Below the pieces are notes generated by a model. That model was not told where the DNA came from, did not search any database, and saw only the letters and a list, made by a program, of their open reading frames with translations. A DNA stretch of 64,000 bases from Vicingaceae bacterium. GTDB lineage: Bacteria; Bacteroidota; Bacteroidia; Flavobacteriales_E; Vicingaceae. This document shows positions 1 to 64,000 of the stretch, piece by piece. Where the stretch lies: the NCBI GenBank assembly GCA_026003395.1, contig BPHE01000013.1, positions 1 through 64,000 of the forward strand, given 5' to 3'. The position numbers and the translations under genes are program-made. How positions within the stretch are numbered: position 1 is the stretch's first letter; every line of letters starts with the position of its first letter.

Positions 1-95
1 TAGCACAAAATGGTTATGATTTGGTAAAAAATCAATATAATTGGCAAACTAAATTGGAAAAACTCATAAATATCATCGAACATGGAAGAAGTTAA
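1..95 (+). CDS. C-terminal end of a probable glycosyltransferase (cut by window edge)
   Basis: Reading from base 3 gives about 30 residues ending in NWQTKLEKLINIIEHGRS and a TAA at 93-95. The preceding residues (NGYDLVKNQYNW) resemble the C-terminal helix of GT4-type glycosyltransferases, where a Y/W-W pair precedes the last amphipathic helix. The frame overlaps the dapD start at 82 by 14 nt, which suggests translational coupling. Only the tail is visible, so the family is an inference from a short stretch and it could be another alpha-helical C-terminus. Confidence 0.45.
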   Translation, partial: AQNGYDLVKNQYNWQTKLEKLINIIEHGRS

Positions 96-897
96 ACAAT
101 TGATTGAACAGGCCTGGAACGAACGTGAGTTAATTAAAGAAAAAACATACAAAGAAGCCGTTGAATTTGCATTACAACAATTGGATAACGGACAATGGCG
201 CATTGCTCAACCTTCGGAAAATGGTTGGCAAGTGAACGAATGGTTGAAAAAGGCCGTCTTATTGTATTTTTCTATTGCAGAAATGAAAACTTATGAGGTG
301 GGTCCGATGGAGTTTTATGATAAGATACCATTGAAAAAGAATTATCAAAAATTGGGTGTAAGGGCCGTGCCGCACGCCATCTGCCGCTATGGTGCTTATT
401 TAGCTCCCGGAACAATTTTAATGCCTTCTTATGTCAATATTGGTGCTTATGTTGACAGTGGCACCATGGTAGATACTTGGGCAACAGTGGGTAGTTGTGC
501 TCAAATAGGGAAAAATGTTCACTTGAGTGGCGGTGTGGGTATAGGTGGTGTTTTAGAGCCCCCGCAAGCTTCTCCCGTGATCATCGAAGATGGTTGCTTC
601 ATAGGTTCTCGTTGTATAGTAGTGGAAGGCGTTCATATAAAACGGGAAGCCGTATTGGGTGCAAATGTCGTCATTACACAATCGACCAAAATAATTGATG
701 TGAGCGGTCCCGAACCGGTTGAATATAAAGGTGTTGTCCCCGAACGTTCGGTGGTTATTCCGGGTTCCTATACCAAAAAATTTCCTGCAGGAGAATATAA
801 CGTGAGTTGTGCTTTGATAATCGGTAAACGAAAGGCCTCCACCGATCTGAAAACCTCTCTCAATGATGCGCTGAGAGAATTCAATGTGGCTGTGTGA
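82..897 (+). CDS. dapD: 2,3,4,5-tetrahydropyridine-2,6-dicarboxylate N-succinyltransferase
   Basis: Catalyses succinyl-CoA-dependent succinylation of tetrahydrodipicolinate in the cytoplasmic lysine/meso-diaminopimelate pathway. At 271 aa it has the usual DapD length. The N-terminal helical domain opens with EEVKQLIEQAWNER. From about residue 100 onward a left-handed beta-helix of hexapeptide repeats is visible (GTILMPSYVNIGAYVDSGTM, VGSCAQIGKNVHLSGGVGIG), followed by the family signature GGVLEPPQASPVIIEDGCFIGSR and a C-terminal strand region. The ATG at 82 fits the usual family N-terminus. It overlaps the end of the preceding reading frame. The downstream neighbour is an insertion element, so no lysine-pathway partner is visible here. 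Confidence 0.97.
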   Translation: MEEVKQLIEQAWNERELIKEKTYKEAVEFALQQLDNGQWRIAQPSENGWQVNEWLKKAVLLYFSIAEMKTYEVGPMEFYDKIPLKKNYQKLGVRAVPHAICRYGAYLAPGTILMPSYVNIGAYVDSGTMVDTWATVGSCAQIGKNVHLSGGVGIGGVLEPPQASPVIIEDGCFIGSRCIVVEGVHIKREAVLGANVVITQSTKIIDVSGPEPVEYKGVVPERSVVIPGSYTKKFPAGEYNVSCALIIGKRKASTDLKTSLNDALREFNVAV

Positions 898-975
898 CGG
901 GATACCCTCGTAGCTTTGAAGGATCTATACAGAAATATGAGGATTTCACATTGTTAGTTCTCTAATAACTAAAAG

Positions 976-1010
976 AAACCACTATTGTCCCATATAAATC
1001 AAAAGTAATA
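976..1010 (+). repeat. Short interspersed repeat, copy A (related copies at 2386 and 6083)
   Basis: The core CCACTATTGTCCCATATAAA then TCAAAAGTAATAA matches copy C at 6083-6117 (CCACTATTGCCCGATAAAAA then TCAAAAGTAGTAA) with one indel and a few substitutions. It lies 3 nt upstream of the IS256 left inverted repeat. Copy B at 2386-2400 keeps only AAACCACTATT-TCCC. These may be remnants of the ends of another transposable element or a MITE. Confidence 0.6.
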
Positions 1011-1083
1011 AGATACTATCCCAAAAAGTGTGTAAAGTTGAACATTTCTAAATTTGAAATTTAAACATTAAAAAACAAAAACA

Positions 1084-2246
1084 ATGAAAAATTTCAATTT
1101 TACACAAGAGCAAGTTACAAAAATTTTAGAAGAAATTGCTCAGAAAAAGGATGGTTTTCAAGAAGTTTTAAAAATCAGCTTTGAGGCGATCATGCGGGCT
1201 GAACGCGAGCTTCACAACCGGAAAGAAGGAGATATGAGCAATGGGTATCGCTATCGCAAGACCTTTGGAAAAGGAAAACTACCGGAACTAAGAGTGCCGC
1301 GCAGTCGCCGAGGGAATTTCTTTCCTATACTTTTGGCATTGTTGCGTAACCGGGAAGAGGAAGCCCGCAAACTTGCATTTAACTTGTATGGTGCCGGTCT
1401 GACGACAGCACAGGTTGGGGAGATATTTGGGGACATTTATGGAAAGCAATATAGTCCAAGTCAAATCAGCCGGTTGTTTGAGTATGCCCGGTCGGAAGTT
1501 CAGGCGTGGTTAACCCGGCCATTGGAATCCTATTACCCCATCATTCTGATAGATGCAACCTTTATACACACCCGAAGAGTGGATCACGTAAGCAAAGAGG
1601 CCTATTATACGATATTAGGTGTTCGAAAAGATCGCTCACGGGAGGTATTGGCCATTGTCAATTTCCCTACTGAAAGTGCTAAGGCATGGGAGGATGTTTT
1701 TGACGAATTAAAAAAGCGTGGTCTTCAACAGGTGGGTTTAGTCATTAGTGATGGACTGAAAGCCATAGAGGATGCTATTTGGAAAAAATTTCCTTCAACC
1801 CAAATACAATTATGCTCAATTCATCTGCAGAGAAATGTTCAAAAACGCGTCAAACCCAAGGATAAAGTCCGGGTAGCAGAAGATTTAAAAGATGTGTTCC
1901 GGACCGGCGACCGACATGATAGAAGTGTGAAAGGATGGGAACGTTGGATGAAATTTTGTCAAAAATGGGGGCGATGTTATCCCTCGCTTCAACGTATGGC
2001 TGAGGATCAAAGGTATAAGCTCTATTTTTGGATTATGATTACCGCATCCATAGCATGATTTACTCAACAAATTGGATAGAACGGCTTAACAGGGATTACA
2101 AGAGAACAATAAAAATGCGGGGTGCTTTACCAAATGCCGAAGCAACCATTTTGTTATTGGGATATGTGGCAATGACGCGAAATGCCTACCAAAGAAGATT
2201 GCCAAAGATAAACTATGAAACGAGAAAATTTAAATGGGATGAATGA
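1084..2246 (+). pseudogene. IS256 (mutator) family transposase, frameshifted
   Basis: DDE transposase. The first part (1084-2058, 324 aa) has the catalytic Asp region LIDATFIHTRR, the second Asp in VISDGLKAIEDAIWKKFP, and the C-H motif QLCSIHLQRNV. The last part (to 2246), with the catalytic Glu in YSTNWIERLNRDYKRTIK, is in the -1 frame. Adding one T to the T5 run at about 2026-2030 restores a continuous protein (KLYFLDYDYRIHSMIYSTNW), about 387 aa, close to the roughly 400 aa usual for the family. As read, the first fragment lacks the catalytic Glu and should be inactive. P-site slippage on T-TTT is conceivable, but IS256 elements do not normally use frameshifting. Confidence 0.85.
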
Positions 2247-2292
2247 TTGGAAGCTTGCTTCGTCTATGACTTCGCTTCGCTTCCAATCATTC
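2241..2292 (+). terminator. Hairpin at the 3' end of the transposase gene
   Basis: GAATGATTGGAAGC (2241-2254) is perfectly complementary to GCTTCCAATCATTC (2279-2292), giving a 14-bp stem that includes the transposase stop codon. Little U-tract follows. It probably ends transposase transcription or blocks outside transcription from entering the element. Confidence 0.5.
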
Positions 2293-2359
2293 TAAAAATG
2301 AAAAAATGATTAAATTTGAAATAAAATTAAAAAGTCATTACACACAAAATGGGATATTA

Positions 2360-2657
2360 CCTATCATTTCAAAATTTGAAAATGTAAACCACTATTTCCC
2401 GGTCCGCAAAATGGTAGTATCCCTTTTTGAAGGTATAGATTGGGAAGCAAATATTACGGATGTAATACAGAAGTTAATACGAGTTAGGATATTTGAAATA
2501 CGCTAAAATTCTTATGTCAAATACTATTATGTTAACCTTTTTATTTTGTCAATAGACATGTTGCGAAATAGTTTTTTGATGATTTTTTGAAAAGAATACC
2601 AATTATTATGTTATTGATAATCAAATATTTTTGTTTTACCAATTTTTCGCAAAAAAC
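2360..2657. other. AT-rich non-coding gap between the insertion element and the DUF262 operon
   Basis: About 300 bases with no credible gene. It contains copy B of the short repeat (2386-2400) and a further TAGTATCCC at 2413-2421, which resembles the first bases of the IS256 inverted repeats. A 66-codon frame at 2306-2506 runs through the IS end and has no recognisable features. The rest is AT-rich and shows nothing else I can name. Confidence 0.5.
2386..2420 (+). repeat. Short interspersed repeat, degenerate copy B
   Basis: AAACCACTATTTCCC matches the first 15-16 bases of copies A (976) and C (6083) and then diverges. It ends in GTAGTATCCC, similar to the IS256 inverted-repeat tip TACTATCCC. 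It is on the same strand as copies A and C. Confidence 0.4.
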
Positions 2658-4664
2658 CTATTCTCTTTCTTTCAATTTCGCAACAAATATTTCAATCATT
2701 TTACCACTGTGGTCTTTAATTTGATCTATGCCCCATTTTTCATATTCCATCATAATTCGTTGCTTTATGCTATCTATTGTTGGACTTTTTGCGTAATATT
2801 CTTTTTTTGCTGCAGGCATATGATTACTCAAACGTGAGTTTTTACTACTACTAATCAGACATAAATTTCCGAAATTGTCTAACCATTTAGCGTCTTCTCC
2901 CTTTAAAGCTTCTCCCTCAATAATAGGATGTTGAGGGTAATAGTGTTCTACTGAACTTCTAAATGTAAATTCAAAATCTTTTATACGATTGTCTGTAAAT
3001 GCTTGTTCTTTATTAATTTTAAAATAGTTTTTTTCGCCCATATAATCTTGCCACAATAAATAATCAAGGTAATTGAATATAAAGTTTTCCACATCAGTTC
3101 CTTGATTGAGTTTGTTTGTTATGGTATCTTGGGGAATGCATTTATTTTTGTAAATGCGTTTATTTTTGTATATAATATCAAAATAATCTATGGGTTCCTT
3201 TGCTAAAAACCTATCGTATAAGAATGCTTTTGCAAGTTTTTCAAGATATGTTTTATAATCGTTTGCCAAATTAGTTCCGGAATATTCTAAGACGAATTTC
3301 AACGAAGCGTTTAACCAATGCTTATAAACTAAAGCCGGACTTGAAACATGAAACATTGAAAGTAACATTAAAATTTCTCTATTTATTCCTTCATTACTCT
3401 CAGCATTGTCTGCATTAAATGTATTTACATAAGTTACTTGGTTAGCTTCATTCCGTTTCAAACGTTTTAAACTCCAATGGTCAGTTCCATTTGTAAACTC
3501 TCTTTTTATAATATATTTATCAAAATAGAATTTTCCCTTCAATAAATTGTAGCCGAATTGTTTTACGAACTCTTTATTCTTGTCTGGCTCAACTTCATTT
3601 TTCTTTAAAAATGGTTCAAAAAGTTCTAGTAATCGCTTGTCGTCTAATGGGATATTCTTAATTTTTTCATCGGTAATACTTTCATCTTGATTTACTTGTA
3701 TTCTCAAAATGTGAAGTAAAAAATTGGAAAAATTTATGACAGAGTTAAATCTATCGGGACTTTCTTCCTGAGTGCTTGAATTTTCAGTAATTGGTTTTGC
3801 TGTTTTTTCAAGAAGTTGGCTTATTGTCAAAGATTCTTCTGCAGCTTGGTTGGTAGTTGTATTTTGTAATTTCTGATAAAGAGATTCTTTGTCAACTAAA
3901 TTGTTCCAATCTTCACCAAATATCTCATTTCTTTGTGCAACTGAAAAACCGTACTGAACATATCTTTCCATATTTGAAGTTGCTTCCCATATCAAGTTGA
4001 AAGCATATTTCAAATTGTCGTCTTCCAAAATGTCAAGCATTTTTGCTTTTAAGATTTCGTGCTTTTCTAATTGTTCACCACGAGTATTCATTATCTCAAA
4101 ATAGTGATTCAAGTCAGTATCTTCAGGAACTAAAACACGTAAGATTATAACTTTTTTAAAAAAGTAATTGCAAAACATATCAATAGTTAATTTGTTTTCA
4201 GATAAAACTTTTGCTAATGATTTTTTTGCAATGTTATATCCTTGTCGAATAGCAGCATTACATTCCTTATTTTCTAAACTTTTGCCATTAAAAAGATACG
4301 AAAGTGTATCTGAGGCAAGTTTACGGCTATCAAAAGATAGATTAAGTTTTTTATACCAAGATAAATCAATCTTTGGATACTCTTTTTTGATTACATTTAA
4401 CAATATAGTCAATGTTGTTAAACGTTGTTGCCCGTCAATAATTTCATATTTTACATCACTCCCTAATTTTCTTTTGTAAACAATCAATGAACCGATGTAG
4501 TATTTGGTCTCTTTGCTTTTAAGAAGGTAATCCACTATGTCTTGGATGAGTTGGGTTATTTCAGGTTCTCCCCATTCGTAGTTTCTTTGATAGATTGGAA
4601 TTACATAATCATCAGATCTGAATAATTCCTTTATACTGAAATATTTTGGTTGTTTATCGTTCAT
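2658..4664 (-). CDS. DUF262 and DUF1524 protein (GmrSD-like type IV restriction enzyme family)
   Basis: A 668-aa protein from the ATG at 4664. That start sits in ATGAACGATAA, so it overlaps the stop of the upstream DUF262 gene by 11 nt and is preceded by GGGA; an in-frame start at 4724 would overlap by 71 nt. The N-terminal DUF262 (ParB/sulfiredoxin-like NTPase) domain shows IPIYQRNYEW, YIGSLIVYKR, the signature DGQQRLTTL and NTRGEQLEKHEILKAKML. A long helical middle follows. The last ~100 residues form DUF1524, an HNH-type nuclease, with the EHYYPQHP histidine and NFGNLCLISSSKNSRLSN. In GmrSD, SspE and BrxU, DUF262 binds and hydrolyses nucleotides and DUF1524 cuts DNA, usually modified phage DNA. 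The target here is unknown. Base composition is AT-richer than the flanks. Confidence 0.88.
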   Translation of the reverse strand: MNDKQPKYFSIKELFRSDDYVIPIYQRNYEWGEPEITQLIQDIVDYLLKSKETKYYIGSLIVYKRKLGSDVKYEIIDGQQRLTTLTILLNVIKKEYPKIDLSWYKKLNLSFDSRKLASDTLSYLFNGKSLENKECNAAIRQGYNIAKKSLAKVLSENKLTIDMFCNYFFKKVIILRVLVPEDTDLNHYFEIMNTRGEQLEKHEILKAKMLDILEDDNLKYAFNLIWEATSNMERYVQYGFSVAQRNEIFGEDWNNLVDKESLYQKLQNTTTNQAAEESLTISQLLEKTAKPITENSSTQEESPDRFNSVINFSNFLLHILRIQVNQDESITDEKIKNIPLDDKRLLELFEPFLKKNEVEPDKNKEFVKQFGYNLLKGKFYFDKYIIKREFTNGTDHWSLKRLKRNEANQVTYVNTFNADNAESNEGINREILMLLSMFHVSSPALVYKHWLNASLKFVLEYSGTNLANDYKTYLEKLAKAFLYDRFLAKEPIDYFDIIYKNKRIYKNKCIPQDTITNKLNQGTDVENFIFNYLDYLLWQDYMGEKNYFKINKEQAFTDNRIKDFEFTFRSSVEHYYPQHPIIEGEALKGEDAKWLDNFGNLCLISSSKNSRLSNHMPAAKKEYYAKSPTIDSIKQRIMMEYEKWGIDQIKDHSGKMIEIFVAKLKERE

Positions 4665-5982
4665 AATATCCCAATTTTTTGAATTGCTCAACAATTTCTT
4701 CTGTTTTACTTGATTTATTTTCACTTAGAGTTTCAGGTTGCAAGTTTAAAATAACCTTTGGATTAATTGCTTCCTTAATTTTTTTAAATATAGAATGCTC
4801 TTGATTTAGAGCATAATTATCAACTGAATTAAGTCTAACAGCTTGAAGTTTCAAACGCAATGAATACGCCCACACAAAAATTTTATCAATTGCTTTTTCC
4901 AAATCTTTGTCCCCGAATTTGTCTATGTAATAAATTAAGCCACAATAGAACAAGTTGCGAATATATTTGTCTCCTGTTCGAAAACTTCCCTCATAAGTTT
5001 TAATCAATTTCAAAATAGGATATTTATCACTCATTTCTTTTGATTTGATATTGTCAATCATAATTTGATAATATTCTATCATTTCAAAAAATCGTTTTCC
5101 ATTTATGATAATTCCGTCTATTTGAAAAGGAAAATCGATTTTGTTTTTGTCAATATTTCTGTGATATGAGCGGTTGTAATCATCAACATAAAAATGAGCA
5201 ATCCGAAACATTGCTGCAAATGGATAATTTTGTTCTGAATAGAGGTTTATTCCCTTGAATACATCAATATCATTCTTTGAAAAATACTGTGCAGAATATC
5301 CTTTGCTCCAATTTCGAATTCTGAATAAATACTGTGAAAACAATTTTGATAGTTTTTCTGTCTCCCAACTTTCCCATTTTTCAACTATTTTTTTGCGTTC
5401 TTCTTCTGTTGAAAAATTATTCATCTCCCTCAAGTGGAATGCTTTTAATAAGTCGTGGGGTTCAAGTTCTTTACCTCTTGTATTTTGGGAATCAAAAAAC
5501 TGAAATGCTTCTGATATATCATCCAAAACGACTTCAACCAAAGTACATTTTTCTAGAAAAAAATATATTGATTGTTCGTCAAAATCTTCAATTCGTCTTT
5601 GAATTTGTCTGTAGTTATTTTGGATATTCGCTTTTGAAATGTCATTGGTAAAAGATAAATTCAAAAGTTTGGGTTCAAAATTTTCAAATAGTTTTTCTTC
5701 TTCTTTTGTTTTGTTTTTTCTTTGCTTTATTGCATAGGCGATCAAAGTTAAAGTAATTGTTCTTTGCTGCCCATCGACAATATCAAAAATATCGTCGTGC
5801 TTATGAAGCACAAGAGTCCCCAAACGATATTCTGACTTTTCCTTATTTATCAGTATATCATCTATAAGTTGATTAACATTTTTAATTGTCCATTTATATG
5901 GCCGTTGAAAGTTTGGTATATTTAATTTATCGTTTGTAAGCAATTCTTTTACTTTTATTATCCGAGGTTGATTTTGCCCCAT
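4654..5982 (-). CDS. DUF262 family protein (RloF/GmrS-like), no nuclease domain
   Basis: A 442-aa protein, first gene of a two-gene operon. It has the DUF262 hallmarks: IPNFQRPYKW (about residues 22-31), LGTLVLHKHDD, the DGQQRTITLTLI signature near residue 70, and FDSQNTRGKELEPHDLLKAF, which parallels NTRGEQLEKHEILKAKML in its partner. The C-terminal half is helical and ends without the histidine/asparagine motif of DUF1524. It may be a sensor or regulatory subunit of the DUF262-DUF1524 protein encoded with an 11-nt overlap downstream. No methyltransferase, helicase or integrase lies beside the pair. A TATATTTG promoter element is seen at 6034-6041. An anti-phage role is an inference from the family. 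Confidence 0.85.
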   Translation of the reverse strand: MGQNQPRIIKVKELLTNDKLNIPNFQRPYKWTIKNVNQLIDDILINKEKSEYRLGTLVLHKHDDIFDIVDGQQRTITLTLIAYAIKQRKNKTKEEEKLFENFEPKLLNLSFTNDISKANIQNNYRQIQRRIEDFDEQSIYFFLEKCTLVEVVLDDISEAFQFFDSQNTRGKELEPHDLLKAFHLREMNNFSTEEERKKIVEKWESWETEKLSKLFSQYLFRIRNWSKGYSAQYFSKNDIDVFKGINLYSEQNYPFAAMFRIAHFYVDDYNRSYHRNIDKNKIDFPFQIDGIIINGKRFFEMIEYYQIMIDNIKSKEMSDKYPILKLIKTYEGSFRTGDKYIRNLFYCGLIYYIDKFGDKDLEKAIDKIFVWAYSLRLKLQAVRLNSVDNYALNQEHSIFKKIKEAINPKVILNLQPETLSENKSSKTEEIVEQFKKLGYYER

Positions 5983-6033
5983 AAATTTTGTTGTTAGATT
6001 TCGGTTGTCTTTCTAAGTGTTCATATGTAAGTC

Positions 6034-6060
6034 CAAATATACTCCATATATCCTTTTCAA
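6034..6060 (-). promoter_or_regulatory. Predicted Bacteroidota-type promoter of the DUF262 operon
   Basis: On the minus strand TATATTTG (6041-6034) matches the -7 consensus TAnnTTTG. A TTG at 6060-6058 lies 16 nt upstream, slightly closer than the usual 19-20. The leader to the ATG at 5982 would be about 45 nt. Confidence 0.45.
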
Positions 6061-6082
6061 CATTTTTAGTGTCTTTTATTTT

Positions 6083-6117
6083 GAACCACTATTGCCCGAT
6101 AAAAATCAAAAGTAGTA
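6083..6117 (+). repeat. Short interspersed repeat, copy C
   Basis: GAACCACTATTGCCCGATAA then AAATCAAAAGTAGTAA, the best-preserved partner of copy A at 976-1010, in the same orientation. Copies A and C sit on either side of the IS256 element and the DUF262 operon. Confidence 0.6.
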
Positions 6118-6309
6118 ATTTTATCGAAAGTGTTGATTTTATTGAGGTTGTTTTTTTAATTTTTACCCTATGTTTTGCCAAATAGTAAATGAAGTTTATA
6201 GTTTCGAGGGATTCGCTTTCTTATACTCAATCATTTTAAGGATTTTCAATTATGTCATTAAAATTTGAAAGAAGTTCACACAACAATAAGAACATTTGAG
6301 AATGTGTTT

Positions 6310-7491
6310 TTATCCTTTCAAATAATAAACCATCCAGGCCATTAGACCGGCGCCAACCACCAATGCGTCTTCATTCACATCAAAATCAGGAGCATGCAGA
6401 CGTTTGATGTTTTTTTGATTTTCCCAACCTGTGCCCAATCTGTAGAAACATCCCGAGATCTCTTGTGTATAATAAGCAAAATCTTCGGCGGTCATTCTCA
6501 TATCCAACTCTGTAACCTGATCTTTGCCTAAAAATTCTTCTGCCGCCTTTTTACAATTCCGGGTTAATTGAGGATCATTTATCAAAACAGGGTAACCTTT
6601 TTTTATCTCAATTTCTGCCTTACAGCCATAGATTGAAGCGGCATGACCGGCTGTATCCTTGATTAAATCATGTATTTTGTTTCTTAAAGATTCGTCGAAT
6701 GTCCGTAATGTCCCTTCCAGGTAAACATTGTCGGGAATAACATTTGTGGCACCTGCGGCCAATATTTTACCCACAGACAAAACGCATGGGATCTTGGGAT
6801 CGACCATACGCGAAACTATTGTTTGTAATGACAATATCACATGAGCAGCAGCCACAACAGGGTCTTTCAATCTTTCGGGCATGGCTGCATGCCCCCCCAC
6901 TCCTTTTATATTTATATAAATTTCATCGGTTGATGCCATGTAGGGCCCTGGTCTGAAACCCACCTTTCCGGCCGGCAATTCAGGATATACATGTTGTCCA
7001 ATAATATGCTTCGCCGGATGTTTTTTAAACAATCCTTGTTGCATCATCAAAGATGCGCCCCCGGGTAATTTTTCTTCTCCCGGCTGAAAAATTATATTGA
7101 CAGTGCCGGCAAAATCATTATGATCATGCAATACTGAAGCCGCTATCAACAGACAAGCTGTATGAACATCATGTCCGCAGGCATGCATTACGCCGGAATT
7201 TTGCGAAGCATATTGGCAATCATTCTCTTCTTGTATTGGCAATGCATCCATGTCGGCACGCAAAGCTATGGCATCTCCGGAGCGTTTGCCATGGATTGTG
7301 GCAACGATTCCTGTACCTGCCCAACCTGTTTCAAAATCAATTCCCCATTTTTTCAACAATGTGGAAATATATTCTGAAGTTTTATATTCTTCAAAAGACA
7401 ATTCGGGATATTGGTGCAAATGCCTTCTGATGGCTGTCAATTCTCCCTTTCTCTCTTCTATAAGTTTTTTTAGTGTCTCTACTGCAATCAT
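6310..7491 (-). CDS. M20 family amidohydrolase (N-acyl-amino acid / hippurate hydrolase type)
   Basis: A 393-aa cytoplasmic metallopeptidase-fold hydrolase that removes acyl groups from N-acyl amino acids or similar amides. The metal-binding motif HACGHDVH is at residues 103-110, FQPGEE with the catalytic glutamate pair at about 135-140, and RADMDALP at about 78-85. The central GGHAAMPERLKDPV belongs to the dimerisation domain, and a late metal-ligand His lies in RLHAPDFDVNEDAL. The ATG overlaps the stop of the upstream TSUP gene in ATGA. The exact substrate cannot be read from sequence; IAA-amino-acid hydrolase, acetyldiaminopimelate deacetylase and hippuricase all share this architecture. 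Confidence 0.92.
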   Translation of the reverse strand: MIAVETLKKLIEERKGELTAIRRHLHQYPELSFEEYKTSEYISTLLKKWGIDFETGWAGTGIVATIHGKRSGDAIALRADMDALPIQEENDCQYASQNSGVMHACGHDVHTACLLIAASVLHDHNDFAGTVNIIFQPGEEKLPGGASLMMQQGLFKKHPAKHIIGQHVYPELPAGKVGFRPGPYMASTDEIYINIKGVGGHAAMPERLKDPVVAAAHVILSLQTIVSRMVDPKIPCVLSVGKILAAGATNVIPDNVYLEGTLRTFDESLRNKIHDLIKDTAGHAASIYGCKAEIEIKKGYPVLINDPQLTRNCKKAAEEFLGKDQVTELDMRMTAEDFAYYTQEISGCFYRLGTGWENQKNIKRLHAPDFDVNEDALVVGAGLMAWMVYYLKG

Positions 7492-7871
7492 TTGGAGAAA
7501 AAAATGAGTTTAATGGCAACAAACATCATGACAGCCCCGAAAATCTTTTTCAACAAAGATTCACTGATTACATAAATAGATAATCTGGAACCAAAATATG
7601 CGCCTAAAACAAAAAATATGGCAATTATTATGGCATAATGTATGTTTAATGCCCCCGCTTTGTAATAATTATAAGCTGCCAGCGCTCCTACGGGTGGCAA
7701 CATAATGGCAATGCTCGTACCTTGAGCTTCGAGTTGAGACATTCCAAGAAAAAAAACCAATGCAGGCACCATTATGATACCGCCTCCCACTCCTATCATC
7801 CCACTTAAGATTCCGGCTGCCAGCCCAATCAAAATCAAAATTAAATATGTTTCCATACTTAGTTTTTTCAT
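7488..7871 (-). CDS. Half-size TSUP (TauE/SafE) family membrane protein
   Basis: A 127-aa integral membrane protein with four likely membrane helices and the TSUP signature GMIGVGGGIIMVPALV near the N-terminus. Full TSUP permeases are about 250 aa with two such halves; this is one half, so it may act as a homodimer. I see no frameshifted second half. It overlaps the M20 gene by 4 nt (ATGA) and starts 6 nt after the upstream outer-membrane gene. Substrates in the family are small anions such as sulfite or sulfoacetate; the substrate here is unknown. Confidence 0.82.
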   Translation of the reverse strand: MKKLSMETYLILILIGLAAGILSGMIGVGGGIIMVPALVFFLGMSQLEAQGTSIAIMLPPVGALAAYNYYKAGALNIHYAIIIAIFFVLGAYFGSRLSIYVISESLLKKIFGAVMMFVAIKLIFFSK

Positions 7872-7877
7872 AAATTA

Positions 7878-10800
7878 TTAAATATCTAAACAAAGCGATA
7901 AATAAAAAATCGGTTTTTGCACCTTGCCATCCACAACCCCCCAAGCCCAGTCGGTACGCACAAAATATCCCAAAATTCTGCTTCTTAGGCCAAAGCCATA
8001 ACCGCCCACTATCGGATATGAACTATCGTAAAGTACTATCGTCAAAGGACCATCCTGAATTATTTTCCGGTTGATTGAGTTTTCGCTGCTAAATGGGTCT
8101 AATCCATTCCATGCCGTGCCCAGATCACCAAAGCCAACGATCTGGAAATTTGATATGAAAGATGATTTTATCGGACGGCGTATGAAATACTTGAATACCG
8201 GCCAACGCAACTCTGTATTAATTACGGCAAATGAGTTTCCGTTGCGTATGTTTTGATTAAATCCGCGCATGGGTGATGCCAATGTTTGAAAACGGTAATT
8301 TTGGGTATAATCAATGGCTTGATCATAGTTAAATCTTGGTGTTTTACCAAGGATGATCCAATCATCCACACTACCTAAATAATAGATCAACTTTTGCTTT
8401 CCAAAAGAAGTACCTCCGGCCAGACGTGTGACAAATGTTATTTCGCGATGAATTTTCTGGTAATGCCTCAAATCCAGTCCGGCTACAAATACATTATACC
8501 TTTGTTTGTCAAACGCAGGAACATTGCTAAACAAATAATAAAACTTATCGTCGTTCTTTTGTATTTGTTGGTAATATTCCCCCCATATTTTAAAGCGAGT
8601 GCCATTAAAAATATTCAGCATGACAAATTTTGTGTTGTCAAATACATAGGCCATTCTCAAAACGCCCCAGTAATCATGAAAATCGGGAACCTGAAGCGAA
8701 AATGATTCATTGGCTTTAGTCACAATCTGATCATGCCGTAGTTTTATTGTTGTTCTAATCGATGCAACGGCACTGAACGGATACCGCCAGCTGTAATTTA
8801 ATTCATCAGTAATAAATTGATATGTAGAAAATTCATTACCGTTGCGATTTGTCCGCCGGGTAAACAACCATTCTTTATCTGCACGGTATTTTAAATTTTG
8901 ATATCCCATAAAGTATTCCATAGAAGCCCCGCCAAAACGCACTCCCCCATACACTTTATAATCCTCAAATATGTCGCTGATTCCCATTTTCATAACGGCT
9001 CCTAATCCTGGTGCAATAAAGGGACCTCCGTTAAAAATTTGATATTGCCCATTGACAAAATTGCTATTCAACTGTGTGATGGATTCGTCCGTGAAAAATG
9101 AAAGAAAATATACTCTGGGCTTCTGAATAACAAGTCCTGTATCATTTATAAAATTTGCACTCTTTTTATTTATTTTAAATTGATTGCTTTCTTCTTTTTT
9201 GTTTTTTTCACTTTCTCCACCAATCATTATGACCTTTTTGTTTATTGTTATGCCATCTTCTGTCTTGCGGGTGATTTGTTCAAACTTGTAATTATTATAG
9301 TCGATGTGGGAAGAGTCGAGCGTTGGTTCGATTATGGGCTGAACAATATATGGCAATAAATTATCGTCAGAATATTGATTTTGATCATCATTACCGGCAA
9401 TTTGGTTGAGATGTTTTTTGCTTAAATCATCTATAGATGCAATAAACAAGTAATCGCGCCATTTGTTTTTTTTGAAATAGAACAAACGACTATCGCCAAA
9501 GTCATAATAGCGGATATTGTTGGGCCATTCGTCCAAAGACACAGACGTATAAAAATACCGATAGTGTATGGCTGTATCCACAAATGCAATTGAACTGTCA
9601 AATTTGGCAAAATGAGGAACCAAATTGGATTGTTTTTCCTTCAAATAATAAATACCCGAATCAGTGGAAAGAGGCATATATTTGTTTGTTCCTTTTTCAT
9701 TATCGACTATTTGCAAAGGATATGGATTTTTAAGATCAGCCATTTGTTTAAGATTTCCCCTGTAAAGATGATATAAGTTTGGATAATACAAATTGGGCAC
9801 ATCAATATGCAATGAATCAATTGATCGGTTTGAGACAAAAAATATTTCTTCTCCGTTTTTGGAAAAAACAGGCATGAGATCGTCAAAAACATCATTGGTT
9901 AATTGTTTCTGAGAGTTTGAAACAGAGTTGTAAAGATATAAGTCGGTTTGTCCTTTATGAAAAGCAGAAAAAACAATTTCTCGTCCATTGGGAGCGATAT
10001 CAAAATCCAAAACTTTTTCGAGGTTAAAAATGGGCTTTTGATCTATCACACCGGTTTCACTGTCGTAAAAATGTATCAACATTTCTCCTTTCCTTTCTGT
10101 AAAAAAAACGAGTGTTTTTCCATTGGGATGCCATTTTACTACCGGTAATTTTGTGTCGTTGATACGGTCTAACTTAATTCCGCCTTTGAATATCTTAAAA
10201 CGTTTATTGCTTTCAATATCGTGAATCCAGATTTTGTATTTACCCATCTTATGCGTTACATAAGCAACTTGTTTTAATTCAGGGTTATATGAAAGATGAC
10301 GGTATTGTAAATGACGTTTACCTGTTTTTTTCAAAACATTAGAAACAAAGGGTTTGTTTCCGGAGTTTTTTCTTCTTACATAATCTTCATAATAATTAAT
10401 CCATTCTCGGGTCAAACTTTTGGATGACATGCCCAATACATACAAATAGCCACTTTCAATACTACGGGTAATTCTGACCATGGATATAATGTTGGGAATT
10501 ACTTTCTCGCCGTATGATTGGGCAATATAATACCATAAACTGTGACCGGCGAGTATCGCTTGTTCTCCGGAGAGTTTATTGAATGATTTAAATTTCTTGT
10601 TTTTTATTCCGTCTTCAATAAAATCTTCTATCGTCCAATCCCATGGTTTTGAGAGATAAGAAATTAATCCTTTCATATACCAATCCGGCAAAGAAAGTAG
10701 CGTGGAATTTTTTAAAACCTCTCTCCAATTATCTCCATATACCATTTGATTAAGCAAAGCTTCGGCGATTCCTGCTTTTATTTGTTGCTCCAAATCAAGA

Positions 10801-11210
10801 TGAGATCCTTCAAAATATAAAAATACTTTATTCCCAAAAATTTTTACCACACCTCCGGTATTATAATTTTCTTCATCAGCAATTCCGGCATTACTTTGAT
10901 GAAAGTGAGAAAGTTTATTGTAAAGAATAAATTGCAGACGTTCTGTGAAATAAAAATCAAAAAACTCTTCGTATATTCTCATGTTTTGATTGGCTACTCT
11001 GACAACATATTCGGCCGGTTCTTTGCCTCCTTCATAATAATAAACTTCGAATCTTGGCTGCCGTATAAATTGCCATTTAAACTCATCATATTGCACGCGG
11101 TTTTTGCCAAATTCATTATGTGAGCCATTGTAAAATTGTGCTTGTAAATGGATATTTAACAAGAAAAAAACAAATAAAATAAACAACCGCCTTAGGTTTT
11201 TAAAAGACAT
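7878..11210 (-). CDS. Outer-membrane protein with TolB-like propeller and Omp85-type beta-barrel
   Basis: About 1110 aa from the ATG at 11210; a TTG further upstream would bury the signal peptide behind a charged leader. A signal peptide (LFILFVFFLLNIHLQAQ) opens the protein. The next ~300 residues resemble a peptidase-MA-like domain (LPDWYMKGLISYLSKPWD) with no HExxH, so probably not a protease. Then come PD40/WD40-like repeats (WHPNGKTLVFFTERKG, IAPNGREIVFSAFHKG, FSKNGEEIFFVSNRS). The last ~400 residues are aromatic-rich beta strands with RGFNQNIRNGNSFAVINTEL, typical of the BamA/D15 surface-antigen barrel. This combination is known in Bacteroidota, but its function is not established. It follows the ALDH gene by 46 nt and leads the TSUP-M20 pair. 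Confidence 0.82.
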   Translation of the reverse strand: MSFKNLRRLFILFVFFLLNIHLQAQFYNGSHNEFGKNRVQYDEFKWQFIRQPRFEVYYYEGGKEPAEYVVRVANQNMRIYEEFFDFYFTERLQFILYNKLSHFHQSNAGIADEENYNTGGVVKIFGNKVFLYFEGSHLDLEQQIKAGIAEALLNQMVYGDNWREVLKNSTLLSLPDWYMKGLISYLSKPWDWTIEDFIEDGIKNKKFKSFNKLSGEQAILAGHSLWYYIAQSYGEKVIPNIISMVRITRSIESGYLYVLGMSSKSLTREWINYYEDYVRRKNSGNKPFVSNVLKKTGKRHLQYRHLSYNPELKQVAYVTHKMGKYKIWIHDIESNKRFKIFKGGIKLDRINDTKLPVVKWHPNGKTLVFFTERKGEMLIHFYDSETGVIDQKPIFNLEKVLDFDIAPNGREIVFSAFHKGQTDLYLYNSVSNSQKQLTNDVFDDLMPVFSKNGEEIFFVSNRSIDSLHIDVPNLYYPNLYHLYRGNLKQMADLKNPYPLQIVDNEKGTNKYMPLSTDSGIYYLKEKQSNLVPHFAKFDSSIAFVDTAIHYRYFYTSVSLDEWPNNIRYYDFGDSRLFYFKKNKWRDYLFIASIDDLSKKHLNQIAGNDDQNQYSDDNLLPYIVQPIIEPTLDSSHIDYNNYKFEQITRKTEDGITINKKVIMIGGESEKNKKEESNQFKINKKSANFINDTGLVIQKPRVYFLSFFTDESITQLNSNFVNGQYQIFNGGPFIAPGLGAVMKMGISDIFEDYKVYGGVRFGGASMEYFMGYQNLKYRADKEWLFTRRTNRNGNEFSTYQFITDELNYSWRYPFSAVASIRTTIKLRHDQIVTKANESFSLQVPDFHDYWGVLRMAYVFDNTKFVMLNIFNGTRFKIWGEYYQQIQKNDDKFYYLFSNVPAFDKQRYNVFVAGLDLRHYQKIHREITFVTRLAGGTSFGKQKLIYYLGSVDDWIILGKTPRFNYDQAIDYTQNYRFQTLASPMRGFNQNIRNGNSFAVINTELRWPVFKYFIRRPIKSSFISNFQIVGFGDLGTAWNGLDPFSSENSINRKIIQDGPLTIVLYDSSYPIVGGYGFGLRSRILGYFVRTDWAWGVVDGKVQKPIFYLSLCLDI

Positions 11211-11256
11211 AAAACCTGCAGAAATTTTTTTCTTATGTAGAATTTTGACCAAAACT

Positions 11257-12807
11257 TTAAATTTCAAATTTAATTCCTTGAGCCAATGGCAGGTCTGTTC
11301 CGTAATTTATGGTGTTTGTTTGACGGCGCATGTATGCTTTCCAGGCATCCGATCCACTTTCACGACCGCCACCGGTTTCTTTCTCACCGCCAAAAGCCCC
11401 ACCTATCTCGGCTCCTGAAGTACCTATGTTGACATTGGCAATGCCACAATCGGATCCTTCACAAGACAAGAAGAATTCTGCTTCTCTTAAGTTTAAAGTC
11501 ATGATTGCCGAAGATAGCCCTTGCTTCACTCCGTTTTGCATTTCTATGGCTTCTTCAATGGTTTTGTATTTCATGACATAAAGTATCGGGGCAAACGTTT
11601 CTTCTTGTACGATAGAATAGTGATTTTCCACTTCTGCAATTGCCGGTTTAACATAACAACCGCTTTCATAGCCGGGACCTTCCAATACACCGCCTTCTAC
11701 AATCCATTTTCCACCTTCTTCTTCCACACGTTTAAGGGCTTCTAAATATTTTTCTACGGCTTGCTTGTCGATCAACGGACCGACATGATTGTTTGCATCC
11801 AAAGGATTGCCAATACGCAATTGTCGATAAGCATTTTTTAATCTTTCGATTACTTCTTCATAAATGTTTTCATGAACAATTAATCTGCGTGTTGTGGTGC
11901 AACGTTGTCCGGCGGTACCAACAGCGCCAAATACAATTGCCGGTATTGACATTTTTAGATCAGCCGAAGGAGTGACAATGATCGCATTATTACCACCAAG
12001 TTCAAGCAACGACCTTCCTAAACGTGCACCAACCGCAGCTCCAACTTTTTTTCCCATTGCTGTTGATCCGGTGGCCGACACTAAGGGCACACGTACGTCG
12101 TGGGCAATTAATTCACCTATTCGATAATCTCCGATGATCAAGCATGATACTCCTTCGGGCACATTGTTACGTTCAAAAACTTTTTGTATGATTGACTGGC
12201 AGGCAATGGCACATAAAGGCACTTTTTCCGATGGTTTCCACACACACACGTCACCACATACCCACGCTATCATAGCATTCCAACTCCATACAGCCACAGG
12301 AAAATTAAAAGCACTGATAATTCCCACAATTCCCAAGGGATGCCATTGCTCATACATTCTATGATGGGGTCTTTCCGAATGCATGGTCAGACCATACAAC
12401 TGACGGGATAATCCTACCGCAAAATCACAAATATCAATCATCTCTTGCACCTCTCCCAAACCTTCCTGCAATGATTTCCCCATTTCATAAGAGACCAATT
12501 TGCCCAAAGGTTCTTTATATTTTCTCAATTCATCCCCTATTTGTCTAACTATCTCTCCTCTTTTGGGAGCAGGCCACTTTCGCCATTCTTTAAACGCTTT
12601 TTCCGCTTGTATGATGATTTTTTCATAATCTTCCTTTTGGGCACTTTTTAATGAGGCAATTTCCTTTGCATCCACCGGAGAGTATGATATGATTGTATCA
12701 CCGTTTGTCTCCCACCAGTTTTTGCCGGTTGAGGCCCCTTTTAAATGATCATATACTCCCAAAATTTCCAATTCTTTTGCCACCGGAATTTCCATTGTTT
12801 TTTCCAT
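11257..12807 (-). CDS. ALDH7-type aldehyde dehydrogenase (alpha-aminoadipic semialdehyde dehydrogenase-like)
   Basis: 516 aa. NAD(P)-dependent oxidation of an aldehyde, in the ALDH7/antiquitin group most likely L-aminoadipate-6-semialdehyde (lysine breakdown). The subfamily signature GLTMHSERPHHRMYEQWHP is present (about 139-157). Catalytic residues are Asn168 (SAFNFP), Glu269 (LELGGNN) and Cys303 (GTAGQRCTTTRR). Length matches the family. The start ATG at 12807 has a second in-frame ATG four codons later. A TAATTTTG promoter element lies at 12831-12838. No other lysine-degradation gene is nearby; the downstream gene is an envelope protein, so the operon gives no pathway support. Confidence 0.92.
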   Translation of the reverse strand: MEKTMEIPVAKELEILGVYDHLKGASTGKNWWETNGDTIISYSPVDAKEIASLKSAQKEDYEKIIIQAEKAFKEWRKWPAPKRGEIVRQIGDELRKYKEPLGKLVSYEMGKSLQEGLGEVQEMIDICDFAVGLSRQLYGLTMHSERPHHRMYEQWHPLGIVGIISAFNFPVAVWSWNAMIAWVCGDVCVWKPSEKVPLCAIACQSIIQKVFERNNVPEGVSCLIIGDYRIGELIAHDVRVPLVSATGSTAMGKKVGAAVGARLGRSLLELGGNNAIIVTPSADLKMSIPAIVFGAVGTAGQRCTTTRRLIVHENIYEEVIERLKNAYRQLRIGNPLDANNHVGPLIDKQAVEKYLEALKRVEEEGGKWIVEGGVLEGPGYESGCYVKPAIAEVENHYSIVQEETFAPILYVMKYKTIEEAIEMQNGVKQGLSSAIMTLNLREAEFFLSCEGSDCGIANVNIGTSGAEIGGAFGGEKETGGGRESGSDAWKAYMRRQTNTINYGTDLPLAQGIKFEI

Positions 12808-12830
12808 AATCAGTGATTTTTAATTTTCAT

Positions 12831-12838
12831 CAAAATTA
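12831..12838 (-). promoter_or_regulatory. Predicted -7 promoter element of the ALDH gene
   Basis: Minus strand reads TAATTTTG, matching TAnnTTTG, 23 nt before the ATG. No clear TTTG is seen at the -33 position. Confidence 0.35.
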
Positions 12839-13056
12839 AGCATTTCAATAAAGAATTTTTTAAATTTAGATTTAAAAAATTAAAATAAAATAATCTCGAG
12901 AATATGCAAATGAGTCATCGAATCGAATGATTATACAAGATATAAAAGATTTGTGCATAAGTCCATGACAAAGAAATTCAAAAAAAGTAAAATAACCGGG
13001 AAAGAGGGTATTTATATATCCGGAATTTTGAAGGCAGAAATTACATGCTTAAAATG

Positions 13057-14610
13057 TTACATTTCAAGAATTTTAAACTCGACCCTGCGGTTTAACTGTC
13101 TATTTTCTTCACTGTCGTTGGGCACCATGGGTTGTAATTTTCCGTACCCTTTAAAACTCAATCGATCGGGAGATATCCCCAACCGGATGAGATAATCTAC
13201 AACCGATTTGGCCCTTGCCTCAGAAAGTTTCTGATTGTAATCTTGCGACCCAATATCATCTGTATGTCCGGAAATTTCAATTTTCACATTTGGATTTTGT
13301 TTCAGAAAATCATAAACCCGCTCCAACTCAACTTTTGATTCAGGTCTCAATGTTGCTTTGTTGTAGTCGAAAAAGATATTTCTTAGCACAACTTTTGAAC
13401 CTTTTTTGGCTTTTTGCAGAAAGATGTTTTTAACAATTTTTTGATAAGTAGCCGTGTCGGCTATAGTGAAATTCTCGGAATGAAACAAATAACCCGGTGC
13501 ACTGACATTGAGTCCATAGTTTTTGCCACTGGGCAATGATATCAGATATTCACCTGTTTCACCGTTTGATTGATAAACCCCAATCAATTCATTCGTGGCA
13601 TTGTCAACCAATTCGATTGTTGCCTGAATTGGTTGTTTTGTTTCATCATCAGCCACAATCCCTTTTAATAGTAATAAAGACGGTTGTTTTGCTTTCGCTT
13701 TTGTTTCAAAAGAAATTTCATAAATATCTTTATCGCCGTTATTATTAACAGATGCATAATATGCTTTTTTACCATCTGCCCTTAACACAAAAAAGAGGTC
13801 ATCGCCATGTGTATTGACGGGTATACCCAAATTTACGGGTTCTGACCACTCTCCATCTTCATAAACAGAGTAAAAAATATCATATCCACCAATAGAATTA
13901 TGTCCTTTTGACGAAAAAAACAATGTTTTACCATCAGGATGAATAAAAACGGCCTCTTCATCTTCTGTTGTGTTAATCGGTGCGCCAAGATTCTTTGGCG
14001 TACTCCATTTTCCGGTTTTCAAGTCCTTTTTACTAACCCAAATATCCCGGCCTCCTTTGCCTCCCGGTCTGTCACTGACAAAATACAAAGTTCGACCATC
14101 CGGAGAATATGCCGCTGATGATTCATGATATTGAGAATTGACAGGTTCCGGCAACGCTACAGGATTTGTCCATTCTTTTCCTCTTAAAATACTCTCATGA
14201 ATATCTCCATTGCCATTAACATCATCCTGATAAATCAACAAACGTTGTCCGTCATTGCTAACAGCAATATTTGAAGAGTGCCTTACGGGAATATTAATGT
14301 TTTCGGGTAATGGTTTTGCCTTACTCCATTCTTTTCCTTTTTCATCCCACACAGCAAAATAAATGTGTTCAAAACTTTGTTTATTTTTTTTGATTTCTTT
14401 CTCTGTAAAAGGTCTTCTAGACGTAAAAAATATTTTTTCCCCATCGGCCGTTATGACAGGTGCATAATCATCGAAGGGGCTATTTATTGCATCGGGTAAT
14501 GGCTGTATATTGATTTTTACAGAATCGTTATTAAACACATTTTGTGCGTATATAGCCTGAAGATTAAACACACAATATCCTAACAACAAAAAGCACAATT
14601 TTCTAATCAT
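13057..14610 (-). CDS. OmpA-family protein with PD40 propeller (PorE-like, T9SS-associated)
   Basis: 517 aa. Signal peptide (LCFLLLGYCVFNLQAIYAQ), then five or more PD40 repeats with the pattern DG-(K/R)-x-(I/L)-(Y/F)-F-x-S (ADGEKIFFTSRR, PDGRTLYFVSDRPGGKGGRD, PDGKTLFFSSKGHNSIGGYD) over about residues 50-300. A carboxypeptidase-regulatory-like domain follows (GIVADDETKQPIQATIEL). The C-terminal OmpA domain binds peptidoglycan (FDYNKATLRPESKVELERVY, SGHTDDIG, NRRVEFKILEM). PorE of Porphyromonas has the same order plus TPRs, which are absent here. It lies 13 nt downstream of a PorP/SprF gene, as in PorP-PorE pairs, which suggests an envelope-anchoring role for a T9SS subassembly. Confidence 0.88.
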   Translation of the reverse strand: MIRKLCFLLLGYCVFNLQAIYAQNVFNNDSVKINIQPLPDAINSPFDDYAPVITADGEKIFFTSRRPFTEKEIKKNKQSFEHIYFAVWDEKGKEWSKAKPLPENINIPVRHSSNIAVSNDGQRLLIYQDDVNGNGDIHESILRGKEWTNPVALPEPVNSQYHESSAAYSPDGRTLYFVSDRPGGKGGRDIWVSKKDLKTGKWSTPKNLGAPINTTEDEEAVFIHPDGKTLFFSSKGHNSIGGYDIFYSVYEDGEWSEPVNLGIPVNTHGDDLFFVLRADGKKAYYASVNNNGDKDIYEISFETKAKAKQPSLLLLKGIVADDETKQPIQATIELVDNATNELIGVYQSNGETGEYLISLPSGKNYGLNVSAPGYLFHSENFTIADTATYQKIVKNIFLQKAKKGSKVVLRNIFFDYNKATLRPESKVELERVYDFLKQNPNVKIEISGHTDDIGSQDYNQKLSEARAKSVVDYLIRLGISPDRLSFKGYGKLQPMVPNDSEENRQLNRRVEFKILEM

Positions 14611-14623
14611 AAGGACTTCGGAA

Positions 14624-15661
14624 TTAAATTCTGGATTTATTCATGGCACCACCAAAAGGAGAAGGATAAACAAAACGAAGCATAACCTCGAAACCACCCC
14701 TGCCTTTTGATGCCTGCTGCAACGATGACGTATTCAGATCATACGCAAAACCCAATGCATAGTTACTCCATTCCAACAAAAACTTAAAAACAATCGCATC
14801 TTTATTCCTGTAAAATATCCCGGGTCCAAATGCTATGGCATCCTTCAAACCGGTATATTTCGACCCCTCTTGAAATTGATATCTTATGTATGTACCCATT
14901 AATAACTCCCTCGCAGGTCCCTGCATTTGATAAAACACCGATGGTGCTGCCGAAAATTTACTATTGCCTATTCCCACCAACCCCCTCGCAAATATCGATA
15001 TCCGGCTGTATAGTTTGTCATTGCTTAAATCTATAAATCCATACTTTGCCCGATTTAAATGATACATCGCCACACCTGCCGAAAACCATTGTTGATCCCC
15101 GCCTATTTTATATGTGTCGTGTTTTTTGTAATTGTATACTACCCCCACTCCTGCATCAAAAAATCCAAAAGACGAGTTGCTCACAAATTCGTTGGAGGGT
15201 AGTGTACCATCCCATTTCAACCCATTGTATTGCGAACCCCAACGGGCATCATCGTAATTGATGCTGTTTTGATGATAGGCCCCCAACAAGGCGCCTCCAA
15301 GTGTTTGTCCTTCGCCAATCTTCACATGATAGCCAAATGATAGGGAAATATTCGTGGCACTCACTTTTACCTCTCCTGCCTGATCGCTAAAAAATTGCAA
15401 TCCTCCTGCAAAATAACCTTTTTTATTTCGCTTGTTGTTTAAGCGCATATCAAACGATGCATTGATGGTCTTGAAAGGATAGGATATGCTTTGCCATTGA
15501 GACCGATACAATGCTATAGCTTGTAATTCATGATCGGCTCCCACTAACGCAGGATTAACCTGTATGGGCGAATAATTCATTTGTGAAAAATGCACGTCTT
15601 GAGCAAAAGCCGCCGTAAGCGTAATTAAACAAGAAGCAAGTAAATATTTTTTCATGCACAT
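14624..15661 (-). CDS. PorP/SprF family type IX secretion membrane protein
   Basis: 345 aa. Signal peptide (KKYLLASCLITLTAAFAQ) followed at once by the family start DVHFSQMNYSPIQVNPALVG. The rest is an outer-membrane beta-barrel of alternating strands (AIALYRSQWQSISYPFKTIN, GGLQFFSDQAGE, SLSFGYHVKIGEG), ending in AFAYDLNTSSLQQASKGRGG and FEVMLRFVY. PorP/SprF proteins localise to the outer membrane and assist T9SS secretion, typically of type B CTD substrates. Two ATGs (15661 and 15655) are possible starts. It is first in a two-gene operon with the PorE-like gene. A 13-bp hairpin (15701-15741) separates it from the gene upstream. Confidence 0.93.
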   Translation of the reverse strand: MCMKKYLLASCLITLTAAFAQDVHFSQMNYSPIQVNPALVGADHELQAIALYRSQWQSISYPFKTINASFDMRLNNKRNKKGYFAGGLQFFSDQAGEVKVSATNISLSFGYHVKIGEGQTLGGALLGAYHQNSINYDDARWGSQYNGLKWDGTLPSNEFVSNSSFGFFDAGVGVVYNYKKHDTYKIGGDQQWFSAGVAMYHLNRAKYGFIDLSNDKLYSRISIFARGLVGIGNSKFSAAPSVFYQMQGPARELLMGTYIRYQFQEGSKYTGLKDAIAFGPGIFYRNKDAIVFKFLLEWSNYALGFAYDLNTSSLQQASKGRGGFEVMLRFVYPSPFGGAMNKSRI

Positions 15662-15700
15662 TTATTTTAAAGTCAAAAATATAATTTTTTTTATTCCAAA

Positions 15701-15741
15701 CCAAAAACAAGGGCTCAATTTGATTGGACCCTTGTTTTTGG
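15701..15741 (-). terminator. Hairpin terminator after the T9SS cargo gene
   Basis: CCAAAAACAAGGG (15701-15713) pairs perfectly with CCCTTGTTTTTGG (15729-15741) around a 15-nt loop. It lies 24 nt downstream of the stop at 15765. The U-run is inside the stem (GTTTTTGG on the minus strand). Confidence 0.65.
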
Positions 15742-15764
15742 AGTTATCTATGGAATAAAAAACT

Positions 15765-16781
15765 TTACTCTTTGATAAATCTGGAAACCGAACGCACGCC
15801 ATTTTCATCCGAGATGGAAATAAAATATACTCCGGCAGGCAATCCGCCTACATTAATTTGAAGAAAACTTGTCTGTGAAGACATTACTTCTTTATGAATT
15901 GTTTTACCAGTCACATCCATTATCTCAACCACCGCTTTCAACGGCTTGCTCAATGAAATGTTCAAAACATTGGATACAGGATTGGGATAAATTGAAAACT
16001 GATTATTTTGTGCATATTCTTTTACAGAAACAGGTGCATCGTAAATTGAATGAACATATTTCATTTGATTGCCATTAAGATTTAAATCATAAAATTTCAA
16101 AATTGGTAATTTGTTGGTATTGGAAGTATCGTAAAACAAATAAGTAGTGCCAGTCAAGGTAAATTGCCCCAGCAAAGTAGTTACAGTGGCGTTTTCTTGC
16201 ATCTTTACTCTCAAGATATTGTTTAATGTTATGTTATAAGGCAATTTCAATGTTCCATAACCGTCTCCCGTCACAGTGACAGAACCCGAAACCGTTCCTG
16301 ACAAACCTTGAGAACTGGAAACACTTCCTGAAAAATTATCAGTAAAAGTAGTGTTGTAAGTAAATGGGAATTGCATGACTATTTCCTGGTCATTGCTGAA
16401 TTTAATAAGCACGTCGCCTAGAGATTGTATGCCTTTAAAAACGTATCCGTGGTTTTTCACGTCGAAAGAATTCCATGAGTAGTATGTTGTATTTTGCCCT
16501 TGTGCCGTATCGGCATATGTTGCTCCCGTAAATTGTGATGCATAAGGTGTTTGCGAGGGATTTACTATGTATACCGTATTGGTTAAGTTGTTATATTTTT
16601 TCATATTTGTAAAATCCCATGTGACATTGGCCCCTGAAGCTCCGGGAGAGTATGTTGAATCAATAACATAGTACGTCACTGACGTGCCGACTGTAGGAAC
16701 ATAATTGCTATAATCAAGAGATGGTTGGGCAGCTAAATTTGCGCCTACCAAAAACGAAATGAAAACAGATAATTTTTTCAT
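15765..16781 (-). CDS. Secreted protein with type A T9SS C-terminal sorting domain
   Basis: 338 aa. Signal peptide (KKLSVFISFLVGANLAAQ); a body rich in Thr, Ser, Asn and Tyr with alternating beta strands (VTWDFTNMKKYNN, YYSWNSFDVKNHGYVFKGIQ). The last ~75 residues are a type A CTD: FSIYPNPVSNVLNISLSKPL, IMDVTGKTIHKE, GLPAGVYFISI and VSRFIKE. Exported by Sec, then across the outer membrane by the type IX system and probably surface-anchored. No enzymatic domain is recognisable. It is monocistronic, with its own promoter and terminator. Confidence 0.88.
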   Translation of the reverse strand: MKKLSVFISFLVGANLAAQPSLDYSNYVPTVGTSVTYYVIDSTYSPGASGANVTWDFTNMKKYNNLTNTVYIVNPSQTPYASQFTGATYADTAQGQNTTYYSWNSFDVKNHGYVFKGIQSLGDVLIKFSNDQEIVMQFPFTYNTTFTDNFSGSVSSSQGLSGTVSGSVTVTGDGYGTLKLPYNITLNNILRVKMQENATVTTLLGQFTLTGTTYLFYDTSNTNKLPILKFYDLNLNGNQMKYVHSIYDAPVSVKEYAQNNQFSIYPNPVSNVLNISLSKPLKAVVEIMDVTGKTIHKEVMSSQTSFLQINVGGLPAGVYFISISDENGVRSVSRFIKE

Positions 16782-16806
16782 AGTTGTAAATTTTTAAATT
16801 TATATG

Positions 16807-16814
16807 CAAATATA
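16807..16814 (-). promoter_or_regulatory. Predicted -7 promoter element of the T9SS cargo gene
   Basis: Minus strand TATATTTG matches TAnnTTTG, 25 nt before the ATG at 16781. A TTG at 16833-16831 is 16 nt upstream. Confidence 0.45.
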
Positions 16815-16888
16815 ATACAATATCATCTACCAACCATACCATTAAAAAAGTCAAACTTGCCGTTTATCTGTAAATTAAGAGCCATTTA

Positions 16889-17194
16889 CTAGTAATATTC
16901 AGGTTTTAAAAATTCTTCATAGGGTTTTGTATTGGCCAATATTTGCAAATAAAGATACTTTTTATGAAAATCGGATTCGTTACTTGTATTTTTTAAAATA
17001 CGCAATCGATAGCGGTCATAGTTAATTATGGCTGTTCGTTCACGAGGTGTCAGATCTTCTCCCGCGTATTCTTTTTCTTTTAAATCATTGATAGTAACTG
17101 TGTTTTTTATTGAATTTAACAGATGCTTCGCATTGCCGGTCACAATTTCGGGAGCAGGTTTTTTATTATGGTTGTCAGATTTTTCCATTGTCAT
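16889..17194 (-). CDS. Conserved-looking small protein of unknown function
   Basis: 101 aa, charged, cytoplasmic, no membrane segment. Features visible are a Lys-rich, disordered N-terminus, a predicted helix around LLNSIKNTVTINDLKEKEYA and LTPRERTAIINYDRYRLRIL, and an aromatic C-terminus (KPYEEFLKPEYY). It begins 19 nt after the cvpA stop and appears to be its operon partner. I do not recognise the family. An uninterrupted ORF with varied amino-acid use in an operon position supports it being real. Confidence 0.65.
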   Translation of the reverse strand: MTMEKSDNHNKKPAPEIVTGNAKHLLNSIKNTVTINDLKEKEYAGEDLTPRERTAIINYDRYRLRILKNTSNESDFHKKYLYLQILANTKPYEEFLKPEYY

Positions 17195-17213
17195 ATGTTT
17201 CTATGACTTGATT

Positions 17214-17702
17214 TTAAGAATTAAAGTTGCTTTTTTCAGGAATATACCCAAACAAATAATCCCCAATAGAAACATAAACTTTGACTACTTGCAATTCAAA
17301 AAACTCCTTATTTAACCAATCAAATCTTTCGTTCAATTTATAAAACATATAAACTACCACCGACAGGATAATTGCCCATTTACTCATTCCTATCAATCCA
17401 CCTAATATTCTATTTAAAAAATTTAATCCTACGGATTTTATTATTTTCTCAACAAAACGTGCAACCAACCAAATAATTAACATTATAATCAGAAGTGTAA
17501 AAAGATAAGCCGTAAAAACCAACCATTTTTCACTTACCGTGTCTTTTAATAGTTCTATGCTATAGTGAGAAAATTTCATCACGCCGGTGATGCCCAAAAA
17601 AATCACGGCAAACCCCATCAATTCTTTAACTGCACCATTGAGCATCCCTTTGATCAATCCCACCATCGGCAGCAACAGTAATATTATTTCAATGGTACTC
17701 AA
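17214..17702 (-). CDS. cvpA: CvpA family membrane protein
   Basis: 162 aa with four hydrophobic segments (IEIILLLLPMVGLIKG, FAVIFLGITGV, WLVFTAYLFTLLIIMLII, WAIILSVVVYMFY) and the family motif NRILGGLIGMSKW. CvpA is an inner-membrane protein linked in Enterobacteria to colicin V export and envelope homeostasis; its biochemical role is unclear. The start is a TTG at 17702; starting at the first internal Met would cut into the first helix, so TTG is preferred. A small unknown gene follows 19 nt downstream. Confidence 0.82.
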   Translation of the reverse strand: MSTIEIILLLLPMVGLIKGMLNGAVKELMGFAVIFLGITGVMKFSHYSIELLKDTVSEKWLVFTAYLFTLLIIMLIIWLVARFVEKIIKSVGLNFLNRILGGLIGMSKWAIILSVVVYMFYKLNERFDWLNKEFFELQVVKVYVSIGDYLFGYIPEKSNFNS

Positions 17703-17784
17703 TGTTTATATGTTTTAACTTACAAAGGTGTATACATTTCCAATAAATTTTTAGAATTTTGAAAAAAATTTTAAACCTGCCGTT

Positions 17785-18126
17785 GTGGATAACATAAGCG
17801 ATGATTTAGCCCGAAAGTGGACAAAATTTGAAAAAATGTGCATAGAGCGATTTGGTGAAATTTTGCCTGTAGAAGGAATTTTATTCATCATCGGCTTGCA
17901 AGAATTAGGGAAACCCTCACGTAAGTTTTCAAAAACCGACAAAACAGACATTATACAAATAGGCATCATGTCATTGTTAGCGTTAGTTGGCTATTTTGAA
18001 AAAAAAGGAAGAGATGAAAATGGTTGGCCTGTTTATAATCCAATTAAACCAATTCCTCCAATGAGTCCCGATATACAGGAAAAATTATTCAAAAATTTAA
18101 TCTGCAGATACTTTGAAATTGACTGA
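17785..18126 (+). CDS. Small cytoplasmic protein of unknown function
   Basis: 113 aa from a GTG at 17785. The family-like N-terminus (VDNISDDLARKWTKFEKMC) and the hydrophobic core GILFIIGLQELGK and IIQIGIMSLLALVGYFEKKG suggest a compact helical protein. It ends LFKNLICRYFEID. The frame stays open for a few codons upstream (FKPAVVDN), so the true start may be slightly earlier with a non-ATG codon. It is transcribed divergently from cvpA. It looks like a conserved Bacteroidota protein, but I cannot assign a function. Confidence 0.6.
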   Translation: MDNISDDLARKWTKFEKMCIERFGEILPVEGILFIIGLQELGKPSRKFSKTDKTDIIQIGIMSLLALVGYFEKKGRDENGWPVYNPIKPIPPMSPDIQEKLFKNLICRYFEID

Positions 18127-18191
18127 ATTGCAGTTTTTTTGAAATTGAACAAGTGGTATGAAAAGAATTAATAAGTAAAAATATGTTTAAC

Positions 18192-18599
18192 TTATTTTAC
18201 TACAACCTCTTCTCTGAAAATATTCTCTTTGCTTCCTTGTCTGCGAGTTTCGATTTTTACAATTTTATGGCCATAAACAGAATCTACAACATAAGTAAAT
18301 GTAGAATCATTAAAATAACGGGTTGTATCAATCACATCCACGTCTAATACAGCAGAATATTTAAAATCGAATCGAACTTCTCCATTACTGTCGGTATACC
18401 CTTCTTTTTCCATTTCGGGATTTAATGTACCTTGTGTAGCATGATTCGGATAAACATGCACCCATGCCCCTTTTCTAATTTTTCCATCTTTGTTTTTCAC
18501 AGTGATTATTAAAGTTGGGGGAACTTCTTTTTTACAAGATGGAAGGGCAAATGCTAATACAAAAACCGCAGTTAAAAACAATGTTAAGGTGTGTTTCAT
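18192..18599 (-). CDS. Small lipoprotein with a transthyretin-like/Ig-like fold
   Basis: 135 aa. Lipoprotein signal peptide with lipobox FALPSC (Cys about residue 22), so lipid-anchored in the envelope. The rest is one beta-sandwich-like domain: TLIITVKNKDGKIRKGAWVH then VYPNH, and GYTDSNGEVRFDFKYSAVLD, the pattern of carboxypeptidase-regulatory or transthyretin-like domains. No enzyme motif. It is flanked by convergent and divergent genes, so it is monocistronic. The precise role is unknown. Confidence 0.75.
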   Translation of the reverse strand: MKHTLTLFLTAVFVLAFALPSCKKEVPPTLIITVKNKDGKIRKGAWVHVYPNHATQGTLNPEMEKEGYTDSNGEVRFDFKYSAVLDVDVIDTTRYFNDSTFTYVVDSVYGHKIVKIETRRQGSKENIFREEVVVK

Positions 18600-18672
18600 A
18601 TTTTAATTTTTTATTGTCTTTAAATATACTTTTCTTAAAATTGCACATACAAAGATAAAAAATTTTTTTGCT

Positions 18673-19338
18673 ATGAAGATATACAAATTATTTTTTTTTG
18701 TTGTGATAATTTTTATGTTTACTTCTTTCAACACTTATACAGAAAAAAGAACCAAGGTGAAAATTGAAACTTCCATGGGGACAATTGTTGTGGAACTGTA
18801 TAATGAAACCCCCAAACACCGTGACAATTTCATCAAATTGGTGCAAAAAGGATTCTATGACGGCACATTATTTCATAGAGTAATAAGGGAATTCATGATA
18901 CAAGGTGGTGATCCGGATTCAAAAAACGCCAAAAAAGGGGCAATATTAGGCAATGGAGGCCCAGGGTATACTATTCCGGCCGAATTCAAGCCGCATTTGT
19001 TCCATAAAAAAGGGGCACTTGCCGCTGCACGTTTAGGGGATGATATCAATCCCAAAAAAGAATCATCAGGAAGTCAATTTTATATTGTGCAAGGCAGGAA
19101 ATTTACTGTGGATCAACTAAAAATGTATGAGGTCAGATTGAAAACAAAATTTTCGGAAGAGCAAATAAAAGCATACACCACCTTGGGAGGCGCTCCTCAT
19201 TTGGATGGTTCATATACGGTTTTTGGACAAGTGGTGAACGGTCTGGATGTAGTGGACAAAATTGCATCTGTGCCCACCGATCAATATGACAGACCGCTTG
19301 AAGATGTCAAAGTTTTATCAATGAAAATTTTGAAATGA
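18673..19338 (+). CDS. Secreted cyclophilin-type peptidyl-prolyl isomerase
   Basis: 221 aa. An N-terminal hydrophobic segment (LFFFVVIIFMFTSFNTY) places it in the periplasm or the membrane. The cyclophilin domain starts at KVKIETSMGTIVVELYNETP. Active-site motifs are FHRVIREFMIQGGD (catalytic Arg in HRV) and GSQFYIVQG. Compared with short bacterial PPIases there is an insertion of about 30 residues (KFTVDQLKMYEVRLKTKFSE onward) before GSYTVFGQVVNGLDVVDKIA. It likely folds exported proteins. pheS starts 6 nt downstream and may be co-transcribed. Confidence 0.93.
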   Translation: MKIYKLFFFVVIIFMFTSFNTYTEKRTKVKIETSMGTIVVELYNETPKHRDNFIKLVQKGFYDGTLFHRVIREFMIQGGDPDSKNAKKGAILGNGGPGYTIPAEFKPHLFHKKGALAAARLGDDINPKKESSGSQFYIVQGRKFTVDQLKMYEVRLKTKFSEEQIKAYTTLGGAPHLDGSYTVFGQVVNGLDVVDKIASVPTDQYDRPLEDVKVLSMKILK

Positions 19339-19344
19339 ATATTT

Positions 19345-20370
19345 ATGAGTTTGATCAAAAATATTGCAGATCTTTCCAGTCAGGCATTAAATGAAAAAAT
19401 TAATACCGCCAAGGATTTGGAAGATTATCGCATCAAATGGTTGGGAAATAACGGCATTATAAAATCGCTTTATGCCGAATTGAAAAATATAGACCCTGCA
19501 CACAAAAAGGAAGCAGGAAAAGCCATCAACGAGTTGAGGTCACTCGTTGAGGAAAGAATTCAGGGCCTAAAAAAGAACCTTGACTCCACTGCTCAAATCA
19601 AAAATTTGCCTGATTTCACTTTAAAAGCAACTCTTCATGAGCAAGGATGTCAACATCCGATAACGATTGTTACCCGGAAAATTATTGATATTTTTAAAGA
19701 GATTGGATTTGATGTATCGACCGGACCTGAAATTGAAGACGATTGGCACAACTTTTCAGCTTTAAACTTTCCGGAAGATCATCCTGCCAGAGATATGCAA
19801 GACACTTTTTTCCTGAAGAATTTCCCTCTCTTATTACGCACCCACACTTCATCCGTCCAAATCAGGGTGATGGAAAATCAAAAACCTCCCATTCGCACAT
19901 TGTCTCCCGGAAGAGTATATCGCAACGAAGCCATTTCTGCAAGAGCCCATTGTTTTTTTCATCAAGTGGAGGGATTGTATGTTGACAAGAAAGTTTCTTT
20001 CATGGATCTAAAAAATACATTGAATTATTTTGCAAAAAGAATGTTTGGCGATATTGCCCAAACGCGTTGGCGTCCTTCATATTTTCCTTTTACCGAACCA
20101 TCTGCCGAAGTTGATGTTTCTTGCACTATCTGCAATGGAAAAGGATGCAATGTTTGTAAATACAGCGGATGGCTCGAAATATTGGGATGTGGTATGGTCG
20201 ATCCTCAGGTGCTCAACAACTGTCAAATCGACACTGATCTTTATTCCGGTTTTGCATTTGGTATGGGCGTGGAAAGAATTGCACAATTGTTATACCGTGT
20301 ATCGGATATTAGAATGTATTCCGAAAACGATATAAGATTTCTACAAAAATTCAAGCCAAGTATTCTGTAA
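19345..20370 (+). CDS. pheS: Phenylalanine--tRNA ligase alpha subunit
   Basis: 341 aa, normal for PheS. N-terminal coiled coil that binds tRNA (about 1-85), then the class II aminoacyl-tRNA synthetase core: motif 1 region STGPEIEDDWHNFSALNFPE, DHPARDMQDTFFL, motif 2 SPGRVYRNEAISARAHCFFH and motif 3 GFAFGMGVERIAQLLY. It charges tRNA-Phe as an alpha2beta2 enzyme; pheT is not in the window, so the subunit genes are separated, as in many Bacteroidota. A CNGKGCNVCKYSGW segment is a cysteine-rich loop also seen in other PheS proteins. Confidence 0.97.
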   Translation: MSLIKNIADLSSQALNEKINTAKDLEDYRIKWLGNNGIIKSLYAELKNIDPAHKKEAGKAINELRSLVEERIQGLKKNLDSTAQIKNLPDFTLKATLHEQGCQHPITIVTRKIIDIFKEIGFDVSTGPEIEDDWHNFSALNFPEDHPARDMQDTFFLKNFPLLLRTHTSSVQIRVMENQKPPIRTLSPGRVYRNEAISARAHCFFHQVEGLYVDKKVSFMDLKNTLNYFAKRMFGDIAQTRWRPSYFPFTEPSAEVDVSCTICNGKGCNVCKYSGWLEILGCGMVDPQVLNNCQIDTDLYSGFAFGMGVERIAQLLYRVSDIRMYSENDIRFLQKFKPSIL

Positions 20371-20455
20371 TAAACATACTAAACTAAATTACATGCTGCC
20401 GGGAAGTATTGAATAATAGGATAAAATTGGAGCAGTTACTCTGAATAAATTGAAA

Positions 20456-21304
20456 TTAATTTTTTAATATCCCTGTTATTTCCTTAACATAACCGGTCAC
20501 ATTTTGTAACTCAATGATGCCACATATTTCAAGGTCATTGTTGATTTCAAATATATAATTGCTTAATTTGTCAACTATTCTATCCCAAAAATTTATATGA
20601 TATAAAGGATGGATACAATGATTAATCAAAAAATGAACAGCTTTTTCGCTTTGTTCAAAATCGGTTTGTTTAAATTGTTCAACATAAGAAAAATCCACCG
20701 GCTGCTTTCGAAGATATGTTTCAATGGTTGGTGAAATCAGGTGTCTGTATGCAATTAAAGCAACCCAGGAGCCATAGGGAGTTTCGTTCAAAATTTCTTC
20801 CATTAATTGCTTAACCTTATTTAGAGAGGTCAATACAAATGGTTTGATTAATGTATCCGGATATATGAAAATTAATTTTTTCAATTCATTTGACAAGCAT
20901 TCGTAATGATTCCGGAATGGTTTTAATAATTGCAGCTGAAGAAAAGAGGCATCGAATGGTAAAGTAGTTGCAATGTTTAAATTGGATTGGATTACTTGAA
21001 AAAGAATATTCTTTTTCCAATTCATTAAATGTATGAAGGGCAAAATGTGATCATTTGAATCGTCATATTGGCATTCCTCCCCATATGCATGGTTAATATT
21101 TGAGATGTTGAATGCAGGAACATTATATACGTCCAAAGCTTTGCATATATCTAAATACTCTTCTTTTGTCCAATAAAACATAAAAGATTCTACTTTTTGA
21201 TCAGCAAATTGAAGTATATCTTGAAGGGCGAAAGGTTTCTCAGCCAATTTGTCGATTATCTCGGGTGGTATATTCATTTTGTAAACTTTTTTACAAATTT
21301 CCAT
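20456..21304 (-). CDS. Protein of unknown function
   Basis: 282 aa, no signal peptide or clear membrane helix. Predicted mostly helical with many aromatic residues (FMFYWTKEEYLDICKALDVY, HLMNWKKNILFQVIQSNLN, FWDRIVDKLSNYIFEIN). Two in-frame ATGs at the N-terminus (21304 and 21277). It is monocistronic between pheS (convergent) and an operon of secreted proteins on the same strand. I do not recognise any family and give no function; length and varied composition support a real gene. Confidence 0.6.
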   Translation of the reverse strand: MEICKKVYKMNIPPEIIDKLAEKPFALQDILQFADQKVESFMFYWTKEEYLDICKALDVYNVPAFNISNINHAYGEECQYDDSNDHILPFIHLMNWKKNILFQVIQSNLNIATTLPFDASFLQLQLLKPFRNHYECLSNELKKLIFIYPDTLIKPFVLTSLNKVKQLMEEILNETPYGSWVALIAYRHLISPTIETYLRKQPVDFSYVEQFKQTDFEQSEKAVHFLINHCIHPLYHINFWDRIVDKLSNYIFEINNDLEICGIIELQNVTGYVKEITGILKN

Positions 21305-21447
21305 TCATCTAATCAAATATTCAAATTTTTAAGAAAAAAGAAATTCACAAACGCATAAAGATTAATCAACAATTCATTAACAAGTTGTTAAAATTGATTT
21401 CCAACAGCATGAAAAAAGACAGTCAGTGCATGATTATCGAATAGATT

Positions 21448-22824
21448 TTAATATTTAAACCACTTAAAAGATTTGACTTGACTATCGGCATGAAGCAACA
21501 AAAAATACATACCTTGCGAGAGATATGTATTTATATTCAAATCTAACTTCGTTCTTTGCTTGTTTAACGAATGCTTACCTTCAGAAATCAATTTTCCTCC
21601 GGATGAATAAACCCACCATTGTAAATTTTCGTATCCATCAGGTATATTCAATCTCAAATTATTGTCAGTTATGTTTGATTCTATCTGAATATCAGGATAA
21701 TTGGCCGTATCCGGGCTCACATCCTGCTTAAACGCTTCGCTGATGTCAATGATAAATAAACCATCCATCATATCCGAAATCAGGATTTTTGTTTTTGTCA
21801 AAGGATAAACCCCCCATGCCCCGGCATAAGAAGCATCGTTTACGGTAGTTACGCATTCGTCGTAATATGCGATTCTTACAGGATGATAAGGGTCTTTTAC
21901 ATTATACACCTGTAATCCGTCAAAATAATAGCTGATATAAACCAAAGTGTCGACCCAGATCAAATTGTGTGGAACACTTTGGTTTGTTCCAAAACCAAAC
22001 AGTGAAATTATTTCCAAATTATTAAAGTCCTCTGTTTTCAGAATTTTTATGCGTTTTCCATAAGTTTCATCTGCAAACACGTAGTATTTCCCATCCTCAC
22101 TCCACCAACCCGAATGATTATATCCATTATCAGGATATCCTGACAATTGTTTTAAAACAGATATGTTGTTTCCGTTTTTTTTCATTATGAACAAACCTGA
22201 GTTGCCGTCATTGGCAAAGATGGTATCATTTCTTACATAAAAATCATGCACGCTCTCCGGGAGAAGCACATTATCCTTGGAAATCAAAACAGGCACTTCG
22301 GGATTGGCTAATGATAAAACAAAATAATTGTAACTTCCCGGATAATTTCCTGAACGAACAGACGCAGCATACAGGGTTGCCGTTGCTGAATCTATAAATA
22401 TGTTGTGGCTACTGATTATCAAACTGTCGTGGTTATAAACCAGATGGACAGAATCGGGCAGATAGGAGTAATCAATGATTTGAAATGTTGAAAAACCTGC
22501 ATCGGTCACAACATACAGATAGTTTTTATAAGATTTTATATCCCTATGAATGGGTAAATTATATACACCCGGCACAAAGTCAACTTCAAAAGCATTGGAA
22601 GGGTCGGTGACATCGATTATATGTGTTCCCAACGTTGAACCGATGATTGCATAATCTTTTCCTTTCCAATGTATTCCCCAAACATCATTATAAATATTAG
22701 GAACATAAGTAGCAGGCAGACCGGGTTTATACCAATGTCCTAATTTTACCGCGTTTAAAGAATCCTCCTGTGAATTTAGACATGGGATGATAAACAATAA
22801 TACTAACAATGCTTTTAGCTTCAT
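21448..22824 (-). CDS. Choice-of-anchor-B / LVIVD-repeat secreted protein with a T9SS sorting domain
   Basis: 458 aa. Signal peptide (KLKALLVLLFIIPCLNS), then beta-propeller repeats of the LVIVD type (HIIDVTDPSNAFEVDFVPG, FQIIDYSYLPDSVHLV, LQVYNVKDPYHPVRIAYYDE, LFIIDISEAF). The last ~75 residues are like a type A CTD (LRLNIPDGYENLQWWVYSSG, GKLISEGKH, LSQGMYFLLL, SFKWFKY), although the YPNP box is missing. Exported and probably surface-displayed. Third gene of an operon with a CotH protein and PorP/SprF; it starts 11 nt after the PorP/SprF gene. Confidence 0.85.
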   Translation of the reverse strand: MKLKALLVLLFIIPCLNSQEDSLNAVKLGHWYKPGLPATYVPNIYNDVWGIHWKGKDYAIIGSTLGTHIIDVTDPSNAFEVDFVPGVYNLPIHRDIKSYKNYLYVVTDAGFSTFQIIDYSYLPDSVHLVYNHDSLIISSHNIFIDSATATLYAASVRSGNYPGSYNYFVLSLANPEVPVLISKDNVLLPESVHDFYVRNDTIFANDGNSGLFIMKKNGNNISVLKQLSGYPDNGYNHSGWWSEDGKYYVFADETYGKRIKILKTEDFNNLEIISLFGFGTNQSVPHNLIWVDTLVYISYYFDGLQVYNVKDPYHPVRIAYYDECVTTVNDASYAGAWGVYPLTKTKILISDMMDGLFIIDISEAFKQDVSPDTANYPDIQIESNITDNNLRLNIPDGYENLQWWVYSSGGKLISEGKHSLNKQRTKLDLNINTYLSQGMYFLLLHADSQVKSFKWFKY

Positions 22825-22835
22825 AAAATATAAAA

Positions 22836-23879
22836 TTAACGAGCTTTTCGCAATGCCCTGCTAAGGTTATTATATTGCAATGTAAACTCTAATCCTCCAC
22901 TGTAACGCGAGGCCTGTGCCAAAGAAGAAATATTCACATCATAACTAATATTGAACCAAAGGTCTCCAACCGAAAAACCAAAGGAAGGAATCAGCGCATC
23001 CTGATATCTGAAAGACAATCCAAAATACAAAGAGATTTCATTGTATCCATTCACTTTAGATGAGGATTCCTTAATTTTATTCCTTAAGAAAAAATTCATC
23101 AACAACTCCCTGTGAGGACCTTGTAAATAATAATACAGGGATGGCATGATGGCCAATTTGGTATTGGCAATATCACGATAATAAGACGCAAAAACAGATA
23201 CTTTTCTATATAATTTGTCATTTCCGTTTTGCAAGAGTGTTATTTGTGGTTGGGTGATGTGATAAAAAGCAATGCCAAATTGGAAGTCGGTACGATTATT
23301 TTCCCAAAACCTGTTCATGGCCGTGCTGTATTGATAAACCATACCAAAAGCCACGTCGGCATAAGCAGGGCCGGACAAATTGTCAAATTCACCTGAATTG
23401 ACATTGGGGTCAAAACCTTTACCATCGTATTGGTTGGCAAAAAACAATCTTGAAAAATCCGCTTTTCTTTGTCCTATTCCTCCTTGAAGGCCTGCCGACA
23501 AACGGTTATTGTCATCAAAAGGCACTGTACCCGAAATAGAAACGTTGAATTGCGTAAGACCGAGGTTGGCATCGCCGGCACGATCAGAATAAAAATCAAA
23601 TCCTACTCCAAAAAATGCGTTTTGTCTTGGGCTATTAGGGTCCTTTAAAAACGACATATCAAAATTGCCTGCATAGGTTATGTAGGGCATAGTTACACTT
23701 TGCCACTGAGTCCGATATGCAGCGGCAGCATGCATTGTCGAATGACCGGTACCGGCCAAAGCCGGATTTAGGGATAACGAAAGCGCTTTTGGATTGGAAA
23801 AATGAAAATCTTGCCCTAATACAAAACAAGGATTCAGGACAATCACTGCAAAAATTATAAATAGAGCTGTTTTTTTCAT
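22836..23879 (-). CDS. PorP/SprF family type IX secretion membrane protein (second copy)
   Basis: 347 aa. Signal peptide then QDFHFSNPKALSLSLNPALAGTG, the family start. The barrel signature AAYRTQWQSVTMPYITYAGN and GVGFDFYSDRAGDANLGLTQ parallels the copy at 14624-15661 (YRSQWQSISYPF, FFSDQAGE), so the two are paralogues. It ends NISYDVNISSLAQASRYSGG. It lies 10 nt after a cargo with a type B (gliding-motility-associated) CTD. In characterised systems (SprB-SprF), type B cargo requires a dedicated SprF-like partner, so this copy is probably the partner of the CotH protein upstream. Confidence 0.92.
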   Translation of the reverse strand: MKKTALFIIFAVIVLNPCFVLGQDFHFSNPKALSLSLNPALAGTGHSTMHAAAAYRTQWQSVTMPYITYAGNFDMSFLKDPNSPRQNAFFGVGFDFYSDRAGDANLGLTQFNVSISGTVPFDDNNRLSAGLQGGIGQRKADFSRLFFANQYDGKGFDPNVNSGEFDNLSGPAYADVAFGMVYQYSTAMNRFWENNRTDFQFGIAFYHITQPQITLLQNGNDKLYRKVSVFASYYRDIANTKLAIMPSLYYYLQGPHRELLMNFFLRNKIKESSSKVNGYNEISLYFGLSFRYQDALIPSFGFSVGDLWFNISYDVNISSLAQASRYSGGLEFTLQYNNLSRALRKAR

Positions 23880-23889
23880 AAAATTGCTT

Positions 23890-24594
23890 TTAACGTATCA
23901 ATGTTATGTTGCCGGTTCGATTTATTTTTGTTCCGTCTTTTTTGGTAGCTTTCAATCTGTATACATACACCCCGGTATCAACAGGTTTGCCTTTATAGGT
24001 ACCATCCCACCCTATGGAATAGTCATTGGTATAAAACACTTGTTCTCCCCATCTCGTGTAAATCCACAATTCAACACTGACAATATCTTTTTTCCCTAAT
24101 AGATAAAGAATATCATTTTTACCGTCACCATTGGGAGAAAAAGCATTGGGCACAGCCAATTCTCCATTTAAAGATGGTGTTGTATCTTCAGGTGTCTCCA
24201 CAGCTTTGAAATGGGCCACAACATGTTCGGGGAAGGTATCAATATCAAATTTTACAATCAATGAAGAATCGTTAGGGATAAAGGTATGTCCGTTTTTAAA
24301 CTCCCAGTGGTCAAATACATAACCGTTTGATGCTTTGGCCTCCAAAATAGTATGAATACCTCCAAAATATTGAGCAGTAAAGGGATAATTTGGAGCCCAA
24401 ATAGAATTAATTTTGACTTTCCCTGCACCGGCAGGACTGACATCGACAATCAAATCATATGGTCCTTTAACATTATAACAATTTTTCAGGCCCTGGTTGA
24501 TTGAATCACATCTGGCCTGAATAAAGTTTTTCATATCTTGCACATTTTGTTGCCATCCGGCATATGTACCCTCCCCATTTGCTGATCTGCCCAT
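23890..24594 (-). CDS. C-terminal part of the CotH-type secreted protein: type B (gliding-motility) sorting domain
   Basis: This frame continues the CotH protein after a one-base frameshift near 24569-24576. Genuine sequence starts around TYAGWQQNVQDMKNFIQARC, the usual end of a CotH kinase domain. A beta-rich linker follows (VDVSPAGAGKVKINSIW), then the type B CTD: PNAFSPNGDGKNDILYL, VELWIYTRWGEQVFYTND, GWDGTYKGKPVDTGVYVY and RTGNITLIR. The nominal ATG at 24594 is incidental and lies within the overlap. If the frameshift is real, this part is not exported. Confidence 0.85.
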   Translation of the reverse strand: MGRSANGEGTYAGWQQNVQDMKNFIQARCDSINQGLKNCYNVKGPYDLIVDVSPAGAGKVKINSIWAPNYPFTAQYFGGIHTILEAKASNGYVFDHWEFKNGHTFIPNDSSLIVKFDIDTFPEHVVAHFKAVETPEDTTPSLNGELAVPNAFSPNGDGKNDILYLLGKKDIVSVELWIYTRWGEQVFYTNDYSIGWDGTYKGKPVDTGVYVYRLKATKKDGTKINRTGNITLIR

Positions 24595-26419
24595 TCATTT
24601 CCGGATCAATTTGAGCTATCAGGCTATCCAATATGGCCAGCATGGATGAGCAACTGAAATATGTATTGTTTAAATCGATAAAGCGTGTTATATATTCTTG
24701 CCGGAAAGTGTCATTGGCAAGCAAAGCATTGAGTATCGGAATATGACCTTGCCCACCGGGATCATTTAAACTTTCGGGATTACAGGGGTCTGCATTCGGG
24801 GCTGTAGAAGGAACCCCCGTATAATTGATGTAATGATCGAAGGTTGCATCCATATCCCACAAAACATATCGCCACTTTTTCTTGTCGCCATTGGGATTCA
24901 ACCCTCTCCACCATGCCGTGTTCCAATTTAACCAGTCAGTGCAAACCACATAAGAATTCAATACTACATAATCTATCAAACTACCGACATTATAAACCTT
25001 TTTCACACTGTCATAATTTGACATAATTGCCATATTGTTGCTCAACACAAAATTTTTAAAATTATTCCAATCTGCCTGGGCTTGAGATCCACCATATTCC
25101 GACCATGTAGATCCCCAAGTTTTAAGATATTGCAACCAAATTGGCGAACCGCTGTATTTCTCATCCTGATCATAATAGTATGACGTAAAATCACTGTCAT
25201 CGGCTTTTTCTCTTATCTCATATACTCCCCAATATTTACCATTGACATATAAGATGCAAGGTTCATAAATACGGTAATCCATTCTTAAATCAGCCAGGTG
25301 AGCCAATGTATGGACATAAGCATCACGAATATGGGCAGGCCCCAAATTGCCTCCCACGCCAAATGGATAATTATCATTGGCCGCTGCTTTAATGATTAAC
25401 CGTTGAAAAGATTTTCTTTTACGATGGGTGAATATTTTGTCATTTACCCCATAATTGTATCCAAACTGGTCACGGGTAATGTAATCAAATCCCCTTTGAG
25501 CATATGCCCAAGAGTCATTTCCATGCTCGTTAAACTCTCCTACTGCCTCGGCTTTAAATGATTTTGTTCTATCAAAGTATTCAATACTCCCTTCGGGTTT
25601 AATTTGAGAACCATTCAAAAGGGTTTCTATTTGATCGCCGGCTATTGACAATACCGGCACTACATGAGATACATTGATAAAATAGGTATTGGTTTCAATA
25701 AAACTTGGCAATAAATTTGGGTCGGAACTAAAAGCCCTTGCTCTTAAAACGGTAGTTTGCGACACCGTTATGGGACCCGTATATTGAGTTGACGACTGAG
25801 TGGGTGTGCTTCCATCTGTTGTGTAATAAATGGTTGCATTGGCATCGCTGCATGTGATGGTGACAGTTTGAGAAGAAGTATAAAAACCCGCCTGAAGAGA
25901 AAATTGCGGTGTGGCTACATATCTTGTTTTACCACCGGAATTGGAAGCACCGGGAGTAGGAGTTGTAAACACATTCCAGGTCGAGGCGCCATCACTTGCT
26001 CTGCCCCAGGAGTGATTTTTCTGATGGCGTCTGATCCATATGGAATCTACCAGAGTTCCGGCAGAATTTGACAAGATAATATACTCTGTTCCTTTTGTTT
26101 GCGTCAGTTTAAAATTTGTGTGAGGTTCATTGTTTTGTATTGTATCCCTGCCCGAGCAATAAACCACCAAATATCCGTTAGGGGGAATTGAGATGGTAGA
26201 AAATCGCCATTTTAAAGGTTTGTTGGGGTTGTCGCTCAGATAATACCCGGATAAGTTTAAAGTTGAAGCAGATGTGTTATAAAGTTCAATCCAATCTTCA
26301 TATTCTCCAAATTGATCTGTCGCAACCGAGATATTGGCAGCGCAATACTCATTAATTTTTACCTGTGCAAAAGCAGATTGGGATAAGACTAATATTAAAG
26401 GAAGTATCTTTTTAAACAT
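24506..26419 (-). CDS. N-terminal part of a CotH-kinase-like secreted protein with lamin-tail domain (frameshifted)
   Basis: Signal peptide (ILPLILVLSQSAFAQ), then a lamin-tail domain (KINEYCAANISVATDQFGEY, DWIELYNTS, GYYLSDNPNKPLKWRFS), a chitobiase-like/FN3 C-terminal domain (ITCSDANATIYYTTDGSTPT) and a CotH domain (WGVYEIREKADDSDF, WRYVLWDMDATFDHY). It runs on to a false stop after SKWGGYICRM. Removing one G from the GGAGGG run gives SKWGGTYAGWQQNVQ and an uninterrupted protein of about 840 aa ending at 23890. CotH domains phosphorylate proteins in spore coats; in Bacteroidota the role is unclear. First gene of the CotH-PorP/SprF-LVIVD operon, with a good promoter at 26437-26465. Confidence 0.87.
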   Translation of the reverse strand: MFKKILPLILVLSQSAFAQVKINEYCAANISVATDQFGEYEDWIELYNTSASTLNLSGYYLSDNPNKPLKWRFSTISIPPNGYLVVYCSGRDTIQNNEPHTNFKLTQTKGTEYIILSNSAGTLVDSIWIRRHQKNHSWGRASDGASTWNVFTTPTPGASNSGGKTRYVATPQFSLQAGFYTSSQTVTITCSDANATIYYTTDGSTPTQSSTQYTGPITVSQTTVLRARAFSSDPNLLPSFIETNTYFINVSHVVPVLSIAGDQIETLLNGSQIKPEGSIEYFDRTKSFKAEAVGEFNEHGNDSWAYAQRGFDYITRDQFGYNYGVNDKIFTHRKRKSFQRLIIKAAANDNYPFGVGGNLGPAHIRDAYVHTLAHLADLRMDYRIYEPCILYVNGKYWGVYEIREKADDSDFTSYYYDQDEKYSGSPIWLQYLKTWGSTWSEYGGSQAQADWNNFKNFVLSNNMAIMSNYDSVKKVYNVGSLIDYVVLNSYVVCTDWLNWNTAWWRGLNPNGDKKKWRYVLWDMDATFDHYINYTGVPSTAPNADPCNPESLNDPGGQGHIPILNALLANDTFRQEYITRFIDLNNTYFSCSSMLAILDSLIAQIDPEMNGQISKWGGYICRMATKCARYEKLYSGQM

Positions 26420-26436
26420 AACAAATTTATTTTATA

Positions 26437-26465
26437 CAAATCTACAATATTTTTTGACTTGTCAA
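26437..26465 (-). promoter_or_regulatory. Predicted promoter of the CotH/PorP operon
   Basis: Minus strand TAGATTTG (26444-26437) matches TAnnTTTG; TTG at 26465-26463 lies 18 nt upstream, close to the usual Bacteroidota -33/-7 spacing. The ATG is 17 nt downstream of the -7 element. Confidence 0.55.
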
Positions 26466-26549
26466 TTAATTTTAAGGTTGCATAATCAAAAAAATATAAG
26501 TTCAGGATTTTAGTGTAATTTTACAAAAAAATTGTGTCGAGTAGTTAAT

Positions 26550-28490
26550 ATGTTGACCAAAAAAATTAAGCAAATTAAATCATATTGCATATCCATTAAC
26601 CAATACAAAAGGCTTCCCACCATCGAAGTGTCGATTGGTGATCTAAAAATGGGGGGAGCACACCCTATACGCATCCAGTCGATGACCACGACCGACACCA
26701 TGAACACAAAGGCCACAGTTGAGCAGGCCATAAGAATGATAGAGGCCGGTTGTGAACTTGTCAGAATTACAGCGCCAAGTATAAAAGAAGCCGAAAACCT
26801 CAAAAACATAAAAGAAGAATTGAAAAAAAGAGGTTATCGCACGCCTATAGTTGCCGATATTCATTTTACCCCTAATGCAGCAATGGTAGCAGCCCGGCTG
26901 GTTGAAAAAGTCAGAATAAATCCCGGTAATTATGCCGACAAAAAAAAGTTTGAAATAATAGAATACACCGAAAAACAATATCAGGAAGAACTTGAAAAAA
27001 TCAGGGAAAAGTTTTTGCCGCTGGTAAAAATTTGTAAAGAATACGGAACAGCCATGCGAATTGGCACCAATCACGGATCGCTCAGCGACCGTATCATGAG
27101 CCGCTATGGAGACACTCCCGAGGGAATGGTTGAGTCAGCTATGGAATTTGTAAGAATTTGTAAGGATGAAAACTTTCACAATATAGTACTTTCAATGAAA
27201 GCATCCAACCCGCAGGTGATGATACAAGCCTATCGCCTGCTGGTAGTAAAAATGCGTGAAGAAGGGACTCTTTATCCACTTCACCTGGGTGTTACGGAAG
27301 CCGGCGATGGCGAAGACGGCAGAATAAAATCTGCCGTGGGCATTGGCACTCTTTTGGAGGATGGCATTGGTGATACAATCCGTGTTTCGCTGACCGAAGA
27401 TCCCGAAAATGAAATGCCTGTTGCCCGAAAACTTGCCATTCGTTATCCATTCTCCATCGACCTTCCCGAAATGGAAAAAATCACATTTAATCCATTTGCA
27501 TACGAAAAAAGAGAAACCCATAATATTCAAAACATCATAGGAAGCGATCTTCACCCAATGGTATTCTCCCAAATACAATCTTCTCTCAATCATCCCGGAA
27601 AATTATTGGCACTTGGCTATGTTTACAATCCTGACTCTGATAAATGGAACATTAAAGACAATGCCGCTGATTATGTTTTGGTTCCTGATATTGACCTGAA
27701 TATAAACTGGCCGGAAAACCTTAACTTCCTTATCAGTTCGCATAAATTGAAGGAATTCAAACATCCAAGAATTTTTCCGGTATACAATTCAATTACTGAA
27801 TTTATTCAAACATCAACCATTCATCCCGACTTAAATTTCATAGTGCAAAATGTCGATAATCCGGAGGATTTTCCCGATGATTCATTGCTTCAAAAAAATA
27901 ACATCGTTTGGATTTTGACCGGCCGGCTTGATCATCCTATGAAGGCCTGGAGAAATTTTATCAACTATCTGAATCTGAAGGGTTCAAAACAACCTGTTGT
28001 TTTTCAATACGAATCCGATATCAAAGATAAAGAAAGCTTTACTCTTTACGCTTCAACCGATTTAGGTGCTCTGTTCACATCCGGCATGGGCAATGGCGTA
28101 TGGATCAGATCAAAACATTTCGACAATCAATTTCTCCTCCATCTGTCTTTTAATATTCTTCAAGCATGCCGTGAAAGAATATCAAAAACAGAATATATTG
28201 CCTGTCCATCTTGCGGTAGAACATTATTTGACCTGCAAGAAACAACACAAAAGATACGGGCAGCCACAGCTCATCTTAAAGGTTTGAAAATAGGCATTAT
28301 GGGATGTATCGTCAATGGTCCCGGCGAGATGGCCGATGCCGACTATGGTTATGTTGGATCGGGCCCCGGAAAAATCACGTTATACAAGAAAAAAGAAATC
28401 GTGCAACGAAATGTACCTGAGGATCAAGCCGTAGATGCTCTAATAAACTTGATAAAATCTAATGGCGACTGGAAAGATCCCAACCAATGA
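26550..28490 (+). CDS. ispG: 4-hydroxy-3-methylbut-2-enyl diphosphate synthase, large form
   Basis: 646 aa from the ATG at 26550; a TTG at 26532 is also in frame. It is an iron-sulfur enzyme of the MEP isoprenoid pathway, converting MEcPP to HMBPP. The N-terminal TIM barrel shows GGAHPIRIQSMTTTDTMNT, RITAPSIKEAENL, TPIVADIHFTP, VRINPGNY and GTNHGSLSDRIMSRYGDTP. The C-terminal [4Fe-4S] domain supplies cysteines in YIACPSCGRTLFDL and IGIMGCIVNGPGEMADADYG. Between them lies a roughly 250-residue insertion, which makes this the long form known from Chlamydiae, Bacteroidota and plants rather than the ~370-aa E. coli type. Transcribed divergently from the CotH operon. Confidence 0.96.
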   Translation: MLTKKIKQIKSYCISINQYKRLPTIEVSIGDLKMGGAHPIRIQSMTTTDTMNTKATVEQAIRMIEAGCELVRITAPSIKEAENLKNIKEELKKRGYRTPIVADIHFTPNAAMVAARLVEKVRINPGNYADKKKFEIIEYTEKQYQEELEKIREKFLPLVKICKEYGTAMRIGTNHGSLSDRIMSRYGDTPEGMVESAMEFVRICKDENFHNIVLSMKASNPQVMIQAYRLLVVKMREEGTLYPLHLGVTEAGDGEDGRIKSAVGIGTLLEDGIGDTIRVSLTEDPENEMPVARKLAIRYPFSIDLPEMEKITFNPFAYEKRETHNIQNIIGSDLHPMVFSQIQSSLNHPGKLLALGYVYNPDSDKWNIKDNAADYVLVPDIDLNINWPENLNFLISSHKLKEFKHPRIFPVYNSITEFIQTSTIHPDLNFIVQNVDNPEDFPDDSLLQKNNIVWILTGRLDHPMKAWRNFINYLNLKGSKQPVVFQYESDIKDKESFTLYASTDLGALFTSGMGNGVWIRSKHFDNQFLLHLSFNILQACRERISKTEYIACPSCGRTLFDLQETTQKIRAATAHLKGLKIGIMGCIVNGPGEMADADYGYVGSGPGKITLYKKKEIVQRNVPEDQAVDALINLIKSNGDWKDPNQ

Positions 28491-28515
28491 TACAAGTTTT
28501 AAAAAAATTACGAAT

Positions 28516-29325
28516 ATGGCTGAAATTACCAAACGTGTCGAAAGAATTATCCCGGGAAATTTTGACAATAAGATTCAATATCTCATCTATCTACGTCACC
28601 TTTTTGCTTATGAATATGCTCTTAGTTTTATACAAGAAAATGCAAATGTATTGGAAGTAGGTTGTGGAGAAGGTTATGGCACATTTTTCTTATCGAAGCA
28701 TGCTAAAAAAGTTACCGGAATCGATGTAGACGAGGACTCCATTTTGGATGCCCGGAAGAAATATGAAGGGAATAATTGCTCTTTTCAAAAATACGATGGT
28801 TTTACAATACCCTTTGACGACAGCTCCTTTGATTTAATTGTATCTTTTCAAGTAATAGAACATGTGCAAAACGTCGACCGGTATTTAAAAGAAATTAAAA
28901 GAGTGTTGAAACCCGGAGGTACATTTTTATTGACAACTCCCAACCGACATTACCGGTTAAAACCGGGTCAAAAACCGTGGAACAGTTTTCATTTAAGGGA
29001 ATATCTACCGGAGGAACTTGAAAAAGAACTGAAAAATATCTTTGATGATGCCAAAATAATTGGTATACGCGCACAGGATGAGATACAAAGGATTGAGTTT
29101 GAAAGAGTCAAAAAATATCGGGACGCCCCTTCTTTTTCACTAAAAAAACTAATTCCCGAATCTTTGAAAAAATGGATAGCCCATCGCATTTCGCGACTCA
29201 AAAAAAATAAACCAAATAATTCTCAAAATGCGTTTATGGATCTTTACAGCACTAAAGATTTTTATACAATATCATCTAATTTAAAAGAAGAAAGCATTGA
29301 TCTATTAGGAATTTGTAAAAAATAA
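28516..29325 (+). CDS. Class I SAM-dependent methyltransferase
   Basis: 269 aa from the ATG at 28516; an ATG at 28462 would overlap ispG by 29 nt and is the alternative start. The Rossmann SAM-binding motif I is VLEVGCGEGYGTFFL, motif II VTGIDVDEDSI, and post-motifs FDLIVSFQVIEHV and RVLKPGGTFLLTTPN are typical of the UbiE/glycan methyltransferase group. The C-terminal third is basic (SRLKKNKPNNSQN). The substrate is unknown. It follows ispG by 25 nt and may be co-transcribed without being functionally linked. Confidence 0.88.
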   Translation: MAEITKRVERIIPGNFDNKIQYLIYLRHLFAYEYALSFIQENANVLEVGCGEGYGTFFLSKHAKKVTGIDVDEDSILDARKKYEGNNCSFQKYDGFTIPFDDSSFDLIVSFQVIEHVQNVDRYLKEIKRVLKPGGTFLLTTPNRHYRLKPGQKPWNSFHLREYLPEELEKELKNIFDDAKIIGIRAQDEIQRIEFERVKKYRDAPSFSLKKLIPESLKKWIAHRISRLKKNKPNNSQNAFMDLYSTKDFYTISSNLKEESIDLLGICKK

Positions 29326-29389
29326 GTTTACAGACATATTAAAAAAATCAAAAAAACTTTCTTTTATTTTCTTCGATGACTTAATTGTT

Positions 29390-29397
29390 TAATTTTG
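29390..29397 (+). promoter_or_regulatory. Predicted -7 promoter element of the large type B CTD gene
   Basis: TAATTTTG matches TAnnTTTG, 10 nt before the ATG at 29408. No -33 TTTG is obvious, so the element is weakly supported. Confidence 0.3.
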
Positions 29398-29407
29398 TTG
29401 TAATTGA

Positions 29408-32023
29408 ATGAACAAAATTTTAAAATATCCGTTTTTGATTCTATTGTTTCTCACGTTGCGATTATACGCCACACATAATCGCGCCGGAGAAATTACCTAT
29501 CGCCATTTATACGGCAACACCTATGAAATAAAAATAGTAACTTATACTGATCCAAACAGCCCTGCCGACCGTCCTGAATTGGAAGTAAAATATTCCTGTG
29601 GAACAACCACACACGTCGATTCTGTGGAAAGGGATTCGATTGTGCCTACAAGCAATCCTTCCATACAAAGAAACGTATACATTACCACTTTCACTTTTAC
29701 CGGGGCATGTACATGGACCATCAGCGTTACCGATCCAAACCGGAACGCCGGAATCGTGAATATTCCCAACTCAGTGGAACAACCATTCTATATTGAAACC
29801 AAATTGATCATAAACGGTTTTTTAGGGATAAATAATTCTCCTGTACTCTATTACCCTCCCATCGACAATGGATGTATCTATCAAATTTATCAGCACAATC
29901 CTGTAGCTTATGATCCCGATGGCGACAGCCTGGCATATTCACTCGTAGCTTGCAAGGGATACAATGGCAACACCTTGCCCGGTTACACTTTTCCACAAGC
30001 TTCAAATAGTTTGACTATCGATGCAAATGGCACAATGACTTGGAACACTCCCGTGATGCAGGGCGAATTCAATGTAGCCATTCTGATTACTGAATATCGT
30101 AATGGCTACATAATAGGAAGTGTATTAAGGGATATGCAAATCACCATTGGAAGTTGTACCAACCAACCTCCTGTGTTTAATCCTCTGCAAGATATTTGCG
30201 TAAGAGCAGGTGACCTGATAAATGTAAATATCAGTGCATCCGATCCCAACGGAGACAATTGCACAATTACCGCCCTGACTTCTAATACCAACGAACCCGG
30301 AAGCAATAATCCGTTTGCGGTTTCTCCTTCACCAGCAGTATTTAATCCTCCCGCCTCTCCTGCCCCAAGTGTTACCGGACAGTTTATTTGGCAAACTCTA
30401 TGCGAACATGTATCTAAAAAATTATATAAAGCAGTATTCAAAGCCAATGATCTGAATTCGGCCAACCAACTTGTTACTTTCACAGCATTAAAGATTCAAG
30501 TCATTGGGCATCCGCCTGATTCGCTATGGCTGTCGCCCAACGGTGTTTCTATTGAAGTAAAATGGTCAAAAGACAGATGCCAGAATGTAGTCAAATATCT
30601 TGTGTATCGAAAAAACGGGCCAACAGGTTATATACCGGCTTATTGCGAAACAGGTATGCCTTCATCACTCGGTTATACTTTAATCGGAGAAACCAACAGC
30701 TGGTCTGATACCACATTTTTAGATGATAACAATGGTATCGGTCTCAATTACGGAGAAACATATTGCTACCGTATTGTGGCGGTTTATCCTGATGGGGCAG
30801 AAAGTTATATCTCAAAAGAGGTCTGTACAAACCTAAAATTTGATGTTCCTTTAATAACAAATGTAAGCGTCATAAACACTGATGCCACGTCCGGAAGTAT
30901 CTATTTAAGATGGATGAAACCAACCGAACATGACACGTTGGCCTATCCCGGCCCATATAAATATCTTATTTACCGTGCTGATGGAAAAAACGGAAGCAAT
31001 TATGTTCTGGTTGATTCCACTCTTTCAATCAACGACACTACTTATATTGACAACAATCTCAATACCAAAGATTCTGACTACAATTACAGATTGACATTTG
31101 TAGACATTAGTACAGGCAATAACAAAACCATAGGGAACTCGACCAAAGCATCATCTGTTTTTATTAATGCCACACCGGGTGATAATAAAGTAATCCTAAC
31201 CTGGGACGAATGGGTTCCTTGGCACAACGACAGCTTCACTGTCTTTAGATTCAATCCCGTTACAACTGTTTATGATTCTCTTACAACCGTTTATCAAAGA
31301 ATTTTTGTAGATACCGGACTAAACAATGGTACCACCTATTGCTATAAAATCAAAACCAAAGGAAGTTATACGATTTTTAATAACTATTTGGAAAACTATT
31401 CTCAAGAAATTTGCGCCATACCAATTGATAACGAGCCTCCGTGCTCTCCGGAAATGAATCTATATTCAAACTGCAACAAATTTGAGAATATTATTCTATG
31501 GAACAATCCAAATAAAACATGCGCAGATGATGTGTTGGGCTATGAATTGTATTTTATGTCTCAACCAAATGGCGATTATCAACTATTGGCTACGTTTAAT
31601 TCTGCCAACGATACATTCTTTGTGCATACCAATGCCAAAAGCATTGCCGGTTGTTATACGATTGCTGCCATCGACTCTGCCGGAAATAAAAGTGCATTTG
31701 CCGACAGTATATGTGTAGACAATTGTCCGGAATATCAATTACCAAATATATTTACCCCCGGCAACAATGGCATGAATGACCTTTTAAAACCATTTCCTTA
31801 CCGTTTTGTCGAATCAATCGATATAAAAATTTATAACCGTTGGGGTACCGAAGTTTTTCACACAACCAATCCTGATATACTTTGGGACGGAACTTCGCAG
31901 GTTACCGGTCAACCTTGCTCGGATGGTGTGTATTATTACGTTTGTATTGTCAACGAAATTTATTTTGAAGGTATCAAATCCCGTGTTTTGACCGGTTATA
32001 TTCAATTGTTAAGAGATAAATAA
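29408..32023 (+). CDS. Large secreted protein with Fn3-like repeats and a type B (gliding-motility-associated) C-terminal domain
   Basis: 871 aa. Signal peptide (FLILLFLTLRLYA) followed by THNRAGEITYRHLYGNTYEI, a start common to a family of large Bacteroidota surface proteins. The body has several fibronectin-type-III-like modules (GVSIEVKWSKDRCQNVVKYL, NKVILTWDEWVPWHNDSF, TYCYKI). The C-terminus is a type B CTD: QLPNIFTPGNNGMNDLLKPF, IDIKIYNRWGTEVFHTTN, LWDGTSQVTGQPCSDGVYYY and LTGYIQLLRD. A T9SS substrate, probably an adhesin or surface-layer component. ribE begins 3 nt after its stop codon. Confidence 0.9.
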   Translation: MNKILKYPFLILLFLTLRLYATHNRAGEITYRHLYGNTYEIKIVTYTDPNSPADRPELEVKYSCGTTTHVDSVERDSIVPTSNPSIQRNVYITTFTFTGACTWTISVTDPNRNAGIVNIPNSVEQPFYIETKLIINGFLGINNSPVLYYPPIDNGCIYQIYQHNPVAYDPDGDSLAYSLVACKGYNGNTLPGYTFPQASNSLTIDANGTMTWNTPVMQGEFNVAILITEYRNGYIIGSVLRDMQITIGSCTNQPPVFNPLQDICVRAGDLINVNISASDPNGDNCTITALTSNTNEPGSNNPFAVSPSPAVFNPPASPAPSVTGQFIWQTLCEHVSKKLYKAVFKANDLNSANQLVTFTALKIQVIGHPPDSLWLSPNGVSIEVKWSKDRCQNVVKYLVYRKNGPTGYIPAYCETGMPSSLGYTLIGETNSWSDTTFLDDNNGIGLNYGETYCYRIVAVYPDGAESYISKEVCTNLKFDVPLITNVSVINTDATSGSIYLRWMKPTEHDTLAYPGPYKYLIYRADGKNGSNYVLVDSTLSINDTTYIDNNLNTKDSDYNYRLTFVDISTGNNKTIGNSTKASSVFINATPGDNKVILTWDEWVPWHNDSFTVFRFNPVTTVYDSLTTVYQRIFVDTGLNNGTTYCYKIKTKGSYTIFNNYLENYSQEICAIPIDNEPPCSPEMNLYSNCNKFENIILWNNPNKTCADDVLGYELYFMSQPNGDYQLLATFNSANDTFFVHTNAKSIAGCYTIAAIDSAGNKSAFADSICVDNCPEYQLPNIFTPGNNGMNDLLKPFPYRFVESIDIKIYNRWGTEVFHTTNPDILWDGTSQVTGQPCSDGVYYYVCIVNEIYFEGIKSRVLTGYIQLLRDK

Positions 32024-32025
32024 AG

Positions 32026-32619
32026 ATGTTTACCGGAATTGTTGAATCTATCGGAAAAGTGATTAATGTTGAGAATGAAGCAGGAAACATGGTATTGACC
32101 ATAGAAGCACCCTTTTTTGATGAGATATACATCGATCAAAGCATTGCCCATAATGGCGTCTGTCTGACTGTGAATAAACTATTTCCACGGCAAAAGGCCT
32201 ATCAAGTAATTTTAGTCCCCGAAACTCTTCAAAAAACCAATTTCAAGGATATTCAAACAGGTGATTTGGTTAATCTTGAAAGAAGTATGCCCGCCAACGG
32301 CAGATTTGATGGCCACATTGTTCAGGGACATGTGGATTGTACAGCAGAATGCATAGACATTCAACAAAAAGATGGATCATTGCAATATACGTTCAAGCCT
32401 GAGAATGGTACCCGGCTGATTGTCGAGAAAGGTTCCGTATGTGTCAATGGTATCAGTTTAACTGCTTTTAATGTGAATGAAAAAACTTTTGATGTTGCCA
32501 TCATTCCATATACTTTTCAACACACCAACATCAATACAATCGTTCAAGGAAGTCGTGTTAATATTGAATATGATGTTTTGGGAAAATATATTGCCAAACT
32601 TGTCAATTGTATAAATTAA
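32026..32619 (+). CDS. ribE: Riboflavin synthase, alpha chain
   Basis: 197 aa, the usual length. Dismutation of two 6,7-dimethyl-8-ribityllumazine molecules to riboflavin. Two lumazine-binding repeats are visible: MFTGIVESIGKV with HNGVCLTVNKLF, and GHIVQGHVDCTAECI with VCVNGISLTAFNV, followed by FDVAIIPYTFQHTNI. It sits 3 nt after a secreted-protein gene. Its TAA overlaps the stop of the convergent gene in a shared TTAA at 32616-32619. Confidence 0.97.
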   Translation: MFTGIVESIGKVINVENEAGNMVLTIEAPFFDEIYIDQSIAHNGVCLTVNKLFPRQKAYQVILVPETLQKTNFKDIQTGDLVNLERSMPANGRFDGHIVQGHVDCTAECIDIQQKDGSLQYTFKPENGTRLIVEKGSVCVNGISLTAFNVNEKTFDVAIIPYTFQHTNINTIVQGSRVNIEYDVLGKYIAKLVNCIN

Positions 32620-34013
32620 GGGTACTCACTTTCGCCCCTTTTGGCTTTTTCATAATCAGGTGGGCTTAACAAACTCCAATAAGCAGTATCGGACAAAGCA
32701 GGTTTTCCGAATAATTTCCAATAAGCTTCTTTGGTCATGCTGTCATAATGCAGAAAAGTATGCCTGTATTGAATGATTTGCAGTATGTTCCAATAAATCA
32801 GCATGAAAGCCGGGATCATTGAAACATATTTAAAGAAACGTAAGGATCTTTCCAAATTAAAAATCCTGTCAATAATGGCAGCCAAAGCAAAAATAAGAAC
32901 CGGATAAATATCTATCATTGCCCGTCCGCCGTATGATCCGCCATACCACCAGCACCACCAACTAAATACAACGTATATGTATAATGGAAAAATAATTACG
33001 TATGACCAAAACAAAGATCTCCGGTATTTCCATAAAACAGGGATGCCTAAGATTGTAAGATACATCAAAGGATTATACAATAACCATCCTTTACGATAGC
33101 TCCATAATCCATTGATAATTTGGGGTTTTAAGAAAAAAAATTTTTCGTCTCCATATGAATAGTAGAACCATTGTCCTGTATTCAAATGCCAATAGTAGAA
33201 TTGGGGAATCCATGGTAATATTGCAAAAAATACCATTAAAATTATTTGTTGATATTGGGTTAAAAGATAAACGACACGATCTTTGATTTGTTTTATATCA
33301 ATTAAATTGTAAAATAAAGGAAAGACAACCACAGGGATAATATTGATGGGTCTAATGAGCACAATTAATCCGGAAATAAATCCAATGAACATGCCTGTAA
33401 GTAATTTGTTATAGGCAAACCATCTGTCCCATAAATATATCAATACAGAAAATAACGAAAATGTATACACATGTGACATTGCCGATTCATGTGTTGCATA
33501 ATAAAATAAATTTGTAGCCAATACCAATAAAATTATAGCAATGGCTACTACTTTATCTCTAAACCATCGCAATAAAAACAACCGTAGAAACCATAATCCA
33601 ATGAAAAAATAAAAAACCGCCGATAAATAAATCCATTTATGATAGGGTTGTGAAAATCCGTCTGTGGGCAATCCTTTTATTTTTGCCTCTAAGTGACCAA
33701 TCCAAAAAAAAGGAAGATATAAATAAGAAAGCCCCATTGACATTTTAATCACATAATTTCCTTCAGAAGTTTTTTGGGGCCAATAAATATGATTATTGTA
33801 ATAATATTCTTCATTTTTTTTCACAAATGACAATGTCCAGTCATTCTCAATAAATAATGCAGGCAAATAATCATAATAATCGACAATATCCCAATCGATG
33901 ACTTTTCCTTTTTCCCAAGGTTTTACATTCAGTTTTACCCAAATCACTGAAATTATGATGAGAAAAATTGTAATTTTAGAAAGCGGATTATCTTGTGATA
34001 TTTTTGTAGCCAT
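32616..34013 (-). CDS. Polytopic membrane protein, probable glycosyltransferase (GT-C/ArnT-like)
   Basis: 465 aa with about ten membrane helices (TIFLIIISVIWVKLN, LSYLYLPFFWIGHL, VAIAIILLVLATNLFYYATH, IGFISGLIVLIRPINIIPVV, IILMVFFAILPWIPQFYYW and others). An acidic loop after the first helix (KVIDWDIVDYYDYLPALFIE) and the long second-helix region recall GT-C glycosyltransferases, which use lipid-linked sugars at the membrane. WWCWWYGGSYGGRAMIDIYP near residue 355 is a pattern I associate with this family. The sugar and acceptor are unknown. It is monocistronic, convergent with ribE. Confidence 0.7.
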   Translation of the reverse strand: MATKISQDNPLSKITIFLIIISVIWVKLNVKPWEKGKVIDWDIVDYYDYLPALFIENDWTLSFVKKNEEYYYNNHIYWPQKTSEGNYVIKMSMGLSYLYLPFFWIGHLEAKIKGLPTDGFSQPYHKWIYLSAVFYFFIGLWFLRLFLLRWFRDKVVAIAIILLVLATNLFYYATHESAMSHVYTFSLFSVLIYLWDRWFAYNKLLTGMFIGFISGLIVLIRPINIIPVVVFPLFYNLIDIKQIKDRVVYLLTQYQQIILMVFFAILPWIPQFYYWHLNTGQWFYYSYGDEKFFFLKPQIINGLWSYRKGWLLYNPLMYLTILGIPVLWKYRRSLFWSYVIIFPLYIYVVFSWWCWWYGGSYGGRAMIDIYPVLIFALAAIIDRIFNLERSLRFFKYVSMIPAFMLIYWNILQIIQYRHTFLHYDSMTKEAYWKLFGKPALSDTAYWSLLSPPDYEKAKRGESEYP

Positions 34014-34029
34014 TACTATGAAATACTTG

Positions 34030-34037
34030 CAAATTTA
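34030..34037 (-). promoter_or_regulatory. Predicted -7 promoter element of the GT-C-like gene
   Basis: Minus strand TAAATTTG matches TAnnTTTG, 16 nt before the ATG at 34013. No -33 element is clear. Confidence 0.35.
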
Positions 34038-34275
34038 TATTAATCTTAAAATTTGACTTTTTAATATTAAAATTTCTACTCAGTTTTGATTACATAATTT
34101 TTTCAAAACCACGTTTTATTAAAAATAGGTCTAAATTGTTAAAAGATTGTGATAGATGAAATAATTTTCCGGTATGCATAATTTTCACATATACAAAAAT
34201 AGTGGCAAATAATAGTGATTCTGAAGATTATCACATAAATGGGAAAAATTAAAAAAGTAAGCCGGTATAAACCAT

Positions 34276-34935
34276 TTATCTCGTTGGATATTGCATCTCC
34301 TGATATCCGTCAGTAGAGACATTAAATATCTCATCCGGAACAGGGTCATAATTGATATCGGTTACTGTAACAGTTACTTTTATCCCTTGAAGATCAAACG
34401 AATATTCCATGGGCATGCCCGGAATTTTAGAAAGCTCTGATATATTTCCATTATTTCCGTTGTTTGAATTTTTCATTTTATTGGGAATTTTATCTGTGTA
34501 CCAAACGACATACTCTATCGTATCGTTACGTTTGCTTTCTTTGGTTTTGATAATGGCTTTTTTACATACATAGCCCAGAATAGTTTTTGTTTCCTTGGTA
34601 TATTCAATATTAACATCCACATTACCATTATTTTGTTCATTGTTATCATCTTTATGGTCTTGTGACTTAAACATCATTTTTCGTCCTCCTTGATCTATTA
34701 ATGTAATCGTTTCTCCGGGCTTTTCAATTGAGATAACTTTCATATAAGGGTTTACTGTCTCAGAATATACTTTGTCACCTTTCCAAACAATTTTCATTGT
34801 CATATTGGCCATGCTACTATATTCTTCGGGAACATCTTCCATGTTCATTCGATACTTGATTGTGCCTTCGTTCTGTGCATACAACAAGCAAGATACATAA
34901 AAAACAGACAACAGGGATACAAAGAATTTTTTCAT
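34276..34935 (-). CDS. DUF4412 domain secreted protein
   Basis: 219 aa. Signal peptide (KKFFVSLLSVFYVSCLLYAQ), then a lipocalin/LolA-like beta domain typical of DUF4412: EGTIKYRMNMEDVPEEYSSM, TLIDQGGRKMMFK, TKTILGYVCKKAIIKTKESK and VVWYTDKIPN. It is likely periplasmic or exported. Function is not known; GLP-like proteins of this fold bind lipids or act in envelope maintenance. 50 nt downstream of the AsmA-like gene. Confidence 0.78.
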   Translation of the reverse strand: MKKFFVSLLSVFYVSCLLYAQNEGTIKYRMNMEDVPEEYSSMANMTMKIVWKGDKVYSETVNPYMKVISIEKPGETITLIDQGGRKMMFKSQDHKDDNNEQNNGNVDVNIEYTKETKTILGYVCKKAIIKTKESKRNDTIEYVVWYTDKIPNKMKNSNNGNNGNISELSKIPGMPMEYSFDLQGIKVTVTVTDINYDPVPDEIFNVSTDGYQEMQYPTR

Positions 34936-34985
34936 AGTAAAAATATTTTCGGCAAGTTAGTATTATTCGTTTAAAAATCCAAATT

Positions 34986-37631
34986 TTACTCCCACTCTAT
35001 TTCCTCTTTTTCTTTTTCGTTCTTTTTTATTTCTTTCCCTAAAAATCTTGGATTCTGCTTTTTAGGATTCTCTTTTTTGGTTGGATTTTCCGGATTTTCT
35101 TCCCATTCAAATTTCAAATCTTTGGGTGGATTATCACGGTTTATAATACTATCGTTTTGATTCCATTCGTTTTTGAGAATTTTTTTTACATTTTCTTTTT
35201 CTTTTTGCCAGTCCTCATTCCATTTTTCTTTTACCCTGTTTTTGTCATATACAACTTTGAAATCATCAATGGTTCCGTAAATTCTTAAAAACAATTTGCT
35301 GCCTTTACTTCCCGGCTCATACACGGCAAATTCTTCATTTTCTTTTTTATTTTGTCTTGCTCTCCGCCACAACAAATCAGACAAATAAAGTTCTATATGA
35401 TAATCCATTTGATGATCAAAAGTATGATACCCTGAAACAGTAATATCCATCAATGAATTTCTAACTTGGGTTTTGGGCAATACTATTTTCTGATTGGAAA
35501 TGTAGAATTCCATTTGCAAATCCTGAAAAACTATATTTTTCAATTCTTCCAAATCTATAAACCGAGAAAGTTTGTAGATAGGTTCAAAATTTTTCAATTG
35601 TCCGCCCGAAACTATCAATTGACTTTCGTTTTGAATGGTTGGCAATAGAATTTGTAGGTTTGAATCAACCTCCATTCGCAAAGAAGTGGTTAGGTCTGCT
35701 TTACCTTGCAGATTTTTATCCGTAATAAAATCCTGACCGAAATTTTTGCATTCCCAAAGCATCTGTCTGATGTCAATTTGTTGTAAATTGGTATTTGAAG
35801 CAAATTCGTACAAACCTGTTTTTTTCGATGCAAATTGAAAATCGCCCGTCAACCTGCCTGAAAACATCTCGCATTTAACATCTTTGAGTTGTAATGATTG
35901 ATTGTTGTATGACAAAAACCCATAGAAATTATTTGCTTTCCAATTCTCCCATTGAATATATTTGATTTCAAGGTTGGCTTTGACAATTATATTAGCGGGC
36001 AGTCGCAAAACACTTTTGTTCTCTTCATTGTTTGAAGCAGGAATGAGCAAATTTTCGATATCAATTTTGTTTGAAACTAACTTTCCTCCTATTTCCAATG
36101 GCACCTCTGCAGATTGACCAAACTTTACTATATTAAACAAATAACCTCTAAAATATACATCGGTATCTTTCGTTTTTGCTTTTAAAGAATCGATCATCAA
36201 ATGCTTGCCGGTAAAATGAGCATCTGCTTGTAATTTTTCCATAGTCCATAAACCACGGGCATTTCTGACATCGTTTAAATTTATTTTTAGAGTTCCTAAA
36301 ATATTTTCACTCCATTGTTTTTTATTTTCCGCGGATTTGTCGCTTAACAAGAAATTTCCTTGAACAGTCATTTCCAGGTCTCCGTTTGCGGTCCAAACAC
36401 TATCCCATTTCATCAATGCCAACCAGTCGCGCGCATCCATTTTGACATGCATGCTTCCATTAATCCACGATTCCCGGTGATAATTCCATGTAAAATGACC
36501 TCCTGCTTCACCACTATTGCCTGCTTTGAAAGCAAAAGTATCAACAACCATCGTCCAAATCCACTGCTTATTGATTTGATCCAACCTAAAGTTGCCTCCT
36601 GAGACAATAGAATGAATGTATAAATCTTTTTCCTTGTCGTTTAGTGAAGCGTTTTCGATCCAATAATTACCTATGACCGAAGGCAATTTTCCATCACCTG
36701 ATTGCCCCTTAATAATTATATCAAGAGCTGCTTTACCTTTTGGGACAAATTCCGGCAAATTTTGCAGATACTCCTCCGGAATCAATTGATAAATATTTTC
36801 AAAATTATTTTTTGCAATTCTTAAACGAATCTGATTATACCAATATTGACCTGTTTTTTCTATATATCCATTTATATTAATTGCAGATCTGTTAATTTTA
36901 CCTTCAAGATTGTTGAAACTATATTTTTGTTTCGACCATAGGATATCTGCCTTGCCGTTTAATTCGATTTTACGTATCAATTTAGACCTTATATTTCCCG
37001 CATCAAATAAAAAATCTTCCAATTCTAATGTTTGACTCAGTGTGAATTTATCAGACGAAAGGTTGCCTGTTAAATTACATTCGGTTACTTTTGATTGTAT
37101 TGTCAAAAGAGCCGGCTGATCTATATATTCAAACCGTATATTTTTTAAATTTACTTTTTTCAAATCAACCGAGAAATAGCCCGATTCGGCAGAATCATTC
37201 TTATCTTTAAATATATTCCCGTTGAAATTCAATTTTTGATCAAAAAAAATTCTCAAATTACCATCCTCAATAGAAAAAGCTTTTAAAATATACTTATCTT
37301 GAAACAAATCATAAATGTTAAAAGAAAAAGACAAACGACCGGCAAATAAAAATGTGTCTTGCGTATTTATAACATCGGGCACCAACACATCGAGAAACTC
37401 AACCGAAGCATCAGGGAAGCTTTTCCAAACTGAGAATTCAATTTTTGAAACTTTTACAGGAACTTTTAATTGATCGTTTGCCCATTGGACAACCTTTTTT
37501 TGTAATTCATCCCTGTATAAATAAGCCAAAAGTCCGGAAATAAGGATGATTATCAATAAAACAACCGCTGACCAAACCGAAATTTTCAATAATTGTTTTA
37601 AGTTTTTTCTTAACCTGCTCAGGTCCTTCAT
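34986..37631 (-). CDS. AsmA-like envelope protein
   Basis: About 881 aa from the ATG at 37631, 17 nt after the pseudouridine synthase stop; an in-frame start at 37715 would overlap that gene. One N-terminal membrane helix (VWSAVVLLIIILISGLLAYLY) anchors it in the inner membrane with a large periplasmic part. The next segment, VPVKVSKIEFSVWKSFPDAS, is the AsmA N-terminal motif. The rest is repeating beta strands typical of TamB/AsmA-like bridge proteins. The C-terminus is extremely charged (EKEKEEIEWE), with a Pro/Lys/Glu-rich tail of ~90 residues. AsmA-family proteins are thought to move lipids between membranes. Confidence 0.82.
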   Translation of the reverse strand: MKDLSRLRKNLKQLLKISVWSAVVLLIIILISGLLAYLYRDELQKKVVQWANDQLKVPVKVSKIEFSVWKSFPDASVEFLDVLVPDVINTQDTFLFAGRLSFSFNIYDLFQDKYILKAFSIEDGNLRIFFDQKLNFNGNIFKDKNDSAESGYFSVDLKKVNLKNIRFEYIDQPALLTIQSKVTECNLTGNLSSDKFTLSQTLELEDFLFDAGNIRSKLIRKIELNGKADILWSKQKYSFNNLEGKINRSAININGYIEKTGQYWYNQIRLRIAKNNFENIYQLIPEEYLQNLPEFVPKGKAALDIIIKGQSGDGKLPSVIGNYWIENASLNDKEKDLYIHSIVSGGNFRLDQINKQWIWTMVVDTFAFKAGNSGEAGGHFTWNYHRESWINGSMHVKMDARDWLALMKWDSVWTANGDLEMTVQGNFLLSDKSAENKKQWSENILGTLKINLNDVRNARGLWTMEKLQADAHFTGKHLMIDSLKAKTKDTDVYFRGYLFNIVKFGQSAEVPLEIGGKLVSNKIDIENLLIPASNNEENKSVLRLPANIIVKANLEIKYIQWENWKANNFYGFLSYNNQSLQLKDVKCEMFSGRLTGDFQFASKKTGLYEFASNTNLQQIDIRQMLWECKNFGQDFITDKNLQGKADLTTSLRMEVDSNLQILLPTIQNESQLIVSGGQLKNFEPIYKLSRFIDLEELKNIVFQDLQMEFYISNQKIVLPKTQVRNSLMDITVSGYHTFDHQMDYHIELYLSDLLWRRARQNKKENEEFAVYEPGSKGSKLFLRIYGTIDDFKVVYDKNRVKEKWNEDWQKEKENVKKILKNEWNQNDSIINRDNPPKDLKFEWEENPENPTKKENPKKQNPRFLGKEIKKNEKEKEEIEWE

Positions 37632-37648
37632 GGTTTTACTTAGTAAAG

Positions 37649-38518
37649 CTAATTTTGGGGCATTCCTGCATTTTGATACAAAAAGCCAACCTCTTCTTCG
37701 GTCAAAAATCTCCATTTCCCTCTGGGAAGGCCCTTTTTGGTAAGTCCTGCAAAAAACACACGATCGAGCTTAACCACTTTGTATCCCAACGTCTCAAATA
37801 TTCGGCGTATAACCCTGTTCCAACCAATGTGAATTTCCACACCAATGTCTTTTTTGCTGTCTCCCACGTAAGAGACCCTGTCTACCTTTGCCACACCTTC
37901 TTCCAATTTAATTCCTTTCAACATCTTTTCTAAATCTTCTGATTTTACATTTTTATCGGTCGTTACATGATAAATCTTTTTTACTCCATATCTCGGATGT
38001 GTCAATCTCTTGGTTAATTCACCGTCGTTGGTCAACAACAACAATCCGGTTGTTTGTCGGTCAAGGCGGCCTACCGGATAGACCCGTTCTTTTGTTGCGC
38101 CCTGTATCAATTGCATTACTGTTTTACGGCTATAAGGATCATCCACGGTTGTTAAATAATCTTTGGGTTTATTTAACAGAATATACACTTTTTTTTCACT
38201 TTTGATCAATTGATCGCCATAATGTACCTTGTCTCCGGGCTTAATTTTATAGCCCAATTCTGTAACTACTTTCCCATTGACCTTTATAACTCCGGCCTTT
38301 ATCAACTCATCAGCTTCACGACGTGAACATATACCGGCATTGGCGATGAATTTGTTTAATCTGATTAATGAACTGCCGGATTTAAAATCTTCGGTTTTTT
38401 GGTATTTCTTGTTTTTCGACTGATTGCCGGTCTTTTTTGATTTTTGTTCAACTTTTCCATCGGCCTGTTTGCCATGATTTTTTCTTTCCGTTTTTTGGAC
38501 TTTTCTTGGTTTAGACAT
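37649..38518 (-). CDS. RsuA/RluB-family pseudouridine synthase with basic N-terminal extension
   Basis: 289 aa from the ATG at 38518 (MSKPRKVQKTERKNH); the longer in-frame start at 38617 adds a non-family hydrophobic leader. A Lys-rich tail of about 50 residues precedes an S4 RNA-binding domain (IRLNKFIANAGICSRREADE, AGVIKVNGKVV). The catalytic domain shows GRLDRQTTGLLLLTNDGELT, with the catalytic Asp in GRLD, plus NRVIRRIFETLGYKVVKLDR. It isomerises uridine in rRNA; RluB and RsuA differ in target, so the exact base is not assigned. The AsmA-like gene starts 17 nt downstream. Confidence 0.93.
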   Translation of the reverse strand: MSKPRKVQKTERKNHGKQADGKVEQKSKKTGNQSKNKKYQKTEDFKSGSSLIRLNKFIANAGICSRREADELIKAGVIKVNGKVVTELGYKIKPGDKVHYGDQLIKSEKKVYILLNKPKDYLTTVDDPYSRKTVMQLIQGATKERVYPVGRLDRQTTGLLLLTNDGELTKRLTHPRYGVKKIYHVTTDKNVKSEDLEKMLKGIKLEEGVAKVDRVSYVGDSKKDIGVEIHIGWNRVIRRIFETLGYKVVKLDRVFFAGLTKKGLPRGKWRFLTEEEVGFLYQNAGMPQN

Positions 38519-38881
38519 ATAAATATTTTTTACAAAATAACGATAAAAAAATGGCTTGATAATAGTCACCTTGAAAGGTTTTAAATTTAAAAAATTCAAA
38601 CAGTCGATCGAAAGCAATCTAACACAGACCTGATTTGATAAGTTTTATTAAGAAACAACATTATATTTTATATTTCTTTGCAATGTATTATTTAGAGCAA
38701 AGAAAAATAATTACCAAAAAACCAAGATTTAAAAATTTTATAATAAAATTAAACCCAAACTATTCTTTTTTGCTTGTTTTTTTTTAAAAATTATAAAGAA
38801 CAGTTGTTGGGAAAAATTTATGATATTCTTTGGTTAAATAAATATATATTTTTTTCAGAACTATATTTTAAGCATGGACTA
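38519..38881. other. AT-rich intergenic region between the cbb3 operon and the pseudouridine synthase gene
   Basis: 363 bases, very AT-rich, no credible gene. TTTCTTTGC (38673-38681) and GCAAAGAAA (38697-38705) form a 9-bp inverted repeat with a 15-nt loop, 176 nt beyond the ccoI stop; it lacks a U-tract and is a weak terminator candidate. Otherwise I see only homopolymer A/T runs. Confidence 0.5.
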
Positions 38882-39640
38882 TTAACATATCGATTCTGTT
38901 GCTTTAAAATCCGCATAAATCTTATCCTTTTTAAAAACCTTTTTAGACAACCATTCCGTCCCGGCCACAGTTACTAATACTGATGTCACACTACTCATCG
39001 GCATCAATATAGCGGCTGTCAATGGACTTAGTTGCCCACTAAAGGCCAATGTCAGGCCTGCCAGATTATACAACAATGCTATAAAATAGGTGAAATACAG
39101 TAATTTCATCGATAGGTTGGCAAATTTCATGATTTTCGGTAGCAATGCAATATTTTCTCCGGGCATTATTGCATCCCCGGATGGTGCAAAATATGCCGCG
39201 TCATTACTTATTCCGATTCCAAAATCTGCTGTTTGCAAGGCAGGTATATCATTTAGACCGTCTCCAACCATCAAAACTTTTTTTCCTTTTTTTTGCAATT
39301 GTTCCACATATTTTTTTTTGAGTTCGGGATTTTGCCTGCTTTTTATTTTCACATAATTGCCAAATATAGATTGAAAGATATTGACATTGCTCGGATGATC
39401 GCCGGTGAGTATATGCAATTTTATATGATTTGATTTCAGTTCATTTAGTTTTTCCAGACCTTCGCGCAAGCGTTGATTGAAAGAAAAATACCCGGCTACG
39501 CTTCCATTTATTTCCAAATATACTCTTGTTTCATTACTTTGTTCGTCACTTTCAATAAGTCCTGATTTCCGGCTTTTATCAAATATCCCTCTGCAGATGC
39601 CTCTATTCCTCTTCCCGGCATCTCGACAAAATTCTCGCAA
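38882..39640 (-). CDS. ccoI: C-terminal part of CcoI-type copper P-type ATPase (after frameshift)
   Basis: Continues the P1B-ATPase encoded upstream. In-frame sequence is genuine from about 39568 down (KSGLIESDEQSNETRVYLEI). It supplies the end of the N-domain, the P-domain hinge LHILTGDHPSN and VLMVGDGLNDIPALQTADFG, and the last two membrane helices (LLYFTYFIALLYNLAGLTLA, LTAAILMPMSSVTSVLV). One A missing from the AAA run (GGAAATCAGG, minus strand) breaks the frame. This is the last gene of the cbb3 operon. Confidence 0.85.
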   Translation of the reverse strand: MREFCRDAGKRNRGICRGIFDKSRKSGLIESDEQSNETRVYLEINGSVAGYFSFNQRLREGLEKLNELKSNHIKLHILTGDHPSNVNIFQSIFGNYVKIKSRQNPELKKKYVEQLQKKGKKVLMVGDGLNDIPALQTADFGIGISNDAAYFAPSGDAIMPGENIALLPKIMKFANLSMKLLYFTYFIALLYNLAGLTLAFSGQLSPLTAAILMPMSSVTSVLVTVAGTEWLSKKVFKKDKIYADFKATESIC

Positions 39641-41346
39641 TGGCCGGATATGATGCCTTTCTTACGGATAAATTTTACAATCTCACGGCTTAACGGATGA
39701 ATGGAATTGTCCAATGCAGATGCAACAGCACTCCATTCTTCTGGTTGCAACATCCTTCCTTCCCATTGCAAACCAAAGTCCTTTTGTGTCAAGGTGCCGG
39801 TTTTATCCAATATCACATCTGTTATATATCCCAGTGTCGACAATTGATCAGGATTCTTAACAAAGAAATTTTTTTTTGCCAAAATTCTCGACATATTTCC
39901 AAATAAGAATGGTGCCGACAAAGCAAAAGCACATGAGCAGCCCACAATCAATATAGACGAAATAATTAACCATAATTTTCCCGGATCGATTCTTCCATTC
40001 CAATAAAAATAGGCCGCCATTGACGTGATCAACACTGTGATTGTTATAAAGGACCCTAATCGTTTGGAAATTGTTTTAAATGTATAATTTTTGGCTTTAT
40101 CGTTTTCAGTCCATAAATTGACAAAATAGGCCTTGTCAAAAGCGGCTTCTGATTTCAATAAAACTTTTTTTCCAATGATTTTTCCTCCCGTAAAAATTTT
40201 TTCGCCTTTCTTCTTATGGTATATTTTTGATTCACCGGTAATGAAACTGTAATCAACAGAACACTCATCGGAAATAAGAATACTGTCAAATGGCAGTATC
40301 TCCCCATTTCTCATCCTGATTATATCCCCTTTCTTAATTTCTTCAATGGCTACCGGCTCTTCTTCACCGTTATTTATAACCATAACAGACAAAGGAAAAA
40401 AGGTTTGATAGTTTTTTTCGAAAGACAAAACATTGTATGTACGGGTTTGATACCATCTACCCAACAATAAAAAGAAAATAAATCCTGCCAGGGAATCGAG
40501 ATAACCCGGACCCGACATTGTCAATATCTCATAAACACTCCGGGAAAACAAAGTAATCATTCCAAGCGCTATGGGAATGTCCATGTTTATTTCACGCACT
40601 TTAAAAGCCGATAAAGCATTTTGTAAGTAAGGCATCCCGGAAAAAAATAACACCGGTAAGGAAAACAATAAGGATAAGTAATGCAAAAATGTTTGTATAT
40701 TTTTATCTTCCGGCCCAAACATCGAAAGATATTCAGGCAACACCATCAACATGATATTTCCAAAAGCAAATCCGGCTACGCCCAATCTTAAAATCAATAA
40801 CCTGTTTTGCTCCGATTCGGCATTTTTCCGGTTGGAAAAATAGGGTTTATAGCCAATATTGGCCAGTAATAAAGACAAATCATATAAAGAGATTTGGTCG
40901 TGATAAAAAAGAATGGATGCCGTTTTGGCATGATAATTTACCTGCACTTGAATGAGTGCCGGATGAATCTTGTGCAAGTGCTCCAACAACCATATACACG
41001 ATGCACAGTGAATGGACGGAAGATACATCACCACTTTTGCGACTCTACCTTCCTTAAATTTTAGAAATTTAGCGGCAATGACAGGATTTTTTAAAAACTC
41101 AAATTCTTCCCGGTCAATCTGTTCATCAGGTTTGCTGAATTTTTGAAAGCTTTGCTCTTCATAAAGTTTCTCCAGTCCTGCATTTCTTAAGATTTGAAAT
41201 ACATGCAAACATCCATTGCAACAAAATAATTTACCTTCACTCTCTAAGGGTCTATCAGGCAGTACAGACCCACAATGAAAACAAGTGTTTTTTTGACTAT
41301 TGTCAATTTTATTTTCTATTTCGGCAGTTGAAATTTTCAATGACAT
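39508..41346 (-). CDS. ccoI: N-terminal part of CcoI/FixI-type copper-translocating P-type ATPase (frameshifted)
   Basis: Exports copper for assembly of the cbb3 binuclear centre. A Cys-rich metal-binding domain (CFHCGSVLPDRP, LFCCNGCLHVFQIL) leads, then an HMA-like domain with CASCIW (about 115-120). Membrane helices follow, with the actuator TGES (SFITGESKIYHKK) and the phosphorylation site DKTGTLTQ. In the sixth-helix metal site, CPC of the family is CSC (IVGCSCAFALSAP). The protein should be ~810 aa, but an A deletion at 39566-39568 diverts it into an unrelated tail (NQDLLKVTNKVMKQEY). The ATG at 41346 overlaps the TauE-like gene by 10 nt. ccoI lies last in the operon. Confidence 0.9.
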   Translation of the reverse strand: MSLKISTAEIENKIDNSQKNTCFHCGSVLPDRPLESEGKLFCCNGCLHVFQILRNAGLEKLYEEQSFQKFSKPDEQIDREEFEFLKNPVIAAKFLKFKEGRVAKVVMYLPSIHCASCIWLLEHLHKIHPALIQVQVNYHAKTASILFYHDQISLYDLSLLLANIGYKPYFSNRKNAESEQNRLLILRLGVAGFAFGNIMLMVLPEYLSMFGPEDKNIQTFLHYLSLLFSLPVLFFSGMPYLQNALSAFKVREINMDIPIALGMITLFSRSVYEILTMSGPGYLDSLAGFIFFLLLGRWYQTRTYNVLSFEKNYQTFFPLSVMVINNGEEEPVAIEEIKKGDIIRMRNGEILPFDSILISDECSVDYSFITGESKIYHKKKGEKIFTGGKIIGKKVLLKSEAAFDKAYFVNLWTENDKAKNYTFKTISKRLGSFITITVLITSMAAYFYWNGRIDPGKLWLIISSILIVGCSCAFALSAPFLFGNMSRILAKKNFFVKNPDQLSTLGYITDVILDKTGTLTQKDFGLQWEGRMLQPEEWSAVASALDNSIHPLSREIVKFIRKKGIISGHCENFVEMPGRGIEASAEGYLIKAGNQDLLKVTNKVMKQEYIWK

Positions 41347-42035
41347 TTCACCTTTGTCTTTGCTTGATTGTATTCAATTTTTGGACTCAAGTAAGGAATC
41401 CCTAAATTTAATGATCTTACCACCAAGATGCTTCCTGTTATCAAAGCAATCAATGGCAACAATTTAATCTTTACAAGCTTTTGATTGGCTATGGTTTTCG
41501 TCGAAAGTATGCTAATCAATGCCAAAGCAGGTATAGTGGCAATGCCAAAAAAAAACATAAAAAGAGATGCATGCAAAGGCGATTGGAAATTCATGGCTAT
41601 CATAAAGGCCACAAATGAAAATCCACAAGGCAGAAATCCATTGATTAATCCGGCGACTCCAAATTTAAGCGCAGATGACACATTGTTTAATTTATTTAAT
41701 CCCACATAATTGAATAAGTTAAATTGAAAGCCGGGTGTGATTTTTTTTAAAGGCACAAAATAACTAATCGACCACAATATAATGAAAAGACCCGTAGCAA
41801 TCGAAATAAATTGTTGTAATCCGAAAAACTTTGCAATCCATCCTATCTGGCCAAACATTACACCTATCATCACATAGGCAATAATTCTGGCAATATGATA
41901 TAAAACAAAATTTGCCAAAGCTTTTTGGTTATTTAACTTTGGAAAGTGATACAACATCAATGGACCACACATACCCAAACAATGGACACTTCCTATAAAT
42001 CCCATGACGGTAGCAGATACAATCAAAGTAAGCAT
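41337..42035 (-). CDS. TauE/SafE-like (DsbD-related) membrane protein of the cbb3 operon
   Basis: 232 aa with six to seven membrane helices. The start GSVHCLGMCGPLMLYHFPKL carries the HCxGMCG pair, and a second LINGFLPCGFSFVAFMIA has the PCG motif, both typical of the sulfite exporter TauE/SafE-type (COG2836) proteins in cbb3 operons. These are thought to handle copper or thiols for oxidase assembly; transport substrate is not proven. It starts 11 nt after ccoH and overlaps ccoI by 10 nt. Confidence 0.85.
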   Translation of the reverse strand: MLTLIVSATVMGFIGSVHCLGMCGPLMLYHFPKLNNQKALANFVLYHIARIIAYVMIGVMFGQIGWIAKFFGLQQFISIATGLFIILWSISYFVPLKKITPGFQFNLFNYVGLNKLNNVSSALKFGVAGLINGFLPCGFSFVAFMIAMNFQSPLHASLFMFFFGIATIPALALISILSTKTIANQKLVKIKLLPLIALITGSILVVRSLNLGIPYLSPKIEYNQAKTKVKCH

Positions 42036-42046
42036 ATCAAATTTTA

Positions 42047-42487
42047 TTAGTTTACAAAAATGTTTTTTTCTGTATAATATTGCTTTTTACCATCATCCCA
42101 CCGAATTTTCATCCTCACCAAACGGTTATGTAAAAGCTTTTTACTCAATCCTGCCACACCACCTTCCGGAATATTTTGCATGGTTGTAAAATAATCTGCA
42201 GATTTATCATTCGGAACATATAAGTGAATTTCACCGGATATAACCGGTGTTTGTTTGAAACGAATCAAAATACTGTCGCTTTTTTGTGTGATTTCCAATG
42301 CATCAGGTCCCAATTGATTGAAATTTTGTTTTAAGTCAATAATTTTTTGATATTCTATTTCAAGTTTGTAATAATCTTCGTCCACCAATTCCACTTTTGA
42401 TTGATACATGTGTACCACCATATATAAGATAAATGCGGCAAAAAAGACAAATGATAAAATGATTCCATGTCCCCAATGTATTTTCAT
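42047..42487 (-). CDS. ccoH: CcoH/FixH family cbb3 oxidase assembly protein
   Basis: 146 aa. One N-terminal membrane helix (GIILSFVFFAAFILYMVVHMY) followed by a periplasmic FixH domain, VELVDEDYYKLEIEYQKIID and IHLYVPNDKSADYFTTM. FixH interacts with CcoI/CcoG in cbb3 maturation. Its ATG overlaps the ccoG stop in ATGA. A typical member of Bacteroidota cco operons. Confidence 0.88.
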   Translation of the reverse strand: MKIHWGHGIILSFVFFAAFILYMVVHMYQSKVELVDEDYYKLEIEYQKIIDLKQNFNQLGPDALEITQKSDSILIRFKQTPVISGEIHLYVPNDKSADYFTTMQNIPEGGVAGLSKKLLHNRLVRMKIRWDDGKKQYYTEKNIFVN

Positions 42488-43905
42488 GGTCTACCTATAT
42501 TTAAAAAATTGGTTTTAAATTTTTTTATCAATCTCCCATCTTGATTATAAACTCCCAGAATCACCTTTGATTTTACGTTTTTTATTTTATCACGGGGAAT
42601 TGCCACCAAGATACTGCCTTGAATAAAATCTTCTTTTTTGAGTAGCGGTATTTTTCCTATGAATTCAACTCTCCCTTCTTTTGGTTCGATAATTTTTATT
42701 TCAGGGTAAAAGTCCTTATTTGATTTATTGATCAATTTATAAGTATAAATGTTTTTTACCCATCCATTTTCATTAAGTGCCATCGATCCGGTCGATCTCA
42801 GTATGGTTCCGTCTATTTCGCTACGTGTTACCAACAAATACCCGGAAACAACAGCAAGCAATACAAGAATTGACAAATAAGCTTTAGCTCTTATGTTTAA
42901 TTTGTATGGTTGATTTTCCTTAATTTGATATTCCGAACTATATTTAATTAAACCCTTAGGCAATCCGACTTTTTCCATCATAAAATCACACGCATCTATA
43001 CACAAAGCGCAATTAACACATTCCAATTGTGTGCCGTTTCTAATATCTATCCCTGTTGGGCACACATGCACACACTGCATACAATCAATACAATCACCTT
43101 TACCTGACAATTTCCTGTCTTCGTTTTTTTTGAATTTAGCTCTTGGCTCTCCTCTTATATAATCATATGCTATGACCAAAGTGTCGGGACCAATTAACAC
43201 ACCCTGCAAACGCCCATACGGACAAATATTGGTGCAGACCTGTTCCCTTAGAAATGCAAACACTCCATAAAAAACCAAGCTGAAAATTATCAAAGATGAA
43301 AATCCGGCCAAATGTTCAACCGGTCCTTCTTTAATCAAAATTTTTAATTGTTCTACTCCAATTAAATAACTTAAAAACAAATTTGAAATCACAAAAGATA
43401 CCAGTAAAAACAAAAAGTGTTTGACAGTTTTTTTGAACAATTTTTGACTATTCCATGGCATTTTATCCAGCTGCATTTGCTCTTTCCAATCCCCCTCTAT
43501 CCAATATTCTATTTTTCTGAACACAAGTTCCATAAAAAACGTTTGGGGACAGGCCCACCCACAAAACAATCTACCCAACACCACGGTAAATAAGGCGATA
43601 AACAAAACGCCCAATATCATCAGCAATCCGAATATATAAAAATCTTGTGGGTAAAATACTATGCTGAAAATGTAAAACTTTCTGTTAATTACATCTAAAA
43701 GCAAAAAAGGGGTGCCATGAATCTTTATGAAAGGCATTACAAACAATAAGGTCAATAAAAAATATCCTAATATCTGCCGATAAAAGAAAAATCTGCCACT
43801 TACTTTTTTGGGATAAATCCAGCGTCTTCGGCCTTTTTCATCTACTGTTGAAATCCTGTCTCTGAAGGATTCTTTATTTTCGGCTATATTTTTTTCCGAA
43901 ATCAT
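42484..43905 (-). CDS. ccoG: Cytochrome c oxidase accessory protein CcoG (RdxA/FixG)
   Basis: 473 aa. Polyferredoxin in the inner membrane: helices at the N-terminus, then CGWACPQTFFMELVFRKIEY and CTNICPYGRLQGVL, two 4Fe-4S motifs (CIDCMQCVHVCPTGIDIRNG, CVNCALCIDACDFMM) and a C-terminal Ig-like domain after a last helix (AYLSILVLLAVVSGYLLVT). In other bacteria CcoG reduces Cu(II) during cbb3 assembly. It lies 5 nt after ccoP and overlaps ccoH by 4 nt. Confidence 0.95.
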   Translation of the reverse strand: MISEKNIAENKESFRDRISTVDEKGRRRWIYPKKVSGRFFFYRQILGYFLLTLLFVMPFIKIHGTPFLLLDVINRKFYIFSIVFYPQDFYIFGLLMILGVLFIALFTVVLGRLFCGWACPQTFFMELVFRKIEYWIEGDWKEQMQLDKMPWNSQKLFKKTVKHFLFLLVSFVISNLFLSYLIGVEQLKILIKEGPVEHLAGFSSLIIFSLVFYGVFAFLREQVCTNICPYGRLQGVLIGPDTLVIAYDYIRGEPRAKFKKNEDRKLSGKGDCIDCMQCVHVCPTGIDIRNGTQLECVNCALCIDACDFMMEKVGLPKGLIKYSSEYQIKENQPYKLNIRAKAYLSILVLLAVVSGYLLVTRSEIDGTILRSTGSMALNENGWVKNIYTYKLINKSNKDFYPEIKIIEPKEGRVEFIGKIPLLKKEDFIQGSILVAIPRDKIKNVKSKVILGVYNQDGRLIKKFKTNFLNIGRP

Positions 43906-43910
43906 TAATT

Positions 43911-45086
43911 CTATGAATTTTGATTGTTCTGTTTCAGAACTGTATCTTGTTTTACTGAATCGACATTGTTTTCAGGCAAATCTTCATCTAACCAAAGTTC
44001 ACCTTGGGGTGGCAAAGCACCGGGCGGGTTAGAGCCACGCAATGATATTATATAAGATGACACTAATTGAATTTGTTTGGGTGATAATTGAGTTTCCCAG
44101 GGGATCATCCCTTTTTCAGGCACTCCATATTTAATGGTTTTAAAAACATTTTTAATGCCGCCTCCATGAATCCAATAATCGTCAGTAAGATTAGGCCCGG
44201 CACCACCTTGTGCGTTTTGTCCATGACATACCGCACAGTTGGTTTTGAAAATTTCTTTGCCTTTTTCGAGATCTGTCGCATCAGTCAATAGTACCACGTT
44301 ATTTTCGTTGATATTGGCTGCAGCTTTTTCCAAATATTCCTTTTTTTGTTTCTCGGCTTCCTCCATTTCTATTCTATACAACTCTTCCTGTCCAACACCC
44401 GGACCTATAAATCCTATATTTTCAAATGCTTTAATTGGTGTCACATGATAATGAATCATATAGACCACAGAAAATATGATTGTGGCGTAAAACATCCATA
44501 ACCACCAGGGGGGCAGTGTATTATCAAGTTCACGGATGCCATCATATTCATGTTCAAATTGAATAGCGGCTTCTTTCTCAACCGGTACCGATTTGGTGAA
44601 AATCCTGCCCCAATCAATATTTCCGGACAATACACCAAACAATCCCGGTTTTGCTTCTATTTTGCCGGTAAAAGACAAAAGATCAACATACATCCTGAAT
44701 AACCAGATGTTAACCAGTAATAACAAAATATTCATCACCACCAACATCAACAGATCCATCGTGCCAAACACATTTAGTAAAGGAATTGATAAGTCATTAA
44801 CATATTTGGATGGAAAGAGTAACAAAAACCACAAGTTTTTCGAAATTTCCGGTTTATCATTTGCAGAGATATTTTCATTTCTACCGGATGATTTTACTGA
44901 CTTTATTGCGTTGATCATCGTAAAAACAAAAAACAACTGCAATAAAATCAGTATCAACAATCCCCATCCGGACCAATCTTCAGGATTTATTTCCAGATGA
45001 TTGCTTTTTTCTATGCTTTCGGCACCCATAGATATTATTGAAATTAGCAAGCAACCGATTAATACAATTATTTTTTTTGATTTCAT
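43911..45086 (-). CDS. ccoP: cbb3-type cytochrome c oxidase subunit III, CcoP
   Basis: 391 aa. An N-terminal signal-like helix, a second pair of helices (GLLILILLQLFFVFTMI, TMDLLMLVVMNILLLLVNIW), the FixP N-terminal motif DGIRELDNTLPPWWLWMFYA with another membrane helix, and one class I cytochrome c domain with CAVCH (about residue 289) and GMIPWETQLSPKQI as axial Met region. Classical CcoP has two heme motifs; I find only one, as in other Bacteroidota forms. The tail is Asn/Pro-rich and ends LKQNNQNS. It carries electrons to CcoNO. Starts 20 nt after ccoQ. Confidence 0.94.
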   Translation of the reverse strand: MKSKKIIVLIGCLLISIISMGAESIEKSNHLEINPEDWSGWGLLILILLQLFFVFTMINAIKSVKSSGRNENISANDKPEISKNLWFLLLFPSKYVNDLSIPLLNVFGTMDLLMLVVMNILLLLVNIWLFRMYVDLLSFTGKIEAKPGLFGVLSGNIDWGRIFTKSVPVEKEAAIQFEHEYDGIRELDNTLPPWWLWMFYATIIFSVVYMIHYHVTPIKAFENIGFIGPGVGQEELYRIEMEEAEKQKKEYLEKAAANINENNVVLLTDATDLEKGKEIFKTNCAVCHGQNAQGGAGPNLTDDYWIHGGGIKNVFKTIKYGVPEKGMIPWETQLSPKQIQLVSSYIISLRGSNPPGALPPQGELWLDEDLPENNVDSVKQDTVLKQNNQNS

Positions 45087-45106
45087 ATGATTATAGATTT
45101 AATGCT

Positions 45107-45271
45107 TTAATCCAAGGGTAGTTTTTTCATTTTATTCACATAAGATTTATCCATTTTCCAAAGCCAAACCAATACAACAACAAAAAAGATAAAAAAGATG
45201 CCGAATGAGATGAGTGGAAAAATCTCTATTCCGGCTATTGTTTCCATATGATGTTTAATAAATCTCAACAT
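45107..45271 (-). CDS. ccoQ: CcoQ-like small subunit of the cbb3 oxidase
   Basis: 54 aa, from ATG at 45271 to TAA at 45109-45107. Sequence begins MLRFIKHHMETIAGIEIFPL, has one membrane helix (ISFGIFFIFFVVVLVWLW) and ends in a basic tail, KMDKSYVNKMKKLPLD. This matches the size, topology and position of CcoQ between ccoNO (12 nt upstream) and ccoP (20 nt downstream). CcoQ stabilises the oxidase complex. A later ATG (45247) is a possible alternative start. Confidence 0.85.
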   Translation of the reverse strand: MLRFIKHHMETIAGIEIFPLISFGIFFIFFVVVLVWLWKMDKSYVNKMKKLPLD

Positions 45272-45283
45272 AATGATTCAATT

Positions 45284-47431
45284 TTATTTTGAAGACAATT
45301 GTTCATTTTGTTGACCTTTTTCAAGGTCTCTACCTAACCTTTGCAAATAAGCGATTACTGCTATCACCTCTTTATCAGCAGAAGTTTCTATATTATTTTT
45401 TCTTAGATCTTCAGCAATATCTTGAGCTTGTTTAATAAGATCTTTAGTGGCCACCAAATCATAACCTTCCGGATAAGGTACTCCCAACTTACGCATGGCT
45501 CTAATTTTCTTTGCTGTCAATGTTGTATCCAATTTATTCTCTATCAACCAGGGATATGCCGGCATGATCGAACCAGGTGATGTTAATTGCGGATCCAATA
45601 AGTGTGTGTAATGCCAAGCATTGGGCTTCCTTAGTTTATCGGTTCCTTCACGTGAAAGATCCGGACCGGTTCTTTTTGACCCCCACAAAAATGGATGTTC
45701 ATAGACATATTCACCTGCTTTGGCATATTCACCATATCTTTCTGTTTCACTGCGGAATGGTCTTACCATTTGAGAATGACATACCGTGCAACCTTCGCGA
45801 ATGTAAATATCCCTTCCTTCCAGCTCCAAAGGTGTCAATGGTTTGACTGAAGAGATGGTGGGAATGTTTGATTTTACAAGAAATGTGGGAATCATCTCCA
45901 CAATGCCACCAACAGATACCACTATAAAAGAGAGAACGAGCATTTGCACCGGTCTTTTTTCAATCCAACGATGCCAATACGATTTTTCTTCCTTGAATTT
46001 AATCAAGGAAGGAGCGTTTGCTTCTTCATTTTTCACAAATTGTCCGGCTGCTGCTGTTTTCATTAAATTATAAACCATTATAATCACTCCCGTAAAATAT
46101 AACAATCCTCCTATCCCCCTGATCAGATAAAGATTCTTGATAGCCGTAACTGTTTCTAGAAAGTTAGGATATTTCAAGAACCCCTCTGACGTAAATTCTT
46201 TCCACATAAAACTTTGAGTAAACCCTGCCCAATACATTGGCAATGCATAAAAGATAATTCCTAACGTACCGATCCAAAAATGAAAATTAGCCAATGATTG
46301 AGAATAAAGTTTTGTTCGCCACATTTTTGGGACCAACCAATAGAGCATTCCAAATGTTAGAAACCCATTCCAAGCCAGCCCCCCAACATGCACATGAGCA
46401 ATGGTCCAATCTGTAAAGTGAGATATTGCATTGACATTTTTCAATGATAACATAGGTCCTTCGAAAGTAGCCATGCCGTAACCGGTCAATGCAACTACCA
46501 TAAATTTCAATATGGGATCGGCTTTTACTTTATCCCATGCCCCACGCAACGTCAACAAACCATTGAGCATACCTCCCCAGGAAGGTGCTATCAACATAAC
46601 AGAAAAAACGGCTCCAAGCGATTGAGCCCAATCCGGCAACGCAGAATACAACAAATGATGTGGTCCGGCCCAAATGTATATAAAAATTAATGCCCAAAAG
46701 TGTACAATAGACAATTTGTAGGAATAAATCGGTCTTTCGGCTGCCTTTGGGACAAAGTAATACATTAATCCAAGATATGGAGTAGTCAGGAAAAAGGCAA
46801 CAGCATTGTGTCCATACCACCATTGCACCAACGCATCTTGCACTCCGGCAAACCAGGAATAACTTTTCAAAGCTGCGACCGGCAATTCAAAAGAGTTTAC
46901 TACATGCAATAAAGCCACTGTAACAAATGTAGCGATATAAAACCATATAGCCACATACAAATGCTCAACCCTCCTTTTTAAAATTGTAGCAAACATATTC
47001 CAACCAAACACCACCCAAATAATGGTGATCGCAATGTCAATCGGCCATTCCAATTCAGCATATTCTTTCGAAGTAGTATAACCAAGTGGTAAAGTAATGG
47101 CTGCAGCAAGTATGATCAACTGCCAACCCCAAAAATGAATGTTACTCAACAAATCACTGTACATCCTTGTTTTCAACAACCTTTGCAACGAGTAGTATAC
47201 TCCTGCAAAAATCCCGTTACCGACAAAAGCAAAAATTACTGCATTGGTGTGGAGTGGCCTGATGCGCCCGAAACTGGTTACCGGAATCCCAAAATTCAAT
47301 TCCGGAAATACCAGTTGAAATGCAATTAATAACCCAACCAACATTCCAACCACTCCAAAAACAACCGTTGCAATCAAAAACTTTTTGACAATCGCGTTGT
47401 CGTATTCAAATTTTTCTATTACTTGGCTCAT
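45284..47431 (-). CDS. ccoNO: Fused cbb3 oxidase subunits I and II, CcoN-CcoO
   Basis: 715 aa. The first ~480 residues are CcoN, a 12-helix heme-copper oxidase subunit with RPLHTNAVIFAF (heme b ligand His), WWYGHNAVAFFLTTPYLG (His of CuB), AGPHHLLYSALPDWAQ (CuB His pair) and TDWTIAHVHVGGLAWNG (heme ligands). A linker with one helix (VQMLVLSFIVVSVGGIVEMI) leads to CcoO, a membrane-anchored cytochrome c with CTVCHSQMVRPF and SPGSIMPAYPWL. Separate in Proteobacteria; fused in many Bacteroidota. It reduces O2 to water with high affinity and pumps protons. Its start overlaps ccoS by 26 nt. Confidence 0.97.
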   Translation of the reverse strand: MSQVIEKFEYDNAIVKKFLIATVVFGVVGMLVGLLIAFQLVFPELNFGIPVTSFGRIRPLHTNAVIFAFVGNGIFAGVYYSLQRLLKTRMYSDLLSNIHFWGWQLIILAAAITLPLGYTTSKEYAELEWPIDIAITIIWVVFGWNMFATILKRRVEHLYVAIWFYIATFVTVALLHVVNSFELPVAALKSYSWFAGVQDALVQWWYGHNAVAFFLTTPYLGLMYYFVPKAAERPIYSYKLSIVHFWALIFIYIWAGPHHLLYSALPDWAQSLGAVFSVMLIAPSWGGMLNGLLTLRGAWDKVKADPILKFMVVALTGYGMATFEGPMLSLKNVNAISHFTDWTIAHVHVGGLAWNGFLTFGMLYWLVPKMWRTKLYSQSLANFHFWIGTLGIIFYALPMYWAGFTQSFMWKEFTSEGFLKYPNFLETVTAIKNLYLIRGIGGLLYFTGVIIMVYNLMKTAAAGQFVKNEEANAPSLIKFKEEKSYWHRWIEKRPVQMLVLSFIVVSVGGIVEMIPTFLVKSNIPTISSVKPLTPLELEGRDIYIREGCTVCHSQMVRPFRSETERYGEYAKAGEYVYEHPFLWGSKRTGPDLSREGTDKLRKPNAWHYTHLLDPQLTSPGSIMPAYPWLIENKLDTTLTAKKIRAMRKLGVPYPEGYDLVATKDLIKQAQDIAEDLRKNNIETSADKEVIAVIAYLQRLGRDLEKGQQNEQLSSK

Positions 47432-47633
47432 ATTTATCGGATTTAGATTTTTCTATTTCTTTCAATTCGTTTTCTTTTACAGGTTCTTGCTTGTTATTGT
47501 CATCATATAATATCCTAATGGAAGGCGAGTAGATATCTTCAAACTGCCCATTTTTGACAGACCAAAAAAAAGCTGCCAAAAAACCCAGCGCTATCAATAC
47601 GCTCACGCCTATCATCAAAAAAATTACTTGCAT
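47406..47633 (-). CDS. ccoS: cbb3 oxidase assembly protein CcoS
   Basis: 75 aa. One membrane helix (VIFLMIGVSVLIALGFLAAFFW) then the CcoS motif SVKNGQFEDIYSPSIRILYDD. CcoS is needed to insert cofactors into the cbb3 oxidase. The charged C-terminal tail is longer than in many members. First gene of the operon and overlapping ccoNO by 26 nt; the promoter region is the 82-nt gap upstream. Confidence 0.93.
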   Translation of the reverse strand: MQVIFLMIGVSVLIALGFLAAFFWSVKNGQFEDIYSPSIRILYDDNNKQEPVKENELKEIEKSKSDKYEPSNRKI

Positions 47634-47652
47634 AAAGCATAGTATTACGGCA

Positions 47653-47660
47653 CAAATGTA
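47653..47660 (-). promoter_or_regulatory. Predicted -7 promoter element of the cbb3 operon
   Basis: Minus strand TACATTTG matches TAnnTTTG, 19 nt before the ccoS ATG. No TTTG is found at the -33 position, which fits a promoter that depends on an activator. Confidence 0.5.
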
Positions 47661-47682
47661 TTTTGCCGCGTATTGGAGAAAA

Positions 47683-47696
47683 ATGACTTATGTCAT
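47683..47696. promoter_or_regulatory. Palindrome with FNR/CRP-family geometry upstream of the cbb3 operon
   Basis: ATGAC-TTAT-GTCAT is a perfect 5-4-5 inverted repeat, the same geometry as FNR boxes (TTGAT-N4-ATCAA). Its centre is about 41 nt upstream of the transcription start expected from the -7 element at 47653-47660, the class II activator position. A CRP/FNR-family regulator sensing O2 or redox state is a reasonable guess; none is encoded in the window. Confidence 0.5.
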
Positions 47697-47715
47697 ATAA
47701 AAAATATGATTTTGG

Positions 47716-49986
47716 TCAGTTTTTTGATTTTTTACCAAAAATGATATCGATTAAGATCGGTACCATCAAGAAATCAAACAACAATGCCGCAAAAAGTGTC
47801 AATGATGTATACAATCCGATTCTGTATGTACTTGTAAATTGGGAAAAAATCAACGATCCGAAACCAAAAAAAAGCACAATAGTTGTGAATATCAAAGATT
47901 GTCCGGTATGTTGGAAAGTAAAATATAATTGGTCTTTAATACCTCGGCGTTTTCTTCTTTCAATATAATATCGGCTCAAGAGATGTATCGTATCATCTAC
48001 GGCAATACCGAAAGCCACTGTAAATACCACCGTGGACGACATATTTAAATCCGTTTTAAAAATATAAAAAAGACAAAACAACAAAGACAAAGGAGCCAAA
48101 TTGGGAATCAATACCACCGGCAATATTTTTATATCTTTATATAATATCAACATCAACAAACCAACTGCAGATAAGGCCAACAATAGCCCAAAACGAGTGT
48201 TTTCAATCATTAAATCATTGTTCCGGTCAATTAAGTATGCACTTCCGGTCACTGTAAATTCCAATCCTCTCGTATCAATGCGGGAGATAAAGCTTTGCAA
48301 TTTTTCCCATTTTTGTTTGGCAGCCAAACTACCAATGTCTTTCATTTTGCCTGAAATTCTGAATGTGCTTTCGCCTGCATTCCACAATAGTTTTACTTCA
48401 GGTCTCTTTTTAAAGTATTGCAGTGCACTGAAAACTTTTTTCCAATCCGTCGGATTTTCCGGCAAAACATAAAATTTATTGTTTCCGCCTTTCATGCCTC
48501 TGTAAATATTTTTGAAAACGACCGTCAGCGACTGAATAGCTTTTACTTCAAGTGAATCTTTTAGGTAGTTTTCCACCATTTCGACAGTTTTCCATGTTCC
48601 GGGATTTTCAAAAACTTCCGGATCATATTTTACTGCCATTTCAAATGGCCTGGCACCGGCAAATTCTTGCTCAAAAAACATCACGTCTTGCTTCAAGGGG
48701 TGGTTGACAGGCAGGTCCTCAAGCAAAAAATAATTCACTTTTAACCCGGGATAAATTAAAAAACCTCCGGCAATAAGTAAAAACGCCAAAAGAAAAATTT
48801 CCCACTTTTGTTTCAAAGTGAAATCTATCCATGATTTATATCTTAAAGTTTTCAATGAATTGACCTCAAATACTTCTACAGGTTTGTATTTGTAAAAATT
48901 GCGTATCAAAACAGGAAGCAATATGATGGTTAACACAAAAGCCATCATCACACCAATGGCAGTGTAAAGACCAAAATCACGAATGGGTTTTATGGGCAAT
49001 GTGACCAAAGATAAAAAACCTATTGATGTAGTAATGGAAGTCAAAAACATAGGCATTTTAAGATATTTGAGAGTATATTTCAATGAACGTGAAAGATTAT
49101 ACCCACTTTGCAAGTGAAAATGCAAACGATTTAAAAAATGAACGGAATCAGAAACCCCGACTATAAACAATATCAATGGTAGAAGAGACGCCAATATGTC
49201 TATTTTTTTTCCGGTCCACTGCATGACGGCCAGGGTGAACAAGATAGAAAACAACAAAACAAAAAAGGGCAATACTACAGTCATAAAATTTCTGAAAATA
49301 TAATACAGCACAACACCTGCCAATATTGCCCCAATAATTGAAAACATAATCAATTCTTGTTGAATGATATTTAAATAAACTTCCTGTGCTTTAACCTTTC
49401 CAACCCAGCGAAGAGGATATTTGTCAAATTGATTTAGCTTTGATTTAATGGCAGCGATCAATTCATCACTTTCTTTTTTGGTAATAATTTCTTTATTTCT
49501 AACATAAAACATCAAGGATCTGTAATCTTCCGATACGAAAACTCCTTCAAATTCATGGGTTTCAGCCAAATGCAGCGAATCATTAATTAAAACTTGATCA
49601 TTATCAGGATGAATGAAAGGAACATTTATCCACAATCCACCGGGAGCCAGCAAAGGTTTTTTGATTTTCAACAATGATGCCACACCGCGTATGTGTGGCA
49701 AAGTGGCCAATGTATCATGCAACTTCAATGCTTCATTTAAAAAAGCTTTGTTGAAAATCCCCGATTTATGCGCAGTATCCGATAAAGAAACTAAAATAAA
49801 GTCATTGTCATTCTCAAAAACTTCACGGTAATGCAAATAATAATCAAGATCTGCATTTTGACGTGGGAAAAAGTTCTCAAAATCATAATCAAACTTCAAT
49901 CGACTAATAGAAATTATTGAAATGACAGTAAAAAAGAAAAACGCTGCAAGTATCAGAAAATCAGAATGAAAATAATTTTTTTTCAT
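47716..49986 (-). CDS. MMPL/RND-superfamily exporter
   Basis: 756 aa from the ATG at 49986, which overlaps the stop of the upstream gene in ATGA. About 12 membrane helices in two repeats, each with a periplasmic domain after the first helix. Repeat landmarks are GVSDSVHFLNRLHFHLQSGY and AFGIAVDDTIHLLSRYYIER, the Asp-containing segments of fourth helices. The family moves lipids, sterols or other hydrophobic compounds by proton motive force. In Bacteroidota they are often annotated as MMPL; the substrate here is unknown. Paired with a solute-binding lipoprotein gene. Confidence 0.88.
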   Translation of the reverse strand: MKKNYFHSDFLILAAFFFFTVISIISISRLKFDYDFENFFPRQNADLDYYLHYREVFENDNDFILVSLSDTAHKSGIFNKAFLNEALKLHDTLATLPHIRGVASLLKIKKPLLAPGGLWINVPFIHPDNDQVLINDSLHLAETHEFEGVFVSEDYRSLMFYVRNKEIITKKESDELIAAIKSKLNQFDKYPLRWVGKVKAQEVYLNIIQQELIMFSIIGAILAGVVLYYIFRNFMTVVLPFFVLLFSILFTLAVMQWTGKKIDILASLLPLILFIVGVSDSVHFLNRLHFHLQSGYNLSRSLKYTLKYLKMPMFLTSITTSIGFLSLVTLPIKPIRDFGLYTAIGVMMAFVLTIILLPVLIRNFYKYKPVEVFEVNSLKTLRYKSWIDFTLKQKWEIFLLAFLLIAGGFLIYPGLKVNYFLLEDLPVNHPLKQDVMFFEQEFAGARPFEMAVKYDPEVFENPGTWKTVEMVENYLKDSLEVKAIQSLTVVFKNIYRGMKGGNNKFYVLPENPTDWKKVFSALQYFKKRPEVKLLWNAGESTFRISGKMKDIGSLAAKQKWEKLQSFISRIDTRGLEFTVTGSAYLIDRNNDLMIENTRFGLLLALSAVGLLMLILYKDIKILPVVLIPNLAPLSLLFCLFYIFKTDLNMSSTVVFTVAFGIAVDDTIHLLSRYYIERRKRRGIKDQLYFTFQHTGQSLIFTTIVLFFGFGSLIFSQFTSTYRIGLYTSLTLFAALLFDFLMVPILIDIIFGKKSKN

Positions 49987-51635
49987 TGTTTTTGTTCGAT
50001 ACGTACCCATTTCAAATCGGGCACACTCATAGCATTAACTTTCAAATTTTTTACAGTTGGAGATGACAAAAGAACCATTTCGTCGTAATATAAAGGCACA
50101 ATGGGAGCTTTTGCAATAATTATTTTATCCATCTCTTTATACAATTCATTTCGTTTGCCCGGATCCTGTTCTTTTAAAGCCCGGTCATATAAATTGTCGA
50201 ATTCTTTTTCAAAGAAATGTGTATAGTTAGGTCCTTTGGGAGAAAAATTGGGCGAATAAAACAAAGAAAGATAATTTTCCGGATCGGGATAATCTGCCAC
50301 CCATGATTTTCTGAAAAAATCGGCTTTACCATTTGCCACCATTTCTGCATGAATTCCGGCAGTATTCACTTCTATCCTGCATTTTATACCAATCTCCTGA
50401 AGTTGATGCTGGATAAATTCGCACATGTCCAAATATTGTGCTGTTGTATATAACACAAGCTCAAACGGTGGATTTTGGTTTAAATATCCTGATTGTTTTA
50501 AAAGTTCTCTTGCTTTTTGTGGATTATATTCATATCCTTTTACTACATAAGGATCAAAAGAACTCAATCCGGGCGGAACAATTCCACCGTCGGCAGGCCG
50601 GCCAATATTTTGTCTTAAATATCTTATCATTGCTTTTCGATCAAAAGCCATGTTGACCGCTTGTCTAAATTCTACCGATCGTATGGGAGAAGATGAATTT
50701 TTTGTATCTAAACGGAACCCCAGATATTCAGTGTTGAGAAAGGGCTTTTTCTCGAACTTAATCTTTTCTTTGTATTCGTCTTTGAGTTTTCCATCGTCGG
50801 TCAATACTGTCTTTTTAATAGAACCGTGCAATCCCGATATGAAATCCAGTTCCCCCTTAACTAATTCAAAAAAAGCCACATCTTCGTCTTTGATAAAATT
50901 AAAATGGACGGCATCGACATAGGGTAGCGGCTTTCCACTTTCATCTTTTTCAAAATACCTTGGATTTTTCACCAATATCAACTTTACACCTTCTTCCCAA
51001 TATTTGATTTGAAAAGGTCCGGTTCCCACAGGATTCCTCCTGAAATCAGAACCATAATAATCTATTGCTTCGTGCGGTACGATTGAGCAATATGTCATGG
51101 ATAGCAATCCCAAAAAAGGCGGAAAGGGATATTTTAAATGAATTCTGAAAACACTATCGTTGACTGCCTTAAATCCCATCGGAAGCGTGTCCGGATGAGT
51201 ATACAAATGTCTGAACACCCATCGACCGGGTGACGCAATCTTTTCATCCAATAAACGAAAAAAACTATATTCCACGTCATAAGCCGTTACTTTTCTTGTT
51301 TTTTTGTCTTGGAATGCAGGACTCTCATGAAAATATACATCATTTCTCAAATAAAACACATACGTTTTGCCGTCATCATACACTTCCCACCTTTTGGCAA
51401 TAGAAGGTTTGATGGTTAGATTTTCATCAGTTTCGACAAGTCCGTTATAAAGTTGTCTGACCACTTTGATATTATCAAGTGAAGATGAAAATGCGGGATC
51501 CAAGGATGTTATTCCGGCCGGCAAATTGGTTCTGAACAATGAACGTTGCTCGTTTTCGCCGCTGTCTTTTACGCCACATCCTGCCAATAAAATTAACAAT
51601 GGTAAAATTTGTCTATTGATTCGAAAAAATATCAT
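49983..51635 (-). CDS. ABC-type peptide/solute-binding lipoprotein (SBP family 5)
   Basis: 550 aa. Lipobox LLILLAGC (Cys about residue 20). SBP_bac_5 fold: TSLDPAFSSSLDNIKVVRQL, YNGLVETDENLTIKPSIAKR, a second-lobe region VGTGPFQIKYWEEGVKLILV and ALKEQDPGKRNELYKEMDKI. It resembles OppA/DppA-type receptors, which normally deliver oligopeptides to an ABC permease. No permease or ATPase gene follows; instead the downstream partner is an MMPL exporter with a 4-nt overlap. It is probably bound to the inner or outer membrane, peptide-type ligand inferred only. Confidence 0.9.
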   Translation of the reverse strand: MIFFRINRQILPLLILLAGCGVKDSGENEQRSLFRTNLPAGITSLDPAFSSSLDNIKVVRQLYNGLVETDENLTIKPSIAKRWEVYDDGKTYVFYLRNDVYFHESPAFQDKKTRKVTAYDVEYSFFRLLDEKIASPGRWVFRHLYTHPDTLPMGFKAVNDSVFRIHLKYPFPPFLGLLSMTYCSIVPHEAIDYYGSDFRRNPVGTGPFQIKYWEEGVKLILVKNPRYFEKDESGKPLPYVDAVHFNFIKDEDVAFFELVKGELDFISGLHGSIKKTVLTDDGKLKDEYKEKIKFEKKPFLNTEYLGFRLDTKNSSSPIRSVEFRQAVNMAFDRKAMIRYLRQNIGRPADGGIVPPGLSSFDPYVVKGYEYNPQKARELLKQSGYLNQNPPFELVLYTTAQYLDMCEFIQHQLQEIGIKCRIEVNTAGIHAEMVANGKADFFRKSWVADYPDPENYLSLFYSPNFSPKGPNYTHFFEKEFDNLYDRALKEQDPGKRNELYKEMDKIIIAKAPIVPLYYDEMVLLSSPTVKNLKVNAMSVPDLKWVRIEQKQ

Positions 51636-51834
51636 AACTTACAATGCATTGCCGTAAAAGTAAAAAGATTTTTTAAACAATGTATGAAATTGTTGTTTAA
51701 GCCGTCAAAAACCATTGTATATGTATTTTTCTTCTTTCCCAACACAATCGCTCAAGATAAAAAGCTTATTGCCAGTTTTCTTTCACAATTATTTATTTCC
51801 ATATTAATGTTAATTTCTTTAATTTGCCACATAA

Positions 51835-52926
51835 ATGAAAGTCATGAAAGAAATTGACTCAATCATTATAGGAACAGGCAGCTATATTCCCAAAAAAATT
51901 ATTAAAAACTCCGACTTTCTTCAACACGAATTTTATGACAGGAAAAGCAATTTAATAGAGAAAGCAAATGAAGAAATCATAAAAAAATTTGAAGAAATTA
52001 CCGGTATTCGTGAAAGAAGATATGTCGACGACGAATTGGTTGCTTCGGATATTGCCACTTTTGCAGCTGAAGATTCTATTTCCGACGCAGGAATTGACCC
52101 CGAAACCCTGGACTTCATAATTGTTGCCCACAATTTTGGCGATGTGCCTAAGAATAATCCACAAAGCAGCCTGGTGCCTTCATTGGCTTCAAGAGTAAAA
52201 AGAAATTTAAAAATAAATAATCCCAACTGTGTTGCTTTTGATTTGCCATTTGGTTGTCCCGGATGGTTACAAGGAGTCATTTTGGGTCATATCCTGATTC
52301 GTAGTGGAGAAGCCAATAAGGTTTTAATCATCGGAACAGAAACTCTCTCCAGAGTGTATGACCCACATGATATCGACTGCATGATTTATTCCGATGGCGC
52401 AGGGGCTGTGATTTTAGAGAAGCAGCTATCCGCTGAACGTTCGGGCATAATTACCCACTTAAGCCGGACAGATGCGCACAACGGTATTGCCGACTTGTTA
52501 TTTACGGGAAACACCTATAAAACAGATCCTGAACAAGAAAAACAAATCTACTTAAAAATGCATGGCCATAAAATTTATGAATATGCCATAACCCATGTGC
52601 CTGCTGCCATGAAAGAATGCCTGGATAAAGCCAACCTTACCATACACGACATAAAATATCTTATCATTCATCAAGCAAATGCCAAAATGGATGAAGCGAT
52701 TATGAAACGTTTATTAAAATTGTACAACATTCAAACTTTCAGAGATGATTTTATGCCTATGATCATTCAATGGATGGGAAACAATTCGGTAGCCACCATT
52801 CCCATTTTACTCGATTTAATCAGAAAAAACAAATTGGAAGGATACGGCATCAATAAAAACGAGTACTTATTATTTGCGTCTGTTGGTGCCGGGATGAATA
52901 TCAATGCCATGATTTATAAAACTTAA
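51835..52926 (+). CDS. 3-oxoacyl-ACP synthase III family protein
   Basis: 363 aa. Thiolase-fold ketosynthase that starts fatty-acid chain formation by condensing an acyl-CoA with malonyl-ACP. Catalytic Cys141 is in FDLPFGCPGWLQG, His279 in LIIHQANAKMD, and Asn316 in WMGNNSVATIP. Other family landmarks are EEITGIRERRYVDDE and YSDGAGAVILEK. The FGCPGW context and the long form (~360 aa rather than ~320) differ from the canonical FabH, and the family also includes ketosynthases of secondary metabolism. Two in-frame ATGs (51835 and 51844). Monocistronic before rnr. Confidence 0.92.
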   Translation: MKVMKEIDSIIIGTGSYIPKKIIKNSDFLQHEFYDRKSNLIEKANEEIIKKFEEITGIRERRYVDDELVASDIATFAAEDSISDAGIDPETLDFIIVAHNFGDVPKNNPQSSLVPSLASRVKRNLKINNPNCVAFDLPFGCPGWLQGVILGHILIRSGEANKVLIIGTETLSRVYDPHDIDCMIYSDGAGAVILEKQLSAERSGIITHLSRTDAHNGIADLLFTGNTYKTDPEQEKQIYLKMHGHKIYEYAITHVPAAMKECLDKANLTIHDIKYLIIHQANAKMDEAIMKRLLKLYNIQTFRDDFMPMIIQWMGNNSVATIPILLDLIRKNKLEGYGINKNEYLLFASVGAGMNINAMIYKT

Positions 52927-52985
52927 AACTTTGTAGAAAAACATTTTTGTCAAAAAAAGAAAATTAAATTTTTAACCTGCTTCTT

Positions 52986-55109
52986 ATGAGCCATTCTAAT
53001 TTACCTATCAATCAAGTAAACCTTTTGTTTTATAAAAACTTGCTTAAGGATCTATTTGCAGATCATCCCGAAAAAACTTTCAACATAATCGAATTGTATA
53101 CATATGTAGGTGCCAAAAGTAAACCTGAAAAAAAAATCATCCGGCAAATCCTGAAAGAACTTAAAAGGGAAAATATTGTACAGGGAATCAACCGCGGTGT
53201 TTTTAGATTGGCAGTAAATAATAAACAGTTTACGGGTACATATCATGTCTATAGTCCATATCATGCCGTTTTTATTGACGATTTAAACTTGCATGAAATA
53301 CGCGTGAAAAATCACAAACAACACACTGCTCTTCATGGCGACAAAGTTGAAGCCAAAGTGAAAAAAAACAAAAAAGGCACCTATGCCATTATCACAAAAG
53401 TTTTAGAAAGAAAAAAGGACCAATTTACCGGCGTCTATCACGATAATGGTTCCCATGGCTTCGTAAGCATCAATGACAATAAAGTGAATGTGGATTTTTA
53501 TATCCCTAAAGAAAATAAAAAAAATGCAAAGAACAAGGACGTAGTTTTGGTGAGATTAGTAGCTTGGGACAATCCCCAAAACAAACCTGTGGGAAAAATA
53601 ATAGAAGTTATCGGTAAACCGGGTGTTCATGAAACAGAAATACATACCATTCTTGCTGATTTTGGTCTCCCATACAGGTTTCCAAAAAATGTAGAAAAAG
53701 CTGCAGCCCAAATCCCGGATATAATCCCCGAAAAAGAAATTTCTAAAAGAAAAGATTTCAGAGACATCACTACCTTTACCATAGACCCTGAAGATGCCAA
53801 AGATTTTGATGATGCACTATCTATTCGAAGATTAACCGGCGACTTGTATGAAATAGGTGTCCATATAGCCGACGTGACATATTACGTAAAACCGGGAGAT
53901 ATTATCGATCAAGAAGCCCAAAAACGTGCCACCTCTGTTTATTTGGTTGATCGTGTGGTGCCCATGCTACCCGAAAAACTTTCCAATGAATTGTGTTCAT
54001 TACGTCCTAATGAAGACAAACTTACTTTTTCTGTTGTTTTTCAAATGGATACCAAAGGCCATGTTCACAATTATTGGATAGGCAGAACCATCATTCATTC
54101 CGACAGGAGGTTTACGTATGAAGATGTGCAAAAGATCATCGAAACTCAAAAAGGACCTTTTGCCGGGGAAATCAAAATACTCGACGATATTGCAAAAATT
54201 TTAAGACAAAACCGATTTAAAAACGGATCCATCCTATTTGATAAAAGTGAAGTGAAATTCACACTCGATAAGAACAATGAACCCACAGGAGTATATTTTA
54301 AAGTAATGAAAGATGCCAACCATCTGATTGAAGAATTTATGCTTTTAGCCAATAAAACCGTTGCCGAATTTTTTGAATTCAAAGTAAAAAAACCGAAGAA
54401 ATTCTTTGTGTTTCGAGTACACGATGCCCCTGTGTATGACAAATTGGAAGAATTTAACAATTTTGTCAAAAGATTTGGATATAAAATTTCCATCCACAAT
54501 CCTAAAGACCTTTCAAAATCTTTCAACCGTCTACTGGAAGAAGTAAAAAATAAACCCGAACAAGATTTAATCGAACAACTGGCTATACGCACCATGGCCA
54601 AGGCCTATTATTCAACAGAAAATATCGGGCATTACGGATTGGCTTTTGATTATTACACCCATTTCACCTCTCCGATTCGACGCTATCCGGATGTTATGGT
54701 TCACCGTTTGTTGAATCATTACTTGACGGAAGAAGGTAAGTACAAGAAAAAAGATTTTGATTATCTGTGTAAACACTCTTCCGATATGGAGAAAGTAGCC
54801 ATGGAAGCCGAAAGAGCATCTATAAAATACATGCAAGCCAAGTATATGTTAAAACAAAAAGGTGAAATTTTTGATGCTATCATTACAGGAGTGACCGAAT
54901 GGGGTATATATGCCGAGATACTGGACAATAAGTGTGAAGGCATGATAAGAATAAGAAGTTTAGACGACGATTACTATTATTATGATTCGGACAACTACCG
55001 TCTCATAGGCAAAAAATTTAAAAAAACCTTTCAACTCGGACAAAAAATAAAAGTGCGGGTAAAAGAAATAAATTTAGAAAAAAAACAAATAGAATTTGAA
55101 TTGATTTAA
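52986..55109 (+). CDS. rnr: Ribonuclease R
   Basis: 707 aa. 3'-5' exoribonuclease that degrades structured RNA. N-terminal winged-helix-like region (SKPEKKIIRQILKELKREN), cold-shock domains (FTGTYHVYSP, HTALHGDKVEAKV, DQFTGVYHDNGSHGFVSIND), the RNB catalytic domain with the four-Asp motif TIDPEDAKDFDDALSIRR and HIADVTYYVKPGD, then HFTSPIRRYPDVMVHRLLNH. The C-terminal S1 domain (FDAIITGVTEWGIYAEILDN) ends the protein; the Lys-rich tail of E. coli RNase R is absent. Starts 59 nt after the KAS III gene. Confidence 0.96.
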   Translation: MSHSNLPINQVNLLFYKNLLKDLFADHPEKTFNIIELYTYVGAKSKPEKKIIRQILKELKRENIVQGINRGVFRLAVNNKQFTGTYHVYSPYHAVFIDDLNLHEIRVKNHKQHTALHGDKVEAKVKKNKKGTYAIITKVLERKKDQFTGVYHDNGSHGFVSINDNKVNVDFYIPKENKKNAKNKDVVLVRLVAWDNPQNKPVGKIIEVIGKPGVHETEIHTILADFGLPYRFPKNVEKAAAQIPDIIPEKEISKRKDFRDITTFTIDPEDAKDFDDALSIRRLTGDLYEIGVHIADVTYYVKPGDIIDQEAQKRATSVYLVDRVVPMLPEKLSNELCSLRPNEDKLTFSVVFQMDTKGHVHNYWIGRTIIHSDRRFTYEDVQKIIETQKGPFAGEIKILDDIAKILRQNRFKNGSILFDKSEVKFTLDKNNEPTGVYFKVMKDANHLIEEFMLLANKTVAEFFEFKVKKPKKFFVFRVHDAPVYDKLEEFNNFVKRFGYKISIHNPKDLSKSFNRLLEEVKNKPEQDLIEQLAIRTMAKAYYSTENIGHYGLAFDYYTHFTSPIRRYPDVMVHRLLNHYLTEEGKYKKKDFDYLCKHSSDMEKVAMEAERASIKYMQAKYMLKQKGEIFDAIITGVTEWGIYAEILDNKCEGMIRIRSLDDDYYYYDSDNYRLIGKKFKKTFQLGQKIKVRVKEINLEKKQIEFELI

Positions 55110-55126
55110 AAAAAACTTTACTTTTG
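55095..55126 (+). promoter_or_regulatory. Predicted promoter of the T9SS cargo gene at 55155
   Basis: TTTG (55095-55098), 20 nt, TACTTTTG (55119-55126): both match the Bacteroidota -33 and -7 consensus with ideal spacing. It overlaps the rnr stop codon region. Confidence 0.6.
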
Positions 55127-55154
55127 CTTCACTAACCAAAAAAATTAATTAACG

Positions 55155-56183
55155 ATGAAAAAATTTTATTTATTGACATCTGTTTTGTTTCTTGCAAGCA
55201 GTTCGTTTGCACAAAACCGAACTGTAGGTGAAGCACAAAGCAAAACATTAACAAAATTACCCATGGGGGCTTCAGTTAAGACCCCAACAGACACCATTGC
55301 TTCCGATGGAAATAATTGGATTTCGGCATTAAATACTTGGAACCCTCCAACAATTTTTACTGCCACAGTAGGCGGATATGTTGTGGGACATAACGGATAT
55401 GGAGATAAAGCTAAAGCACAAAAGTTTATTTATAATCCGGGTGGTAACTGGTATAGAATTGAAGGAGCATTATTATGGATTGGTGGTTATCAATATACAA
55501 GCAATAATCCAAATTCTAAAGTTACTGTTAAGGTTTATAATTCAAATGGTAATGGATTAGCCAAAACCGGCACTGTTACAGACGCTCCCGGAACTGTATT
55601 AGGAAGTGCAGATTTGCTTATTAATTCTATCGATACCAGCGCAGGTGGAGATAATGGTTTCACAGTTGTTACATTTCCAACCCCCATTCAGGTATCTCAA
55701 AATTATTATATAGGAGTGGATCTCTCAACATCTGCAGCCGGCGATTCCATTGGACTGATATCATCAAATGATGGAGGGGCAATTTTTCAAGACTTTTCCT
55801 GGGAACAATGGTCGGACAATAATTGGTATAGTTTGGATACTTCATGGGGCTTAAATATAGATTTAGCTATTTTTGCAATTGTTAGCGATCCTCCGGCTAG
55901 CATAGACGATTTGGGTTATACAAATGGTCTACGCTTCCAAACTTATCCCAACCCAGCAGTTGACAACGTGAATGTTACTTATGACCTGACTGAAAATGCA
56001 AATATCACCATTGAAATTCGCGACCTTAACGGAAGATTGATCAAAAATATCAATAAAGGCAGCCAAATGCCCGGCAGATATGTTGAAAATATTAATGTAT
56101 CCGACTTGTCAGCCGGTCAATATTTGATCTCAGTTAACAAAAACAACAAAAGATTATTCAAAAAAATTAACATAGTTAAATAA
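55155..56183 (+). CDS. Secreted protein with type A T9SS sorting domain (cargo 1 of 3)
   Basis: 342 aa. Signal peptide (KKFYLLTSVLFLASSSFAQ). Body is beta-rich with Gly/Asn (GGYVVGHNGYGDKAKAQKF, WIGGYQYTSNNPNSKVTVKV, YSLDTSWGLNIDLAIFAIVS). The C-terminal ~80 residues are a type A CTD: LRFQTYPNPAVDNVNVTYDL, RDLNGRLIKN, LSAGQYLISV, FKKINIVK. It is paralogous to the 57502 gene (GGYVFGTNKFGNTKG; DVNIAIFAIVQD). No enzyme domain. Followed by a strong hairpin terminator. Confidence 0.9.
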   Translation: MKKFYLLTSVLFLASSSFAQNRTVGEAQSKTLTKLPMGASVKTPTDTIASDGNNWISALNTWNPPTIFTATVGGYVVGHNGYGDKAKAQKFIYNPGGNWYRIEGALLWIGGYQYTSNNPNSKVTVKVYNSNGNGLAKTGTVTDAPGTVLGSADLLINSIDTSAGGDNGFTVVTFPTPIQVSQNYYIGVDLSTSAAGDSIGLISSNDGGAIFQDFSWEQWSDNNWYSLDTSWGLNIDLAIFAIVSDPPASIDDLGYTNGLRFQTYPNPAVDNVNVTYDLTENANITIEIRDLNGRLIKNINKGSQMPGRYVENINVSDLSAGQYLISVNKNNKRLFKKINIVK

Positions 56184-56210
56184 ATTTTTTACGATTATTT
56201 ATTTTTTCTT

Positions 56211-56248
56211 AATTTAGCCCTATGGAAAAGCCATAGGGCTAAATTTTT
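56211..56248 (+). terminator. Rho-independent terminator after cargo 1
   Basis: AATTTAGCCCTATGG (56211-56225), loop AAAAG, CCATAGGGCTAAATT (56231-56245): a perfect 15-bp stem followed by T residues. It ends 21 nt before the next ATG (56270). Confidence 0.85.
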
Positions 56249-56269
56249 AAAAAAATAAACTACAACATT

Positions 56270-57442
56270 ATGAAAAAGAATTACATTTTTACTTTTATGG
56301 CTGCTTCCCTAATTTGTGGAAGCGTAATGGGACAAGGATCCCTGATTGAGCCAACAATGGGAGGAAAAACCCCTATTTCCATTCCCAAAAAAACAATCAA
56401 TTCATCTAAAGCGTTCAATCAATTTTACATTGATTATGATTATGGGGATGAATACCTGGCTACAGATTACAAAAGATTTATCTGGGCATTAAACACCTCT
56501 GATTCTACCGGTTTAATGACGGAATTTCCAAGCTTACAGTTCAATGCCGTGGTTTCCTTTGATAGTATTTTAGATTCTTATAACAATGGTCCTACCTATA
56601 TCCCCGGTACTGATTTTACCAGCATAAGAGTGGACTCTATTTTTGCAGCTGTCGGACACAGTAATGTTTCCGGGACAAATGATACTATTGTATTTAAAAT
56701 TGTAAGTGCAACCGGACAAGGTTATCCACAACCCAATAATGTTTTGAATACTACCACTATCGTTACAAATAGTGGCTTATCTTCCAACAATGATTGGTTA
56801 AGTTCGTTTGTTGCCACAACAACACCAAATTTCACCATGAGCTCTTCGCAAAAATGGGCTGTTGTTCTGGAATACAAAGGCGCCCCGGCCGATACATTTG
56901 GAGTAATTGCCGGATTTGACAATTTAGGTCAATCAGGACAATGCACTTATACTGCAAGAAAATCCTTCTATTTTGGATATGGAGCAAGAGCAAACTCATA
57001 CTCCACTTGGTGGAAATACAAACAATATGGCACTTTACCAACAAGCAATGGCGCCAACATTTTCTATGATTGCAATGGAAATGGTAGTAAAGACCAAGGG
57101 GATAGTGAATCTTATATACAAAATTGGGCCATCTGGGTGCATGTAACTACAGATCCTGCAAGTGGAATAAACGAACTTAACAAAAACGTATCCGCTTCGG
57201 TTTATCCAAATCCTGCCAAAGATTTAATCAATTTGGTATATTCTTTAAATACTAATGGAAATGTGATTATCAATATTAAAGACATCACCGGAAGAACTGT
57301 TTATGAAAAAGTTTCTTCCCTCGCTTCAGGTACTTACAAAGAAACATTATCAACTGATCAATTGAATGACGGAATTTATTTCTTTTCAGTTTATTTAAAC
57401 GGAGAGCTTTCCTCTGTTAAAAAGTTTACAGTTAACAAATAA
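56270..57442 (+). CDS. Secreted protein with type A T9SS sorting domain (cargo 2 of 3)
   Basis: 390 aa. Signal peptide (YIFTFMAASLICGSVMGQ), beta-rich body without recognisable enzyme motif, with NIFYDCNGNGSKDQGDSESY resembling a Ca-binding Asp/Asn-rich loop. Type A CTD at the end: VSASVYPNPAKDLINLVYSL, IKDITGRTVYEKV, LNDGIYFFSVYL, VKKFTVNK. A terminator hairpin separates it from cargo 1; the promoter must lie in or around that hairpin, or some read-through occurs. Another terminator follows it. Confidence 0.89.
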   Translation: MKKNYIFTFMAASLICGSVMGQGSLIEPTMGGKTPISIPKKTINSSKAFNQFYIDYDYGDEYLATDYKRFIWALNTSDSTGLMTEFPSLQFNAVVSFDSILDSYNNGPTYIPGTDFTSIRVDSIFAAVGHSNVSGTNDTIVFKIVSATGQGYPQPNNVLNTTTIVTNSGLSSNNDWLSSFVATTTPNFTMSSSQKWAVVLEYKGAPADTFGVIAGFDNLGQSGQCTYTARKSFYFGYGARANSYSTWWKYKQYGTLPTSNGANIFYDCNGNGSKDQGDSESYIQNWAIWVHVTTDPASGINELNKNVSASVYPNPAKDLINLVYSLNTNGNVIINIKDITGRTVYEKVSSLASGTYKETLSTDQLNDGIYFFSVYLNGELSSVKKFTVNK

Positions 57443-57461
57443 ATTAACAAGATTTTTCTCC

Positions 57462-57491
57462 AAAAAGCCGTGGATTCCACGGCTTTTTTTA
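57462..57491 (+). terminator. Rho-independent terminator after cargo 2
   Basis: AAAAAGCCGTGG, loop ATT, CCACGGCTTTTT: a 12-bp stem with the A-run/T-run flanks and U-tract typical of intrinsic terminators. It lies 20 nt after the stop at 57442. Confidence 0.85.
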
Positions 57492-57501
57492 TTTTTATGC
57501 C

Positions 57502-58491
57502 ATGAATTTTATCTCTCGTATAAAATTTTTTTGTTTATTCACTTGCCTATACAATGCTATATTATATTCACAAACACAAGATTTTTATATTGCCAAACAA
57601 CTTAAACAACACCGTCCAATAAATAAAGTCAATATCGACACACTGAATATCGACACTGTATTTGCCCTGCAAAGTTCAATTTATTTATATAAGAACTCCA
57701 TGGGAGGGTATGTCTTTGGCACAAATAAGTTTGGAAATACTAAGGGGTTTACACATATATCGCAAAAACAACTCAATCCTTTGAAACTCAATAAAGCTAC
57801 AGAAGTTCTCATAGCATTCGGAGAAAAAAAGGCAATGAATGGCAATAGCCAATTAAAGATTTATTTATCAAGCATACAACCTGCTGGTTCCACCGGAGGA
57901 ACATTACCCAATAATACGCAACCGGTTGAAGGACCCGGCTTTACGATGGGTGATACAAGTTTTTTAAGCTTTTCAGCAATCGATACAAACTCTCAAACTA
58001 TGGTATTTACATCTGTGCCCATCAATAATGTTTACAACCTTGTAGGAGATTTTTATGTGACAATCGATTTGCAAGATCTCTATAACAAAGGCGACTCCAT
58101 TGGTATTTGGGCAGATGCTGATGGTGACGGATTTCTTGGTGCCCACGGAAAATATCAGAACAAATGGTATCAGGTCAATACAATTTATCAAAATCAACTT
58201 GATGTAAATATTGCAATATTTGCCATAGTACAAGACAATGTCGGTATTGACGAAAATACCCATCATGGAGAGTTCATTAAAATGGATTTACAAAACCGCC
58301 ACATATATGTTGACCATATAATACCGGGTGTGACGGAATTTTATTGGGTTGATGCAACCGGAAAAATAATTTCAAAAGGGAAAGTCGGATTAGAAAATTT
58401 TCTGTATATTCCTGAAGAATTGAAAGGATTTACATACTTGCTTTTAAAAAATTATGAATATCATTGGGGATTTAAATTGGTTATCCCATAG
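57502..58491 (+). CDS. Secreted protein related to cargo 1, with degenerate C-terminal domain (cargo 3 of 3)
   Basis: 329 aa. Signal peptide (FFCLFTCLYNAILYSQ). The body parallels cargo 1 at 55155 in order and motifs: GGYVFGTNKFGNTKGFTHIS, EVLIAFGEKKAMNGNSQLKI, and QLDVNIAIFAIVQDNVGIDE. The C-terminal ~70 residues keep the strand pattern of a CTD (FYWVDATGKIISKGKVG, FTYLLLKN) but lack YPNP, so recognition by the T9SS is uncertain. Its last 11 nt overlap the convergent mlaF-like gene. It probably arose by duplication of cargo 1. Confidence 0.82.
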   Translation: MNFISRIKFFCLFTCLYNAILYSQTQDFYIAKQLKQHRPINKVNIDTLNIDTVFALQSSIYLYKNSMGGYVFGTNKFGNTKGFTHISQKQLNPLKLNKATEVLIAFGEKKAMNGNSQLKIYLSSIQPAGSTGGTLPNNTQPVEGPGFTMGDTSFLSFSAIDTNSQTMVFTSVPINNVYNLVGDFYVTIDLQDLYNKGDSIGIWADADGDGFLGAHGKYQNKWYQVNTIYQNQLDVNIAIFAIVQDNVGIDENTHHGEFIKMDLQNRHIYVDHIIPGVTEFYWVDATGKIISKGKVGLENFLYIPEELKGFTYLLLKNYEYHWGFKLVIP

Positions 58492-59236
58492 TTTTTTTGG
58501 CATACTGCATCATTCTTGAAGCAAACACAAATTCATTCAATTCTTTGTTATTCGAATGTAATATCGACTCCTTGTTACCATGCCACCATAACTTGCCCTG
58601 ATAAATGAATGCGATATTTTCTCCAATTTCCATCACAGAGTTCATGTCATGTGTAACTACTACGGTTGTAATATTATATTCTTTTGTTATATCCTGTATC
58701 AAGTTATCTATTAGAATAGAGGTTTGTGGGTCTAATCCTGAATTGGGTTCATCACAAAAAAGATACTTTGGATTTAAAACAATAGCACGGGCAATGCCGA
58801 CACGCTTCTGCATACCTCCACTGATTTCGGCAGGAAATAGTTTATTTACGTTTTTTAAATTGACCCTTTCCAAACAAAAATTAACCCTTTTAAGCATTTC
58901 TGCTTTTGACAGATTACTATACATCCTCAATGGAAACATGACATTTTCTTCGACCGTCATGGAATCAAACAAGGCAGAACTTTGAAATAACATGCCAATT
59001 TCACTTCTAATTTCTTTTCTTTCTTTAGTGGAAATTGCATAAAAATCCCTGCCATCGAACAATACTTTTCCACTGTTTGGTTTATGCAACCCCACAATAC
59101 ATTTTATGAAAACTGATTTTCCACTTCCGCTGGCCCCAATGATCAGATTTGTTTTACCTCTCTCGAAAGAAAAAGACACGTCTTCCAGCACCAATTTTTG
59201 TCCAAAAGATTTATATAAGTGCCTGACTTCGATCAT
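58481..59236 (-). CDS. mlaF: ABC transporter ATPase of the Mla/MCE phospholipid system
   Basis: 251 aa. Walker A GASGSGKS (34-41), Q-loop MLFQSSALFDSMTVEENVMF, signature ISGGMQKR (138-145), Walker B YLFCDEP (158-164) and switch His in VVVTHDMNSV. The FDSMTVEENV and DPQTSILIDNLI segments are typical of MlaF. It powers transfer of phospholipids between inner and outer membranes. Overlaps mlaE by 4 nt, and overlaps the convergent secreted-protein gene by 11 nt. No MCE-domain gene (mlaD) is adjacent. Confidence 0.93.
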   Translation of the reverse strand: MIEVRHLYKSFGQKLVLEDVSFSFERGKTNLIIGASGSGKSVFIKCIVGLHKPNSGKVLFDGRDFYAISTKERKEIRSEIGMLFQSSALFDSMTVEENVMFPLRMYSNLSKAEMLKRVNFCLERVNLKNVNKLFPAEISGGMQKRVGIARAIVLNPKYLFCDEPNSGLDPQTSILIDNLIQDITKEYNITTVVVTHDMNSVMEIGENIAFIYQGKLWWHGNKESILHSNNKELNEFVFASRMMQYAKKTMG

Positions 59237-59973
59237 ATAAGCATAATTTGTGTAATGACATAATTAAGTATCAAAACTACTACACTGCTGTAAACAACAC
59301 CCCGGGTACTGGCTTTGCCCACTTCCAATGCCCCGCCACGTACATAATACCCATGATAAGCAGGTATTGAGGTTATAACAATGGCAAAAACCACTGTTTT
59401 GACTAAAGCATAGGTAATGTTGAATGGGTCAAAGTCATACTGAATACCATAAAGATATTGGCTAGTAGTAACTATATCCGATAATTCGGCCACTATCCAA
59501 CCTCCTCCTATTCCAAGAAACATGCTGTAAATTATGACAAAAGGATTGATAATGACAGCCGCGATGATTTTCGGTAGAATTAAATACGAAGCCGAATTTA
59601 CTCCCATGATTTCCAAAGCATCAATTTGTTCGGTTATCCTCATAGAACCGATTTCCGATGCGATATTTGACCCTACTTTTCCTGCAAGTATCAGTGCAAT
59701 AATGGTAGGTGAAAATTCCAATATCACCGATTGTCTGGTCGTGAATCCTACGGTATAGAGTGGTATCCAGGGACTATCAATGTTTGATGCAGTTTGTAAG
59801 GTTATTACTGCTCCCATAAATAACGAAATGATGGCAACAATACCCATGGAACCTAGCCCAATAGCGGCAATTTCGTTGATCAACGACCTGAAAAACATAT
59901 TGTATCTTTCCGGTCGTTGGAAAACTCTTGCCATTAATATAAAATAATTACCTATATGATAAAATAAATTCAC
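59233..59973 (-). CDS. mlaE: MlaE-type ABC transporter permease
   Basis: 246 aa with five to six membrane helices. The MlaE start RPERYNMFFRSLINEIAAIG, GSMGIVAIISLFMGAVITLQ, and the conserved LAGKVGSNIASEIGSMRITE with QIDALEIMGVNS are clear. The start is GTG at 59973; an ATG further in would remove the N-terminal helix that the family keeps. It forms the membrane part of the Mla phospholipid transporter with mlaF, which follows with an ATGA overlap. Confidence 0.93.
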   Translation of the reverse strand: MNLFYHIGNYFILMARVFQRPERYNMFFRSLINEIAAIGLGSMGIVAIISLFMGAVITLQTASNIDSPWIPLYTVGFTTRQSVILEFSPTIIALILAGKVGSNIASEIGSMRITEQIDALEIMGVNSASYLILPKIIAAVIINPFVIIYSMFLGIGGGWIVAELSDIVTTSQYLYGIQYDFDPFNITYALVKTVVFAIVITSIPAYHGYYVRGGALEVGKASTRGVVYSSVVVLILNYVITQIMLI

Positions 59974-59990
59974 GTTTTATCAAAAATCAA

Positions 59991-61073
59991 TTAAAGATAT
60001 TTTTTCCATTTTTTCAATTTAATATCATCAACAAACTCTTTAATCCTTTGTTCTTGATTTTTCTCACAAATAAGCAAGGCGTCTTGTGTATCAACAACAA
60101 TGTAATTTTTCAACCCTTGAAGCACTACCAACTTTTCGTCGGGCACATTGATCATAGTTTGAGATGTATCATAAATCATAACATGCTTGCCAACGATAGC
60201 ATTTTCTTGCTCGTCCTTGGGCAATTTATCATAAATTGACCCCCAAGTTCCCAAATCACTCCAATCAATATCGGCGGCAATCACATAGACATTCTCGGCT
60301 TTCTCCATAATGGCATAATCTACCGATATAGATTTGGTGAGTGAATATATTTTTGATACCGATTCAGCTTCATAAGGTGTTGCAAGATTTGCGAATTCTT
60401 CATTGAACAATTGATATATCTCTGGTTCGTACTTTTTGAATGCCTCGATGATAGTTTGCACATTCCATACAAACATTCCTGAGTTCCATACAAAATCGCC
60501 GGACTCTAAAAATTGTCTGGCCAAAGATAAGGAAGGTTTTTCAGTAAATGTTTTGACTTTAAAAAACGGGAAACGGCCCTGATCGGAAATTTGAATGTAA
60601 CCATAACCGGTATCGGGTCTTGTAGGTGTGATGCCAAGTGTCACCAATGCATTGTTTTCTGAAACAAAATCAAATGCCTGCAAGACAATTTCTTTGAATT
60701 TATCTTGTTTCAATATCAAATGATCCGAAGGCGACACAATAATGTTGGCGTTGGGATTGATTTTTTTTATTTTAAAAGAAGCATAGGCAACACAGGGAGC
60801 CGTATTTTTTCTTGATGGTTCCAAAAGTATATTATTGTCTTGCAGGTCAGGAATGTGTTGTTTCACGAGATCGTAATAATCAGCATGAGTGACCACGTAA
60901 ATGTTTTTTATTGGAATAAATTGTTCAAATCTTTCATAGGTAAGTTGCAACAAGGATTTTCCAATCCCAAGAAAATCAATAAATTGTTTAGGCAGTGATG
61001 TTCGACTTTTTGGCCAGAATCTGCTTCCAATTCCTCCGGCCATTATCACACAATAATTATTTTGATTTTTCAT
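59991..61073 (-). CDS. manC: Mannose-1-phosphate guanylyltransferase
   Basis: 360 aa. Synthesises GDP-mannose from mannose-1-phosphate and GTP, for glycans and LPS. N-terminal nucleotidyltransferase signature GGIGSRFWPKSRTSLPKQFI; also SPSDHLIL (metal-binding Asp), FTEKPSLSLARQFLESGDF, WNSGMFVWN and DIDWSDLGTWGSIYD. There is no second phosphomannose isomerase domain, as expected for this size. It is 9 nt after the aminotransferase gene. Confidence 0.95.
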   Translation of the reverse strand: MKNQNNYCVIMAGGIGSRFWPKSRTSLPKQFIDFLGIGKSLLQLTYERFEQFIPIKNIYVVTHADYYDLVKQHIPDLQDNNILLEPSRKNTAPCVAYASFKIKKINPNANIIVSPSDHLILKQDKFKEIVLQAFDFVSENNALVTLGITPTRPDTGYGYIQISDQGRFPFFKVKTFTEKPSLSLARQFLESGDFVWNSGMFVWNVQTIIEAFKKYEPEIYQLFNEEFANLATPYEAESVSKIYSLTKSISVDYAIMEKAENVYVIAADIDWSDLGTWGSIYDKLPKDEQENAIVGKHVMIYDTSQTMINVPDEKLVVLQGLKNYIVVDTQDALLICEKNQEQRIKEFVDDIKLKKWKKYL

Positions 61074-61082
61074 AATTTAGCT

Positions 61083-62372
61083 TTAAGACAACTTTAACAG
61101 TGCATCTTTGAGTTTTTTGATTATCTCCGGTATGTCTTCTTTTCTTAATGTTCCTACTGAAATTCTGAACCAATTAAAATTTTTTGATGTACCAAAAGCA
61201 TAGAATGGTACGATAGCCAGATTTGCTTCTTTTAATAAGAATCCGGCAATATCCTCGGCATTTTGCAATACTTTGCCATTATACTGTCTGCCTGTAATGT
61301 CAAATTGTACAGAGAGATAAATTGCTGCTTGTGGCGGTATGGCATCAACCTTGAATCCTTCTTCGCGTAAACTCACAAAACCATGATATAAAGCATCTAA
61401 ACGTTGACAAAGCTCATTTTTAAAAACTTCCAAATAATCATCAACCTTTTGATCATCCATAAGAAACTTTGCAGTGGCTACCTGTTCGGGCTTTGGTGCC
61501 CACGCCCCCATGTGACCCAAAACAGATTTCATTTTTTCAATGATTTTTTGAGGCCCGAACGACCAACCTACTCTTACCCCGGTTGCCGCAAATGCTTTGG
61601 ATATACCATCCACATAGATTGTAAAATTTTTCATTTCAGGATAAAGGGTAACCGGATCGTGATGAAAGTTATCTTTGTGGGTTAATGTCCAATAAACTTG
61701 ATCATACATAACATACAAAGGTTTCTTTTTGCCGGCCCTGGCAATATTTTCCTCCAATACCAATTCGCAAATTTTTTCTAATTGATGTCTGGAAAAAACT
61801 GTTCCTGTTGGGTTAAGGGGTGAGCACAAAGCCAATAATGTGGCATCTTGAATATATGGCCGGATATCTTCTGCAACCGGCATGAAATAATTTACCGGCG
61901 ACGTTTCGAAAGCCACACCCTTGGCCTGCATCAAATGCGTGTAATGATTATTGTTCCACGAAGGTGTATGATATAGCACTATATCCCCCGGATCCAATAT
62001 AGTTTTGTATATGGCATAAATCAAAGGCCTTGCCCCCCCGGCCACCAATATTTGATCTATGTTATATTCAAGTCCCAATCTTGTATGAATAAATCTCGAA
62101 ATGGCTTTTCTCAGCTCTAATATCCCTTCGGATGGAGGATAATTGGTCTCCTTGTGTTTGTATGCCTCAATAATCCCTTCTAACAATGAATCCGGAATGG
62201 GGAAAATTTCGGGATTAAAATCTCCAATGGTTAAATTATAAATTTTATGGCCTGCTTGTATTTTTTCCCTTATTTCTCCGGCCAATTTTATGATTTCAGA
62301 GCCAATAAGTGTTTCGGCAGTTTCTGAAACCTTCAATTCAAGCAGATTAGCAGGCATTCCAAATTGACTCAT
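61083..62372 (-). CDS. Class I/II pyridoxal-phosphate aminotransferase
   Basis: 429 aa, aspartate-aminotransferase fold. Motifs are NLTIGDFNPEIFPIPDSLLE, ALCSPLNPTGTVF (PLP-binding Asn), MYDQVYWTLTH and the Schiff-base lysine in VDGISKAFAATGVRVGW. The amino donor or acceptor cannot be deduced. An N-terminal extension of about 40 residues precedes the usual domain start. Followed closely by manC; functional connection is not evident. Confidence 0.9.
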   Translation of the reverse strand: MSQFGMPANLLELKVSETAETLIGSEIIKLAGEIREKIQAGHKIYNLTIGDFNPEIFPIPDSLLEGIIEAYKHKETNYPPSEGILELRKAISRFIHTRLGLEYNIDQILVAGGARPLIYAIYKTILDPGDIVLYHTPSWNNNHYTHLMQAKGVAFETSPVNYFMPVAEDIRPYIQDATLLALCSPLNPTGTVFSRHQLEKICELVLEENIARAGKKKPLYVMYDQVYWTLTHKDNFHHDPVTLYPEMKNFTIYVDGISKAFAATGVRVGWSFGPQKIIEKMKSVLGHMGAWAPKPEQVATAKFLMDDQKVDDYLEVFKNELCQRLDALYHGFVSLREEGFKVDAIPPQAAIYLSVQFDITGRQYNGKVLQNAEDIAGFLLKEANLAIVPFYAFGTSKNFNWFRISVGTLRKEDIPEIIKKLKDALLKLS

Positions 62373-62439
62373 GTTTTTTTTGGCTAAATTAAAAAAAGTG
62401 AGGGAATTGATCGAAAGATTAAAACATCTTTTAAAATTT

Positions 62440-64000
62440 TCACAACCTCACGCCCATCACAATCACATCATCTGTTTGTTCGTTTTTCCCCTGCCATTCT
62501 TCAAAAGCAGATGTTAATATTTCTTCTTGTTTGGCAAATGGCAATTCGCTTATTTCATTTAGTAATTGTTGAAATCTTTTTAATGAAAATTTTTTCAATT
62601 TCTCACCACCAATTTGATCGGGATATCCATCAGAAAACAGATAAAAAATATCACCTTTTCCTGCGTTTAATTTATGAAGTGAGTAGGTTGTGTCTTTAGG
62701 AGCAAAACCTCCTATATCCCATATATCCGGTTTTACAGTTTCCAACATTTTATTGTCATTCCTCCAAATCCATAAAGGCCTGTTGGCACCGGAAAACATG
62801 ATTTCTTGATTTGTCAGATTAACCGCCAACAAACCCAATACCAAACCGTCGGAAGTAAACCTGTCGCTGTTTTGATTGGTGTTTTCATGAAATTGATTGT
62901 TCATTTCTTTTAAAATCTCATTTGGCAACATTTTCTTTTTTGCCAATCCGTCTATCATCTCAACCGATATCATGGAAAGCAAAGCCCCCGGAACTCCATG
63001 ACCGGTACAATCACCCACGGCTAAATACAACCATTCATCATATTGTTTGAAATAATAAAAATCTCCTCCCACTTCAAATTTAGGCCTATAAAGAAGAAAG
63101 ACATCGTTAAAAAAATTTTTCAATCCATCAATGGAGGGCATTTTTGAACGGTGTATTTTCCGGGCATATTGCAAACTTTCCCGGATATCTTTGTTTTTTA
63201 TTTCGATCACTTGCTTTTGTTCTTCTACCAACTGCTTTTGTTTCAGAATAATATTCTTTTGACGGTTTATAAAAACCAAAAATCCCAATGATATCAATAA
63301 AAAGCATCCCAACAGAATCAATGCCTGCTTCTGCTTTTTATTTTCTTCTTTTTTGACAGCCATATTTTTCTCATATTCGGCTTGTTGTTTTGCTTTTTCC
63401 AACTCATATTGAAATTTCAACTCTTTCTTAATCAAATCGTTTTGGTTGTTTTCTTTCAACAATTCTTCTTTCATCCTGAAGGTCTGCATAAGATATTTCA
63501 TTGCTTTGTCTTTCAGTGCGTATGCTAATTGGCAATCATTTTTCAGATGAAGTTTTGAGATCGAATCATACAACGTTGACATACTTTCAATTGTTTGGCG
63601 GGCATATTCTTTAAAATCATATGTAGTGTCAATAACAAGGGCTTCTTCGAGCATCTTTTTGGCTTTGGTATATTCTCCTTTTTCCAGATATAATTGTCCC
63701 AGATTCTCTTTCACCAGTGCCAGCTGGTTTAAATCTTTCAATGAATCGGCTATTATTAATGATTGTTTAAAATATTCTTCGGCCAAAGTGAGAAATCTAT
63801 CTTTGTCTTTTTGATGTTCATTGTTTTGTAAGGTTTTAGAAATATCCAGATAAACCAAACCGATATTATTTAACGTTCCGGCTATTAGTTGCGGGTTATT
63901 TAACTCTTTTCTGATTTTCAATGCATCGATATAATAATCTAGCGACCGATCATAATCCTTCATCCGGTAATAGGTACTGCCCAAATTTCCAAGTATAATG
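62440..64000 (-). CDS. TPR-SpoIIE protein phosphatase (5' end beyond the window)
   Basis: The frame is open to the window edge and reads IILGNLGSTYYRMKDYDRSL, so the start is outside. Several TPRs (LDYYIDALKIRKELNNPQLI, VKENLGQLYLEKGEYTKAKK), a coiled coil, a membrane helix (LILLGCFLLISLGFLVFI), another coiled coil (IILKQKQLVEEQKQVIEIK), then the SpoIIE/PP2C domain: FEVGGDFYYFKQYDEWLYLA, VGDCTGHGVPGALLSMISVE and FYLFSDGYPDQIGG. Such proteins dephosphorylate anti-sigma-factor antagonists in partner-switching stress pathways. The partners are not seen here. Confidence 0.9.
   Translation of the reverse strand, partial: IILGNLGSTYYRMKDYDRSLDYYIDALKIRKELNNPQLIAGTLNNIGLVYLDISKTLQNNEHQKDKDRFLTLAEEYFKQSLIIADSLKDLNQLALVKENLGQLYLEKGEYTKAKKMLEEALVIDTTYDFKEYARQTIESMSTLYDSISKLHLKNDCQLAYALKDKAMKYLMQTFRMKEELLKENNQNDLIKKELKFQYELEKAKQQAEYEKNMAVKKEENKKQKQALILLGCFLLISLGFLVFINRQKNIILKQKQLVEEQKQVIEIKNKDIRESLQYARKIHRSKMPSIDGLKNFFNDVFLLYRPKFEVGGDFYYFKQYDEWLYLAVGDCTGHGVPGALLSMISVEMIDGLAKKKMLPNEILKEMNNQFHENTNQNSDRFTSDGLVLGLLAVNLTNQEIMFSGANRPLWIWRNDNKMLETVKPDIWDIGGFAPKDTTYSLHKLNAGKGDIFYLFSDGYPDQIGGEKLKKFSLKRFQQLLNEISELPFAKQEEILTSAFEEWQGKNEQTDDVIVMGVRL

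Follow-up and report, generated by a model that had tools for sequence, protein, structure and literature searches.

The closest described relative of the locus considered here is TgvAB of Vibrio cholerae VPI-2, published in 2024 and encoded by VC1767/VC1766, in which a DUF262 protein (TgvA) is combined with a second protein that carries DUF262 and DUF1524 (TgvB) (PMC11411939). Neither gene is protective alone, and protection is abolished by mutation of the DGQQR motif in either protein or by mutation of H571 or N602 in TgvB; the phages targeted are T-even phages with sugar-modified hydroxymethylcytosine (PMC11411939). TgvAB was first described inside a type I restriction locus, and its authors also report copies outside such loci, with 1,341 tgvAB matches versus 79 in the five-gene operon (PMC11411939). 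GrwAB, described in 2025, is a second two-protein system, composed of two DUF262 proteins that are both needed and of which one has DUF1524 (PMC12137116); its nuclease gene, GrwA, comes first and is followed by the partner GrwB, which has an extended C-terminus with multiple unknown domains and is regarded as different from TgvA (PMC12137116; review PMC12409362). In addition, BrxU (PMC10952713) and DndI (PMC11662687) are homodimers, and DUF262 genes adjoining GmrSD genes, together with a link to type I restriction, had already been noted by Machnicka et al. in 2015 (PMC4619093).

The operon compared with these systems lies in a stretch of 64,000 nucleotides from a Vicingaceae bacterium (contig BPHE01000013.1), hereafter the window. 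With a probability of about 0.86, it is a two-protein type IV (modification-dependent) restriction system of the TgvAB type that was acquired by its Bacteroidota host. A sequence-only reading of the same DNA had regarded the arrangement as a departure from known layouts; it is instead the layout of TgvAB (PMC11411939), of which GrwAB provides a second example (PMC12137116), and the pair thus falls to a system that already bears a name.

Architecture of the two genes

The two overlapping minus-strand genes, with A upstream of B, were recovered with the lengths and the overlap originally described (Table 1). Translation of A and B could be coupled through the shared nucleotides, and a GTG further upstream in the frame of B is also a possible start that would give a protein of 688 aa. 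A gene was looked for in the ~140 bp upstream of A (to position 6120, the end of the region first noted) and none was found; a promoter and terminator scan of the operon likewise returned nothing useful beyond its AT-rich composition.

Table 1. Features of the operon and of the adjoining transposase remnant; positions refer to the window and residues to the respective protein.
Feature	Position	Strand	Details
Gene A (TgvA-like)	4654..5982	-	442 aa
Gene A, DUF262/GmrSD_N (PF03235)	residues 11-183		Pfam E 5e-33
Gene A, DUF7834 (PF25202)	residues 195-428		Pfam E 6.3e-79
A stop / B start overlap	4654..4664	-	ATGAACGATAA, 11 nt
Gene B (TgvB-like)	2658..4664	-	668 aa, ATG at 4664
Gene B, DUF262/GmrSD_N (PF03235)	residues 11-209		Pfam E 1.5e-34
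Gene B, DUF1524/GmrSD_C (PF07510), His-Me nuclease	residues 533-658		Pfam E 4.4e-13
Mutator/IS256-type transposase remnant	1084..2248	+	frameshift near 2050; ORF to 2058, then other frame to about 2248

The initial description of B as a DUF262 protein with a C-terminal DUF1524 was borne out by Pfam, in which DUF1524 is matched in B only and DUF262 in both proteins. The DUF262 motifs of B are Q26R27, D77GQQR81, and F189..N193, the nuclease residues H574, N600, and N609 (H...N...N) are intact, and a helical linker with a disordered loop at about residues 272-300 is located between the two domains. The predicted structure of B is confident (pLDDT 89) and matches the structures of DndI (E 2e-12), SspE (E 2e-8), and BrxU (E 2e-4). 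Among the PADLOC families, A and B give only partial DUF262 matches, to the Orf5, HEC-06, and SspE models, and among the NCBIfam families the pair has no match except one by chance. In four relatives (L039, L064, L077, and L091), B is longer, at 832-961 aa, and its nuclease domain is followed by about 150-300 additional residues without a Pfam match.

Gene A had been described as carrying DUF262 only, which proved wrong, because its C-terminal half is covered by DUF7834, a Pfam family of unknown function; both domains are present in all 63 A proteins of one alignment (A3). The motifs of A are Q26-R27, D70GQQR74, and F163xxxN167. Its predicted structure is confident (pLDDT 91), with DUF7834 modeled as all-helical, and it matches DndI and SspE significantly and BrxU weakly in the PDB. 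All significant PDB matches of the A model are DUF262 enzymes, and none of them separately explains the C-terminal half by a known fold. The possibility that DUF7834 and the helical linker of B are homologous, in which case A would equal B minus its nuclease, was rejected, as hhalign of the C-terminal half of A against B gave a probability of 1-2%; similarly, the full-profile alignment of A and B ends near the end of DUF262, which lends no support to an origin of A as a nuclease-less B.

Kinship with the Vibrio loci and unity of the pair

Orthologues of TgvAB were sought by a DUF7834 search of the genus Vibrio, and the loci were then read. Two of these, L158 and L161, show the order hsdM-hsdS-A-B-hsdR; the flanking genes of L158 were all checked with Pfam, and hsdM and hsdR of L158 and L161 were assigned by sequence match. 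In both loci, B is a protein of 663 aa with H571 and N602, the exact residue numbers published for TgvB, to which H574 and N609 (plus N600) of the window B are equivalent. A of L158 carries DUF262 and DUF7834 (E 2e-43), and A of L161 also matches DUF7834. We take these loci as TgvAB or its immediate orthologues, on the basis of residue numbering, gene order, and genus rather than of the VC1767/VC1766 sequences. The window proteins align with this Vibrio pair over most of their length, A at 27% identity over 384 aa (E 1e-28) and B at 25% identity over 678 aa (E 3e-46), which suggests that the window pair is a distant member of the TgvAB kind; because the identity to the Vibrio group is only about 25%, its target and mode may differ.

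The comparison of loci covered 80 genome loci and 7 plasmid loci, plus the Vibrio and Bacteroidota loci. Wherever the downstream DNA was readable, B directly follows A on the same strand, both in 99 complete pairs and in loci with a broken B; the 3 A genes without B are all at a contig edge. An overlap of A and B is the rule among the relatives, most often of 8, 11, 4, 17, or 14 nt. In a mirror-tree comparison, pairwise distances in the A tree correlate with those in the B tree at r 0.974, or 0.935 without the divergent loci, versus a highest r of 0.384 (all) and 0.147 (without the divergent loci) in 1000 shuffles. In the 100 pairs compared, the QR, DGQQR, and FxxxN-type motifs of A are invariant, as are DGQQR, H574, N600, and N609 of B. 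A and B are an obligate, co-evolving unit.

This unity bears on an alternative in which B would be a self-sufficient nuclease of the GmrSD/BrxU/HEC-06 type, and A, instead of being a structural or sensing subunit, would work independently or in an accessory role, such as against a phage-encoded inhibitor like IPI*. B does have the complete DUF262-linker-DUF1524 layout of the single-protein enzymes and is matched in part by HEC-06 models, and the TgvAB authors raise the possibility that TgvA serves in inhibitor evasion (PMC11411939). However, TgvB alone was unprotective in the published assay, and mutation of DGQQR, a motif that is invariant in A, abolishes defense when introduced into TgvA (PMC11411939); the essentially universal pairing and the strongly co-varying trees point in the same direction, and the alternative is considered unlikely.

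Against its three nearest relatives, at 75-81% protein identity, the window A has a dN/dS of about 0.16-0.21 and the window B of about 0.13-0.20, values which indicate that neither gene is decaying and that the window copy is a maintained system. The pair could otherwise be regarded as a decayed or inactive remnant beside an IS element, given that a frameshifted Mutator/IS256-type transposase adjoins it and that B is broken in some relatives (L017, L074, L080, and a second locus of the same genome); this is highly improbable, since both window genes are intact, all active-site residues are kept, and dN/dS is low in both. The more particular concern that A might be a decayed, unpaired copy can be dismissed on the intact motifs of 100 A proteins, the dN/dS of A, and the near-universal pairing.

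The second TgvAB-like locus of the same genome (L136; contig C3:160000-179999, positions 5278-15307) is divergent and tandemly duplicated, in two copies of 5,017 bp that are 99.9% identical. In the copy that was examined, the low-complexity loop of B contains the in-frame stops TAA and TGA in direct succession, which leave products of 314 + 352 aa, and both ORFs recur in the second copy; B may have decayed here, or its DUF262 and nuclease parts may be naturally separate proteins.

Distribution and genomic setting

The branch that includes the window pair spans Bacteroidota, Pseudomonadota, Campylobacterota, Spirochaetota, Verrucomicrobiota, cyanobacterial plasmids, and archaeal MAGs, with about 40-80% identity inside the branch. 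DUF7834 is present in 6 of 395 Bacteroidota genomes, the source genome of the window among them, and about 1,000 plasmid records, mostly from Klebsiella, match the pair. About 900 Klebsiella plasmids (e.g., L013 and L008), most of them conjugative, carry it annotated merely as two DUF262 proteins. No full-length match was found in the phage collection and 6 loci were found in IMG/VR, which places the pair mainly on chromosomes and plasmids.

Within the stretches read, type I restriction genes accompany 48 of the 99 related loci, often with the pair exactly between hsdS and hsdR; AddAB-like helicase/nuclease genes occur in 4, directly flanking the pair in 2; and 47 have neither. The window copy belongs to this last group, as do L014-L018, its nearest relatives. 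On a plasmid of Aliarcobacter cibarius (L007, 3654-12323) and in Arcobacter vandammei (L048), A-B is placed inside a tightly overlapping four-gene operon, flanked by a PD-(D/E)XK nuclease gene (AddB-like) and a UvrD-helicase/PD-(D/E)XK gene (AddA-like), with no type I locus. In five Bacteroidota loci (L066, L068, L069, L071, and L093), a solitary HsdM-like N6 DNA methyltransferase of about 467 aa directly follows B (Pfam applied to L066 only).

Beside the window copy there are no hsd genes; no defense island was detected among the Pfam-typed neighboring genes, and ten further proteins between 32 and 64 kb gave no PADLOC match. Housekeeping genes occur on both sides of the operon and the transposase remnant. 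The GC content of the operon is 29%, with a GC3 of 0.24-0.25, versus 0.34-0.43 and 0.34-0.37, respectively, in the other window genes. Acquisition of the window copy is probable in view of the low GC, the patchy distribution, and the IS remnant; composition and distribution thereby uphold the corresponding view of the sequence-only reading. An empty-site comparison gave no readable site, as dapD and the M20 peptidase gene are either widely separated or on separate contigs in the listed relatives, and the relatives searched included no member of the same genus.

Mode of action and comparison with known systems

As a TgvAB-type system, A and B would act as a single hetero-oligomer, comparable to the BrxU and DndI homodimers. 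The DUF262 domains of both proteins would bind and hydrolyze NTP and would recognize hypermodified bases on phage DNA as it enters; such recognition would then lead to cleavage by the His-Me (DUF1524) nuclease that forms the end of B. A would add a second, non-identical DUF262 and the helical DUF7834 as a partner, clamp, or specificity arm that is required for activity, and would share in NTP hydrolysis and in the sensing of modified bases, leaving cleavage to B, which holds the only nuclease of the complex. By analogy with these enzymes, A most likely belongs to a DUF262-containing hetero-oligomer, the contact between the A and B subunits being putative, and the activity of the window copy is presumably that of its V. 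cholerae relative. A hetero-oligomer of one nuclease and one non-nuclease partner, as proposed from the outset, would fit the evidence. Of the two modes put forward along with it, the modification-dependent one fits the evidence, whereas the abortive one is not favored by the growth data for TgvAB and GrwAB (PMC11411939, PMC12137116). It may further be suggested, tentatively and with less than even confidence, that the large branch with the window pair reads a DNA modification other than T-even sugar-hydroxymethylcytosine, with DUF7834 as an activity or specificity domain that makes the non-nuclease DUF262 partner essential for nuclease gating in the hetero-oligomer.

DUF7834, a Pfam family of unknown function, now has a place in a recently described two-protein restriction system, as part of the partner subunit, and the pair is spread over several bacterial phyla, archaeal MAGs, and about 1,000 plasmids. 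Since the pair is obligate, co-evolving, and widespread, the question of why TgvB needs TgvA becomes approachable by comparative means.

Among the known systems, GmrS and GmrD of E. coli CT596 are likewise encoded by two genes and perform type IV restriction, but DUF262 and DUF1524 are on separate proteins there, whereas the window B has both and DUF262 is also on A. The single-protein GmrSD family (Eco94GmrSD, BrxU = HEC-05, HEC-06, SspE, and DndI 9JFL) has the DUF262-linker-DUF1524 layout in common with B; in this family one polypeptide suffices and there is no DUF262-DUF7834 partner, while the window B adjoins A, as in all readable loci. GrwAB also places two DUF262 proteins together, one with DUF1524 and both required (PMC12137116), and the window pair might accordingly be assigned to it; yet the window partner gene comes first and is short (442 aa), with a single DUF7834 after DUF262 as in the TgvAB-type Vibrio loci, in contrast to the nuclease-first order of GrwAB and its long, multi-domain partner set apart from TgvA, and such an assignment can scarcely be entertained. 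With TgvAB, the window pair shares the order A then B, the two DUF262 domains, a DUF1524 His-Me nuclease in B only, DUF7834 on A (as seen in the L158/L161 orthologue group), a short gene overlap, and relatives that sit between hsdS and hsdR; it differs in its identity of about 25-27%, its Bacteroidota host, and its setting without type I restriction genes. The window copy is therefore an ordinary member of a widespread type and represents an already described system, not a new layout.

Follow-up and report, generated by a model that had tools for sequence, protein, structure and literature searches.

Which protein switches on the cbb3 oxidase operon of this bacterium, and through which site? 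Our attention was drawn to the question by a first-pass annotation of the window (the whole 64,000-nucleotide stretch of DNA that was analysed), which proposed that a perfect palindrome ahead of the operon binds an FNR-family activator. Little has been written on how Bacteroidota regulate microaerobic respiration, and among the open-access PMC papers listed by our searches we recognised none, judging by titles and the beginnings of abstracts, that deals with the operator analysed here or with a receiver-Crp/Fnr regulator of the Bacteroidota cbb3 oxidase.

The cco operon and its promoter

The operon is encoded on the minus strand. Its first gene is ccoS (47406..47633, Pfam FixS), followed by a ccoN-ccoO fusion carrying COX1 and FixO domains (45284..47431, Pfam), by ccoP (43911..45086; Pfam FixP_N and Cytochrome_CBB3, with the NCBIfam ccoP model below its cut-off, 119.6 vs 179.95) and by ccoG (42484..43905, above the NCBIfam ccoG cut-off). 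The small membrane protein encoded next (42047..42487) has no NCBIfam match; the gene order is the same in relatives, and from its position and general knowledge we take it to be ccoH-like. A further membrane protein without an NCBIfam match, presumably TauE/SafE-like, follows ccoH here and in relatives (41337..42035) and precedes a ccoI-like P-type ATPase (38882..41346). Two overlapping frames (39508-41346 and 38882-39640) together make up the ATPase, a pattern that a frameshift or an assembly error would produce. Another TGA-N6-TCA palindrome, TTGACTATTGTCAA at 41293-41306, lies inside the start of this ccoI-like gene and was taken as a chance occurrence. Within ccoS, a hairpin accompanied by a run of T resembles a terminator (47587-47603, minus strand), the one such match in 47400-47900, where 0.2 were expected in shuffles.

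Examination of the region ahead of ccoS confirmed the elements on which the original proposal was built. The perfect palindrome is present as ATGACTTATGTCAT at 47683..47696, and the -7 element is present as TACATTTG (consensus TAnnTTTG) at 47653..47660, read on the minus strand from 47660 to 47653 and separated from the palindrome by 22 nt. The excerpted text of PMC7366714 gives the promoter of the Bacteroidota primary sigma factor as TAnnTTTG / TTTG. The cco promoter resembles it in its -7 box and differs in having no TTTG in the -33 region, as had been noted; the downstream half-site of the palindrome stands there in its stead. In F. psychrophilum transcriptome work the TAnnTTTG box is placed at -12 to -5 (PMC9723704, excerpted text). 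With this placement and the geometry of the region, transcription would start at 47648 on the minus strand, some 15 nt ahead of the ccoS initiation codon, and the palindrome would be centred at -41.5, in agreement with the class II position near -41 that had been suggested; if transcription began 4-6 nt beyond the -7 box, the centre would lie at -40.5 to -42.5. Relative to this predicted start, the palindrome lies where the operator of a class II Crp/Fnr-dependent promoter lies, and its TGA-N6-TCA core with dyad symmetry is that of a Crp/Fnr superfamily operator.

The proposal of a Crp/Fnr-type operator at the class II position of the cbb3 operon is supported, with the correction that there are two sites in tandem rather than one. 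The second operator is ATGATTTTGGTCAG at 47706..47719 (47719-47706 when read on the minus strand, as CTGACCAAAATCAT). It is 23 bp farther upstream than the proximal one, with a predicted centre of about -64.5, and shares sequence with the 3' end of the MMPL gene that comes before, which has its stop at 47716.

Conservation of the operator and its spacing

The first-pass annotation had named absence of the motif ahead of the cco operons of relatives as grounds for refutation; the palindrome was found conserved there in the same place. The comparison drew on 80 cco loci from named Bacteroidota genomes, 79 of them with usable upstream sequence; L045, which had none, was left out of both locus sets, and L155 was left out of the site-by-site inspection too. 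A strict test demanded MTGAYN4RTCAK with at most one mismatch, exactly 22 nt, and TAnnTTTG with at most one mismatch. It was passed by 39 of the 79 loci, against a mean of 0.03 and a maximum of 1 in shuffles. When the box was required to be exactly TAnnTTTG, the gap was 22 nt in 18 of the 79 loci, 23 in two and 24 in one, and no matches occurred at any other gap from 10 to 40 nt. The site-to-site spacing of tandem sites likewise peaked at 22 bp (23/79 loci, plus three at 23 bp), and the reversed control gave 0 at every spacing.

The same geometry was evident in loci that had not been fetched by the pattern. In 1.94 Mb of such loci, which contain 597 sites, a gap of 22 was counted 50 times and a gap of 44, corresponding to the upstream site, 41 times, with 0-6 matches at other gaps. 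Across 120 genomes, this one included, the exact unit at gap 22 was present in 270 copies in 88 genomes, with one copy in the reversed control; in a shifted-gap control, the exact site at gap 27 gave 11 copies in 10 of the 120. One related genome (G108) has 16 exact operator-promoter units, the most of the 120, and possibly has an expanded regulon.

The remaining 40 of the 79 cco loci failed the strict test. Many of them have a degenerate proximal site with an intact upstream site, and in others it is the -7 box that departs from the consensus; L046, L055, L207 and L213 are among a few that showed no convincing site on inspection. Core columns were conserved at 86-100% in 87 proximal sites and at 98-100% in 63 upstream sites (128 distinct contexts kept of 138), figures that are biased upward because the sites were chosen by their similarity to the pattern. 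A best-of-region search gave 120 contexts with a total of three mismatches or fewer; it had no shuffle control, and this figure was not relied on. The half-site that emerges is (A/C)TGA(C/T), of which the ATGAC put forward originally is one form and not the general rule. The evidence for the operator is its place and spacing, not its symmetry, and on this footing a conserved operator in class II placement is very probable indeed.

Candidate regulators

The original proposal presupposed a CRP/FNR-family regulator in the genome (97.7% complete), and two proteins with a Crp/Fnr cNMP domain were found. The first, hereafter REC-Crp, has 345 residues (G000:C1:176.9-177.9 kb) and consists of a receiver, a cNMP-type domain and a Crp HTH. 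It carries the domain pair of FNR (PF00027 and PF13545) and has no FNR N-terminal cysteine cluster; its score with the NCBIfam Fnr model, 77.5 bits, does not reach the cut-off of 228, and a cysteine-bearing FNR-like protein (L134:2558-3274) is also under that cut-off (99.4). Nor is REC-Crp a FixJ, its receiver being joined to cNMP and Crp HTH domains instead of a LuxR-type HTH. The expectation of an FNR-family activator therefore held as far as the presence of Crp/Fnr proteins is concerned, while the best candidate, with its receiver domain and without the N-terminal cysteine cluster, is not an FNR in the strict sense.

The exact unit (site, 22 nt and TAnnTTTG) occurs twice in the whole genome. 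Besides the copy at cco, the other stands just downstream of the REC-Crp gene and before a universal stress protein (usp) gene, also with a gap of 22 nt. Both of the genomes nearest by CcoNO encode full-length REC-Crp. Among the 120 genomes, full-length REC-Crp was present in 39/67 with a strong FixO match and 17/53 without one (odds ratio 2.9, p 0.006, in related genomes; G071 and G083, with weak FixO matches, were counted as without). REC-Crp cannot be the sole regulator of the operator, since it is absent in full-length form from 28 of the 67 strong-FixO genomes, and the looseness of the association is as expected if regulators replace each other. In this genome REC-Crp is probably the regulator of the cco operator.

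Two other proteins have to be weighed as the binder. A classic iron-sulphur FNR, sensing oxygen directly, is the first, FNR-like control of cbb3 oxidases being classic. In other Bacteroidota a short Crp/Fnr protein with CxxC-x8-C...C is encoded near cco (L168, L169, L170, L166 and L167), and the iron-sulphur FNR-like and REC-Crp kinds have a recognition helix in common, approximately GT-x-x-E-(S/T/A)-x-IR-x-L with few departures (approximately GT-x-x-E-(S/T)-x-IR-x-L, again with few departures, in the REC-Crp proteins alone). Such proteins appear to be what those other Bacteroidota use; in this genome, however, neither of the two Crp/Fnr proteins has an N-terminal cysteine cluster, and binding by an iron-sulphur FNR is unlikely here. 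The second is the remaining Crp/Fnr protein of the genome (C7), which deserves attention as one of only two candidates. Its recognition helix reads TSRVVVSRLL, without the Glu and the Ile-Arg pattern of the cco-linked regulators, and the exact site adjoins the gene for REC-Crp, not that for C7. The neighbours of the C7 gene (L008, G000:C7:57500-61500), a TauE-like exporter and a metallo-beta-lactamase/rhodanese gene, suggest sulphur chemistry and a sulphur-responsive regulator. We therefore regard binding by C7 as quite improbable.

With REC-Crp as the preferred regulator here and iron-sulphur FNR-like proteins elsewhere, the arrangement of sites was compared between the two kinds. Tandem sites were present in 20/27 REC-Crp genomes and 5/20 iron-sulphur FNR-like genomes among the matches listed (Fisher p 0.001; related genomes), an association that is a lead only. 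The genomes were typed by hand, and those counted have a single kind of regulator and usable upstream sequence. Left out were genomes with both kinds, whether near cco or elsewhere (such as G003, G007, G019, G029, G033, G045, G099 and G102), those in which neither kind was found (G049, G066 and G104), and G001. Further FNR-like proteins may exist in the REC-Crp group, where G074, G091 and G108 have other Crp/Fnr matches. At L134:1492-3274 a REC-Crp gene is directly followed by a short Crp/Fnr gene with FNR-like cysteines, so that both kinds occur in one genome. We lean slightly towards the view that across Bacteroidota two kinds of regulator with a common recognition helix can stand in for each other at one operator class, defined by the 22-nt spacing: an iron-sulphur FNR that is itself the oxygen sensor, and a kinase-controlled receiver-Crp/Fnr fusion that unites the parts of FixJ and FixK. 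On this view, single operators accompany the one kind and tandem operators the other, and two different sensing chemistries may in nature act on a single type of operator.

A candidate partner kinase and its possible signal

In relatives the REC-Crp gene is often found next to the cco operon. Ten relatives, chosen because they carry REC-Crp and cco on one contig, were compared gene by gene, and in all ten the REC-Crp gene has a gene for a histidine kinase as its immediate neighbour. In this genome the regulator, the kinase and cco are on three separate contigs. The orthologue of the PAS histidine kinase is an orphan at G000:C4:180.5-182.0 kb (E 2e-149, next best 1.7e-41) and matches the nine-row alignment of relatives over 11-404 of 406 positions. 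Pfam analysis of five relatives' kinases found PAS, HisKA and HATPase_c, the domain composition of a FixL-type kinase. Judging from this linkage and orthology, the orphan kinase is reasonably likely to be the partner of REC-Crp.

The best structure match of the kinase's own PAS domain was 10jx, a multi-sensor kinase, followed by the heme-PAS domains of DosP and FixL. A histidine aligned with the DosP histidine, which we take to be the heme ligand, is present in this kinase and invariant in the nine relatives. The distal arginine of FixL, which presumably has its role in the heme pocket, is not kept, the alignment showing a leucine in its place here and a methionine in most of the nine relatives. 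Heme or oxygen binding is doubtful because the kinase is without this arginine; with the histidine kept at the place of the ligand and the arginine not, heme or oxygen sensing is possible, and we advance heme-based oxygen sensing by the kinase only tentatively, as somewhat improbable.

In L258, and probably in L257, from the two genomes nearest by CcoNO, a kinase frame adjoins the REC-Crp gene and a site lies before the kinase gene. The sites ahead of these kinase/REC-Crp pairs (L257:131 and L258:3630) have a near-match to the -7 box at gap 22, which makes autoregulation possible.

Proposed mode of control

The explanation that we favour, and hold to be fairly likely, is that a REC-Crp/Fnr regulator under kinase control binds the pair of operators in class II arrangement at the cbb3 promoter. 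What the sequence itself shows is where the sites lie, how they are spaced and conserved, and which genes are linked in relatives; that the regulator binds and activates, that phosphate is transferred to it and what signal is sensed are inferred. The promoter, having a Bacteroidota -7 box and no -33 box, would be driven by a Crp/Fnr-superfamily activator occupying the proximal operator, where its centre at -41.5 would place it to contact RNA polymerase, as well as a second operator farther upstream by two turns of the helix. The activator would most likely be the 345-residue REC-cNMP-HTH protein. The orphan PAS histidine kinase probably phosphorylates its receiver and may thereby relay a signal of oxygen or redox state. 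Through a like site at like spacing, the usp gene would be activated by this regulator too.

A different reading takes the palindromes as repressor sites, or as sites of both activation and repression. Crp/Fnr proteins can repress, and the two sites lie close together. Against this, the -7 box and the predicted start are both clear of the two sites, and the missing -33 box suggests that the promoter depends on an activator. In F. psychrophilum, moreover, levels of the cbb3 oxidase go up strongly when oxygen is limiting (PMC9723704, excerpted text), which fits an activator working at low oxygen; the main text of that article makes no mention of Crp or Fnr. Repression at this promoter is accordingly judged very unlikely. 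The possibility that the site is a chance palindrome or the transcription terminator of the MMPL gene, just behind which it lies, is negligible: the window does hold 121 perfect 5-4-5 palindromes, three with the TGA-N6-TCA core, and palindromy alone is for that reason unremarkable, but place and spacing are conserved and there is no terminator-like match at the site.

Copies in the genome and other candidate targets

Genome-wide counts were obtained by pattern searches that include a reversed control, supplemented by one search with a shifted gap. A single exact ATGAC-N4-GTCAT is present in the window, where shuffled sequences give 0.04 on average; the 2.54 Mb genome contains three, against one in the reversed control. 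One of these three (C5:89084-89097) lies inside a long coding frame and was taken as chance. With up to two mismatches allowed, 38 unit matches were found in this genome (control 7), only two of them exact, and the weaker ones were not assigned as targets. Two identical one-mismatch matches, at G000:C4:200119-200162 and G000:C20:5199-5242, probably belong to a repeated element.

Genes standing first behind exact units were also inspected in relatives, at 10 hand-chosen loci of 29 and with no background count. They encode FeoA (2), c-type cytochromes (2), Crp/Fnr-like regulators (2), a cytochrome c assembly protein, a PAS protein, an acetyl-CoA hydrolase and a cysteine dioxygenase-like protein, a set whose annotation fits a low-oxygen or redox regulon.

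Comparison with known systems

Crp/Fnr proteins of Flavobacteriales were labelled MalR-like carbon sensors, as a prediction, in a bioreactor study (PMC8510549, excerpted text). The likeness is that both concern Crp/Fnr proteins of Bacteroidota, which may not be the same proteins; in contrast to the predicted carbon sensing, the Bacteroidota Crp/Fnr operator described here is tied to the cbb3 oxidase. What is gained is an exact operator, a promoter geometry and a regulator pair that are testable in cultivable members.

The class II promoters of E. coli FNR use the half-site TTGAT-N4-ATCAA. They resemble the cco promoter in the TGA-N6-TCA core, the 14-bp site and the centre at -41.5, and differ from it in that the half-site here is (A/C)TGA(C/T) and the -7 box is of the Bacteroidota type. 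In the regulators, the likeness lies in a Crp-type HTH whose recognition helix, by the FNR residues and numbering that we assume, keeps the Glu and Arg used by FNR; the FNR serine is replaced by isoleucine, a receiver domain is present and the cysteine cluster is absent.

A second comparison is with the FixL-FixJ-FixK system of rhizobia. The nearest analogue is hFixL-FxkR-FixK, which controls fixNOQP in rhizobia (PMC7888657, excerpted text). These systems share with the present one a PAS histidine kinase with a FixL-like PAS domain, a response regulator, and a Crp/Fnr-type activator of the cbb3 operon. The kinase here differs from FixL in that the distal arginine of the heme pocket is not conserved, and the receiver and the Crp/Fnr DNA-binding parts are combined in one protein, so that there is no separate FixJ and FixK.
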